DNA from: Mya arenaria
Lineage: Eukaryota > Mollusca > Bivalvia > Myida > Myidae
Direction of reading: 5' to 3'
NCBI RefSeq assembly: GCF_026914265.1
Contig: NC_069133.1
Location: 47,787,417 to 47,851,416 of the forward strand
Length of the DNA: 64,000 nucleotides
In this document: positions 1 to 64,000 of the stretch, one piece after another
How positions within the stretch are numbered: position 1 is the first letter of the stretch
How the letters are laid out: every line of letters begins with the position of its first letter
Notes under the pieces: generated by a model
Told to the model about the DNA's origin: nothing
What the model saw: only the letters and a program-made list of their open reading frames with translations
The model's database searches: none
Made by a program: the position numbers and the translations under genes

Positions 1-267
1 TATATGAATATGCATGTATATAAAAAAAAATCACTACCTGTTGGCGAAACTGCCACCTAAATGGCTTTAAGTATTTCACTTGGAGGTTCTATATTTATTA
101 ATAGAAATGAAATTGAAATTAAATCTAAAATTAGCATCTAAATTTATAACACTCATGTTTTTCATTCTGTATCATGTATGGCTTTTTATTCCTTGGTACT
201 TTGGATGTATTTAATTAACGCCTTGATGGTCAAATTTTTCATCATTTTCTTGTCTGTTTATTGGCAG

Positions 268-3200
268 TTAACTAGAACAGTGGGGGAGGTCCAGATAGAG
301 AAATCAAAGACGATTAACTACCTGGATTACCAGCCCAGAGACAAGGCTGACTTTGATGTCTCCAGTAAGTGTAGGGCTTTTCAGCAAACAATTTGGAAAG
401 TGGCCTATTTCTTTATCACAGTACCCAGGCTTTTTCATCTTCTATATTAACAGGCAAAATCCGGCTTCTTCCAATTCGCATAATTTAAAGGATCATATTT
501 TCCAAATATCCTGTCTTTTATTTCCCCCAAGCTCACATTCCACACAAATCAATGGTTTTCTGATGAAGTTATTTTTCCATATTTTACTATAATTTGAGAC
601 GCATGTTAAAATGGGAAAGAAAATCTTCCACCTTAAAAAAATGTAATCTAGTCCCTTTGTAATTATCGTGTTACATTCAATGTAACTACATTGTACTTTA
701 TTTAAATACTGTTGGAGTGAATGATGCCAATTCTGCATGTATTTCAGACTACAACCATGTGATTGAGATTTACGACTTTCCAGCGGAGTTTGTCACCAGG
801 GACCTTATCACTGCATTCCAGAGCTTCATGTATGGGGTGTTTTTTGCCAAAAAGATTCACAATTCATATTCAGTGTTAAAACATCGCATTTCTTTGCATG
901 CTAGTTTGCGAATAGGTAGATTCCCATTTCAGACTTTCATATGTTTCTTTTTCCTGGATATTTGCAAAAATATTAAAGATGCACTTTTACTCCCAAATAA
1001 GATTTACCATATTTAATACAATTGTTTTAATTTACCAAAAAGGATTAATAAATGTTGAAAAAATGGTTCTTATGAAGGATACTGTGTTTAATTTGAAAGA
1101 AAGGTGAAGAAAACACAGTATTTCTACCTTATGAGACGATAGTAGATCACATTAAATCTTTTAGCATTCACCAATCATTTAATATTTTTGCGTTTTCAGC
1201 TATTAAATACACAGCTGCCATCTTGTTATCAGTAATTAATATTTTTTCATAAATGCAATATTTAGTAAGCAGTTAAAGGTTTATCACTCAAAATTTATGT
1301 TTGTTCTACACGCGTATGTATTAATTTTGAATACGAGTGTCACTTTAAGAAATACTTTGAAATGGATATTGATGACTATTGAACTAGTTTCAACATGGGT
1401 CTGAGCCTCTTAACCCTGCTTGGAGCCTGTTTCCCTTATACTCACACTTAATTTCCTGGATTAGGATTTCAGCCTATTATCTGTGCACTAGTCTGAACAA
1501 GTGGATTTTCCACCTGTTTCCCTCACAGCATAAAACTGCACATTTTGATTACATGGTTCGAACACTTTTCATAAGTCATATTTATGTTATAACTATTTAT
1601 TTTGTCTGCTGTTTTGGAAGAAAAAAGGCATCAACAATATTTGCACATATGTTCATTATGGCATGACTGGTACCTGAATGTGCACTAAGTTCAATAACTC
1701 TACCTTAAACAATGGTTGGCTATAGCCAGAGCATTGGTGTTGTCATTGTCAATGTTCAAATGCTTTTATGTTGGCCATAACTTGAAAACTGTAACAAGAT
1801 ATTGACATCAAATTTGGCACACATGTTCATTATAGCAAGACTGGTACCAGTTTACACATGTGCAGTAAGTCCCATTTAACTCTTTTTAAAATAATATTCA
1901 TATGTTAGGTCCCAACCCTTCACCAAATAAAAAAAACAGAAAAGAGGACTTGTTTAATCACAACAATACATATTTTTTTACATTTGCCTTGTCCTTTGTA
2001 AAGATTAAGTATTATCACATTTTTTATGCATTTATGCTGTATGAACACAGTTATTTCAGCAAACAAATGACCATACAGCATCTTAACTAAATACTTAAAA
2101 ACTTGTATTCATTTTACAATATGCTTTATATTTGCATCAGGTCCCGAGGTTTCGACCTGAAGTGGGTTGATGACACTCATGCCCTAGGAATATTTAGCAG
2201 CTCCATTGCAGGTACAGCTCCTAACTTATACTGCATGTTAGTCATACAGGATTAATAACTTATGTTAAAAGAGAAATTGGTGAGACTTGGTATATATTAC
2301 CAGGCATGGGTTGGATAATTAACATACATGTAGGTGGCAGTAACCAGTTATGGGTATTGAAATTCTTTTTTTTATAATTATGATATAATATTATTAAAAA
2401 TATTTTTACCATGTTTGAGCCATCCTGCTTCCCATGGATGTGATAGATAAAAAAAAATGGCTATTTCACTTACATTACATGTTCCTATAATTATTAAAAA
2501 CCTTTTGTTATATGGCTTGTATACTTCTAAAAAAGATGGTGAACCTAATGCCCATAATTATATGTAAGTACATAAATGCATATATCAATATGTTAAGAGC
2601 CATGATATTTTTGTCTCTTTTTTTTACCATATTAGTGTGTCATTAACAGCTCCATAATTATTATGTATGAATCAGGGGTCCTAAAGTCCAGAAATAACCC
2701 TGCAATTAGGATTGTGAGCTTTCAACTTCTGACTATTGTACAGTTGTAAAGATTTTTTATGTAAATGTATGAGCAAAAAACCTTTTACAACTGTACAATA
2801 GTCAAAAGTCAAAAGCTCTAAAACCTGATATAAGGATTAATTTTTACCTTAAGGACCCCTGATTCAACTGCGCACATTTGCATAAAACGTAGAAAGTACT
2901 TTGAAAATGAGTATAGATGACTTTCAAAAAAAGGGGGGGGGGGGGGGGGGTTCTAAGCCTCTTTAACTTGCTTTGAGCATGAAACCTTCATATGATACTA
3001 TAGACCCTCAGCTGATTTTCTGGATTGACAATTATCAGCTGATTAGAACCCTTGATGTATAAATCTATTATTTTTACAGCCCAGGATGCTCTAGACATGG
3101 TCCATCCCCTGCTGAAGGTGTGTCCACTGTCCCATGCATCCAAACAGTCGAAACAAAAGGCCCGAGGGCATGTAGGTAGGTAGAGGGGTGTGTTCTTTCG

Positions 3201-4530
3201 TTTATTGACGTTGCCAGACTATCCATGGTCCAAGAGTTTTAGTTCTGTTAGGATGTGAGGCATAGTGCATAGACAGAACATAGCCTTAGGTAAAGTCATC
3301 ATGGCTCTTGCACAAGCATATTTCATTGTCACACAGGACCCCAGTTTAGCGTCTCTCATGGGAGCCAGTTACTATATTTAGTGGCGTGGCGGGGGATCAA
3401 ACCTACGAACCCTAGGTTGATATCTGCCAATGTCTAAGGCAGCCCCAACTCATCATAGCTTGCAAATTGCAACACAAAGTATTTGTATGATCAATGAATG
3501 AAGCATGCTATACATACAGGAATGTGATTGACATGCCAACTCCATGGAGCCATCAGATCCGTGAACTAGCGGACAAATCACCTCCAAGATATTTAAATGT
3601 TGGTTTAGCAATTAAAAATTAAATCAACAGAATGATGGCCCCTATTGACAAAAAGGGCAAATATCAAAGGCTCAGTTCAACTACAGGGACAATCCCAGAA
3701 CCCTGAAGTTCAATCTAGATCCTGTTTAAAGCCACAAGGCCCAACACTTAATTAGTCTAGTCTGTTTCTGAATGCAATTGACTCAAGTTGACTGTTTAAA
3801 TACCAGCTTTTGTACTCGATATGAATGATAATTTTGTAGGCTAATAAAATAATTTTCAAAATGTCATAAACAAAAGACTACCATTGCTCTCTAGTCTCTA
3901 CCAATGCTCACTGCCATTTCAGAGTTTCTTAAACCTTACAAACCCCGCCCAGAGACCACAGCCTCCGCTGCCCGGCGACTAGTGGCAGGTGCCCTCGGCT
4001 TAGCAACCAACGTTTCCAAGGAGAAGAGAGAGAAAGAAAGACAGCAGCTCAAGGAGGCTAAGGGTGGGTGTCTACCTTGTTCATTTTTGCTTTAGCATAA
4101 CAGATTTAGTGGGATTTTTTTTTAGGTTTTTAGCATTTTTTTATCGGAGAAAAAGTCGACACATTGTGGTAACCTTGGTTTAACATTTCTTTATTTTTTA
4201 CAGTTAAATCATTCACTTTTTGTATTTAGAAATATCGACTGTTTGTTCCGAAGTATTTTCCGATGTCCCAATGACTTTGATGTGGCGAGTTTTCACTGTA
4301 GTTAAAATATCTTTTTTCTGCATTTGGCAATAAATATTATAACAACAGTGCAGTATACTTAGATGAAATATTTTGTGTAATACCAGAAAGGTTTTCTCTT
4401 GAATTGTTTTACTTTTAGGTATATATTTACAAAAGCTGTTGTTTTATCTTCAGAGAAGCGTCGACAAGCACGTACAAACAGAGAACAAATCTGGGAGTTT
4501 GGGAAATGTGCAATGGACGAAGAATCATGA
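268..4530 (+). CDS. R3HCC1L: R3HCC1L/R3HCC1-like protein, C-terminal exons (5' part outside window)
   Basis: Six exons read with GT-AG junctions and consistent phases: 268-364, 748-829, 2141-2211, 3080-3175, 3923-4063 and 4454-4530 (TGA at 4528-4530), giving 187 residues. The C-terminal region of the vertebrate R3HCC1L/R3HCC1 family is recognisable: YNHVIEIYDFP, then GFDLKWVDDTHALGIFSS, then EFLKPYKPRPETTASAARR, then a charged coiled-coil-like tail (KEKREKERQQLKEAK) ending in QIWEFG. The first two motifs look like the two halves of an RRM-like fold. The family name comes from an R3H single-stranded nucleic acid binding domain, which would lie upstream and is not seen here. The 3175/3176 donor was chosen because it restores K-A-R-G-H-V-E-F-L, matching the family; a GT at 3118 would drop this segment. 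The cellular role of the family is poorly known. R3HCC1 and R3HCC1L cannot be told apart from this part alone. Confidence 0.86.
975..1335. repeat. Dispersed repeat, copy 1 (R3HCC1L intron)
   Basis: About 360 bp that closely match 41571-41915 in an ARID5 intron. Both begin with AAGATGCAC and a run on CTCCCAAATAAGAT and share CAGCTATTAAATACA and CACTCAAAATTTATGTTTGT in the same order. It is AT-rich and non-coding, probably a non-autonomous transposon or old SINE-like element. The rest of 830-2140 is intron, with a short stretch near 1780-1860 (ggccataacttgaaaact, then tgttcattatagcaagact) that looks like a further dispersed repeat. Confidence 0.6.
2668..2866. repeat. Long imperfect hairpin element (foldback/MITE-like)
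   Basis: The two halves are inverted copies. The left end GAATCAGGGGTCCT faces AAGGACCCCTGATTC on the right, and the centre has CTATTGTACAGTTGTAAA facing TTTACAACTGTACAATAG. The whole element is about 200 bp in the R3HCC1L intron. A poly-A/poly-G run follows at about 2930-2950. Confidence 0.7.
3195..3455 (-). mobile_element. tRNA-derived SINE-like element
   Basis: On the minus strand the sequence holds GGTTCGTAGGTTTGATCCCC, resembling the tRNA B box and T arm, preceded by a degenerate head and followed by a body containing AACTGGCTCCCATGAGAGACGC. It lies in an R3HCC1L intron. It is judged a SINE and not a working tRNA gene because no clean cloverleaf with intact acceptor stem was seen. Confidence 0.5.
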
Positions 4531-5250
4531 CAGAAAGACAAAGTGCAAAACAAACAAGTAATCCTGACAGAAAATAAGAAACATAATAGCCTCATGAATA
4601 GTGACATTTACTTGTGATATTTAATAAGCTATCACAGTATATTGACAATACCCCCTCAAGAGAAGAAGAGGGAACAATGCCATGTACTTGTGATGTTGTT
4701 CTTCACTAAAGTCTTATATATGTGCAGTACTGAAATATCACTGTATATGAACATATTCCCTAGAGGGAGATCAAGGAGGTTATTTATCTGCAGGGAGCAA
4801 GGAATCATGAAGGAAACACATTCAGGACTAGTGCTTGACTGCCAAAATTTTCACAATAAGTGCTATTAGCTATTATTATACCTCATGTGACTTCACCGTG
4901 TTAAATTCTCATATACCCATCATGAGCAATTTTTTATATTATTATACCTCACGTGACCTGCCCATGTGAAATTTTCATATACCAATCATGGGCAATTTTA
5001 TACTGCCACACACTGACAGTAGGGTTATGACGAGTTGGTATGATACTGTCACATACTAGCATGAGTCTAAAAAAAGACAATTTTGTTTTCCCAAGTTTGA
5101 GTTGGAAAGCGCTTAATAAGATGAGTTGTTAATCTGTAACTTTCAGTGTAAGCAACTTGTTGTGTATCAAAACTGTCTTTGCTATATTTTTAGATTTCTA
5201 TCAATTGTTACAGAAATAATTACAGAATAAATTGATTAAAACTTGACAGT
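4531..5250 (+). other. 3' UTR of the R3HCC1L-like gene with a tandem duplication
   Basis: This is non-coding sequence after the stop. A poly(A) signal AATAAA lies at 5226-5231 with a GT-rich stretch (GTTGTGTAATGGTG) about 20 bases later, so cleavage near 5250 is likely. Positions 4874-5001 hold two tandem copies of a 63-65 bp unit (ATTATACCTCA...CAATTTT). The 3' end is inferred. Confidence 0.55.
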
Positions 5251-6199
5251 TGTGTAATGGTGAAAGGACTTTATGTTATTATGTTTGGTATAATATACTA
5301 AATATTGCATGTCTGCCAGTGAGTCAATATGTATTGTCAATGTTCAGGTAAATACGGTTATCCATAGCGAAGTCTTGGATATCAGTATTTCCCTCATGTT
5401 GACAATATGAACTGTCACACCAGTGGCCATGCAATATTGCATTATAACTTTTCAAGTCCTACCTAATTTTGTGCTTGCGTCACCAATTACAAATTGCATT
5501 GAATGGCAAAAATACATAAATTGGGGCTAATGATCTTCTTTGATTGAGTTATATAAGGGAATAGGACATCACTGGAAGACTTGAAATTTTCCTAGTCATA
5601 ATGCTTTTGTATGAAATTCTGAATCAGTTTACATAAAAAATGTGCATTTATTGTTAGTTTATGTACACTTAATAGTTTATTCTATTAATACCTTTACAAA
5701 ATGAAGTATTTTTTCAAATGCAAATTGATTATTGTGTGAAAATTGTACATTTTATTTATTTGTTACTTTAATGACGCCTATGAGTCTTAGATTTAAAAAA
5801 ATACCGGTGTTTGAAGTAAATGCAAGGTATGTTTGAATGAATTAAAGACATGTGAAATAACAAGAAGAAAATGTTGTTTTTAACAAAACCCTTGACTTCC
5901 CATTGTTCACTTAAGCCTTGATTCTAAGAGTATTAATATTTGACCTACTGACCTAGTTTTAATAAGGCATGACCTCTTATCTAACTAATGAATAAAGACA
6001 TAAACTCTGACCTTTTTCAAAAAACATTGAGAAGATAAAACGCTGTAATCTGTCCTTTTTTATTTAAAGAAGAAACCATACGTCAGTTTCTCATCTTGTT
6101 ACACAGAGGTCTGGGTGCAACGTCCATGGATCCTTAAAAACAATGGGTCATAAGCAGAACTAGGGTAACCCAATAAAGTTACATAATTCAATGTAAAAT

Positions 6200-6660
6200 G
6201 GTTCTCTTGTAATTCTGCAGACAATGTTTTTAAAAAAACTGGCGACCGTAACCTTGGCCTTAGATCAACCACTAGAGGTCATTTGCTGGTCAAGGGTAAT
6301 CTACCACCGAAGGTTCATGGTCAGAGATGAAACCATTCTTGATTTATTGTGTGGGCAATATTTTTATAATCTTGTTTATCCTGACCTCCCCAAAATCAAA
6401 AGTGGTCATTTACTGGTCAAGAAAAGCCATTGAAGATTGATGGTCTTAGGTCAAACTTTTCTCAAAATATTGTGCGGACATTTATTATAAAACTATCGAC
6501 TGTGACCCTGACCTTTGACCTACTGACCAAAAAGGTTGGACAAGGCTAACTTATAACTAAAATTTGATTGTCCAAGGTCAAACCGTTCTCAAGTTATTGT
6601 GCAGACAAGACTAGTTCTGCCAAAGGATCGTCCAACTAACTGACAGACGAACATTTCATA
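6200..6660. repeat. Dispersed TGACCT-rich repeat between R3HCC1L and ENTPD
   Basis: The stretch repeats the words GACCTTTGACCTACTGACC and GGTCAAACC..CTCAA.TTATTGTG and ends in ACTGACAGACGAACA. The same style of sequence recurs at 21690-22165, 57100-57480, 61120-61390 and 63330-63640. It is probably an ancient mobile element family. Nothing else is recognised in 5250-6730. Confidence 0.5.
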
Positions 6661-6729
6661 CCTATATGCAAATTATTTCAATATGTGATATCAGACAATA
6701 ATCAAATATTGAACTACTTGAATGAAGTA

Positions 6730-8671
6730 ATCTTTTATTAGCTATGTATAAATATAAAGAAATAATATATATATATACTAACAAACGGTGAAAACAGAAT
6801 GAGTATTTCCCAACTAGAATGAAAGGTTCTTAGATAAGTAAAATAAACTGCATATTAATAGCACATAATGTGTGGTCATATCAATAATCAAGTGTTCCCA
6901 GCATTAAACACAAAAATATCACACTAGATAACATTTAAAGGCACTCGTTCAGCTTCAAAAAGGGTCAGCAAATGAAAATGTCTTCCAATCAAAATCTGAA
7001 CAAATTGCTATGATAAAACATCATGAAAACTACATCATATTTCACATGAAGCTATCAAAACTTAACTTATATTAATATAATTACTTAAGGCTTAGAATTG
7101 CAAAATTCTGTTTAATTAAAGAAGCATATGGTAGTTGCTGTTTGGTGTTTGTAAAAATATAAAATTAACATTACTCTCTTTGAATAAAATTATCAAAAAA
7201 TCAGTTTGTTGGAAGGGGCTCTTATAAGTTGTTGATCTTTTTCCAGCCCAATTCATTATATTGATTATTTTGTATACTATTGCATATGCTTGTTCTTTGG
7301 GAAAAAAAAATATGTTCAAATCAAAGAAAACTAATAATTGTAAATTAAAAAATGCAATAGAGACCTTCAATTATTATATTTATAAAAGATTCTCACTTGA
7401 AGATGATTAAACCAAAAATATTATCTCGAAAAAAATTGGCAACAGAATGAACAAATTTCCTCTAGCATAATTAAAAAGGAGGACATAGCCCATTGCAACA
7501 TCTTATATGCACTAATCCCGCAAAATACAACCATTTTAAAAAAATAGACATTCAACAAAATATTACTAAGCACTTATCCTGCAAAATACAACCATTCTAA
7601 AAAAATAGACATTCAACAAAATATTACTCGGCACCAAAAAATACAGCATAAAATTGCAGATCACAGTAAATAAATCATCAATTTTTACACACAATCTCAA
7701 AACTATTTTGCACCCATTTCATCAAACAATATGTGTAAATTAAGATGACCCTGTTCAATACAAACTGAATTTAAAAACAATTATTACATGAAAAAGCTGA
7801 TCCCAGGTTTGATACAATACAACCTGCCAAATATGATATCACATAGTTTACTAGTAATCAAACTTTTCAGGGCTTTGATGTTATCAAGATCATTGGCAAG
7901 AAACTACACATCCAATCATCACACAAACACGCAGGCACAAACACGCAGGCACAAACACGCAGGCACAAACACACAGGCACAAACACACAGGCACAAACAC
8001 GCAGGCACATACAGTTCATGTGGAAATACAACAAATCTGTGAAAAGAAATCCTGATATCCCTTGGCGTATCACCCAATCTATTGACAGGATAATGTCAAG
8101 AGAATCAAACAATCATACAGTCCAAAAAGTTGTGGAGTGAAAGTGAATAGACACCAGGTGGTCCAAAAAATCAGCAAATACAGTATTTCATCGAAACTAA
8201 ACTATAATTGTCAATGGAAGCTGGTAGAAGGCGTTAATACTTCATATTACATAATTAAAAGAATAAGTGCAACGATTATGTTGCTGTCACATTTCAGTTT
8301 CCCCATTTAAGAATAGCGCATAATGGTTTCCCAGTTAAAATCATATCTGAAATTTTGAATTTAAAAAAGTGCACAAAAACTATGAAAGATGCATGTGTCG
8401 TAAGTGATGCGATACAGTAAGTAAGATTCAATGTGTTGTACACAACAATTTTAATATATGTATGTTTTTGACAATTTTCTTTTTTTCGTGCATTTGAATC
8501 ATCTGGTGTCTAGCCCCTTTAATACCAAAAGATATCAAAGCCTTTCATATTTCCATATGTGTCGTTCGGTATCTTCTGGCAATAAAGCCACAATTATGTT
8601 GGCATAGGTTTGTAATATATATATATTCGTTGTGGGTAGCAGCCACTATGGAATGGAAATCTTTCAAAACA
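6730..8671 (-). other. Probable 3' UTR of the ENTPD gene, with embedded repeats
   Basis: This region lies downstream of the ENTPD stop on the minus strand. TTTATT at 6734-6739 (AATAAA on the minus strand) is a candidate poly(A) signal. Embedded are a tandem duplication of about 62 bp at 7509-7632, a 14-bp minisatellite (acaaacacgcaggc and variants, six to seven copies) at about 7919-8008, and a TIR element at 8141-8523 with TAGACACCAG ends and the same right end (tgacaattttcttttttt ... gcccctttaa) as the element at 36132-36645. The UTR extent is inferred. Confidence 0.4.
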
Positions 8672-11600
8672 TCACACAGCCCCATATGCGGGTACAGGTT
8701 CATAAAATCCTCTTGCTCGCTGTTCTTGATATCGTCTGGCATAGCAGCCAAACGCCACAGACAGGAGAATAAAAATACAGAAAAGTGCTGTCAGAGACGA
8801 GAAAGCTGTTGTAGAGATGAAAGTTTGTGGTCCCAGTGGTTGTATGGTGTTGCTGGAGTTTATCATATAACCTAGTGTCCAACCAACATCCGTATTGTTT
8901 ATCTGGAAACAGAAAAGTGAAGTTGTAAATTCAGCCAAATGCAGGTTTCCAAGTATGAAATAACATTAAAATACTGTAAAGAGTACCTAAAACTATTCTC
9001 TTTTTGTAATAAGTTATTATTATGCAAAACAATTTCTTGAAAATGTTGAAGCATAGCAAGCTCAAGCTGCTTACAGGTACTTCATTTAGCCAAAATGTTC
9101 GAACCTTATGAAAAAAATACCGTTATTTTCATCATAAAAATAAATTCCTTTAAAAGTCTTTATACTCTTGAAAATATTACACAAGTTGTACCAGATCAAG
9201 AATAGTGAGCTAAGCTTAATCCTGTTATAAGGGACTTAACTTGTTTGAGAAATTGGGCTCAGCTTTGCTTTTTTTTTTATTTCACTTCTACAAAACACTT
9301 GATGGAATTATGTATGCTATCGATGATAACCTTGTTTGACTTTTTTTTTTATTCAAATCCATGTGCATTCATTTGTCTGACTAGTAATTCTCTCCAATGG
9401 TATCAGTGTGGTTAAGCCTGATGTCTATTGTTAAACTTTCATAAAATGATTAAAATACGTCCAACGGAAATAAGTATATATAGAGAAGTGACTTTAGTTT
9501 ATGCCTTAGCATTCATGTACATGAATGTTGCGTAAAAATTTTCTCATTTTAACCTTCTAAGAAACCATACTTAACCTGAAGCTAGGTTACACCTGACCTA
9601 TGACACAACATGCTTGTCTCAATCGAAAGTAATACCTTTTTAACAAAATGTATATTATTCCAAGTTTTATTGTTGAACTTGTATGCGTCTATAAGGAGGG
9701 TGTGTATATAATGGCCCTCGAAACAGTACCAGCCAAGTGAGGAAGGGTTGCCGGTAGGGAGGACCTTTACCTGAAATATAACGATTTGCATGTTTAATTT
9801 TGGGTGTGGTCACTTAATTCGGTCAGATTATAAACCACCTTGTTCATTGTTTAGCAGATATGTATGTGTTTTGTAAGGTGGCACAAAGGTGACATCCGCA
9901 ACACTTTATTCATATTGTGGTCACAACTTAGTAAATTGTGTCTGCAACATAGAAAGTTGTGGCCACAAGTTACAAAGTTATGGCCACAATTTACTAAGTT
10001 GTGGCCACAATATAAATTAAGTGTTGCAGATGTTGACTCTGTGCCACTGTTATTAGCACAAAAAAACACTATTGTTAAAACCACCTCAAACTGTCTGAAC
10101 ATGTAAGCAATTGCAATGAAAATTCTATGCTTTAACTGGAACGCAAAGTGAATTTAAAGGTGCAAGATTAAACAAAATATTCTTGTTTAGATCAAGTTGT
10201 TTTTTTTCTTTATGGTCTGACACAATTGAAGTTCAAAAGCTTGACTTGAAAATATTTATTCTTTTATAAGACACAAACACAGTCTTAACAAAATGGAACT
10301 TACTTCATCCCATAACAAAGCACACACTGATGATAGCTTGTCTTCAAACTCCGTCAATGTTGGAGAGTCAGACTTTCTGGTCAAGTTCAAGAAATCCATC
10401 TCGTAGTAGAAACTTGAGAATGCCTACAAATGTGAACAGTTGTTTTAAACGTGAATGTTGAATTGATCTACGGAATTGTTTTAAATTCTGTTAGGTACCT
10501 GATTCCATTACCCAACCAAATAAAACACAAAGCTAGTTTGTGTTGAATGTTGATTTCATTGACATGACAATAAATAAGATTACAAACAATCTCAATAATT
10601 AACTACTAAACAAAAAGATTTATTGAATCCACGGGAATTTGTTTGCCAAGGGTTATGATTTCACTGGTAAATCTCTCCATTGGTTGAAAGTTAGGAATAT
10701 TCATATCACGGTGGTTCAATTTCATGTCAATTGTTTCCAAATAAACAGAACTATATTTAGAAACAATTCCCACCTTTTAAAACTTAAATGAAGGTGCCAA
10801 TCAACATCTGATAATTATATTTATCATATGCTATTAAATTATTATTTTTTAATCTATAAAACAAAATAGCATGAGAGGAGACAAAATTCCCTATATAGTT
10901 TAGGTTTGTAAGTGTCATTCAATGGATGGGGGGAAAAGTTACAATTTGCAATAAAGATAAATATCTTTGATAGTTGTATAACTTACATAGAATTCCCCGT
11001 GTACTTTAGGTTGGTACGTTCCATTAAACGTACAGGGTGGATAGGTGCAGTTTGCATCAAAGTTGAACAGCTTTCTCACAGTGTTGGAACATTCCGTCTC
11101 ATTCCACTTACCAACCAGAGTATAGTTGTCTGCCTGAATGTAAATGATGAAAAGATGATTGATGAATGATAGATGTTTTAATGGTAACAAATACTGATGG
11201 CCAATAATGTGAGAGAATCGGCTAAGCATTAGAAAGGTTTTCCTAATTAAGATGATTAAAGTTTTGCAAGCTTTCAAGCCAGTCCTGATTTTCCTAGAAA
11301 TAAAATTAACCAGATGGGTTACATTTAAAGTTTTCTAGAAATTTTGTACAATTAATTTCATTTAAGGTTTTTGTTAATATAATTTTATTAGTTCTAAACT
11401 ACATCTAATTGTAACAAGAGCTGTTACAGAGACAGCGTGCTTGACTTTTCCGCCGCTTTTCAGTGTAAGGATTGAAAAGTTTTGACAAAACATGCGTGGA
11501 TCACTGAAAAATTAGATTAAAATGATGCCTGTGAAGATTTGTGCAAAATTCAAAAACATTCAGCCTTTAATGAAATACTATTGATGGGAATAGCATGCAA

Positions 11601-14600
11601 TACATTAAAGGATTATAGGTTGTATACAATAATGCAAGAGTAACCATATTTTCCTCAATTACAGTGGAGCATTGTTTGAAGTTTCTATCTGTTGGTGGGA
11701 TATACAATGAATTTGTGGTTCAGTGCCCAGAAAATATATATTAAAATTGATGTTGAACAAAACAAAAATATAGATAGCTAAATGCAAAGACAAGTCAACT
11801 CTTCAATGCAATACATGATGTTACATGCAAAACATTAACCAGAATTTCAATGTCGAATAAAAAAGGGCCATTATTTGAATTTAATGCAAACTAGCGTTAT
11901 CTTACTTGATTATTTAAGTAGAATGGATGGTTGTGAACCATTGTATAAATTCTCATTGCAATACATTAAGTAGATGCAGAGATATTAACCGATGTGTGCT
12001 AACATGCAAAACCGTAACCAGAATTTCTAAGTCAAATAATAAAGGCCCCTTATTTGCATTATATTCAAATAATTGTTATCTAACTTCATTAATTTAGTAG
12101 GTTAGATAGTTGGGAATACATATCCAAAGTTTCAATGCAATAAATTATGTATTTACTGAGATAATGACTTAAAGGTGCAAAACCTTAACCAAGGTGTGAC
12201 GCCGAGCTTGGGTGAGTAGTACAGCTCTCCTTATTCTTCGAATAGTCGAACAAAAAATGTACATCCATCTGTATGGCTATCCATATCCTAGTTTGCAAAG
12301 GGAAAGGCAGTATACTTATGTAGCAGTTTGAGAAATACAAGAGCTCCTCAAAATGGATACCAGTAATGGTTTCTAACGAAAAACAAACTTCAGCGTGAAT
12401 AATATCAGCTTACATCTGTCATTTCGTTTGATTTATAAAGTAAAATTTTATTTCAATTTTTCAATCAAAAATCATTTGGAACTGTGAATAATTGGAGTCT
12501 TTTCCTCGTTTTTCTACTATTTCTTGACAAAGGAAATATGTCAAATAAAAACATTGGGGCTGGCAGTTTGGACAGCAGTAGATGTGGGAGTTAAAATCAC
12601 AAGAACATTACAGAGCAAAACCCAACACTTATTTGTTGTGGGATTTTGTAGTTGAAAACAGTGCATAACAATTACCGTACTTAAGCCAGAGTTATGGGAC
12701 TTGCAAAACATGAGCGTAAAGTCTCTAGCAATACATGTACCAAATTGCATTTTAATAATTCGAGGGGTGAATGCAAAAAGGTTCTAAGTGACATTGAATA
12801 AAGAAGAATATAGAACCTTTTCGCTTTCACCCCTCGATATCACCAAAGATTTTGGGACAAGGATCAATGACAACAACACCAAGGTCATCACAAGACCTCA
12901 ACTTTTTTTCTTCGTTGAACAGATGAGCTAAAAATAGTTTAACTCTGGTGTTAGTATTAACTAAACTAAACTCACCACAGCCTCCCCTGGTTGAGGAAGT
13001 AAATCAAGCTGAGAGAACTTATTGGCACAGGGGGCTTCAAATATATCTGCATGGCTCAACACTATGGTATAGCCATCTGGACCACAGGGGTTTGTGATGT
13101 TGGTGGTATTGTACCCCTCAGTCTGTAATGTAGAGAATTATGTTAGCACACAGGCTTCAAATATGTTTGCCAGGGTGTAGGGTGTAGCACCCTACCATAA
13201 CTAGCTAACACCCTACAGTCATCAAAATGAATTAATGTGCCTATGTAAGAAGTTGCTAAAGACCTACTGTTCAGCTGCAAATAAAACTGAGTCACAGTTT
13301 ATACATTACTTTTTATACATACACATGTATATTTATATATAACTGTGCATATCTATTCTCATCTTATGACACATTTCCCAGTCACAGGTAACTCTTAACG
13401 TGGTCACTTAAGGCTAATGAAAATTGGTTTAGTCTTGTTTAGGCTTGGAATTGATTCTACGGAAATTAAAGATTTAATATATTGCAGGTTGAGTATGCCC
13501 CAACATCACACTTGCAGGATGTGCTTGGCTCTGATCCACAGTTTGATATTCGCTAACCAGTCAGCCATAATAAAACCACACACATTTCACCTTACCAATA
13601 TAGCCTGGAACTGCCTAATAGCTTCATTGATGCGACAACAAAGGCTCCCAATGTTTACACATTGTGGTTTCTCCCATAGATCTCTCAGTTGATAAAGTCT
13701 AAACTTGACATGCTTCAAGAATACAAACAACCTTAGTCTTACGAACTCACCTTAACTAATATAGCCTGATACTGCCTGATTGCTTCATTGATTCCATAAC
13801 AAAGGTAGCTAGTGACAACCTTAGTCTTACGAACTCACCTTAACTAATATAGCCTGATACTGCCTGATTGCTTCATTGATTCCATAACAAAGGTAGCTGT
13901 GTGTATACACCGTATAATTTCTCCCATACAGATCCAGGTCCTCCCGATAGCTCTGCGGTATTTGGGCGTGGTCGGGCGTGTAGAACGTTATCTGAGTGGA
14001 AGCCCCGCCCATGTCCAGGGCGCCGACTGTTAGCTCTTCATACAGTGGGTCGCTCAGCTCATTGCTTGCCAGGCCCTGAAAATAAGGTTGATGGTTAGGG
14101 AATAAGTGATATTCAAAACTTAGGGCTTAGCTTCACCAAAACTAGATTAAACTTCATTTATCTGGTATTAAGTGATACACATATTTAAAATCAATACATA
14201 CACATGTATAACAAACATATATTTTGAGTGAGAATCCTTTTACTACTTACTAAGCAATGCATTTTTGAAAATATTAACTACTGATAACAAGATTGTAACC
14301 AGTTTGTATTTAATGCTGAAAACGCACAAACATTAAATGACTGATGGGTCCTAAAAGATTTACAGTTAATCAACTATCATCTAATGAGTTATAAGTTTCA
14401 TTCCAATAAATACTATGGTTTTTGAGTTATCGTCAAGGTTAAACTTTTTGCACAGCAACAATTTAAACACCACGAACACCAAAGTTCTCAAAATACCTAG
14501 ACCTTAATTCTTTAGACCAGTTAACACTTACCTTTTTCTATAATCAAAACATCTTTATAATTCTTACTGTTCTCTCAAATGAATTTTAAAAGAGAGTCTT

Positions 14601-17600
14601 TCACAAACTGACACCAAAATGCATTATCGTTGAAACCAACATTAAAAAACAACCAATTAAAATGTTAAACTGAATATTGTTGATCTTGACCCAAATATAC
14701 CAATACACCAGCAAACTTAAGAGGCACCAGCTAAGAAACCTATTTCTAATTAAGGAAAGGAGTTTGGTAGTGTCATGTTGTCTGTGATAGTTTTGAAAGT
14801 AAACAGTAGTTTTGTCATTGTTAATCCGCTAACTATTTTAACCTAAATCGCTAACACAGTATATAGTTGACGATGATAAAGACAAAATGTTAACATCTAT
14901 ATAAATGACCAAAGACAAGATTGTCCGGTTAGTACAGTGGTAAGCGCACTCGCTTCTTACCAAGGCGACCCGGGTTTGATTCCCCGGCTGGGCGCATGTG
15001 AGTTTGGTTAGTGGGCACCAAGCCGTACAAGTGGGTTTCTCTGGGATCCCCCACAACACAAGACCACACCCTCGCACACATCATGCCAATGAGAGCGATT
15101 AATATAAGTTGTAATAGCTTGTTTCACAATCGTTATAAAATTGAATAAAGTTTAAACTAAGACAAGATACCAATTTGCCAATAATTTTTTTAACTTGTTT
15201 TATAAAACTTTCCTGCATGATGCAAGCTTTCAGAAACTTTCCTTTACTAAATATTAATGATTTGCAGTACTTTAATTCAAGCTAACAAAAACATCAATCT
15301 CAAAAGATGCTATTTTACAATCCATGTGAGAGTCCTTTTAAAAACAGTTTTTTGCTATATAGGGTTTCAGCCAGGATTTGAAAAGGACAGGGTGCTGCCA
15401 AAAATGGGACAGTATGCTAAGGGAAATTAGAGTACAGTAAATCAGGCTATGAAGAACTTGAATATTATGAACTTGGCAGAAAATGTTAAAAATTGTGTTT
15501 AATTGAAGTAATACTAGATTTCAATTGCCAGATATGTAAAGTGTGTACGTATTTATAATCTTTTTATTAGTTTTAGACAGTAAAAAGGCATTATTTGACT
15601 GTCTCTGCATTTAATTCTATGAAGGCAGAAGGGTACCCATGCTGGTCTCCATGAGGGCAAAATGGTGCTACTGAAAGAGTGCAGCACCCTTCAATAACCC
15701 TTCAGCTAAAACCCTCATATAGGGACCCAAATCACATGGACAACTTACCGCACCCAGTTTCCCCGACACATAGTTAGCAGTGACCCAGCCAAATGTCCCC
15801 TCTTCCTGTCCCGATATAATACGAGCCTGTGCCGTATCATTGGGAAAGAAGAACGTAGAGTTGACCTCGAATGTTAACCGCACTTGGTTAAGGATAGCAT
15901 TACTTTTTGAGCTGTCAACTTCACTGTAATAAATGGGAAAAAATTAACTTTATTTGAAGAGTTGTATTTGATGAAAAAAAATGTATTAATCATAATTCAA
16001 TTATATTGTTTTACATTTTTTTCAAACTCCCTTAATTTTACACAATAGCACATAGACAGGAGTCTTTATATGACAAATTGCTATTGTTATGTCAATCTCA
16101 AATTACTGAGGAAATCAGGTTGTCTGGTTAGCCCAGTGGTTAGTGCACTCGCTTCTCACCAAGGCTATCCGGGTTCAATTCCCGACCTGGCAACATGTGT
16201 GTTTAGTTGGTTGTCAGAAAGCCAGACAAGTGGGTTTTCTTCAGGTTCTCCGATTTCCCCCACAACACAAGACCACAATATTGTGCAACATCGTCCCAAC
16301 GAAAGTGGCATAGTATAAGTCAATATAACTTTCTTCACAATCGTTGTAAAGATAAATAAAGTTTAAACAAAGGAAATCAGAGTAAATATCCTGCAAAGAG
16401 TATATATGATTAAATAATACAGCATAGATGTAAAGTTCTTTGATGGTCAATAGTAAAATACATAAATTAAATGATGATTAAAGGCGTAATTATAACAATG
16501 TAGAATGTAAACGAAAATTCTCACTTCAGCATTCTCATGCCCGCAGTTGCTCCGAGAAATATGGGCGTGGTTTTATGAGCAGTGTATGGCACATGACCCT
16601 TAGCTTCCTGCAGGCAATCAGACAGGGGTCCAGCAAGGGCAGAAATGTTGTTTTCGTAGGATGTTAAACCTGAACCTGAGACAGATATGAGTGAAATTAA
16701 CTTATATCACAATCACGAAAATATTTCTTTTTAAAAAATTGCAAATTTCTAATAAATAAACATTTAAAACACACCAGAGGAGAATTCTCATTGCCTCTAA
16801 AATTTGACATCAGTACTTGGTACTACATAGGAAACTACCCAAGTGGGATTCTTAAAGCTAACAGCTTTTGTCACATTCAAGCTAAAAGAAATGTTTAACG
16901 TGAAATTCAGATTTCAAATACTTTGAAACAGAAATTACATGAAAGTTTGTATCAAAATTAATTTTAATGTTACAGTTCATACCTTGTACTGGTTTGTCAA
17001 AAATCTGTCTGGCTTGTGCTGTATTTTCTAGCTTTCCTCCCTCCCATCGATATACAAACAGTTGTGTGTGGGATGATCCTGCATCTAGCACCACACCATA
17101 CTGCAAATAGAAAATACAGGGTTAAACATTCATCACACTATACTGCAAATAGAAAATACAGGGTTAAACGTTCACCACACCATACTGCAAATAGAAAATA
17201 CAGGGTTAAACATTCATCACACCATACTGCAAATAGAAAATACAGGGTTAAACATTCATCACACTATACTGCAGATAGAAAATACAGGGTTAAACGTTCA
17301 TCACACCATACTGCAAATAGAAAATACAGGGTTAAACGTTCATCACACCATACTGCAAATAGAAAATACAGGGTTAAAGTTCACCACACCATACTGCAAA
17401 TAGAAAATACAGGGTTAAACGTTCACCACACCATACTGCAAATAGAAAATACAGGATTAAACGTTTATCACACCATATTGCAAATAGAAAATACAGGGTA
17501 AAAAGTTCACCACACCATACTGCAGATAGAAAATACAGGGTTAAACATTCACCACACTATACTGCAAATAGAAACTACAGCGTTAAACATTCACCACACT

Positions 17601-20600
17601 ATACTGCAAATAGAAAATACAGCGTTAAACATTCATCACACCATACTGCAGAAAGAAAATACAGGGTTAAACATTCACCACACCATACTGCAGATAGAAA
17701 ATACAGGGTTAAACATTCACCACACCATACTGCAGATAGAAAATACAGGGTTAAACATTCATCACACCATACTGCAAATAGAAAATACAGGGTTAAACAT
17801 TCATCACACCATACTGCACATAGAAAATACAGGGTTAAACGTTCACCACACCATACTGCACATAGAAAATACAGGGTTAAACATTCATCACACCATACTG
17901 CAGATAGAAAATACAGGGTTAAACGTTCACCACACTATACTGCACATAGAAAATACAGGGTAAAACATTCACCACACCATACTGCAAATAGAAAATACAG
18001 GGTAAAATACAGGGTTAAACGTTCACCACACCATACTGCAAATAGAAAATACAGGGTAAAACTTTCACCACACCATACTGCAAATAGAAAATACAGGGTT
18101 AAACGTTCACCACACCATACTGCAAATAGAAAATACAGGGTTAAACATTCACCACACCATACTGCAAATAGAAAATACAGGGTTAAACATTCATCACACC
18201 ATACTGCAGATAGAAAATACAGGGTTAAACGTTCACCACACCATACTGCAGATAGAAAATACAGGGTTAAACATTCACCACACCATACTGCAAATAGAAA
18301 ATACAGGGTTAAACATTCACCACACCATACTGCAAACAGAAAATACAGGGTTAAACGTTCACCACACCATACTGCAGAAAGAAAATACAGGGTTAAACGT
18401 TCACCACACCATACTGCAGAAAGAAAATACAGGGTTAAACGTTCACCACACCATACTGCAGAAAGAAAATACAGGGTTAAACGTTCACCACACCATACTG
18501 CAGATAGAAAATACAGGGTTAAACGTTCACCACACCATACTGCAGATAGAAAATACAGGGTTAAACGTTCACCACACCATACTGCAGATAGAAAATACAG
18601 GGTTAAACATTCATCACACCATACTGCAAATAGAAAATACAGGGTTAAACATTCACCACACCATACTGCAAATAGAAAATACAGGGTTAAACATTCACCA
18701 CACCATACTGCAAATAGAAAATACAGGGTTAAACATTCACCACACCATACTGCACATAGAAAATACAGGGTTAAACATTCACCACACCATACTGCAGATA
18801 GAAAATACAGGGTTAAACGTTCACCACACCATACTGCACATAGAAAATACAGGGTAAAACATTCACCACACCATACTGCAAATAGAAAATACAGGGTAAA
18901 ACATTCACCACACCATACTGCAAAAAGAAAATACAGGGTTAAACGTTCACCACACCATACTGCAAATAGAAAATACAGGGTTAAACGTTCACCACACCAC
19001 ACTGCAAATAGAAAATACAGGGTAAAACATTCACCACACCACACTGCAAATAGAAAATACAGGGTAAAACATTCACCACACCACACTGCAAATAGAAAAT
19101 ACAGGGTAAAACGTTCACCACACCACACTGCAAATAGAAAATACAGGGTAAAACATTCACCACACCACACTGCAAATAGAAAATACAGGGTAAAACATTC
19201 ACCACACCATACTGCAAATAGAAAATACAGGGTTAAACGTTCACCACACCATACTGCAAATAGAAAATACAGGGTTAAACGTTCACCACACCACACTGCA
19301 AATAGAAAATACAGGGTTAAACATTCACCACACCACACTGCAAATAGAAAATACAGGGTTAAACGTTCACCACACCACACTGCAGATAGAAAATACAGGG
19401 TTAAACGTTCACCACACCATACTGCAAATAGAAAATACAGGGTTAAACATTCACCACACCATACTGCAAATAGAAAATACAGGGTTAAACATTCACCACA
19501 CCATACTGCAGATAGAAAATACAGGGTTAAACATTCACCACACCATACTGCAGATAGAAAATACAGGGTTAAACGTTCACCACACCATACTGCAGATAGA
19601 AAATACAGGGTTAAACATTCACCACACCATACTGCAGATAGAAAATACAGGGTTAAACGTTCACCACACCATACTGCAGATAGAAAATACAGGGTTAAAC
19701 GTTCACCACACCATACTGCAGATAGAAAATACAGGGTTAAACGTTCACCACACCATACTGCAGATAGAAAATACAGGGTTAAACGTTCACCACACCATAC
19801 TGCAGATAGAAAATACAGGGTTAAACGTTCACCACACCATACTGCAAATAGAAAATACAGGGTTAAACGTTCACCACACCATACTGCAAATAGAAAATAC
19901 AGGGTTAAACGTTCACCACACCATACTGCAAATAGAAAATACAGGGTTAAACATTCACCACACCATACTGCAGATAGAAAATACAGGGTTAAACATTCAC
20001 CACACCATACTGCACATAGAAAATACAAGGTTAAACATTCACCACACTATACTGCAGATAGAAAATACAGGGTTAAACATTAACCACACCATACTGCACA
20101 TAGAAAATACAGGGTTAAACGTTCACCACACCATACTGCACATAGAAAATACAGGGTAAAACATTCACCACACCATACTGCAAATAGAAAATACTGGGTA
20201 AAACATTAACCACACCATACTGCAGATAGATAATACAGGGTAAAATGTTCACCACACCACACTGCACATAGAAAATACAGGGTAAAACATTCACCACACC
20301 ATACTGCACATAGAAAATACCGGGGTAAAACATTCAGCACACCATACTGCACATAGAAAATACCGGGTTAAAACATTCACCACACCATACTGCAAATAGA
20401 AAATACAGGGTAAAACATTCACAACACCATACTGCCCATAGAAAATACAGGGTAAAACATTCACAACACCATACTGCCCATAGAAAATACAGGGTAAAAT
20501 GTTCACCACACCATACTGCAGATAGAAATGCAGATAGAAAATACAGGGTAAAACATTCACCACACCATACTGCACATAGAAAATACAGGGTTAAACATTG

Positions 20601-23600
20601 ACCACACCATACTGCAGATAGAAAATACAGGGTAAAACATTCACCACACCATACTGCACATAGAAAATACAGGGTAAAAAGTTCACCACACCATACTGCA
20701 CATAGAAAATACAGGGTTAAATATTCACCACACCAAAATGCAAATAAAACAAGCAAATTCGTTGAATTGATATCCCCCGTCTGAATAGGCAAATTTCATG
20801 GATTGGAAATGAAAAGTAGGTGGTATATACCTATATAGATATTAACATGTAATATGGCTGCAGAGAAATGGACCGTTATGAACGTTGGATATAAGTTTGA
20901 GTTTGTTTGGAATTATTTGAAATACACTTTTGTATATAGAGTCACATTTGTAATAGTTTCTATGAATTTGAATGATTTCAAAATATTTACACCTCAACTT
21001 CCCTTCCTTAAATGAACTGCCTTTCGGCAATTAAGTTCATCAATCGATGAACGCAACATCTTCAGATATGTTCGGATCGTAATTCATTGCATACCAATAT
21101 ACATGAAAGCTATTGATCTTGTTATTGGTTGTATTGTGTCTGCAGGTCCCGTAAAATATAGATCAACATTTTTAAAAGTGTAAGTTTATTATATTCTAAA
21201 TATATTGGTACCAGAATTGTTTTAATTTTACATTTTAAAGTGATTTCAAGTGGTTGATCTTTTCCCGCGTTATTGTGACGTCATTTGAAAAAATGTTTCC
21301 GGTTATAGTCGGGTCGTTCTATTTACAGAATGGGTAAGAACGGATTACTGAAAGGTTTTCTTAAATGAAATGAAGTATTTTTTTAACATTTATTGGTGTA
21401 AATATAAGGAATGAATTGCGGGGTTGATGTCATTATCGGGGATATGAAAGCAATTGGGTTGGTCAAAGTACGCGTGGAGTCCTTCGGACTCCACACACAT
21501 TGACCAACCCAATTGCGTTCATACCCCGATAATGACATCAACCCCGCAATTCATTCCTTAAGTGAAAGTTCAGATATGTCTGAAGTGATAACAGTAAATA
21601 GTGGAAAATGGCATTTTAAGGTACCTGTTGATCATGTTCATTGTGTGTTATTTTCAAGCTCGTTTTTAATGCCTCTAGTTTGTTCCAAAGATTTTTCTAA
21701 GATTTGACCCAGTGACCTAGTTTTTAATCCCATGTGACCCACTTCTACAAGCCATCCATATTTCATCAATGGGTACATCCTGACCAAGTTTAAACCTAAT
21801 CTGACCAATCATTACCATGATATGGTTCCTGACAAGATTTTTCTAAGATTTAACCTAGTGACCTAATTTTTTATCATATGTGACCCAGTTTTATATACGT
21901 CCAAGCGATCATCAAGGAAAACATTTTGAATAAGTTTCATGAATATTTGACCATGTATAATGCCTCTAGTTTGTTCCAAAGATTTTTCTAACATTTGACC
22001 TAGTGACCTAGTTTTTGACCCCATGTGACCCACTTTTACAAGTGGTCGAGATTTGTTCAAGGGGAACATTCTGACCAAGTTTGAACATTTTCTGATCAAT
22101 GCCTTCCAAGATATGGTTCTGGACGGATGGACAGACAGAATGACAAACGGACGGACAATGCCAAAACAATATCCCCCTCCCGAAACCTTTGTATCAGCGG
22201 GGGATCAAAATACAGGGTTAAACATTCAACACACTATAGTGCCAATAGAAAATACAAGGTTAAACATTTACCACATCATACTGCAAATAGAAAATACAGC
22301 ATAAACATTCACCACACCATACTGCAAAAAATACAGTGTTCAACATACGCCTCACCATACCGCCAATATAAAATACAGGGTTCAACATGCGCCACACCAT
22401 ACTGTCAATATAATACACAGGGCTCATTGTGTGCCACACCATACTGCAAATAGGAAATACAGGGATCAACATGTGCCACACCATACTGCAAAAAGACAAT
22501 ACAGGGATCAACATGTGCCACACCATACTGCAAATAGAAAATACAGGGATCAACATGTGCCACACCATACTGCAAATAGAAAATACATGGATCAACATGT
22601 GCCACACCAAACCGCAAATAGAAAATACATGGATCAACATGTGCCAAACCATACTGCAAATAGAAAATACAGGGATCAACATGTGCCACACCATACTGCA
22701 ATTTGAAAATACAGGGATCAACATGTGCCACACCATACTGCAAATAGAAAATACAGGGATCAACATGTGCCACACCATACTGCAAATAAAAAATACTTGG
22801 ATCAACATGTGCCACACCATACTGCAGTTAGAAAATACAGGGATCAACATTCACCACACCATACTGCAAATAGATAATACAGCGTTCAACATGTGCCACA
22901 CCATACTGCAAATAGAAAATACAGGGATCAACATGTGCCACACAATACTGCAAATAGAAAATACAGCGTTCAACATGTGCCACACCATACTGCAATTAGA
23001 AAATACAGGGATCAACATGTGCCACACCATACTGCAAATAGAAAATTCAGTGTTCAACATGTGCCACACCATACTGCAATTAGAAAATACAGGGATCAAC
23101 ATGTGCCACACCATACTGCAAATAGAAAATACAGCGTTCAACATGTGCCACACCATACTGCAATTAGAAAATACAGGGATCAACATGAGCAACACCATAC
23201 TGCAAATAGAAAATACAGCGTTCAACATGCATGACACAATTCTGCAAATAGAAAATACAGCGTTCAAGATGCATGACACCATTCTGCAAATAGAAAATAC
23301 AGCATTCAACATTCATGACACCATTCTGCAAATAGAAAATACAGCATTCAACATGCATGACACCATTCTGCAAATAGAAAATACAGTGTTCAACATGCAT
23401 GACACCATTCTGCAAATAGAAAATACAACAAGCAACAATTCCCAATAATATTATATGGGCTAGAAACTGTAGTAGTACTGGTCATGAGTTTCACCAACAC
23501 ATACGGCACTTTGTCATAGCTTTAACAATTACTTCTGTTTATAGATTCTGCACACAAAATGGCAGTCATAAGCGTCATTCATATGTAAAGCCGTCTTCAC

Positions 23601-26600
23601 AATCATGTTGAAATTAATAAATTTAAGCTAACTTATTGCCCAATAAAAAAAACACTTTAACTCATAGAGCTGCAAACTCACAGATTGACCGTTTTGACAT
23701 ATTTTTTAATTTTTGTTTTGGAATAAAACAATTTCTGCGTGAATTTCTGAACACCTGTAAGGCCTAAAAAAATATATGTCCGTTTCGGGTAACCCGACCC
23801 TACCTATAAAAATGCGCCGACCCTAACTATTTTTTTCCGTTTCTGAGCAAAAAAAATATTCATTAGCGAATAGAGAGTTATGAAGGGCGGATAAATACAG
23901 ATTTTAATCAGAATTATTGTTTATATGATAAAACAAAGTCAGGCAATGACAGTAATGTAGGAAAGACTGCCATGTGCAAGAAAACACTCTGAACTTTTGA
24001 CAGATTTTGAAAAAAAAAAATGAAAAAAATCTCTACCTACCCTACCTAGAAATTTTGGGAAGGTTACCCTAAACAAACATTTTTTTTGGCCTAATAAAAG
24101 ATCAGATCACACTTTTCTTAAATACCTTCAAAGAATGATCTTTAATGCTAAAAATTCAGTATTCTTAAAGCGCTAATAACTGCAATTATTCAAATCATTA
24201 TCACAAACAAAGGGACTTTAAACTTCCAGAAATCATTGCAATATAATTCCATTGTTTTACATATATATTTATTTGAAAGGATAAAACATGAATTAACAAC
24301 AACTGGTTTCATAAGGAGAACATAATCTTCCTGTCATTGTAGTATATAGTGACATTAATTGTGACAGTACTGATATTCAATATAATCAATTACTAATGCA
24401 CCAGTCAATTGTAACCACGGCTCCCCCAGGTCCGGGGAATAGCGGGGACATCGACTTTTGGTCCAGCTAAGCCCGGGTAAAATCCGCGCCCTGCAGGGAC
24501 GAACTGCTGGTTAAATACCCACCAAATGACCCCGCACCCCAGTGTCCATAGGAACGGACCATTCCCCGCTAGTTTTGGCGCAGACAAAACCAACGCATTC
24601 ACCCAGCGCTGCGAGGCCACTTGGAAGGTAAAACCACGGCCCATTTTCCAGCTATGCCCGGTATACCCCCGGATCTGGGAGGGCCGTGGTTACAATTTAC
24701 TGTTGCATAATAAATCATAATACAACATAAAGATAACAAGAGAGCCATGGAGCAAACCCCAATGCATATCTGTTTTTGTCAGTTGAATAAATGGTATAAC
24801 TCGACCACTATTGAAGCCAAAGTTATGGGCTTTGCTATACATCTATACATGTGCTGTTTCCCATGGCAACATGTATATACTGAGTTTCATTTGAATATCT
24901 TCAAAGTTTTTTGACAATAAGTTTTGTATGACCCCTTGGACAATGGCATTGACGCAGACAACACAGACACCAAGACTATGACAACAAATGTTTTCTCTGC
25001 AAAACAGACAAAGTTATAGTGTTCTGTCAAACAGTTTGTCTTCTTATTCCCCAGCAAAAGCAAAACCATGCATGAGAAAGACAGAAATATTCACTGTATA
25101 TAAATTATTTTAAGCGTACTCTCTAAACAAAAAATATTATTTGTATTCTCTAAACAAAAATAAAAAGTGCAAACACCAACTACAAAACAATCTCAGTTTC
25201 ATTTAATAGCATGTTGTGTCTGGGAAGAAATATCAACCCCTGTCTATAACTTATCTCAGGAAAACACTGCATGACAAGAAGTAATTATTTCTTTCCCAAA
25301 TGCCGATATTTAAACTTGCAACTCTCTACCAGGTATTGGAATTTGTTCCCTAATATGGCAATACCTGCATCTTTTTGTTTCACACATTTTACACATTAGG
25401 CAGGGTTAAAAATGTGTTTTATAAAACATATCCTTGGTGAAACCCCACAATATGCACTGTGGCAGCTCCACACAAAATAGGCACTGCTGGCTCGGCCTGC
25501 ACATTATTCTTTAAAATGTTATGTTTTCCCTTTCATATGTTGAAAACATATATTAGAAAGTTGTCATTAGAAATCACTTTTTATACTTTACTTTTTTACA
25601 TTTGATTTTATGCAATTAAATTCTGTTCACAGAATTTTGAACGCTTGAAGATCAAAATTAACGCCAGCATTGTTATTATTTTTTTCAGTTATTGTGGAGA
25701 TATGGACTACTGCCATACCAACCAGGTTCAAAAAAGTATAAATGTCAGACAAACCTGGTATGGTGTCTCTCCATTTCTTGTGAACATGATGGTAATTGCC
25801 GTGATGCCAACACCGCCAATAAGAAGAGAGACTGCGGCTACAAACCACCAACTGTTCCAGCTACACGGGTTGTGGTGGACCAAGTCCTCCTCTGGGGATT
25901 GAAAATACAAACAAGTCATGAAATAGATTTGATCCTTGGCAAATTTACAGTTAAGTAAAACAGTTTGCAAGGTCTATTTGGTACAATTGAAGGGAATGAC
26001 TTCAGAAGGTTTAAAAGTTACCATTTTAATTTAATATAATGTGCACATAGACAGTGTTACAATGATGGGCATTGGCTTAATACTTAACTTTCAAGTTTAA
26101 TAAGACAACAGATGAAGCCATATTGGTACAAATTGGTCATATCTTTGGAGTTACTCAAGCAATCATGCTGGATAGCTGTTTCATTCAAGATATACATGCT
26201 GATAAACAACATAACATAGTTTGATATTAGTTAATATTGGACAAGAACTCCTTAAGTCAGACAGCGGTCATTGTGGATGCCTTCATGGGGTACCCAATAA
26301 CACAAATCACATTCCATAATAATATGTGAGAAGTGACAAGAGTGCTGCAGAGACATCACTCTTCTCTCGCTTTTCAATTGAAAAAGGGGCATTACCCAAC
26401 AATTATTAAAGCTAGAGTCATGGTCTCTATTAAACATGTGTTGCTTGTCTGAGTCTCTAGAAACATGTGTTTCATGTTTCATATGAATATCCTGAACATT
26501 ATTTTGAGCTATAACCAAAGTTAATCTTTTTGCACATGCGCGACACTGACAACAACATTAGCAAGGCTATACCAGTACCTCGATTTCAGTCTTAAACAAG

Positions 26601-27863
26601 AGCTGTCACAGAGACAGCGCCCTCGACTATTCCGCCGCTTTTCGGTGTTAGGATTGAAAAGTTTTGGCGAAACATGCATGGATCACTGTTAGATTAGATT
26701 TCAATGCAATAGATGATGTGCTGAGATATTTACATAAATTGAATTGGAAAATAATTGAGGTGGTACGCAAACTAAAATGTAAATTCTGAGTCGAAAAAGG
26801 GGCATAATTCTGTCAAAATGCTCGATACATTGACCTCCTCCTGTGTACATGATGGGGGCATGATGGTGAACATGCGTGCGAAGTTTCAAAGCCAGATGTC
26901 CATGGACTTTGAAAATATTTTAGGTGGTATGCAAACTTTAACGTAAATTCTAAGTCGAAAAAGGGGCATAATTTTGTCAAAATGCTTGATAGAGTTACCT
27001 CCTCCTGTGTATAGGTTGGGGGCATGATGGTGAAAAAGTGTGCAAAGTTTCAAAGCCATATGTCAATGGACTTATTTGAGGTGGTACGCAAACTTTAACA
27101 TAAGTGGTTACGCCGACACTCGGGTGACTAGGATAGCTCTCCTTATTCTTCAAGTAGTCGAGCTAAAAACTAACAATTAAGTTTAAAATAGCAACAAACC
27201 TTCACTGTTAAGGTAAACAACATCACCATGCCTTATGCCAAGATTCAGTAGCGTTTGTGACCACTGCAACACTCGTTCCCGTTTGTCCCGAAGAGTGTAA
27301 CTCGTCTTCATTGGAATCCCATGTTCCTTACACACCTACATGCAAATGTTAGGAATCAGACCAAATATTGCTCTCAATTATTGAAGAGTGAAAACTGAGT
27401 GATGATAAAAGATTGACTATTTCATGCATGTACAAACATCTTGGATTCTTCATTCTATAACCTGTATTTCTAATGCATTTCATGCCATCAAAGTTATTTC
27501 ATTCATAAGACTCTCACCTTAATTGAATACATTCATTTCCAATCTAAGTAACAGAAAAGACGATTTGTAAGAATTTTCAGTAAAGTATTTGTTTTAAAAG
27601 AAGGCAAATGAGACCAAAATGGCTCCAAATATCGTTGAAACCTTAATAATACATTTATCGATTTTGCTGTTTTAGAATCCATAGTTGTTGGTATTGACCT
27701 TTTCAACCAAATTTCAAATATAATCTATCATTGCATCCAAATGTTCCTTACGCACCTTTCTGATCAGCCCAGCCACAGTGTTGCGTTCGGTCGTTGCTAT
27801 GGAGAACTGCTTCCCGTCATGGTCAGGTAGACGGCTTACAACTTCAACCAGGATGTCATCCAT
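8672..27863 (-). CDS. ENTPD1: Ectonucleoside triphosphate diphosphohydrolase (CD39/ENTPD1-like) with ubiquitin-like N-terminal extension
   Basis: A cell-surface apyrase that hydrolyses extracellular ATP and ADP. Exons in transcription order: 27863-27756, 27335-27200, 25891-25755, 17100-16983, 16675-16525, 15923-15749, 14075-13839, 13122-12976, 11133-10987, 10423-10304, 9770-9636 and 8902-8672 (TGA at 8674-8672). The total is 1842 nt, 613 aa, and all phases close. Residues 96-118 are the first membrane span. Apyrase regions follow in order: ACR1 YGVVLDAGSSHT (128-139), ACR2 PIFLGATAGMRML (204-216), ACR3 ARIISGQEEGTFGWVTANY with the catalytic Glu (250-268), ACR4 LDMGGASTQITF (295-306) and ACR5 YCFEGHYIHTLL (507-518). 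WTLGYM (545-550) precedes the second span (about 567-591) and a short tail ending YEPVPAYGAV. Many NxS/T sites and Cys pairs fit an extracellular domain. The catalytic residues look intact. It belongs to the ENTPD1/2/3/8 group; the exact orthologue is unclear. The first 80 residues are extra compared with vertebrate members. Confidence 0.95.
9878..10047. repeat. Long inverted repeat in an ENTPD intron
   Basis: GTGGCAC at the left and GTGCCAC at the right bound about 170 bp whose halves are inverted copies (CGCAACACTT facing AAGTGTTGCAG; ATTGTGGTCACAACTTAG facing CTAAGTTGTGGCCACAAT). The inner part repeats GTTGTGGCCACAA several times. This is a probable foldback element. Confidence 0.7.
11413..12250. 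repeat. Dispersed repeat family, long copy (ENTPD intron)
   Basis: It begins AACAAGAGCTGTTACAGAGA and ends near CTCTCCTTATTCTTCGAATA. A shorter relative at 26594-27163 has the same head (AACAAGAGCTGTCACAGAGA, then CCGCCGCTTTTCGGTGT) and the same tail (AGCTCTCCTTATTCTTCAAG). Internal blocks (TTCAATGCAATA..., ATAATAAAGGCCCCTTATTT) are themselves loosely repeated. It is non-coding, and of unknown class. Confidence 0.6.
12759..12838. repeat. 80-bp hairpin element
   Basis: TTCGAGGGGTGAATGCAAAA faces TTTTCGCTTTCACCCCTCGA, with AGGTTCTA facing TAGAACCT inside and a loop around GACATTGAATAAAG. A relative of similar length and loop sequence sits at 44642-44730 in an ARID5 intron. Confidence 0.75.
13584..13810 (-). 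repeat. Tandem partial copies of the ENTPD ACR4 exon 3' end with its donor site
   Basis: The segment 13815-13898 (60 coding bases at the end of exon 7, the donor GTGAGT and 24 intron bases) is repeated with no visible difference at 13727-13810, an 88-bp period. A third, older copy at about 13584-13685 still reads INEAIRQFQAIL on the minus strand, compared with INEAIRQYQAIL in the real exon. None has an acceptor. Use of the nearer copied donor would read through V-S-S to a TAA just after the real junction. Confidence 0.85.
14921..15158 (+). mobile_element. tRNA-headed SINE, copy 1
   Basis: The head GGTTAGTACAGTGGTAAGCG (A-box-like) is followed by GGGTTTGATTCCCCGGC (B-box-like), then a body containing ACAAGTGGGTTTCTCTGGG and CCCCCACAACACAAGACCAC, and a tail AATAAAGTTTAAAC. 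The same element occurs at 16120-16368 (+) and 62822-63050 (-), so it is an interspersed family and not a tRNA gene. It lies in an ENTPD intron. Confidence 0.85.
16120..16368 (+). mobile_element. tRNA-headed SINE, copy 2
   Basis: The head GGTTAGCCCAGTGGTTAGTG, B-box-like GGGTTCAATTCCCG, body CCCCCACAACACAAGACCAC and tail AATAAAGTTTAAAC are present as in the copy at 14921. It lies in the intron between the ACR2 and ACR3 exons of ENTPD. Confidence 0.85.
17101..20748 (-). repeat. 42-bp minisatellite made of copies of the ENTPD ACR1-exon 3' splice site, about 86 units
   Basis: Uninterrupted 42-bp units abut coding exon 4 (starts 17100). Read on the minus strand (sense for ENTPD), each unit has TATGGTGTGGTG, which equals the first 12 bases of the real exon, then a TTTAAC branch-point-like word, a TTTTCTATTTGCAG tract identical to the real acceptor, and the next TATGGTGTGG. 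So every unit is a potential 3' splice site. Most units contain TAA in the exon's frame (Y-G-V-V-N-V-stop); units with GTAAAAC on the plus strand (for example within 18860-19210) lack it. The unit length is a multiple of 3, so long open frames run through the array on both strands; they are not genes. A 15-bp insertion near 18000 and another near 20525 break the register. Confidence 0.95.
21405..21560. repeat. Near-perfect 156-bp palindrome
   Basis: The left arm starts TAAGGAATGAATTGCGGGGT and the right arm ends ACCCCGCAATTCATTCCTTA; pairing continues inward through GATGTCATTATCGGGG and GCAATTGGGTTGGTCAA to GGAGTCC-TTC-GGACTCC. Only a few mismatches are seen in arms of about 76 bp. It is a full-length hairpin, probably a recently inserted foldback/MITE with TA-type ends. 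Confidence 0.9.
21690..22165. repeat. TGACCT-rich repeat, three internal units
   Basis: Units contain GATTTTTCTAAGATTTGACC, CAGTGACCTAGTTTTTAA and CATGTGACCCACTT and end with GACGGATGGACAGACAGAAT. This style is common in bivalve genomes in my general knowledge; the family name is not known to me. Confidence 0.55.
22207..23434 (-). repeat. Second 42-bp array, same family, about 29 units
   Basis: The period and splice-site core match the 17101-20748 array (minus-strand TTTCTATTTGCAG then TATGGTGTGG), but the rest of the unit has diverged to plus-strand GGGATCAACATGTGCC or CAGCGTTCAACATGTGCC. In the frame of the real exon these units are open (Y-G-V-A-H-V-D-P...). Between about 22860 and 23220 two unit types alternate, giving an 84-bp higher-order repeat. 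Both arrays end in a similar flank (ACAAGCAA), which suggests one was copied from the other. Confidence 0.93.
23761..24091. mobile_element. Harbinger-like MITE with GGCC ends and TAA duplication
   Basis: The left end is GGCCTAAAAAAATATATGTC, and the right end read inverted is GGCCAAAAAAAATGTTTGTT. Imperfect TIRs of about 35-40 bp continue into GGGTAACCCGACC/GGGTAACCTTCCC. TAA flanks both sides (23758-23760 and 24092-24094). It seems to have landed inside an older element (AGAGCTGCAAACTCACAGAT at 23668 on the left, GATCAGATC on the right). A relative lies at 54515-54837. Confidence 0.75.
24408..24696. mobile_element. GC-rich TIR element (MITE-like)
   Basis: ATTGTAACCACGGCTCCCCC at the left faces a right end which, inverted, reads ATTGTAACCACGGCCCTCCC; TIRs run about 30 bp to GGTCCGGGG/GATCCGGGG. 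The GC-rich interior stands out from AT-rich flanks. Short open frames inside are not convincing genes. Confidence 0.75.
26594..27163. repeat. Dispersed repeat family, short copy (ENTPD intron)
   Basis: It shares head and tail with 11413-12250. The inside has two to three units of about 125 bp sharing GGTGGTACGCAAACT, AGTCGAAAAAGGGGCATAAT and ACCTCCTCCTGTGTA. Confidence 0.6.
27200..27863 (-). other. ENTPD coding exons 1-2: predicted ubiquitin-like cytosolic domain
   Basis: Exon 1 (27863-27756, 36 codons) and exon 2 (27335-27200, 45 codons plus one base) encode residues 1-81, before the first membrane span. The pattern fits a beta-grasp fold: strand ILVEVVS, strand KQFSIATTE, helix NTVAGLIRKVCKEHGIP, strand SYTLRD, then WSQTLLNLGIRHGDVVYL, which has the L..LGI.DGD.V.L ending typical of ubiquitin-like domains. 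The fold is inferred from the pattern only. The first ATG (27863-27861) follows an AG acceptor (TTGCTTTTTCAG, exon start about 27875), so a non-coding first exon probably lies upstream, beyond the hAT element. Confidence 0.6.
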
Positions 27864-27924
27864 TATTTACTCTTTCTGAAAAAGCAATATCCATATCTTG
27901 ATAATGATTTGTTTATGTATTTTT

Positions 27925-28896
27925 TAGGGATGCAAACGAATATTCGAATATTCGAATATTCGATCGAACGTTTGGTATTCGAATGTCAAAATAGGTATTC
28001 GAATATTCGATGTTTTTGTTGAATTAATAAATTAACTAACTTTTTGCCTACAACTGTCATCTTCGTCTGTCTTGTTTTTACAACGATGGACCCCTAATGC
28101 CAGAGGTGTGAACTTGATGACACTATACACGCGTCATATCGGATATATCGCCAGGAACTATAAACAGTCCCCGTAATTTTACATTTACTGGTTGTTAAAC
28201 AAGTGACATCAAACACATTCTAATTATTTTGGGTACATTTAAATGGCCATGCCAATTAGGGTTTAAGAGATCGGCCTTTATACCAATGTTTTGTTTTCAC
28301 TGCTAATCAAGCTTGGCGATATTGCTAAAATCACCTTGATGATATGAAGGACATGTGCTAGTTATGTGCTTTAAACTGTTTTCCAGGTTTTCGATATATC
28401 GCTCTTGCGTACAAATTAACTGTATGGTTTAACGTTTAAGGATATATGTCCTGTATTGTAGTACAATACATCAGTCAAAATCGACGTTTTGCCATGGTGT
28501 CGTTCTCTATAATTATAGTTCGTAAACATCAATCCCAGAACGAGGATGCAAATCCGGGAAAATACGCAATTACCTGATCTTATTTTGCATTGTTTACAAA
28601 AATGAACGCAGAGGAATTGGTATAATTCGTTTTTTTTTTATAAAGATATATCGCTTTTTCTTGGGATATATATCTTGAAAATAGGGAAATTCAGAGGCTA
28701 ATTTGTGGAACAATAAGGGTCCGTCGCGTGTACCGTATACGACACAGAAGGGTAACAGGGCCCCGGCTATTACGTTAGTGAATACTAGTTTACTACAATT
28801 CTTAAAGGTTCATTTTGGTATTCGAATATTCGAATATTCGATCGAAAGAATTACCGAATATTCGAATATCAATTTTGCCATTCGTTTGCATTCCTA
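27925..28896. mobile_element. Non-autonomous hAT-type element, 972 bp
   Basis: The ends are TAGGGATGCAAACGAAT and its inverted match ATTCGTTTGCATTCCTA, followed inside by ATTCGAATATTCGAATATTC subterminal repeats. An 8-bp target duplication GTATTTTT flanks it (27917-27924 and 28897-28904), which is the hAT hallmark. No transposase frame was seen. It lies 50 bp upstream of the first ENTPD coding exon, so it is probably in a 5' UTR intron or the promoter. Confidence 0.9.
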
Positions 28897-28904
28897 GTAT
28901 TTTT

Positions 28905-30980
28905 TAATAATTTGACCAAATCCCAAAACTATGAAAAATAAATAGTATTCAGACTGAGGATTGAATACATGACCTCTAGTTCAAGAAAAGGACACCTCAA
29001 TCATCTGGGTACAGAACTTGCTACGCTATTGGAAGTGACTTTATAACTGACAGTCACAATACATACCCTATGGCTCAGGCAACAACAATTTATTCTTTGT
29101 TTAGCACAAGGTTTCTATCAAAAACTATCTAAATGTACCAAGCAGAAAGGAGACAATGTGGATGAAAAATCTCTAGTTTAGCCTCTCTGTAACAGCCCTA
29201 CATATAAGGGTTGTAATTGGCATAAATACCCAGTGTAAAGTTTAACTTCTGTTACTGTCAGAGCAAATACAAATTGTTGAATGTGCGTTACCATTGCTAT
29301 GATCAATGTACGTCTTTCTTATGTTAACCATTTGACCAATCAAAAATATTGTTGTTGTAGAATCACTTCAACTCCTACACAGTGATTTCCCTTGACAAGC
29401 AGTCTTCTTTAATGCAATGGGATAACAGGGCTGTCTCGTGTTTTTAATCTGTTGTAAAGTGCGACGTCAAACAAGGCCAACAGATCCCTTCAGAGAAAAG
29501 CATCCTCGACCCTGAAGGAGTCGGCTGGTATTTATATACAGCAAATTCTCTATCCACACAGAACCCGGGCTTTGCTAATTTGCATATTACCAACCAAGTA
29601 TACACGTACTATGAACATACTTCCGTCTATAACGGAATGTTATACTATGAATGCACATCCGCCTCCAACAGCGGACCGTTACATTACTTTGAATGCACAT
29701 CCGCTGCCTTCAGCGGACCGTTACACTAATTTTAGGATCAAGTTATTATATTGTCCACCTGAATTTGATGTCATGGTCTTTTGGTGATTTTTTACTTGGC
29801 ACTATTGAAACAGGGATACAAAATGAATGTTAAAATGGTTACCAAGGATCCCTGAATGCTCAATTTTGCAGCTTCGGATGTAAAATTTGTGCATGTATGC
29901 ACTCCTATTAGTCCATATAAAATGAATATTAAAGTAAACCTGGGAGGAAAAGTGGCTCGAACCCACGATTGCCGGAACACTAGCACAGCGCTCTTACCAA
30001 CTGAGCTAATCGGGCGGCTGGTTCTAACCTTTAAGGCCAACGGAGGCACTCGTGCCGTTTACCGCTGCCACCAGTAAAGTAAACTTTGGAGGAAAAGTGC
30101 TCCCGGTGTGGGGCTCGAACCCACGACCACCAGAACACTGGCACTCTTACAAATTGAGCTAACCAGGCGGCTGATTTTAACCGCCACAATATCCAAATGT
30201 TAAAAAAAATCCCTAAACGCACATTATTGTGGCTAGCACTCCTATGTGCCAGCAGGCTTTTGTACAATCGTCATTACATTTTATTGAATGAAACTTAGGT
30301 GTAAAATACATTTTACTAAGTTACATATGAGCGTAAAAAACACTTCAAGTAAGGTCTAGTGTTAACAGCAACACAACGGTCGGCTCCCTAAAGCCTTAAC
30401 TGTGACTCAAGACAGAAATGTACAAAATATATATTCCGGTATATTACGTACTATTTGGGATTCTTTATTCATGTAAGTTGACCTCAATGCTTACGAAAAC
30501 GTGTCCATAATACGAATGCTAAAAATTACAATATGAGTATGCACTGACAACACTTAAAACAGAAAAGAAGATATATTTTTAGTCTTTCGTTTTGGTGGAC
30601 TTTGACAGGATGCTGCTTCCGTCAACAATACAGGTTCCCAATACCAGAACACAGGCGCAGAATACTGCTCATTCACTCAATATTGGGAACCAGCAATTTC
30701 GACTGTTAATAAATTCATATTTTATTGAAATTTGTGTGTTAAAATATTTGATTTTTGTACCAATATAAAAAATTAATAGTATACTTAAACTTGCGCGAGA
30801 TAATAGTTGGAAAACATCATTATCTTTCTATTTTTACTTCAATAACAATAATTTATGCTAATGAGGTAGCAAGTGCGCTTTATTTTCTGTGACGTCATTA
30901 ATTAGTGTCTAAATATATCGTATTGTAGGGGGTACATGTATAATCTGAAATAACAAATATAAAACTCAATAAAAGATGAA
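28905..30980. promoter_or_regulatory. Divergent intergenic region between ENTPD and ARID5
   Basis: The two genes point away from each other here, so promoters for both are expected. A full CRE-type palindrome TGACGTCA lies at 30890-30897, 84 bp before the proposed ARID5 start codon. Three short imperfect copies of a unit of about 40 bp (ATGCACATCCGC...GCGGACCGTTAC) lie at 29600-29730, and a tRNA-like pair lies at 29946-30178. Promoter positions are inferred. Confidence 0.4.
29946..30178 (-). mobile_element. Two tandem tRNA-like units (SINE-type)
   Basis: On the minus strand, unit one (30178-30104) reads GGTTAGCTCAATTTGTAAGA ... GTCGTGGGTTCGAGCCCC and unit two (30022-29946) reads GATTAGCTCAGTTGGTAAGA ... 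ATCGTGGGTTCGAGCC. A and B box words are intact. The units lie about 157 bp apart with similar linkers (TTTACTGGTGGCAGCGG-type). Unit two is close to a real tRNA in its D and T arms, but the acceptor stem does not pair cleanly. Confidence 0.6.
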
Positions 30981-33900
30981 ATGGAGGATGTAAAAGTGAG
31001 GGTAAATATTTTAAAATTTTAAAACAACGTATTTGTTGATGTATGTAGCATGTTTTGGTATATTAAATTCAAGTTTTATTAATTTTAAAGCAGTTATTTA
31101 TTGTGTAAATGACCTAGTTTATAGAGAAGCTATTTATCTGATATTTTGCCGAGTGTATTATACATGATGATATTACAAGGTTTTATTGTGTGATTACGCT
31201 ATTGATGAAAAATGGTTAAATTTCAGAAATTTGGGCCTACGTGTGGAAAACATGGCTCCAGTACCTTTTTTAAAGCATTTAAATACAAAAAGGATGGGAA
31301 AAGTAAAATTATTAGTCTGGGACAGTTTTTCTTTATGAAGATACTTGACTCCATCCCGATTTGCATAGCCGAACTCCAGCTTGTATGGGAAGAAAAACAC
31401 TCGTCCTCAGATTTAGCGAGTGTGAGACTATATTTTCTACCAGAATGTACCCCCGATGGTCGACAACCCAACCACGGAGAGGTGCGTAGCCAAAATAATT
31501 AAAGATTAAAACACACATTAAAAATATTTTAAATAAAAAATATATATATATATTTAAAAATAGTATTATTTGTTTCACGATATATATTTAGCTGTTCACG
31601 ATTATTTTTTAGCAATTTGAAATTATTTTACAAGCTTTCGCTTGTTAATAGCTTCTTAATGACGCCAAACAAAAATATATTTTATTGAACAATATTGCGC
31701 ATTAATCTTAATTTAAGTAAACACGCGTTTAATCTCCTCATTGCCATAAATTTACTTTCGTAAATGTTAGTCGTATTTTGTAAAGATCATGTCTAATTTC
31801 TGGGAAGAAAAATGCCTTGAGTGAAATTGCTTTTTATTGATTAATCACGTATTTGCAAGTAAAGATTTAACACGTCGGTTATTATGTTTGACTTTGCAAT
31901 ATACGCATGTAATGTACGTGTCAGATGATTTTTTGTATTTTGGTTCACAAGAATCAAATGCATTGAAACAAATGTCTTTTCATTTTTAAGCAGCTTCTAT
32001 ATTATATTCTAGATTTTCCGGATAGGTATAAGTTAAGATCAATAAACGTTTCCCCTACACTGCAATGCCAGGCATCGTTCTGTGATGGGGTCCCCCGAAG
32101 GGAAATGTATTCGAGTTATTATTGTCGATAATTTACTCTTGCCAGTCTTGTATGTGTATTTATAACATGTGGCCTAAACAAAGACAAGTTCAAGACAGAT
32201 AACATTTATGTACATTGTCAGTACTTTTATGTATAAAATATGCAAATTAATTATATGCAATCAAATATGTGGCTAATATATTAAATGTTGACAATCTAAC
32301 TTTAATGGGTTTTCTTATATTGGAATGTTTAAGTAATGCAAAAAAAATTTTACACAACTTTTTTTTTATTTTAAAATGTTAAAAGCTTTCTTGTTTTACT
32401 CTTTATTGTACGTTATAAGAAAAAGCATTTTGTAGATTTAATTAAGCATTTGATAACTTTGAAGGTATATCAGGTTTAAAAAACGCAATTTGTAATGGAT
32501 TAAATCATAATATTGCCTTCATTAGAATTAAGATACTGATTGGACATGTCTATTTTAATCTTGCCACGTGCTTAAATCCACTACATCTTTGTTTAACCTT
32601 AAGCTTTTCAATAAACACACATTTCCTACTACCGGTTATGGGCAAATATATTAAGAGTGACTGATAGTGAAGAACGTGTTAAAAAAATCTATGCGCTTGA
32701 TGGCTGCATTTCCCCCAGCTGGTGTCATTTTACACCCTATACAACCAGGCCCCTTTAACATGTTTACTTCAAACCAGCCAGTAATTATTTATCGTTCATG
32801 TTTAAATAAATGATTTCCCTAACAGTGCCCCTCCTTCAGTCTTAATCTTTTTCTTCACTATATTCTGTGTTTGAATAATAGACCATGTTAAAATATCATC
32901 ATCGTATTCACGTCACTTAATTTGTGCGGCTATACAATATTCATTGTTTATTGATTCAGTTACGATTTGACTTGCGTTTATTACTCTGTACTTCGTCAAT
33001 AAAAATAGAAAATGGTATTCACTGTATCAAATTTAATAGTCATTTGAAACACAATCAAATGAGTAATGCATTCAATAGTTATGACCTTTTATTTTTTTAT
33101 TTGAAATGTTGTAAGTTTTATTTAAAATTGCTGAACGCTGTAGTGTATATTAAACTATGTGAAGTGGAAAATATTTACGACCAATATAGTTTTTAATATT
33201 GCATAAGCAGGTCAACACTTTCATTTCAATGAATTTGAATGTAATTACTTAATAAAAACACGATGTATATAGTTCACTTTATATAATCAATGAATATCGT
33301 AACTACGTTCATTTGTACTTATCTTATAACAATTGATTTCCCTGTTATACATTTATATGTTAATAGCTTCGAGACTGAAATATGGTTCGAGATGCATGGC
33401 CTTGATAAAGTACACAGCCTGTTCGCTATTATACATGTGTACATTCAATTATGCGGAGTTTGTGATAAGAGAATATGTACGTCCCTCCAACCTGTAGTTT
33501 TCTGCCAGCGTAGCAATTTCTAAAAGTAATACATTATATTATATTTCTTATTACATACATATTTGCACACAAATATATGAATCCTTAAAAAAGGTTTTAC
33601 TTGTTTAATCATATTATTTCATTTTTGGTTAAAAACATTAAACTAGTAATGTTACACATTAATCCAAATAAACCTATTTATAAATTTGGTTAAACTCATT
33701 TCTTGTTCATATTCTGATTTTGTTATCAAGCATACGAATACGTGTTAAATATCTTCATAAAACGTGTTTGAAAACTAATTTCTTAGCAAGGCCTGTTTTC
33801 AGAGAATTAATCAACTCATGATAATTTCTTTCATGGCATATCTGGTACATGCGAGAAGAGTGCTTGCCTTGTGTATATTGATTTTAGCCAAGTCTCCAGC

Positions 33901-36900
33901 TCTGTTATGTAAATGAATACATATTGATCAAATGAAGATGATTTTGTTTCTGTTATATTTATTTTTTTACATTAATTAAGAAGATTTATTATATATGTCC
34001 GTGAGGTTATACTTATCTCTTTACAACTGACGCGTCAGAAATTGTGAAATTGACCCTAATGAATTATCAAGTGAAAGTTAATAAAAGCACGGACACGCTT
34101 GTTAACATAATTAAGCAAATTACACGCATAGAAATGATTTTTTGGTCGGTTAATCACGCGTCATTTTAGTGTGTTTTAACAAAGCAAATGCGTCCAATAG
34201 GACAAACTTAAATGAATATAAAACACAAAACAAGTGGATTTAAGATGCATAAACAACCTTGGTATTTGTTTATTTGTAAAAGTCACTTATAGATTTAAAG
34301 GACACGTTCTGCACATGATTTGTATTGAAATAAATATACTACTTGTTTTTCTTCTCGTCGAGTGCTTCAGTGAAATTCTCTGCTATTTTATAGACAGGCG
34401 CGTAGCTGACTGAACGCAAAAACGCAGTTGCGTAATGAAATTTTGACAAGTCGGGGTTTTTGGTTTGACAGGGTAGGGGGTTAAGGGGTTAACATACCCT
34501 AAGGAATCGATCTGCGTAATCCCAAATTGTCCCTAGCTGAGTGGCTGAAAGTATTGTAAAAAATAAAACATATACTATTAAAACTCAACATAATAGATAA
34601 TACATAATTTGGATAATAGATAAAGAAATTTCTTGTACTCTGACGACAGGTAGGAAAATGATGTCAACAATGATGATGAGGCCGGTTCTAGGGAAGGGGA
34701 GGGGGTATGGGGGGTCACAATTTCTAGTCCGAAAAGGCGCATTTTGGGCGTATCTTACTCCTTTTTTCCTATATTGAAATAACATTAACGATTTAAGTGG
34801 GTGGGGCACCGGGTGCACCACCTTGATCCGCTATTGGTCACGGTGTTTTTTTTTTAAAAATATGTGGAATACGCAGACTCTCACGGCTGTTTGCATGAAT
34901 GGGTGGGACTAAAACCATGTGGGATATTCTAAAAGGTTTCCTTTTATCTTTGTGTACATTTATTTTAATAGTAAAATCCTTCTTTCTTCGGTAACAATTA
35001 AATAAATTCGGTTACACTTTTTCCAAAACAACATACTTTTTCTAATGGACCTCCGTTGTCCAACGTCACTTTTCAAACAACCCCTTCGTATATTTTTGAA
35101 GAAAGTTCATTTAGTTTTTAAAATTTAACGGAATTATTCTATCCTTCTCTTTTACCTAGTGCCGACTTCTGGATGTTTTTCGTATGGTACAGTATTTATT
35201 TCTCTCTTATTGAAAACCGTCAATATATCATGACAACCAAAGAGGGTTGTTTCAAATCATACGAGTTCTAGGAATCGTTCGGAAAATATTTCATCAGTTT
35301 TTACCTCAGATATTCTATTTACTGAATGTCTTAAAACATGTTTATTAATAATTTACCTCTGTATATCAAAAATGCGCCTCTGATGCCTTCTTTGATTGGA
35401 TTTTCAATTGTTCAGAATATAAGCGTGAAATTAAAAATAGTTTAGTGTAGCCTTTGCACGTGCTTAATAGCTCTTCTCTAGGAGGTAATTCGGGAGTAAA
35501 TGTCAACAATCGACAATATTGCCAAGAGGTTTATTATTTTTTCGATTTACATTGTTAGATAAGCTAAAACATAAACATGTTATCAACACACTTGCACAAA
35601 AAACAATTTGCCTGCGTCTCTGATGTAACTAATGGCTTCCTTTTGAAAATTTGAGCATTTGGCCATTGTTCTATTTTTGGATGAAGGTTGCACCTGCCAT
35701 TGATGTCTGCGAATGTTTATTCTTGCTAGTCTTTTATTTCATACATTATTTTCAATTGATTTAAATTGATAATATGTTTTATTAATAATGATGACAAAAT
35801 CTTGGACATGCTTAACATGTTTTACTTATAAGTTACTGGTGACACATACTTTGAAATGTTTATTATTATTTGCAGGATGAAGTCCTTGCCTACTATGAAA
35901 AGATTGTGCTGAAGCTGAGTGACCTAGCCTCGTTGATCGTCCATGATGTGTCATGGAGCGAGGGTCGTGCGGCTTTTATGGGCTTGGACTATCCAATGCA
36001 GCCAGGTCACAAGGAGCTGGCTGAGGCGTTTGGGATGAACAGTTTTGGGCTTGATAATCGTGACATTGAGAAAGAAAAAATCGCAACAGGTATTTTAGGT
36101 TTGCCATTGGTTTGGGAAATTATTTTGATGATTAAAGGGACTGTGTCACAGATTGGCACCAAAAAAAGTTTTTTCTTTTTTTTCTGAAACGAATCTCAGG
36201 ACAATTATCTAATAGAATGTGTTACGCTTTGATATCATTATTGTAAAAAAAAGTACCAAAATGTAAAAAAAAAAATGTGTCAGATACCAGATTCGAACCT
36301 GCGTCGCCAAAATTGAAGTCCAGCGTCTTACTCACTGAGCTACAAAGGCTTATTCTAATCGGGTGACATAATTAAGGTATACACCTACCTCGGTAATATC
36401 ACGTGATAACACCGACTAGCCAATGACGCATAAGGAATGAATTCTACCTGGTAGACATACCCAGTAATCTTTTTTTTAATAGAAAAATATGAAATAACTG
36501 CTAAACTTAAATAAATTGTAAACTATGTGGTACTTCAGTCAGTAAGTTTCAATGCATTGTATACATCGATGCCAAGTTTATGTCAGTTTTTGACAATTTT
36601 CTTTTTTTTTTCGCTATTTTATCATACGTGAGACAGCCCCTTTAAGATATATATATATATTGATTGTCACATAATATCTATATCATCTAATTATAATTAA
36701 ATAAATTTAATTTCAAAATGAAAATATATACAAGTGCCCTAATTTTAATGATAAAATTTAATTTTCTTTGGTCCCTATTATTTCAAACATTTCTTAATTT
36801 TTAATGATTATCTTTAGGGCATCATTCTCTTTTATTTAAAGATTTGATATTTAGTAGAAATCAATCACAGTTCACTTGATGATTTGTATAAACTTGACAT

Positions 36901-38273
36901 ATCAGAGAATATTGCACAGAAGCAGACTATCATGTTATTGATCCTTGTATTAAATGCCAATACTTTCATTAGCAGATGTTGACTGACATCTTGTGTATGA
37001 TTGAGGTCACATGAAAATAGGCAATCTGCCTTTCTTTATCTTATGATGTGCCCTCTCGATCACTTTGTATTTTTTTTTATTTTACCAAAAGTCATAGTGA
37101 TTGAATACTTATTTCGCGTATCACCTTCAGGTTCAAAATCATACAGTTATCAAAGCTCTTTAGTAAAAGGAAGTGTCATTTTTTGTTAAATAAATATTCA
37201 TTCATATTAACAAGTTGTTAAATTCATCTACACTTCAGTAGTAAACAGACTGTTTTTGATTATATCTTATCTTGACCTTTTTGCTTGCTGACAATCAGAA
37301 ACAGCCTATCTGGTATTAACTTCAATCCTATTTGATTCATTAACGCGCTTTGTCCTTTCATACTTGGTTTTAAATTGAGAACTTAATCTATTGTGAAGCT
37401 ATGTCGGTTTTCATCTTTTAAATACTTGAGGCTTTTTATACTGAGTCAATTAGATAGTGTTGTAAGATGCATATAAATGAAATATAATAAAAATGAATAT
37501 CTGATATTTTAGATAATAAAAAAACTCTTTCATGCAGTTGATAGTGTGTTTATAAGCTTCGAAGTTTTATAGGTTTTTGTGAAATGTATATTTAAACATG
37601 ATGGTTATCACTAATTTCATAAAATAAAGATACTTTGTGTCCAATAAATCAATACAGCCATTTCTCTTTGTTCTCAAAATGTGCTATCCAATATTTGCGA
37701 TAAATTGTTTAATGAAAGCTTAAAAGCTTTGTTAAAATTTCTGTAAATGACTCTGTATATCGTATTGATTGTGTAGGTTATATCTTATTTCAAAATATTA
37801 CCATTATTTACTTTAATAAATTTGAAATTAACAACTATTACAAGGTCAATATCCGTTAATGATTATGTTTTTCATATTAAGTTTAAAGATTTGTTAGTTT
37901 TAAAATGCACATCAGTTTCATGTATTTATAAAAAGGTATTTTGAATGATTTTTTCTCTGTATTCACATGATTGTACAAGAAGTGAATGTTTATTTTCTTG
38001 TATCATTACTTTTTTCAAAATATCAGCAATTTTCACTTATATTCAATCTGCATTCTTTTAAAGTTAGCCAATATTGTACACACAGACAGACTTTATGGTC
38101 ATGCAGATATAATTTGAGTAATGCTAAGTGGCTGACTTCAATGAAACAGTTACTGATGAGTAATGCAGAACAAAGTATCTGTTAAATTTCAGTAAAAAGA
38201 CTTATTCTTATCCAAGATAATTTATTGATAATTATTTTTATATTAACATTATGTTATTGATTATGGATAATGA

Positions 38274-38307
<34 letters not shown>

Positions 38308-39169
38308 GGTGGTGGTGGTGATGGTGATGATGATTATGATGATGATGATGATGACGACGATGATGATGATTTTTATTATTTCTATAATTGTTTGTTATTA
38401 TCATTGTTATAATTATTATTATTGTTTCCAAGATCAAGTACGTGAACTGTCATTTTAATTACTTCTACATGAATATTATAAACGCAATCTTGTATTAATA
38501 ATGTTTATTAATGTGGATTTAATGTTAATTTGTATTTCAAATTCATCATCAATTTCATGGCTGTTTAATTTGATATTATCAAAACAGTTGTTTTAATGTT
38601 AGCTCATTTCTCTTCACTTCCTTTTAACTTGGTTGCCAATGATTTTTTTTTCTTTTTTCTTTCAAACAAATGATAACTTGTTAGAAGAAGTTTTACCTGA
38701 GCAGCAAATTGATACTACAGTAAGATTACATAGTTGGCGGTGAAACTAAACCATTTGCTTTCTCTACTTGAAATATGACCTTTCTTAATGTAAATAACAT
38801 TCTGTTAAAATTTTACCAGCGTGTTTCATCTATTCATATCAATTTTTGTTAAGACATGTATATATGCCTCCACTTAAGCTATAAAGATCCGAATTAATAA
38901 TTCAAGTTTGGTTGAAGATTTGAGATTAAATATAAATCATTTTCACAAAATAACAAGTATAATGATAACAGATCTTAAGGAAAATGCAGAAATACTTTTG
39001 TAACAAAGTCACCGTAAACTAGTATCTTGTTTCAGATATTTATGACATAGTCTATAAAAAATACCCTCAAATGTTCAAACTGTTTTATGTCTATTTATGC
39101 ATAGTTACGAATGAATAATTAAATGATCAATTACATTACTGTTGTCATTGCACATTTTGTAAAGTGTAC

Positions 39170-39228
<59 letters not shown>

Positions 39229-42200
39229 ATTACATTTGTTGATTTTATCCAGACTTTTTCTGCACAGTTACCATACATGTACTAAACAAGGACAACATTT
39301 ATTAACATGTATGCAGAATTTGCAGCTTAAATTCATTAATTTAATCTCAATATTATTTCCTGTATGTTAGTTTTGAATATAAACTTGAAGGCCTTATCAT
39401 ATTTACATATTTGTGATACTATGCATCAAGTTCGTACTTCAACATCACTTAAGTTTCAACTACTAAATTTCCGGTATACAACTTTTTTCAAATACACCAA
39501 ATATACTTCTTTTGTTTAGATAAATTCATACGCAATAAACGTTTTTAATCATAATTGAAATACGCTTGAATTAATGGCTGTAATAGAGCTAGTTGTAATT
39601 AACCCATTAGCCTCGAGCTAAATAATTTATTCATTATTTCGTCTCACTCTATCGATATTTTGTTTCACTGTAGAATGAGAAAAAAAAAATAAACAAACAT
39701 CGTCTGTTCACTGTTAAGTATATGTCTAGAATATGATATTCCATTGTAACTAGAATTTATTAATGAAAAACTCAATGAAATGGTTGAAAACCTGTATAGG
39801 ATAGGGACATAAATATTCTGGTTGAAAGCTGGTATCAATTACATCTTTATTGCCTACACTTGCCTGGTTTTTATTGTAGAAAATAATTGAAAGTCAAGGG
39901 AGAGAACTGCATAAATTAAAAATCTTTTTTTATTTGCTTGTACAGAGTTTCTCCCCTTTAATGTAAGGAAATCACATTGACTATTGTAATGGAAAAAGAT
40001 TCTATATAATTATTTATTGGCAAAATGGAAAGATCCTTAATTAGTTTAAAGAATTTTGTATTTATGCTATCATTTTGCAGATACATGTATGCAAAAATCT
40101 TGTAACTAAGGGAGACTTTATACATGTATTCGTGAATAGGAAGACAGGAGAAACCACATAGATATGAAATGATCATAATGATTATAATTGCTGGCAAATG
40201 ACATGCCTTCAATTTAACTGTTTTAAGCATCTTAATTTAGTTGATACTCGGTCAACTTTGTGTATGCAATTTTCTTAGTTCTTTTCTCTGTGAAGAAGAA
40301 AAAACATATGCACTCATTTAATTTTTTGTTTTTATCTCTCAGAGGGCAAGCAGCCGATAGACTCAGACTGTTCCCCGGACATCATCGTCATGACGTATTC
40401 CCGCTACTGCCGATACCGCTGCATGCTGAAACGTCTCGAAGGCTGCGAGGATAAGTGGCTAAAAAATGCCCTCGTGTGCGCGATCGGGGGGTTTGCTGCG
40501 CAAAAGGAGAACAACCGGGTGTACTTCTGCAAAGACATCTTTGAACATGCAGACCTGGATGATTTTGAACTCAGATGTGACCACTTAGGTACAGTAACTG
40601 TTTAATTTAAGTGCAGCTATGAATTGTCAGTTCTCCTTATTTCTATATGAAGAATTTAGAGAAATAGCAGTTTTCTTTAAGCTGACCTGTTTTTACGTTT
40701 ATCTTTGACTAGTAGTCTACATCTGTGTATCATCTTGCAGCCCCCAACCTGAAGGGCCGCCCCAGGGGTCGCCGTAAGAGTTCTGTACGTCGTGAGGGGG
40801 GAGGAGAATCAGAAGAAGAGAATAGCAGTTGTTCTTCGAGCTTCTCCTCAAATATGGACACAGCTAACAAGATACGGGTATGCCTTTAATAAATTTGCAA
40901 TAAGTTCAGACCAATGGTTTTTGCAGACTTTTGTTGTAGTTTTTTTCAATTAATTCTGTATACTACTATTCACTTACAAAATATTATCCAATTATCATAC
41001 TATTAGTTATCTGATTGTTTCACTGACTGGTCAATGGACAATTGGATAAAAGGGCTGTAAATTCAAGCATAAAAGCAATATTTTTTCATATTCAGTGCTT
41101 TTATTGTTCAGAGCCTTTTCAAGCAAGGACGTTTTTGTACATACATAAAAGAGCTAAATTTTTAATAGCAATGTTAATTCCGTCACATTTATTAAATCGT
41201 TAAAAATGAACGAAATTTACCAAATATTTTGTTCTAATAATTTCACAGTAACATGTGTAAAATACCTTTTTTCACAACCTGCTATTTCAACTTCAGACTG
41301 GTTCCCGAGCCACACCTTTGCGGAATGGTTTCCGTATTGACAAGATCAAGGTCAGCAAAGATGAACAGGCATTCTTAATCGACCTGCACCAGTTTATGAA
41401 GAGACGGAACACCGCGATTGGTCGGATACCCAGTCTTGGCTTCAAGCAAAGTAAGTCTAAGTGTCAGTTATACTTATAAGGTGAACTTGTTCCCAACAAT
41501 GCAACACTTTCTCAACTCATCAATGCTTGTATTTAAAGAGATAATGGGCTGATTGTTCAGAATTTTGTTTAAGATGCACATTTACTCCCAAATAAGATGT
41601 ACCACAATTAATATATTTGTTGTAATATACCAAAATGGATTATTAAATATCGAAAACAATGGTTCTTACTTTGAAAGGAAGGTGCAGAAAACACGGTATT
41701 TCTACCTAATGAAACGATAGTTGATAACTGTAAATATTTTAGCACTCTCCAGTCATTTAATAATTGTGCGTTCTCAGCTATTAAATACATGGTTACATTC
41801 TTATTATCAGTTATTAATATTTTCCATAAATGCATTATTTAGCAAGTAGTTAAAGGTTAATCACTCAAAATTTATGTTTGTTATACATGTGTATGTATTG
41901 ATTTTAAATATGAGAGCCAATTTAAAGTTAACGGCATTGTTAATATCCTAGTCATAATTTTCAAAATAATTCCTCACTTAATGATAAAAAAGCAATTCAT
42001 TTGACCCTGAAATCAGATAAGGATTGCCCTTGATGATAATCTTCTTTGCTTAACAAAAGAACATATTTAATCAAAATCCATCTGCATTTGTTTGTTTAGG
42101 GTTATCATGTGACTTATAAATCTCTCTACTGGTTTAACATAGTGAATATTTAGATCATTTATACGGTTTGGCGTCATGTCAATTATGATAATCATCTTCT

Positions 42201-45200
42201 CAAGCTGTCATGAAAATTATGATTTCCAATTACTTGTTGTTTTTCCTCAAACCAAATCAATACTTCTTAGAAGCTGTATTTGATAAAATGACATGTTTCC
42301 ATAAAAATGTGATTTTGCATATCAACATATTAAATGAAATCAATATTAACTCCATTTTTGTGATTTATATGACACTGTATTTTACTGAAGATATTATTTT
42401 TGGATATGAAATAAACAGGATAAAAATAGGGAGGAAAAAACAGGTAAACTCTAAAAACTTTGTTAGGTACTGTACATGGGGGAAAAAAAAGCTGAAAAAT
42501 AATCAAGTATTCACAATCCATGAATACCATCTGTATTATGCATGCACTAATTATAATTTTATTCTCTGGAGAGTAATTGCCAGCCAATTTTCTGCTTTTC
42601 AGCTGATTATTTCTTTTTTTGGCAACAAAAATTTAAAATTTAAATTGTTGCCTTTTATCTGATTTATACAAAAATTGGGGTGAGAGGCAAAAAACTACAA
42701 CACCTGTACCACTAGACCACTCTCAGCTCTTTATGATTTATAACTTGTTGATTGTGTATGTTTTCAGTTGATCTGTTCCAGTTCTACAGCCTCGCTGAGG
42801 ACATTGGGGGTTATGAACAGGTAACACACATAGGAGAGAAAGGGAACGTGTTTAATATGCTTTGATTTATCATCATTTAGGTTGTTTTTGCTTTTACCTG
42901 TAGACATAGCCATTAGGGATTTCAAAAAATGGTGTTATTAGCCAGTCTGGGTGTCATTAGCCAGTCTGGGTGTCATTAGCCAGTCTGGGTGTTATTAACC
43001 AGTCTGGGTGTCATTAGCCAGTCTGTTGTTTTTTTGCGTAGCCTTAGCGGTCATTGTTGTTGGCGTTGAAACTTTAATCTTGGCTACTCAAGATATTCAG
43101 ATGAAACTTAGTACATATGCTGCCAATGACAATTCAAGCATGTATAAAAAAGGCCAATAACTCTGACTTTAAGAATATTTAGAGTTATGCCCCTTTTTTA
43201 ACTGAAAGAGAAAAACAAACAGGCGAGCGTTTGCGGTCAATTAGTTGCACTCCTGTATTAAATTCTAACCGAATTGTGAACTTGTAAAAAGTAGATGCTT
43301 CTTTACTAAGTTGGTGGTAGCATTTATAATTCAGTAAATTAACTAAATGAATCGAAGTCAGGCATGAAAATACTAGGCTATTAGCAACACCTGTTATACT
43401 GAAATGTTTATTTGTTTGCTCTCTTTCATCGAATTTTTATTAAACAGCATTCACACCTAAATGAAGGTATACCAGTAACTAAGTCTTGAAAATGAAGAGA
43501 CTGGAATTTGTTTGACTTAAATTGATCTAGTCATAATTTGAATATGTAATGAACTAACAAAAAACTTTCTATACACATTTTCTAACATTTTCAAATCTGA
43601 ATAGAGTAAACATTAAATACTTCAAAGTTTATATTCTGTATGTAACGAGGGTATATTTTCAGATCTCAAACAAGCGCATGTGGAAACATTTGTATGACAA
43701 ACTGGGTGGTAACCCAGGCTTTACGAGTGCAGCAACTTGCACACGTCGCCACTACGAAAAGTAGGTCACTTCCTGTAAAGCAGGAAGACAGTTTCGTTTG
43801 ATGGATGATGTCACAATTTGTCTGGATTTGTGGCTTCATAGATTTCAGTAAATGGAAATTGGTTCAGCTAATGAAATAAATGATGGAGCATTTCTTAGAA
43901 TATTTGTGCTAATGTATTTGGCCTTGTCTTTATATAGTATTGAAAATGTAGAAAAATATAACAATTCTAAGAATTCCATGTCAATGAACTGTTATAGAAA
44001 AAACCCTGAAATAATAGAAGCCATAAATCTAACAAATTGTGTCATGAATGTTGTTTGTGTGACTGTTGTTAAATTATTGTGTTGTGGCCATTTTTAGATC
44101 ACAGCTAAGCGTCTATGGAAGAACATTTATGACGCCCTCGGAGGTAATGCAGGTAGCACAAGTGCCGCAACATACACGAGAAGACATTACGAGAAGTAGG
44201 TCCCATGTGTAAATGCATGGGCATGTGTGGGTAGAGTTTGACCGTGGGGGAATGTGATCACACATGATTATACATTGTATTGCATTGCATTTTGTTCTGG
44301 GCTTGGGATGTTATGCATTCATGAGTGTTTGTACTGCCATTAGTCTCTTAGAAATGCTTGACAAATATTCATTCCTTCATTCAATAACACAGCAAATGAA
44401 GCATGATTAATTTGGAATTTCATCCCAATGAGTAGAAATTTCTCTCAGATATTTTAATTCAATTTAACTTTTACCAGTCTTATTAAGGAAAAGGTATTTA
44501 AATGCATCATTGTATTATTTATTAAGTATAGGTTTTACTGCTTGCATTAACTTGCATTGGTTGAAAAATGACAAATTAGATTAAAAGGCAAGCCTTAAAT
44601 TATATGGCAGAATCAATGTCAAGATTTGATACATTCTTGTACCTCAAGTCATAGGGTGAAAGCCAAAACATTCTAAATGGCATTGAATAATGTAGCAGTT
44701 AGAACCTTTTTGCTTTTACCTCTTGAAGTACAAAACTGTCCTTTGATAAGGCATGGTTTTGAGGATATTGCATGTAGAAATTCTGTTATGTTGGTAATAG
44801 ATGTTTGTTTGTAGGTTTTTTTTATCCATGTACAGTTATATTATTGCTTTGAATCTTGGGTTGCAGTCATTGAAACAGGGTTGGCAGTCATTGAATCAGG
44901 GGGTTGCATTCATTGAATCAGGGGTTGCATTCATTGCACCAGGGGTGGCAGTCTTTAAATCAGGGGGTTGCATTCATTAAATCAGGGGGTGGCAGTCATT
45001 GAATCAGGGGGTTGCATTCATTGAATCAGGAGTTGCATTCATTGCACCAGGGGTGGCAGTCTTTAAATCAGGGGGTTGCATTCATTAAATCAGGGGGTTG
45101 CAGTCATTTTATCAGGAGTTTCATTCTTGAATCAGGGGTTTCAGTCATTAAATCAGGGGGCTGCATTAATTGCATCAGGAGTGGCAGTCATTAAATCAGG

Positions 45201-48200
45201 AGGTTGCAGTCATTGAATCAGGGGGGTTGCAGTCATTGAATCAGGGGTTGCATTAATTGAATCAGGGGTGGCAGTCATTGAATCGGGATTGCAGTCATTG
45301 AATCAGGGGTTGCAGTCATTGAATCAGGGTTTCTAGTCATTGAATCAGGGGTGGAAGTCATTGACTCAGGGATTACAGTCATTGAATCAGGGGTGGAAGT
45401 CATTGAATCAGGGGTTGCATTCATTGAATCAGAGATTTTAGTCATTGAATCAGGTGTGCAGTCATCGAATCAGGGATTGCAATCATTGGATCAGGGGGTT
45501 TGGCCATAGAATCAGGGGTTGCAGCCATTGAATCAGGGGTTGCAGTAATTGAATCAGGAGTGGCAGTAATTGAATCAGGGTTGTCAGTAATTGAATCAGG
45601 GGTGGCAGTCATTGAATCAGGGATTTTAGTCATTGAATCAGGGGTGGCAGTCATTAAATCAGGTATTGCGATCATTGAATCAGGGGGTTTGGCAATTGAA
45701 TCAGGGGTTGCAGTCATTAAATCAGGAGTGGCAGTAATTGAATCAGGGGTGGCAGTCATTGCATCAGGAGTGGCAGTAATTGAATCAGGGGTGGCAGTCA
45801 TTGAATAAGGGGTTCTACTACATTGTAGTGTTTGTATAATGGTGAAAATAGCTATGCCATTCATTTAGTGTGTGTGTTTGTGTATTTGCACGATTTTTAT
45901 GCATCCTTGGTGTGATGTATATACATACTATGCATGGTTATCATTACTTGATGTAATTTCCTTGGATTGACTTTTTGCATATTGAGAGAATGATAAAATG
46001 ATTAATTTCAGGGATAATATATCAAGCTAATTGCATCAAGTAGCATCTACTTACGCATTAAGCAAATCCTTAAAAATGACCTTTTTTTTAGAATATTTGT
46101 TTACATCACTTATCGCTTATTTGGTCATAAAGCAGTAACCTTGAAATGTTATGCAAATGAATGCAGATTTTGTTGATGGAAACTTGTCTTTTTTTATTTT
46201 TATAGAATCTTTGGCTATAGGCCTGTTTGAGATATTCACATGGGGGTTTGTACACAATTATGAAACTTGTGACAGTGTGTGAGAGACAAACAGAAGCCCC
46301 CTCCAATAATCCTCACAACCAATTTCTGCATAGGCGTACATATCCCACCCATATGGTGTTCAACTTTTCTTGTCATTTACGTAGGTTATAAAATGTCTCA
46401 CTTAATGACATTTTACATTTGATTATTTCTTCTCTTAAAAAAAATGGTTTAAAAACATTGAGGAGATTTTTTTCTTTTATATTAAAAATTGGTTGTTGGA
46501 ATCTGTCCTACACTCCCAGTATGGGTGTGTGTAGCAAAGCCCATAGCTCTAGCTTATAAAATTATGACTAAGAAAAATGGACAAGCGATGAAATTCAATA
46601 GAGGTGTGTTTGTCAGTTGTCATAAGCAATGTCAATGATGCATTTAACGATTAAAGACTTTGTTATAAAACTATATACACCTTAATTATACAGTTGAAAA
46701 CCATTGTCACGATATTGCTTGGCTCGATCTCCTCATTGGCTCGAACTGTATGAAAAGGACTGATTTTGTTTTACACTTTGTAATCATTCCTACCTGGCTT
46801 AAAGTATTTGGGTCAGTCCCTGGGATATCGAGCCAACAGGTTTTGAAAGTAGCTAAAATAAAACAGTAATTTCCCTTGTTAACGGATTCTTTATTCTGTT
46901 TTAGGCTACTGTTGCCATATGAGAGGTATAGGAATGAGATAGAGGGTAGAACACTTGCTCCAGTGAAGAGGAAGAAACTGAAGCCAGACATATTGGCAGG
47001 GGCACATAGATACGACATCATGGGAGATAACTCAAGGATGGAGAAAAAGGCGTTGGTGAGACTTAAAAGATAGTTGATTATTTTGGGCTCAACTGTATTT
47101 TAAAGCAAAGTAGTCAAAGGTGGAAGTTGTGTTATTGTTTTCCTGTTGTTGAGGACAGCATTTGAATGGTGTAGACAAAATATGATTCCATTACATTACA
47201 CTATTTGCTAAATTAATTGAGATGTGCAGTGACCATGTTATAATTTATCAGTTGGCTCTAACTCATAAAGTAAATACCATAACTTTTAAAAGTGTAGAGG
47301 TACCCACATAAAGTTTGGTACACAATTAATAAGTTAACAATGACAACATAAACTTGTGGAGCATCATTCTTGATAAAATACTTGAAGGGTGTAACTAGAA
47401 AAAAGTAGATAAGTCTAGGCGCCCTGCTAGGATGTCCAAGGCCATGCTGCCCTGGACATGCTGTTTTTCTTCAATGGCCATTGGAGCCTTTTCCAACAAA
47501 CTTAAAAAAATACATTTCTGAAGAGGGTCAGTGCCCAAGCCCCCAATATCTACACCAGTGTGGCTGTGTATAATGCCTTTATGATAATACTTTGTATCAA
47601 ACAAATAAAACATGTTTGAGTTGAGTCTTATGTCATCTAATACAGGTTAAGAGTGGTCTAGTGGTTCGCCTCTTACAAAAGAAATAGTGGGTCTGCTCCC
47701 CACCAATGGAACTTTCTTCCAGCCTTCCAAAATACACATCAGTACTGGTTTCACTCTATGAAACATACTTAAGTTATAGGCTTGTGTCACAGTTGAGCTA
47801 GAAGAACTAGGTGTGAACTAAAGGTTTTATTAAAATATTATGTTTATATTGTAGAATATTGCACCAGCGCCATCACTGAAAGACATGAAGGCAGGTCATA
47901 CAGGACAAAAAATGTCAGCAGACGCCATCTCTATTCTCTCTAAAGCAGGTCACACAGGACACAAGTTGTTTGCAGACGATATCTCTAAGCTCTCTGACAG
48001 GGCTCTCATCATTAAACAGGAAATTGAGAAAATGAAAATGAGAAAGGTGAGAATAAATATCAATCAACAAATATACCTACATTTGTATTAAAAAAAAACT
48101 GTTTCATGATAATCATACATTTGAATTTGATGATGACTTTTTATCATTTACTAGTTCAGTTTCATGGTATAATTCCAAGATAAAAGTCTATGACAAGATT

Positions 48201-51200
48201 CATTATGAACCAGTCTGCTGAGAATAATTTCACAATGTGAATTTTTAAAAAAACAATATCATGGTTAAATGTTATTTACAACATGTAGATTTCAGAAATA
48301 GTTTAGGTTTAACAATGGTTTTGGGTACATATTTCATTGTACAAGGGTTGTCCCAAAAGTCTGTGAAAATGCTATTTTTCAACTTCATGACATCAGATTG
48401 ATATAAAATAATTGAAGAAAATTGAAATATTCTGGGTCAACCCTTGTATATTAAAATATTCTCCTGATTTTTGTAAAATTTTCTTTTTATTCTGTTTTGA
48501 CCCCTCAGGACGCTAAGAAACAAGCCAGCCAGCTTGAAAATAATGCAAAGAAATTCGCAGAAAAAACTCCACCTATGTCAGAAAGCTCTACAACAGTGTC
48601 CAATAAATCTGTAGTTTCCACTTCATCCTCAATTGATAATGTGACTGTTTTAGAGGCACCCACTATTTCAACTAGCAATACCCCAATAAGCATTAAAGAG
48701 GTCAAGGTCGTTGTTAATAATATAAGCTGTACTACACCAGTAATACATGTAAGCAGTAAAGTTGAAACGAAGGATACAGGTTCAGCATTAAATGAAGCTA
48801 GTAATAACGTCCTCCCAGATCAGCAGAGGAAGAAACTTCAAGAAAAGGTCCTTATTTGTTGCAACCATGCCGCTTTATTCTTGTATACACACATCCAAAC
48901 TGCTTTTATCAATGCCTGTTAACCTCACAACATCTGCAATGGCTTCATGGTTCAATGTTTTCCCTGCTGTAATATTTTCATACCAAAGGAGCAATGTGTT
49001 AATGGTTAATGGCCATCTGCTCACCAATCATTTGATTAGCAGTTGCAGACACCTTCGCACCTGCTAACCAAGCGTTTGATTGGTTTTGGCAGTTGCAGCC
49101 ACCTGCTAACCAAGCATTTGATTGGTTTTGGCAGTTGCAGCCACCTGCTAACCAAGCGTTTGATTGGTTTTGGCAGTTGCAGCCACCTGCTAACCAAGCG
49201 TTTGATTGGTTTTGGCAGTTGCAGCCACCTGCTAACCAAGCATTTGAGTTGCAGCCACCTGCTAACCAAGCATTTGACTAGCTTTGGCAGTTGCAGTCAC
49301 CTGCTAACCAAGCGTTTGATTGGCTTTGGAAGCTGCAGTCACCTGCTAACTAAGCATTTGATAAACTTGGGCAATTTATTACTGACATATGGAGATGTCT
49401 CATTGCTTCTAATTGGCTGTGCTGTATAAGCCTTGTTGCTGACACTCAGTATAATTCTGCTCCTTTTGGTGGTGTTTTGTTATTCTGTGGTGTCTGCTGG
49501 CGTGTTTCATATTCGCATACATTTTTATAATGCTTTAAGCTGGCCTGACCTTGAAAACTTGCACGGATATCTATGCATTAGAACAGTGCTTCTTATGAAT
49601 TGATGAACTACATTTTATATTAAAATTATTTGCCAGGTTTTGTGCTTATACTTCATCTGTGGTGTTTTCGTGCATATGACTTTTTGTCGTGTCTGTTTGG
49701 CGCATTTCCCATTCCTCATGTATTTGCATTAATCTTGCCTTATGTAAGCTTACTTATGTTGCAAAGTGATTGTCTTACAAAGTCATTTAATTCATTCAGT
49801 ATTATATACTTTGAAAATCTATATTTAACAATATAATATTACAAAAATAACTGTAAAAAATGCTAAAATTCATACTCAAAAGTTATTTATTGGTAATGTC
49901 TAGTATACATGCTTAAGGATACAGCTGTGATATTACTGAAGTTGGTTTGAAAATTATCATAACTTACTTTAGAAGTTTTCAAAAACTTTTTCAGGGGAGG
50001 AAACCATTCACAGCCCAGAAAACAGTGAGAGAACTCTTACACCAGAATGGAATTGAACCTAAGGACACAAATACCTCAAGGTTGGACATGGAACACAAAG
50101 AAAATAAACTTAGAGCAAGCAACAATGTCCCTGAGAGAAGGATCTTAGAATCGAATACTTCTAACATTGGTGTTAAGAGTGAGCCAAGCAGTGGAGTGGC
50201 AAATAATGTCTTCTCTACTTCATCCTCATTTCAGTCAGACATAAAGCCCCTCCCGGCAACGTTATTGCCTGTCCCAAACCAGGCACGCCCAATGTTTTAC
50301 CCCCAGATTTTACCAGTGGGTGGGGCAATGTCACCCATGGGAATGCCGTTCATGATTCCATCATTTAATTATCAGCCAATCAGTGCTTCCATACAGTCTC
50401 TGCCTGCAAATGTAAGAAATCCTGTTAGCATCAAAGAGGAACAGCCACTGACTGCGTTAAACAAAATGGCCGCCAGTGCTAGCCATAATAGTTCAGTAAG
50501 TTCAGGGAAGAGTGCAATGTCTAATACCGTCAGCCGACCCATGATTTCACCGCCATCTGCTCACACATTCAGCGTCAAGACATCATCGAGTGCTCTAAGC
50601 CCATTTCCCCAACGACCAATCACACCAGCTCATACAAACAACAACAAAAGACAATATCCTCCTTCTGATTCAAACAAAAACTTTTCTCATCCAATGGGTA
50701 ATTCCAGTTCAGTGCTTGGACATGAAAGTGATGTAAAACGTCAAAAATTGCATGGATCTCAAAGCAACATTTATTCATCTCCTTCATCTTCAGGCAATCT
50801 TGATGCACCGGTTCTTGACCTTAGCATGAAGACAATGAAAGCTCAAGAAGCTAAACATCACAGAGGGGAATCTTTGTTATTTGACGCAAGTTTCACTCGA
50901 GAAGGGAACTTTATTCCCAAATCTGAACCATATGATGCTCCCCAAGATCTCTCAAAGAAATCTCAATTTAACCCAATGGAGAATGTAGGGGAAAGAAATT
51001 TATCTTGCCACAAGAATGTTCCTTTAAATGTGCCACATCCCCACTCTATGCCATACATCAAAAAAGAAGAACCATCTCCAGTTAACCCTGAGGTAAGCTT
51101 CATTTCTTATGAGGTATTCTAAATCGAATTCTGAGGTAAGCTCCATTTCTTGCAAGGTATTCTAAATCTAATTCTGAGGAAAACTTCATTTCTTGCAAAG

Positions 51201-52155
51201 TATTCTAAATTTAATTCCGAGGTAAGCTCCATTTCTTGCAAGGTATGCTAAATGTTCATCTGAGGAAATCTCCATTTCTTGCCAGGTATCTAAGGTTTAT
51301 ACTGAGATAAGCCCCATTTTTTGCAAGGAGTTTTTAATTTTATCCTGAGGTAAGCTCCGTTTCTTGCAAGGTATTCTAAAGTTAATCCTGATGTTAGCTC
51401 CAATTCTTGCAATGTCGAAAAGTACCGGTAATCCTGAAATAACTACATTCATGCAAGGTCTTAATTTTTTTCTGAGGTAATCTCCATTTCTTGCAAGTTC
51501 TTCTTAATTTATTTCTGAGGTAAGCTACATTTCTTTAAAGGTATTCTAAAGTTAATTCTGTTATGAGCTCCATTTCTTGCAAGGTTATATAATTGTTAGC
51601 TTGCTTTCAATAGCTTTAAACAACAAACATTCAGTGATACACACTTTCTACATTGTATCATTGAACTCTTATTACTGACCAAGAGTTATGTGTCCTGTTT
51701 ATTATAGTGACAAAGAGAAGGTGTCTCTAACTAAAGCTTGGACGGTATCTATATGAAAACATTAAATGTATATGACAATTTTACAGACATCAGAATCCAT
51801 GACACCCCAGATCGGCAGCAAACTGTTCCCAGGCATGACCAGCATGGCCGGCCTACCTATGGATCCTTCGGCCATGTTTCACCCGGCGTTCCCGCAACAA
51901 ATGCTCATGGGGGGGCTGGGCTTGCCGGGGATGAGTGGAGGAATCCCAGGGATGGGAGGACTGTTCCCCACCCCCCTCCAGCTTCAACAGATGATACAGG
52001 GTCAAGTTGCGGGCATGGGAGGCTTTCCATTTTTGCGCCCAGATTTTCTACAAGGCCCCGTTATGTTTCCGGGGATGAATCCTGGAATGTTTACGTCTGT
52101 TGCGCCCTCTGTTATTAAGTCAAATCCCAGTGGATCAACAGCTGGCAAAAGATAG
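30981..52155 (+). CDS. ARID5B: ARID5-family (ARID5B-like) AT-rich-DNA-binding transcription regulator
   Basis: Exons: 30981-31001, 31227-31481, 35876-36089, 40343-40588, 40741-40877, 41297-41450, 42768-42820, one of 43663-43760 or 44098-44195, 46905-47055, 47855-48046, 48509-48847, 49995-51092 and 51787-52155 (TAG). The total is 3327 nt, 1108 aa, and all phases close. The N-terminus (FGPTCGKHG, KIISLGQFFFMK, PICIAELQLVWEE, LYFLPECTPDGR) matches the long form of vertebrate ARID5B and has a BAH-like pattern. APNLKGRPRGRRK precedes the ARID domain (about 309-405: EQAFLIDLHQFMKRR, IGRIPSLGFKQ, DLFQFYSLAEDIGGYEQ, RRHYEK, LLLPYERY). Exon 10 has an 18-residue tandem repeat starting KAGHTG. Exon 12 has a CtBP-type PQDLS motif and several SUMO-type VKSE, IKEE and IKKE sites. 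Exon 1 is tentative: an in-frame ATG at 31212 with good context is an alternative start. The exon 11 donor GTCCTT is weak; a stronger in-phase donor GTAAGC follows 48748. It is expected nuclear; ARID5B works with the demethylase PHF2 in vertebrates. Confidence 0.93.
34680..34840 (-). repeat. Dispersed repeat, inverted copy (ARID5 intron 2)
   Basis: The inverted sequence matches 56312-56610: both share CAATAGCGG, a GGTG-rich stretch, CTTAAATCGT, ATTTCAATA.AGG and GCCTTTTCGG. The rest of intron 2 (31482-35875) is AT-rich, with nothing recognised apart from a TA-rich run near 31540. Confidence 0.55.
36132..36645. mobile_element. TIR element carrying a tRNA-like segment (ARID5 intron 3)
   Basis: The left end TTAAAGGGACTGTGTCAC faces a right end that inverted reads TTAAAGGGGCTGTCTCAC. 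Inside, the minus strand at 36352-36283 reads TTTGTAGCTCAGTGAGTAAG ... CGCAGGTTCGAATCTGG, with A and B box words. The right end matches the element at 8141-8523 in the ENTPD 3' region. Confidence 0.65.
38268..38370. repeat. Trinucleotide microsatellite (GAT/GGT)n
   Basis: A GATGATGAT run turns into GGTGGTGGT and back to GATGAT, about 100 bp, in ARID5 intron 3. The surrounding 36650-40340 is AT-rich intron with nothing else recognised except the TA run at 39170. Confidence 0.95.
39170..39226. repeat. (TA)n microsatellite
   Basis: About 28 uninterrupted TA dinucleotides in ARID5 intron 3. Confidence 0.97.
41571..41915. repeat. Dispersed repeat, copy 2 (ARID5 intron 6)
   Basis: It matches 975-1335 in the same orientation. 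Just before it, 41543-41570 reads GGGCTGATTGTTCAGAATTT, which resembles the left end of the TIR element at 52619-52847, so the repeat may be part of a larger element. Confidence 0.6.
42667..43025. repeat. tRNA-like fragment and 19-bp tandem repeat around ARID5 exon 7
   Basis: On the minus strand 42730-42680 reads GAGAGTGGTCTAGTGGTACA, a tRNA-like A-box head related to 47645. After exon 7, 42938-43025 has four to five tandem copies of a 19-bp unit (TTAGCCAGTCTGGGTGTCA). Confidence 0.55.
43663..43760 (+). CDS. ARID5 alternative exon 8a (ARID domain, version a)
   Basis: 98 nt, acceptor TATATTTTCAG, donor AA|GTAGGTC. It reads I-S-N-K-R-M-W-K-H-L-Y-D-K-L-G-G-N-P-G-F, then TSAATCTRRHYEK after joining exon 9. 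It follows GGYEQ of exon 7 (phase 0) and leaves phase 2, which exon 9 (46905) completes with G. It shares WKH, GGNPG and ATCTRRHYE with vertebrate ARID5B. This segment forms the last helices of the ARID domain, including the part that contacts DNA in solved ARID structures. Confidence 0.93.
44098..44195 (+). CDS. ARID5 alternative exon 8b (ARID domain, version b)
   Basis: 98 nt, acceptor GGCCATTTTTAG, donor AA|GTAGGTC identical to exon 8a. It reads I-T-A-K-R-L-W-K-N-I-Y-D-A-L-G-G-N-A-G-S, then TSAATYTRRHYEK. By eye 24 of 33 residues match 8a, while 34 of 98 bases differ and 14 of the shared residues use different codons, so both are old and kept by selection. Entry and exit phases equal those of 8a. 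The intron between 8a and 8b is 337 nt. Confidence 0.93.
44642..44730. repeat. Hairpin element related to 12759-12838
   Basis: TCATAGGGTGAAAGCCAAAA faces TTTTTGCTTTTACCTCTTGA, with the loop word GGCATTGAATAATG, much like the copy in the ENTPD intron. Confidence 0.65.
44865..45810. repeat. 21-bp minisatellite in ARID5 intron 8
   Basis: About 45 units around TTGCAGTCATTGAATCAGGG, with 20-24 bp variants. Open frames on both strands (for example VAVIESG repeated, 45500-45808) arise from the 21-bp period and are not genes. The rest of this intron (44196-46904) shows nothing recognised. Confidence 0.93.
47645..47725 (+). mobile_element. tRNA-like SINE fragment
   Basis: AAGAGTGGTCTAGTGGTTCG ... 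GTGGGTCTGCTCCCCACC resembles a tRNA A box and T arm. The head is related to the minus-strand fragment at 42680-42730. Confidence 0.45.
49012..49375 (+). repeat. 42-bp minisatellite of 3'-splice-site-like units in ARID5 intron 11
   Basis: About eight units, starts 42 bp apart (49061, 49103, 49145, 49187, 49229), then one shortened unit and two diverged ones. In the sense of ARID5 each unit reads CTGCTAACC (branch-point-like CTAAC), then GTTTGATTGGTTTTGGCAG (U/G-rich and AG), then TTGCAGCCAC. The remainder of intron 11 shows nothing recognised. Confidence 0.9.
51087..51600 (+). repeat. Tandem array of the ARID5 exon 12 donor site, about 12 units of about 43 bp
   Basis: The first unit contains the real junction CCTGAG|GTAAGCTTC (exon ends 51092). 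Following units repeat CTGAGGTAAGCTCCATTTCT, then TGCAAGGTATTCTAAA and AATT. By eye GAGGTAAG is intact in units 1, 2, 4, 7 and 11 and mutated in the others (for example GAGGAAAA, GAGATAAG, GATGTTAG). Each intact unit is a consensus 5' splice site. Confidence 0.9.
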
Positions 52156-53730
52156 ATTTGAATGGATTCTGTGGATTATTTCACTTATAATAATATTATT
52201 TCAGTGTTTATTTTATCATTTATCATTTATAATACTAGCATAATTGACATTCAAACACTGGAAAGAGTGAAACTTATTTGAAAGTACCTGTTTATGGACA
52301 AAAAATGTGCTTATTAGAATTAAGTTCTGCTTAAGATGAGATAGGAATTGCGTCAAGAATGTCGAAATAGTTCATTTTGTTTATAATCATTAACCTATTT
52401 TATCTATTGTATTGTTTTGCTCAAGGGTATTTACCATTGTCAATAAGCATTATTAACCCATTAATTTACAGCATCGATTTAAATGACATTTGAAAATATT
52501 GGCCTCGAATTATCGATGAGCGTAACATATGTTACTCTTTAAATCAAAACTGCTCAGTTTTCATAATAATGGTAAATTGTTTGACTGCTCACATAAGGCA
52601 AAGATTAAACTTGTTGCCTCCTCATTGGGCGAATTGTTCAGAACTTTGTTAAAGTTGAAGACATGATCAACAAGGACATTGATGTTAACTTTGAAACATG
52701 AACTATTTGAATATGTGCTATCTTATTTAAATATAAACAAGTTTATGAAACAGTTGTTTCAATTCTTCTTAGATGTAAGTAAAGTAAACAACAATGACTG
52801 TAACAACATTGTTTACTTGAACAAAGTTCTGAAATATCAGCCCATAGTTTGCTAATTTTCTTTCAGCCATACCAAATCGTTTCTATGTTTAGCATTGGGG
52901 ATGAATAGAATTTGGGCTTCCCAATCAAAAAACAAAAACATTTTATATGATCGACGAGCTTGTCGAATATATTTTAAATTTCCTTTTCCTATAAATCTGA
53001 CTACAGAACACAAGTGTAAACAACATGTTTCATAGTTTGTACTAGACAAGTGTTCTTGGCATTTGATATCAAAACATGATGCATTCTGTTAGATTTCCAT
53101 GATCAACGCACTTAAATACAAGTTTTATTCAAACTCATTTTGCAGTTTAAATCTATCTTATAATTGAGAATCGTCCAGAATGGCCGAAGGAGACTCTGGT
53201 GTCTATATTCTACATATGATATCACTCATTAAGTATTCAGGGTATTTCAGGGGCTCATTCGGGGTTTTTTCAGGATAGCTAGATAGGTTTGGCAACAAAC
53301 ATAACAACAATTTGGTATGGTCTAACTAATATTGTATGAGTACATAAATTGAACATTTTAAACAGCTCTTGTTACGTTTCAATATGGTCCAAAATTAATG
53401 GACTTTTGCTGTGACCAGGTAACAAAGGAGAAAAAAATTTGGCACTTAATATATCTATTTTTAAATTGTGTATTTGATATATTTAACAAAAGTGCTATAT
53501 ATTTATTCATAATATATTGGCAATCAGAAAAGATAATCAACTGAGTGTTGTTGATTTAATGAACCTATGTGAGAATAATTTCATTATTTATGTTTTAATT
53601 TATTCATGTCTTTGCATAAATTCAATTATTATTGTTAATGAATATTATTCTACTTTCAATTTCTGTTATTATATTTTTTGCTGAATTGTTTAGCTTGTCT
53701 GTTTATAGAAGAAAAAAGTGGAGGTGTGGT

Positions 53731-54120
53731 CATGATCTTAGTGTCGTTGTCATCGACAACGTGCAATAACCTGAACTTTGGCCATGACTCAAAAAAAATA
53801 TTAAGATATTTAAATGAAACTTGGTGCACATGTTGTTGGAGACAATACACACATGCACAACATGATCTTAGTGTCATTGTCATCGTCAGTGTGCAATAAT
53901 CTGAACTTTGGCAAAGACTCAAAAAATAAATTAAGATATTTAAATGAAGCTTGGTACACATGTTGGCCAGGACAATACACACATGCACAGCTTGGTTCTA
54001 ATGTCGTTGTCATCGTCAGCATGCAATAACCTAAACTTTTGCCATGACTCAAAAAATGTATTAAGATATTTAAATGAAACTTGGTACACATGTTGTCCGA
54101 GATAATACACACATGCACAG
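53731..54120. repeat. Three tandem 130-bp units
   Basis: Units start at 53731, 53861 and 53991 and share GTCGTTGTCATCG, ATTAAGATATTTAAATGAAA and CAATACACACATGCACA. Open frames on both strands across them come from the repeat and are not supported as genes. Confidence 0.85.
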
Positions 54121-54514
54121 CATGGCTTCAATAACTGTTCAGTTATGCCACTGTTTTGACTGAAAAATAACAGATGAGCGTTGGCATATGCTCTGCGGCG
54201 CTCTTGCTTGTATTTGCATATGACCTTAACCTTGATGTCGTTGGCAGTGACATTGTGTAAGGACTTTAATCTTTAAAATAAAAGATGATATATGATATTA
54301 AGATGAATCGTCGACACAAGTTTTAAGAATCAATATGCCTGGAAACCTTCATTCTCATATGTCTTGAAAACCATATTAATTGCTGTTTGTTTATTTTTGC
54401 CAGTGTTCAATTTAACATTTACTGGTTTGTCACTTACTATCTAGTCAATTTTAGCCTGTGTTCTATGTTGAAACTAAATGTATGTCGTATCACAATCATT
54501 GCATTATTTCCAAA

Positions 54515-54837
54515 GGCCTAAAGAAAATATCTGGGTTTAGGGCAACGGTCTCAAATTTCTAGGCAGGGTAGCGATAAAGTTTTCTTTCTTTTTTCTTTTT
54601 TTAAGTCCAGTCAAAATAGCAAAGCAAGTCGGGAATGCTTTCTATGACATTTCGGTATATTGAGAATGTAATAATTAATGCTTAGTGTTTTTAATTATAA
54701 TCAACATGAATGGTCAACAATGATTAAAAATTGGAAATTCAGATTTTTTATCAAGGGTCGAAAACAAACTTTTGGGTTGAGGGGTTTTGCCAGGTCGGGT
54801 CAGGTTGTTCTAAACACAGTTTATTATGTTTTAGGCC
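54515..54837. mobile_element. Harbinger-like MITE, second copy
   Basis: The ends GGCCTAAAGAAAATATCTGG and, inverted, GGCCTAAAACATAATAAACT resemble the element at 23761-24091, including GGGTTTAGGGCAAC next to the left end. It is more diverged. Confidence 0.6.
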
Positions 54838-55560
54838 AAGTTTATATATCTATACTTGAATTTTTAAGGATTTGATCATTATTAAAATAGAGAGATAGCG
54901 AAACCCTTTTTGTTGATATATGTGTGTGGAGGGACTACTTTTTCATTGCCACATTATTTTGCAAACAACTTAAAAACAAAGTAATTAATGTACATGTAGC
55001 ATAACCTAAAAGAGGCACTTGTATCCTGTGAAGTTTGATAATTACTAGAATACTCAATCATTTTTTTTTTTTTACAATTGTTCGGAAATCAACCACTGAT
55101 TTCTTTGAACTTACAGAGCGTGGATTTCGCTTACTCATTTATGCTTTCAAAGTTTTTTGATGAACATGCAAAATAATATTATAAATTTACACTTCAAAAT
55201 AATGATAAACATTTTAATATTGAAGTGTATGCAAGTAAATTATTGATTGATTATTGTTTAGATATATTCTATTCATGTAAAAACTATTTCTTTGTTATGG
55301 CAAATATTTTATTTCTGTTTTGGGTAATTTCTTATTATTATGCTGAAAGACTGTGGTCATTGTGTCTTACAACTTGCAACTTACATCTTGCTTACATGGC
55401 AAGACATTTTAAAGGTTCTAAAATATCTTAAATTGATAAAGCCTAGTTAACTGTGTTAAAATATTTTCCATAATTCCATATACAATCTTAATACCATTCA
55501 TAAATTTTGAAGATTCAGTATTTAAAATGAAAATGATTATAAAAAAAAATACATTGATTT

Positions 55561-55906
55561 TAAAGCCGCACTCTCACAGATTTACCATTTGGAGTAATTA
55601 CTTATTTTTTGTCTTCGAATGAGTGAATTTTTGCATAAAAATCTAAAAACAAGTGATATAAGACTGCTGACTAAAGATCAGATCTGAATTTTTCATATTT
55701 CCATTCGAAAACTTACGTTTTATGGCTAAAAGCAATGGTAAGGCTTTCAGAAAAATGCATTACACACCATTTATTTTTAACATAAATATGCAAACTTGCA
55801 ATCTGATTTTTTGTCAGCAGTCTTATATCCATGCATTTTTCGTAAAAATTGTCTTGACAAAAAAAAAAAGTTGTCAAAACTTCCAGTCTGTGAGAGTGCA
55901 GCTTTA
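55561..55906. mobile_element. TIR element with TAAAGC-GCACTCTCACAGA ends
   Basis: The left end TAAAGCCGCACTCTCACAGA faces a right end that inverted reads TAAAGCTGCACTCTCACAGA. A damaged relative probably surrounds the MITE at 23761. Confidence 0.8.
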
Positions 55907-56311
55907 ATTTTTGAATCTTGCGCATTTAGTTATTTTGACAATATTTTACTTCACAATAGCTTTCATGTTTCTTGAATTTTTCATGAAAAGAACTGTAAAA
56001 TAAAATATGTGAATCTTAATATTTGTTTTCTCGTCTGGGATATTGTTAAATGTTGATAGAATATGGTAATGTTGTAAAAATGATAACTTAGTTTTTTGTC
56101 CAATATATAACTTTTATAATTGTTATTTTCATGTTCATAAATTTGTACAAGGTGTTATCAATGTTTAATATTAATGATATGGTCATACTTGTATTAAAAG
56201 GTAAATTTAACTTTAGTCTTGTTTCTATGAATTTGACTGGGATGATAATGCATTTTTACTAGATTTCACACTAGTGGACAAAGTACAAGTGTTTTGAAAG
56301 AGCATCTGTAT

Positions 56312-56610
56312 TCAATAGCGGGGGGGGGGGGTCGGGGGTCGCAAGTGTCACCCCCTCCCACCGCCTTAAATCGTCAAAATTTCTGTTTATTTCAATACAG
56401 GAGAAAAGGATTAAATTAACCATGAATGCACCTTTTCGGCCTTATATTTGTTAAAACTTTCCGGGGGGGAGTACCCCCAAAATCCCCCTGCCAACTCTTT
56501 AAACCAAATAAATTTCGGTTCTGAGGGAGGGGCACACGTCAAAAGGTTACGCCCTTTAACTTATGCCCCTTTAAACGTCGTATCCAGGATCCACCCCTGG
56601 TTTTGTTGAG
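56312..56610 (+). repeat. Dispersed repeat, plus-strand copy
   Basis: It matches 34680-34840 inverted. It starts TCAATAGCGG followed by a poly-G run and holds CACCCCCTCCCACCGCC and CACCTTTTCGGCC. Unknown class. Confidence 0.55.
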
Positions 56611-56949
56611 AATCGGACCAAGAAATAAAATCGATCAACAAAGATACAAGCAGATCAATAATTGATTAATGTTCAATTTAATTCTTACATGTGTGAACAC
56701 CTCTTATTTTGAATATTGGGTAAAATGTGGCATCAAGTATATATTCATTATAACATCTTGTGCGTACATATATCCGAAGCTATACATTTTTGTGGCAAAT
56801 TGAGTTGTTTTATTGAAATGTATATTGGGATGAATTTGTCTAAGCATTGTGGAAAAACAACCTAGGTTATTATTTTTAAATACTCGATTATGCAAAACGG
56901 CTGTCAATAGTCGCCGACTTCGAACTTTTCGTTTGATTATTAATTATGC

Positions 56950-57787
56950 TTGATGATAGGAATAATCGGGAAATAGCTATTTGAAAGGATCGATCCCATG
57001 CCATTTTGAATACCAGTTTCAGCTACAAATTTTGTTAGAACTAATTTTACATCCTTTTTTTGTTGCCAAAATTTGCAAAAATCATAACTGTTTAAATATT
57101 ATATTATACAAATGATCTTTTGACACAATCTGCAAGCCTTAACTCCTGACCTAGGACTGTGACATTGACCTTGGGGTAAATATGGGTTTTGTACGTCAAG
57201 TTTGAACACTTGACTCGTACATCATCGATACTATCCAAATCTTAGTGGTACTGAGGGACACAAAATCAAAGGGGAATTCCTTGACCTTAAAGTATGTCCT
57301 TGACCTTCAGCTGGCGATGTTCTCATGCGTGGTTACTGCATACCACCGTATATAGACCATTGGACCAAGATGGGGTTTTCATCCTTGAGCCAGACATGGG
57401 TTCTGTACATTCTCTTAATAAGCTGAACGTATGACAGGTTTCGTCAGTATACAATATAACTTCATTTGGCAGGTGCGTTCTCCAGTACGCCCGGCGTACA
57501 TATCAATTTTGGGTCTCCCGAAATGGCAAATGCTTAAATCTCGAGATCAGGCGGAATTAAACAAATATATAGAAAGTTAAGGAGTGTATATACATGTAAC
57601 GGTTTACTGGTTAAAGTTTGTCGTAAGGATGGCGTTAGAATGTTAGAAAATTGTTATTCAACGTCTGTTTTCTTCACACAACAAATCATGGGGAGCGGAG
57701 CAAAACTGCCACCACGTAATATATATTAAGGCATTTTAAAAAAAAGACTTTCCTACATCGTAAGCTCTTGAATGTGTACTTGCGTAC
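56950..57787. repeat. TGACCT-rich repeat interrupted by the BEL element
   Basis: It contains GACATTGACCTTGGGGTAAA, CCTTGACCTTCAGCTGGC and ACCATTGGACCAAGATGGGG. The right side of the BEL insertion (61120-61390) holds similar words (CCTTGACCTTCAGCTGGC, AACATGGACCCAATGTGGG). The two may be separate copies. Confidence 0.45.
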
Positions 57788-57956
57788 TGTCATGAATCGT
57801 ATTTGTATAACATTACGCGCGAACTTACGTAACGTGACGTCGCGGCGTATGGACTTAACGTCGACGTCACTTCCATTGATTAGTATATATGATTGTTGAG
57901 TAAAAGGATCGAACCTGACACGACGTGTTGTTTACTTACTCAGTCTTACAAAAACA
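57788..57956 (+). repeat. 5' LTR of the BEL/Pao element
   Basis: 169 bp beginning TGTCATGAATCG, CpG-rich (GTGACGTCGCGGCG), with TATATATG in the second half. It differs from the 3' LTR at three positions by eye. Confidence 0.93.
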
Positions 57957-57980
57957 TTTTGGTGCCGTGACAAAGCCAAC

Positions 57981-59334
57981 ATGCAGCTAACAAAGCTAAC
58001 TTCAATGCGAGATGGACATAGGAAACTTGTCGAAAACATACTTTTGAAGTTTGAGGAGGAATCATCTAATTTCAAGCGCATCAAGTTGCTGGAAATTCTA
58101 GCGGAGAAGGCGGAAACCATCAAAGACTTATGTGAGAAAATCGTAAGTCATGCAGACATTGCTGACTTGGAGACGGAGCTTGTTGAGAGTGAGGAATACT
58201 CTATCGACCTTGAATTGAAACTGCTGACACACCGTAGACAAACACAACATGCATCCGAGAACACAGACTTATCCAAGAGTGACGAAAACAAGAATCGCAA
58301 TGCAGAGGCGATACGGATAAACGAACAGTCAGCGCCATCAGAAGTGATGCCACAGCTTTATCACAAATTGCCATACCTTTCGCTGCCGAATTTTAATGGT
58401 GACATAACCGAATGGCAAACTTTCTGGGATTGCTACGAGTCATCAGTGCATTCGAACCACACCCTGTCTGATGTTCAAAAATTCAGCTATCTGCGATCAT
58501 TGTTACATGGAAGCGCTGCCTCAAGTATTGCTGGTTTCCCATTAACGAATGCAAATTACGCAAAGGCCGTTGAGCTACTAAAAGAACGTTTTGGCCAGAC
58601 GCATAAGATCATCAGCACGTATATGCAGTCCTTGCTTGAACTGCCACGGCCGGAGAATACTCCGCACAGCATACAGACTTCGTGATAAAATGGAAACATA
58701 CATCAGAGGCCTCGAGTCCTAAGGCCAGTCTCAAGAATCATATGGCGACTTGTTGGTTCCCATCATCAGAGACAAACTTCCGAAAGAGCTGAGACGTAAT
58801 ATGGCCCGTGACCATGGCGACCGACCGTGGACGCTACCGGAAGTGAGACGAGCCATTGGAACGGAAATCAACGTGTTACAGGAAGGAGAAATCCCAGTGT
58901 TCCAGGAAAATCACATGCCAACAGCATCCTTCCTTGCCGGAAATGGTAGAACAAACAGGAAGCAGACGCACAAACGAAAGGTATCGAAACAAGTTACAAA
59001 TTATCTTAGTCGAGTGACATGTGCTTTTTGCAATGGAGATCACAAATCGTCTGATTGGGAAAGCCTAGCCAATGTTGATGAGAGAATTGAATGCGTGAAA
59101 CGTAAACGATTGTGTTTCAATTGCTTATCAGACGACCATCAAGTATCCGTCTGCAAGTCAAATTTCAGATGTCGCAATTGTCAGCGAAGGCATCACACAG
59201 CAGAGGACAATAGGCAAACTGAATCCCGAAGCAGCTCTGTTTCAGTCAAAGACAGACAGGCAACCGGACATTGCCATACTGCACTCAACGACACAACACC
59301 GTCCAAATGTTCTTCTCAAAACTGCCATTGCTAG
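57981..59334 (+). pseudogene. BEL/Pao gag-like region with zinc knuckles, broken
   Basis: The first frame, 57981-58685 (234 aa), has a coiled-coil N-terminal part and the DUF1759-type core (LPNFNGDITEWQTFWDCYES, FSYLRSLLHGSA). A frameshift and an in-frame TAA near 58680-58725 break it. The second frame (about 58735-59334) continues with VPIIRDKLPKELRR and Cys-rich knuckles (CFNCLSDDHQVSVC, CRNCQRRHH), then stops at TAG 59332. Gag binds and packages element RNA. Confidence 0.88.
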
Positions 59335-59339
59335 CGTGA

Positions 59340-60890
59340 TTGCTAGCAACAGATGCCAACATTTTGTTTGACGAAGGGGCACAGAGGTCATTTATTACTG
59401 AACAATTGGCAACCAAACTCAAACTAAGACAGACGGGAATTGAGACAATCCACTTAGTTTCCTTCGGCGACAGCACACAGAACGTGCGACAAATGGCGAC
59501 GGCGACAGTGAATCTTCTTACAGATAGACATGAGAAAATCGAAATCGATGTTTTGATAGTCCCAACTATTGCAGTGCCGTTATCAAACATTCAAAAGGAA
59601 GTGAAGTCATTGAGTTATCTCCGGGGACTTAAGTTGGCACACCCAGTGACTGATGCTGAAAGTTTTGACATTTTATTACTGATTGGTGCGGATTCATACT
59701 GGAAAATAGTTTCAATCATGTCGTCAGGGGCAACGGCCTACTGCCGTGAAGTCGAAAATTGGATATCTGCTTTCCGGTCCGTTACCCGGCAAAACACAAC
59801 AACCATCCGCTCAGTACATGTTGAATGTCATCACAACTCCGCCGACGACCCTGGACTTGGAGCGCTTTTGGAAGCTTGAGTCCATCGGAATCACACCGGA
59901 AGGAGACGATACTTCCGGTTCCCGTAACCTGAAGACTTACATGGAATCTAACATATCATATGACGAGGGTCGCTACATCGCCAAGCTTCCATGGAAAGAT
60001 GACCATCTGCCGTTGCCGACCAATTATGACGTTAGCGTGAGACGTACAGAAAACTTGATCAAGTGGTTGCAAAAAGAACCATTCATGTTGCAAAAATACG
60101 GTGAAATTATTCGTGAACAAAGAGATCGGGGATTTATTGAAACAGTGGATACAAACGTTAAAAACGATCATCCCATTCACTACATTCCCCACCATGGAGT
60201 TATAGGAGCAGCGAATCACCTACGTGAACTCATGCAATCAAATGCAGTACAGGAAGAGCTCAACAACAAAGGAACAGAATGGCGCTTTATCGTAAAACGT
60301 GCTCCGTGGTACGGAGGATGGTGGGAGCGCCTGATGGGGTTGACCAAAACTGCCGTCAAGAAGGTACTCGGTCGATCGTATTTGGACTTCGAGACGTTAT
60401 CCACTATCATCACAGAAGTGGAGGCCGTTATCAATGACCGTCCACAAACTTACGTCACTTCCGGAGAGGTCGAGGCGGAGCGCTCCCATTGACGCCATCG
60501 CACTTGCTGTATGGAAGACGACTTACAAAGTTGCCTCATTCCGATGACATTGAACTTTCGGGCCCCCGTGCGAGTAACTTTGAAAACATCACGAGGCGAG
60601 CGAGGACCCAGAAAAAGTTAATTGACAATTTCCGCGTACGATGGAAGACTGAATATTTAACAGCTTTAAGGGAGCACCACCGTGTTTCCGGCAAAAACCA
60701 GCAGACGATCAAGGTTGGCGACGTTATCCAGGTCCACAACGAGACACCGAGGTCCTCATGGAAACTAGCAGTTGTGGAGGAGACCATTACCGGAAACGAT
60801 GGATTGGTTCGTGCAGCGCGGATTCGGACACAAAATGGATCACACTACCCGCCCTATCGTAAAACTGTATCCACTAGAAGTGATGTGTGA
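59340..60890 (+). pseudogene. BEL/Pao pol remnants: protease, RT start, integrase end
   Basis: Three frames. 59340-59879 holds the retropepsin-like DUF1758 region (ILFDEGAQRSFIT; the usual active Asp reads D-E-G). In the next frame, up to 60492, the RT leader (LERFWKLESIGI, EGRYIAKLPWK) runs to HYIPHH and then jumps at about 60200 straight into the integrase end (FIVKRAPWYGGWWERLMG, VEAVINDRPQTYV). 60489-60890 holds the DUF5641-type tail (LTPSHLLYGRRL, VGDVIQVH). The RT YxDD box, RNase H and the first integrase Asp residues are missing. Confidence 0.88.
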
Positions 60891-60932
60891 CACCGTCAGT
60901 GCAAGAGACTAATATCATTCGCCGCCCCGGAG

Positions 60933-61101
60933 TGTCATGAATTGTATTTGTATAACATTACGCGCGAACTTACGTAACGTGACGTCGCGGCGTATGGACT
61001 TAACGTCGACGTCACTTCCGTTGATTAGTATATATGATTGTTGAGTAAAAGGATCGAACCTGACACGACGTGTTGTTTACTTACTCAGTCTTACAAAGAC
61101 A
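60933..61101 (+). repeat. 3' LTR of the BEL/Pao element
   Basis: 169 bp, TGTCATGAATTG to AAAGACA, followed by the CGTAC target duplication. Confidence 0.93.
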
Positions 61102-61739
61102 CGTACAATTCAACATGCTACAGGTCTGCCCAATATAAATAAGGCTGTTGACCTAATATGTTGACCTTGACCTTCAGCTGGCTAGGCTCCACCATTGGTA
61201 CGGCACGTCGCCTTGTATAAAACATGGACCCAATGTGGGTTTGTTTTACTCCTTCAATGGGTGAAGGAAAATTGTAACGTACATGTAAACACGGTTTCAT
61301 TAAACCCTTGACTTTGTAATTTGACCTTGACCTAGAGTGGTCTCAGTGAGATTGGTTTGACCTTGACCTAGTGAGGTCTCAGCCAGGTAATGCATTTCGC
61401 CTTGGGAAATAGACGGGACAGTTTATCGATGTTTTTAATGGGAGGGTGGGGAGATGGAAAGTGGACACGAACGTATGGAAGGAAAGACAGACAGCGAATA
61501 CAAACACCAGTTCCTTCTTCCTCTCCAAATTGTTTGCGCTTAGGCAATATCAAATTGTTATGTAAAGCTTCAACGCTTAGTATGAAAACCTATCTAGCTA
61601 TCCTGATTAAACAAAAGAATATTAAATGAGTGACATACTATGCAGAATATAGACACCAGGGTCTTCTTAGTCCTTCCTAAATTGTCAGATAGATTTCCAC
61701 TGCTGAATAAGTTCAAATAAAACTTGTCTTCAAGTTCGT

Positions 61740-61940
61740 TGATCTTGGGAATCACACATAATGCATCATGTTCTGATATCAAATGCCAAGATCATTTGTC
61801 TAGTACAAAGAGTGAAGCATGTTGTTTATACTTGTGTTCTGTAGTTTGAATTCTAGTAAAAGGAAAATAGTCGGCAAATTCGTTGTATATATAAAATGTG
61901 TTTTTTCGATCGGAAAGCCCAAAAACAATCCGTCCGCGGA
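61740..61940 (-). repeat. Dispersed repeat, inverted relative of 52870-53095
   Basis: Inverted, it shares ACTACAGAACACAAGT, AACAACATG, CATTTGATATCA and AACATGATGCAT with the copy downstream of ARID5. Nothing else is recognised in 61390-62820. Confidence 0.6.
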
Positions 61941-62821
61941 CGCTAAACATACATTGTAGTAACGATTCGGCATGGCCTTATTTATAGCCTAAAAAATAAG
62001 AAATTGTATAGTAACTAAGTATATTTACTTTACATAAATCTTACCAGAAGAAGAAAAGAAACTCGCTAACAAAGATCTCACTGACATATGAAGGATAACA
62101 ATATATAAGGGAGGTAAGTATTAGATATTATGATTGTACAAATATGTGGTGTTATTTCCCTTAGACAGGGATTTTTCCCGTATACCATAGATAAGGAAAA
62201 CTACAGGCAAGTCCTTTTGTAACCTTAACTAACACTGGTGAAATAAGTATTATATAGATTTATTGTACACGATTCATTAGATGTTGTTTTATTCTTCCCA
62301 TAATTCTTTATTCCGTTTACATTTTACAGACGACATTTTTTTCCACTGAGTTGAAATTTCTCACAGACAGAAACTTGACACAGTAGCTTTGTTGAAGTAT
62401 TTTTACTATATAATAATACAATATACCACAGACGGTTTCAGCAACGCTCTTTTAATTATGAAGCATTTATCCATTACTCCTACTTCTATACAGCATATAT
62501 ATTCAACTAGTATTAAAAACATACTTGAAACTTAAACTATGACTATCAAGTTCCTGAAAATGGTTTCACTCGTTTATTGCGATTTCTATTCATCAACACA
62601 AGTATCGAAGGATCGCTTTTTAAATAAATATTTCTGAGAGATTGTCTTTATGTTTTAAAACTGAGTTGTTTTATTTGATTGTCTAACTTAAGTTTTTAAT
62701 TATATTTGTGACACTCGCTAAATATCTAACTGAAAATCTTGATTTTACGCTTTTTTATAGTATACTTATTGTGAACATGACCCAAATTGGTCGTACCTTA
62801 GATAATCATAAATCTGAATTA

Positions 62822-63050
62822 GTTTAAACACATTTATTTTACAACGATTGTGAAACAAGTTATTACAACATTATATTAATCACTCTTGTTGGCACGATTT
62901 TAAGCGAGAGTGTGGTCTTGTGTTGTGGGGAAACCGGAGAACATGGAGAAAACCCACTTGTCCGGCTTGGTGACCACGAACCAAACTCACATGCGCCTGA
63001 GCCGGGAATCGAACCTGGGTCGCCTTGGTGAGAAGCGAGTGCGCTAATCT
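62822..63050 (-). mobile_element. tRNA-headed SINE, copy 3
   Basis: On the minus strand it has CACTCGCTTCTCACCAAGGC, CCCAGGTTCGATTCCCGGCT, CCCCACAACACAAGACCACA and a tail ending in TTTAAAC, as in the copies at 14921 and 16120. Confidence 0.85.
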
Positions 63051-63329
63051 GAATTAACATCACAAATGGCACCACGTTGATTTTCTTTTATTTCCTCAAC
63101 TATGTGTACATATTTAAAGCTGGATGAAGTTCAATTCACTCGAATACGGAGCAAAATAATGAAACTATGATACTCAGATTAGTTCAGTTCACGACTAAAA
63201 TCGACTAAGATCTTGATTATAACGGACCCCCGGTGCCTACTATGTAATTTATTGACGTATATTAATGAATCTTGAAGTGCGTACAACTATAGCGCAGTGA
63301 TAGACGCTCAAGTTCGATCTGTATTGGGT

Positions 63330-63640
63330 CATGAAGACAAGGGTCGACCAAAATTGTAACCTTTAGTGTGTTAACAACATTGTACTTTAATTTGACCTAG
63401 TGACCTATTTTTTACCCCACAATACTCGTGATAGTATTTTCATTTACACTGCTAATACAAGGCTTAATAGAATTCTGCGAATGACATATGTCGGCTGTCG
63501 GGAGCACCCGTAACTTGTTTGGTAAATTTCACCGTCACTTTCACCTTTGACACACTAGCTGGCCCTAAAATCAATATGGTCATCTCATTACCATGACCAA
63601 TGTACATACCAAGTTTGAAGACTCTTCAATCGAAATTGGA
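63330..63640. repeat. TGACCT-rich repeat fragment
   Basis: It contains AATTTGACCTAGTGACCTAT, CACCTTTGACACACTAGCTGG and ACCAAGTTTGAAGACTCT, like the other TGACCT-rich stretches. Truncated or diverged. Confidence 0.45.
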
Positions 63641-63799
63641 AACAAAAATGTGACTACGCGGAACAAAAGACTCTATATGTGCCTATCTCGTATCCACGAC
63701 GACATAGTGAAACTTATTTGTATGAGTGTGTATAACAATAGTGCGATGACTTACACATACGTTTTAAGTATAATTTGTATGAGGTGTAGAGATACGTAA

Positions 63800-64000
63800 G
63801 TCGTCTGAACGTGTTACTTAGTCGTTTCAACACTATACTTAGTCGTCACAACAAGATACTAAGTCGTCACAACGAGATACTAAGTCGTCACAACGAGATA
63901 CTAAGTCGTCACAACGAGTCACAACGAGATACTAAGTCGTCACAACAAGATACTAAGTCGTCACGACGAGATACTAAGTCGTCACAACGAGATACTTAGT
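63800..64000. repeat. 21-bp tandem repeat running off the window end
   Basis: Units of GTCGTCACAACGAGATACTA with small variants, about nine copies up to the last base, so the array continues outside. Confidence 0.92.

Follow-up and report, generated by a model that had tools for sequence, protein, structure and literature searches.

A minisatellite of 3′ splice sites, of the kind known as a mirage, in intron 3 of a soft-shell clam ENTPD gene

An ENTPD gene of Mya arenaria (soft-shell clam) carries, directly upstream of its exon 4, a minisatellite whose repeating unit straddles the 3′ splice site; arrays of this type are known from amphioxus as ‘mirages’, and the kind of structure is not new. 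Taken as a whole, the evidence makes it probable that this splice-junction minisatellite grew in place and is functionally close to neutral. The gene has a 12-exon model on the minus strand and its product is an ATP-degrading enzyme. Within the window (the whole stretch of 64,000 nucleotides analysed), intron 3 and its flanks contain the following features.

25755..25892, minus strand: exon 3 of ENTPD, coding for a transmembrane segment and ending ...NGETPYQ; 5′ edge approximate
17101..25754, minus strand: intron 3 of ENTPD, 8,654 nt, the array making up 56% of its length
22207..23427, minus strand: the array's far block, which has diverged more; the scan found 28 sites here, 25 of them with AG
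20747..22206, unstranded: nested mobile elements that interrupt the array; within the outer one lies an inner element of ~580 bp (about 20982-21560)
17101..20746, minus strand: near block of the array, built of 42-bp acceptor units; AG is kept at 83 of the 85 decoy sites found
17089..17130, minus strand: real acceptor unit (−30 to +12), identical to the array consensus (42/42)
16983..17100, minus strand: exon 4 of ENTPD, 118 nt, coding for ACR1 (YGVVLDAGSSHT...), donor CAAG/GTATGA

The product matches PF01150 and its best solved relatives are ENTPD2 and ENTPD1, in keeping with an ecto-NTPDase (ENTPD1/2/3/8 group); the deposited name is ENTPD8-like. As far as the full protein model can tell, the gene is intact. 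Intron 3 starts at the donor CCATACCAG/gtttgt at 25755, and two deposited Mya protein models join PYQ of exon 3 straight to YGVV with no insertion, which corresponds to the acceptor at 17100, protein records being blind to unproductive isoforms and both models possibly part-computed. The two models differ elsewhere, P0002 lacking stretches that are present in P0001, and protein records from Mercenaria and Mactra likewise read YQ-YGVV with no insert. An NCBIfam profile search of exon 4 gave no match. The long open frames that cross the array (901 aa on the plus and 703 aa on the minus strand) result from its 42-base period, and a coding role for them was ruled out.

The repeat unit consists of the 30 terminal bases of intron 3 and the first 12 bases of exon 4, and most units contain a branch-like word, a polypyrimidine tract, the AG and the 12 exon bases. 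Tandem Repeats Finder (TRF) confirmed a head-to-tail, minisatellite-like repeat, with 86.5 copies of a 42-bp period at 93% matches over 17089-20746 and a further block of 29.2 copies, and no matches to the unit pattern are expected in a shuffled window. A consensus built from the 85 near decoys shows no difference from the real site (42/42 positions), and individual copies match that site to varying extents: 27/85 over −20 to +3, 36/85 in the exact acceptor word TTTTCTATTTGCAG and 9/85 over all 42 bases. The scan found an AG in 83 of the 85 near decoys and inspection by eye in 84, because the CAG of a 54-bp unit is at 20515 and the scan had placed the site at 20527. The sequence-only reading had described a unit that spans the exon boundary with 12 exon bases and an array that adjoins the exon with no gap, both of which are borne out at exon 4. 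Its count of about 86 decoy acceptors fits the near array and overlooks the far block, and its statement that the acceptor in the unit is identical to the real site applies to at most 36 of the 85, over its own 14-base word.

Every decoy found, near (85) or far (28), meets a stop upstream of exon 4, so that, read in the frame of exon 4, none of the 113 is productive. The stop falls at the seventh codon (such as YGVVNV*) in 62/85 near decoys, in line with the earlier expectation of Y-G-V-V-N-V-stop for most units, and in only 2/28 far decoys, to which that expectation does not extend. Since 42 bases make 14 codons, units that lack the TAA run on into the next unit until a stop is reached.

The near and far blocks are one array of about 115 units divided by nested transposons. 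The mobile element sits within a single unit, with the register kept to one base (GCAAATA/element/AAAATACAGGG), and the inner element is missing from two further copies of the outer one. Of the 28 sites of the far block, 4 agree with the real site from −20 to +3. Including this block, there are about 113 decoys or marginally more, the scan having overlooked at least one extra AG site in it, at 22321; the AG acceptors with pyrimidine tracts found in intron 3 number 108. A larger duplication that yielded two arrays with a common intron flank (GAATTTGCTTGTT beside both) was ruled out on the near side, where this sequence turned out to be the terminus of the outer mobile element; a weak likeness remains at the far end.

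The earlier proposal that the array had grown from a 3′ splice site holds, as the unit is private to the locus and its consensus is that of the real site. A genome-wide search with a 30-base pattern and up to 3 mismatches, which very diverged copies would escape, gave 106 matches, all 106 of them inside the window, and a dispersed satellite origin was thereby ruled out. Neighbouring units are most alike: mismatches average 2.33 at lag 1, amount to 2.7-3.1 at the lags sampled from 2 to 30, and reach 4.0 at lag 60 and 5.0 at lag 80. Divergence from the exon outward forms no clean gradient: the middle of the near block is most uniform (block means of 1.3-1.8 mismatches to the real site), units on the exon side lie further from the real site than the middle (2.1-2.4) and the far block is most diverged (5.9-7.1). 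The last near block has a mean of 4.0 that is inflated by one misplaced site, being 2.5 without it.

Under the favoured reading of a nearly neutral mirage grown in place, the array would have started when bases −30 to +12 of the intron 3/exon 4 junction were duplicated in tandem, a pair that repeated unequal exchange could then have expanded into a single array of near-complete 3′ splice sites. A transposon insertion would later have divided the array, a second element invading that transposon subsequently, and the near block would have been homogenised since, towards the consensus it has in common with the real site. We infer that, through exon definition, the sole real donor (118 nt downstream) gives preference to the acceptor closest to it, 17100. 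If an upstream unit were occasionally used, exon 4 would grow by about 42 nt per unit and run into a stop; the resulting RNAs should therefore be unproductive and subject to nonsense-mediated decay, and the decoys would yield rare, decay-prone transcripts of little functional consequence.

Amphioxus mirages are reported in Adh3 (Canestro 2002, as cited in the amphioxus mirage literature), the globins BflGb6/BflGb9, TnC and PGBD5 (PMC3087553; PMC3902484). As described there, they consist of minisatellite-like tandem copies over an exon-intron boundary with AG or GT signals, and they can affect both sides of an exon; the Mya unit likewise spans the exon-intron boundary of a real gene, and many, not all, of its copies keep the AG. 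The BflGb6 mirage is on the acceptor side, as in Mya, but small: its units of 150-160 bp number 6 in one haplotype and 3 in another, against about 115 units of 42 bp in Mya. The Mya array further differs in its bivalve host and in being split by nested transposons. Amphioxus mirages are reported not to disturb regular splicing, with support from RT-PCR (PMC3087553); in Mya, the two deposited protein models use the real acceptor. Internal tandem repeats in human segmental duplications are also minisatellites at exon-intron boundaries and can alter splicing (PMC2812944); in contrast to the Mya array, they are described as varying between recent paralogs, averaging ~4 units of 30 bp and being linked to new introns. 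No bivalve mirage stood out in a literature search that included molluscs, which does not prove that there is none.

The human ABCA7 intronic VNTR is also a short-unit repeat at a splice junction. Its 25-bp unit, present in about 12 to 427 copies, has the splice donor of exon 18 as its first two bases, and one-unit retention and unproductive isoforms are reported (PMC5954066). A similar length effect in Mya, in which a longer array would reduce output because exon 4 is skipped or intron 3 is removed slowly, and not through decoy use, is rather unlikely. VNTR length in ABCA7 correlates with skipping of exon 19 and with lower expression (PMC5954066), the Mya array occupies more than half of its intron, and exon 4, at 118 nt, is not a multiple of 3, so its skipping would shift the frame. 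Against this, the ABCA7 array is C-rich and on the donor side and skips the following exon. Its length polymorphism is known and its effects have been measured; the Mya array is on the acceptor side and has 12 exon bases per unit. A repeat starting at a splice donor is not what is found in the ENTPD array.

The sequence-only reading had proposed that copy number tunes the productive share of ENTPD mRNA, the decoys competing for the spliceosome as a splicing rheostat. Decoys with the same −20 to +3 sequence as the real site tie with it when that stretch alone is scored, and every decoy found is unproductive, both points in its favour; on the other hand, all but the nearest few decoys would imply exons hundreds to thousands of nucleotides long, both deposited Mya proteins use the last acceptor, and regular splicing is reportedly undisturbed by amphioxus mirages (PMC3087553). 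In the ABCA7 report, single-unit retention is unchanged with VNTR length, while the next exon is skipped more often and expression is lower (PMC5954066), and this nearest tested case would by analogy argue against copy-number tuning in the form proposed, which we regard as unlikely. It is quite improbable that concerted evolution with the array extends to the real acceptor and to codons 1-4 of exon 4, decoy exchange being able to rewrite the coding edge, and that array length sets productive ENTPD mRNA as a heritable rheostat varying between clams.

Arrays can collapse or expand in long-read assemblies, and near-identical pairs of loci elsewhere in this one may be unmerged haplotypes, yet an assembly artefact or wrong copy number is very improbable given the patterned unit variants, the diverged far block and the nested transposons, which are unlike a simple artefact, and an assembly reported from PacBio long reads with a contig N50 of 3.4 Mb (PMC10663159). 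Selection of the array as an RNA-level regulator, for example as a sponge for a U2AF-/PTB-like protein or a poison-exon-like stress switch, is hard to credit. In its favour, many AG acceptors with pyrimidine tracts lie in one intron, and the polypyrimidine/AG part has fewer rare variants (10 over 18 columns) than the rest of the unit (29 over 24 columns). This deficit plausibly reflects base composition, as by eye it follows the numerous T columns, where variation is low throughout, and it is at most a tentative sign of constraint on the decoy AG and pyrimidine tract.

Of the 113 upstream acceptors found, 31 equal the true site over −20 to +3, and the true site must therefore be recognised by something beyond that stretch, candidate cues being distance to the donor, exon content and order of transcription. 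The locus is thus a natural experiment on the choice of the right site among near-identical splice sites, and it extends a repeat kind from amphioxus to a bivalve, with a copy number far above the globin cases.

The same 64 kb holds two further junction duplications.

13727..13898, minus strand: 88-bp tandem pair over the 3′ end and donor of ENTPD exon 7, 84/84 overlapping bases identical
51088..51585, plus strand: 43-bp unit x 11.7 in another gene (ARID5-like, a weak name), derived from the donor CCTGAG/GTAAGC at 51092

A genome-wide excess of such arrays was considered and dropped, as an array spanning an exon end was found at 0/60 sampled loci (30 ABC transporter and 30 myosin exons, of 85 and 96 matches), a sample in which ends of profile matches stood in for exon ends and which is far from independent, 42 pairs having over 30% of 21-mers in common. 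The close cases L031, L043, L053 and L073 proved by eye to have the array beside the exon (L032 was left out), and L054 and L074 are there 99.7% identical to L053 and L073. Of 17 arrays in the window (period of at least 10, after overlapping rows had been merged by hand), 3 contain one of 24 exon boundaries, where random placement predicts 1.7 (P 0.23); several of these boundaries were taken from tblastn ends, and one carries an error of 4 bases. Requiring in addition that an array end lie within 60 bases of the boundary gives 3 against 0.72 expected (P 0.03, by a criterion set after seeing the data). A Pfam search of the long plus-strand exon returned a single sub-threshold hit, DUF348 (E 0.24). 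The array at 51088..51585 is on the donor side, and GAGGTAAG is found in it four times.

Intron 3 of an ENTPD gene, whose closest solved relatives are ENTPD2 (E 3.2e-66) and ENTPD1 (E 3.5e-64), holds a 42-bp tandem array that copies the acceptor of exon 4 and is split into a near and a far block by mobile DNA. The features concerned are as follows:

~27863 to 8675, minus strand: ENTPD gene, 12 exons
25755, minus strand: end of exon 3 (...NGETPYQ), donor CCATACCAG/gtttgt
Between exons 3 and 4, minus strand: intron 3, 8,654 nt
17100-16983, minus strand: exon 4, 118 nt, first codon Y (TAT)
17089-20746: near array (TRF), period 42, 86.5 copies, 93% matches
20747-22206: mobile DNA interrupting the array
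~20982-21560: inner element of ~580 bp, inverted ends of ~155 bases, nested in an older element
22207-23427: far block (TRF), period 42, 29.2 copies

The two deposited Mya protein records for this gene, P0001 and P0002, both read PYQ-YGVVLDAGSSHT across the exon 3/exon 4 junction and therefore both use the 17100 acceptor; P0002 is shorter, and because the two differ outside this junction neither is proof of a transcript. On the gene strand the array unit reads AATGTTTAACCCTGTATTTTCTATTTGCAG/TATGGTGTGGTG, which is the real junction from −30 to +12. Scanning the near block gave 85 decoys, or upstream units resembling the real site, with the AG kept in 83 and a word ending at −21 that fits yTnAy, the branch consensus, in 84. 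The sequence-only reading had taken the decoy acceptors to be identical to the real site, which holds for 27/85 over −20 to +3, or for the 36/85 with an exact TTTTCTATTTGCAG, and fails for the rest; identity extends over the 30 intron bases in 13/85 and over all 42 bases in 9/85. The far block yielded 28 sites (a lower bound, at least one odd-length unit, at 22321, being missed), with AG in 25, four matching the real site over −20 to +3 and none over 42.

Translated towards exon 4, all 113 decoys (85 near and 28 far) meet a stop upstream of the exon. The earlier expectation that most units would give a stop right after six codons is borne out in the near block, where the stop is the seventh codon in 62/85, but not in the far block (2/28); the unit adjoining exon 4 reads YSVMNV-stop. 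Skipping of exon 4 would shift the frame, since the exon is 118 nt long. As 31/113 decoys are indistinguishable from the real site over −20 to +3, this interval alone cannot select 17100; only the real site opens a short exon whose donor lies 118 nt further on. The most likely mechanism is exon definition, an established principle, under which the acceptor nearest the exon 4 donor, 17100, is favoured, rare +42, +84 and similar products are predicted, and copies past the nearest few should have little effect. This expectation argues against the proposal that copy number tunes productive ENTPD mRNA through decoy use, as does the human ABCA7 VNTR: one-unit retention there was independent of array length, whereas more skipping of exon 19 (p = 3.24e-13) and lower expression were recorded (PMC5954066). 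The ABCA7 results agree with an exon-definition account of the clam array.

Tandem repeats spanning exon-intron boundaries are described in amphioxus as mirages, with sizes of 10–72 bp in Adh3, an acceptor-side case of 6 and 3 units in globin BflGb6 and a donor-side case in BflGb9, and with regular splicing reported intact and with length instability (PMC3087553). Mirages of 60 and 108 bp in PGBD5 are also reported, and TnC is named as a further case (PMC3902484). The clam array shares the structural features of amphioxus mirages and is, by structure, a new member, far larger than the globin cases.

A dispersed satellite as the array source is ruled out, since all 106 genome matches to CACACCATACTGCANATAGAAAATACAGGG (up to three mismatches, all on one strand) lie in the window (C12:47787417-47851416), the genome searched comprising 1.216 Gb in 18 contigs (published as 17 scaffolds and 1.22 Gb; PMC10663159). 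The near-decoy consensus equals the real site at 42/42 positions. Per block of ten units from the exon outward, mean mismatches to the real site are 2.4, 2.1, 1.6, 1.5, 1.8, 1.3, 1.5, 3.9 and 4.0 in the near block (the ninth value covers the last five units and falls to 2.5 without one misplaced site) and 7.1, 5.9 and 6.75 in the far block. These block means reveal no clean outward gradient of divergence across the two blocks; uniformity is highest in the middle of the near block and lower at its ends, divergence is highest in the far block, and likeness is greatest between adjacent units. The profile is consistent with local unequal exchange in which the core of the near block was homogenised.

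Beyond the insertion the array restarts within one unit, its register kept to within one base, and the two blocks were therefore formerly one array of ~115 units. The outer part of the insertion occurs alone at C11:48468489-48469341 and C4:42851600-42852429, on two other contigs, with ~87–90% identity. By nesting, the array is oldest, the outer insertion younger and the inner element youngest. The ~580-bp inner element (~20982-21560) is abundant, its region being matched by 37 of the 40 candidates scored out of 5369. The outer flank of the far block (23427-23445) is similar to the terminus of the outer element (ACAAGCAA..ATTC).

Other repeats span junctions in this and other genes:

13727-13898, minus strand: in the ENTPD gene, tandem pair of 88 bp covering the donor of exon 7
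51088-51585, plus strand: donor-side array of 43 bp x 11.7 in an ARID5-like gene
1642-1680 of L007 (ENTPD relative, C11): 2.2 copies of an 18-bp repeat across the donor AATGAG/GTAAGG

The exon 7 pair is identical at 84/84 overlapping bases, and passing over its first donor gives VSS and then a stop. The 43-bp array, in a gene named from a single Ruditapes record that matches it moderately (39% across 40% of the query), grew from the donor at 51092; joining that donor to an exon at 51787 keeps the frame. The array contains GAGGTAAG four times, and its unit is private to the locus (8/8 genome matches). No junction-spanning array was found at 60 sampled ABC-transporter and myosin loci, which are not independent, and the excess within the window is modest; both count against a strong genome-wide excess. 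At one ABC-transporter locus, L022, a near-perfect array of 39 bp x 11.3 (2528-2966, 99% matches) has an acceptor-like TTTCATTGTAG in its unit, with no exon edge identified there. Open frames at 57900-60890 of the window look, by eye only, like those of a retroelement.
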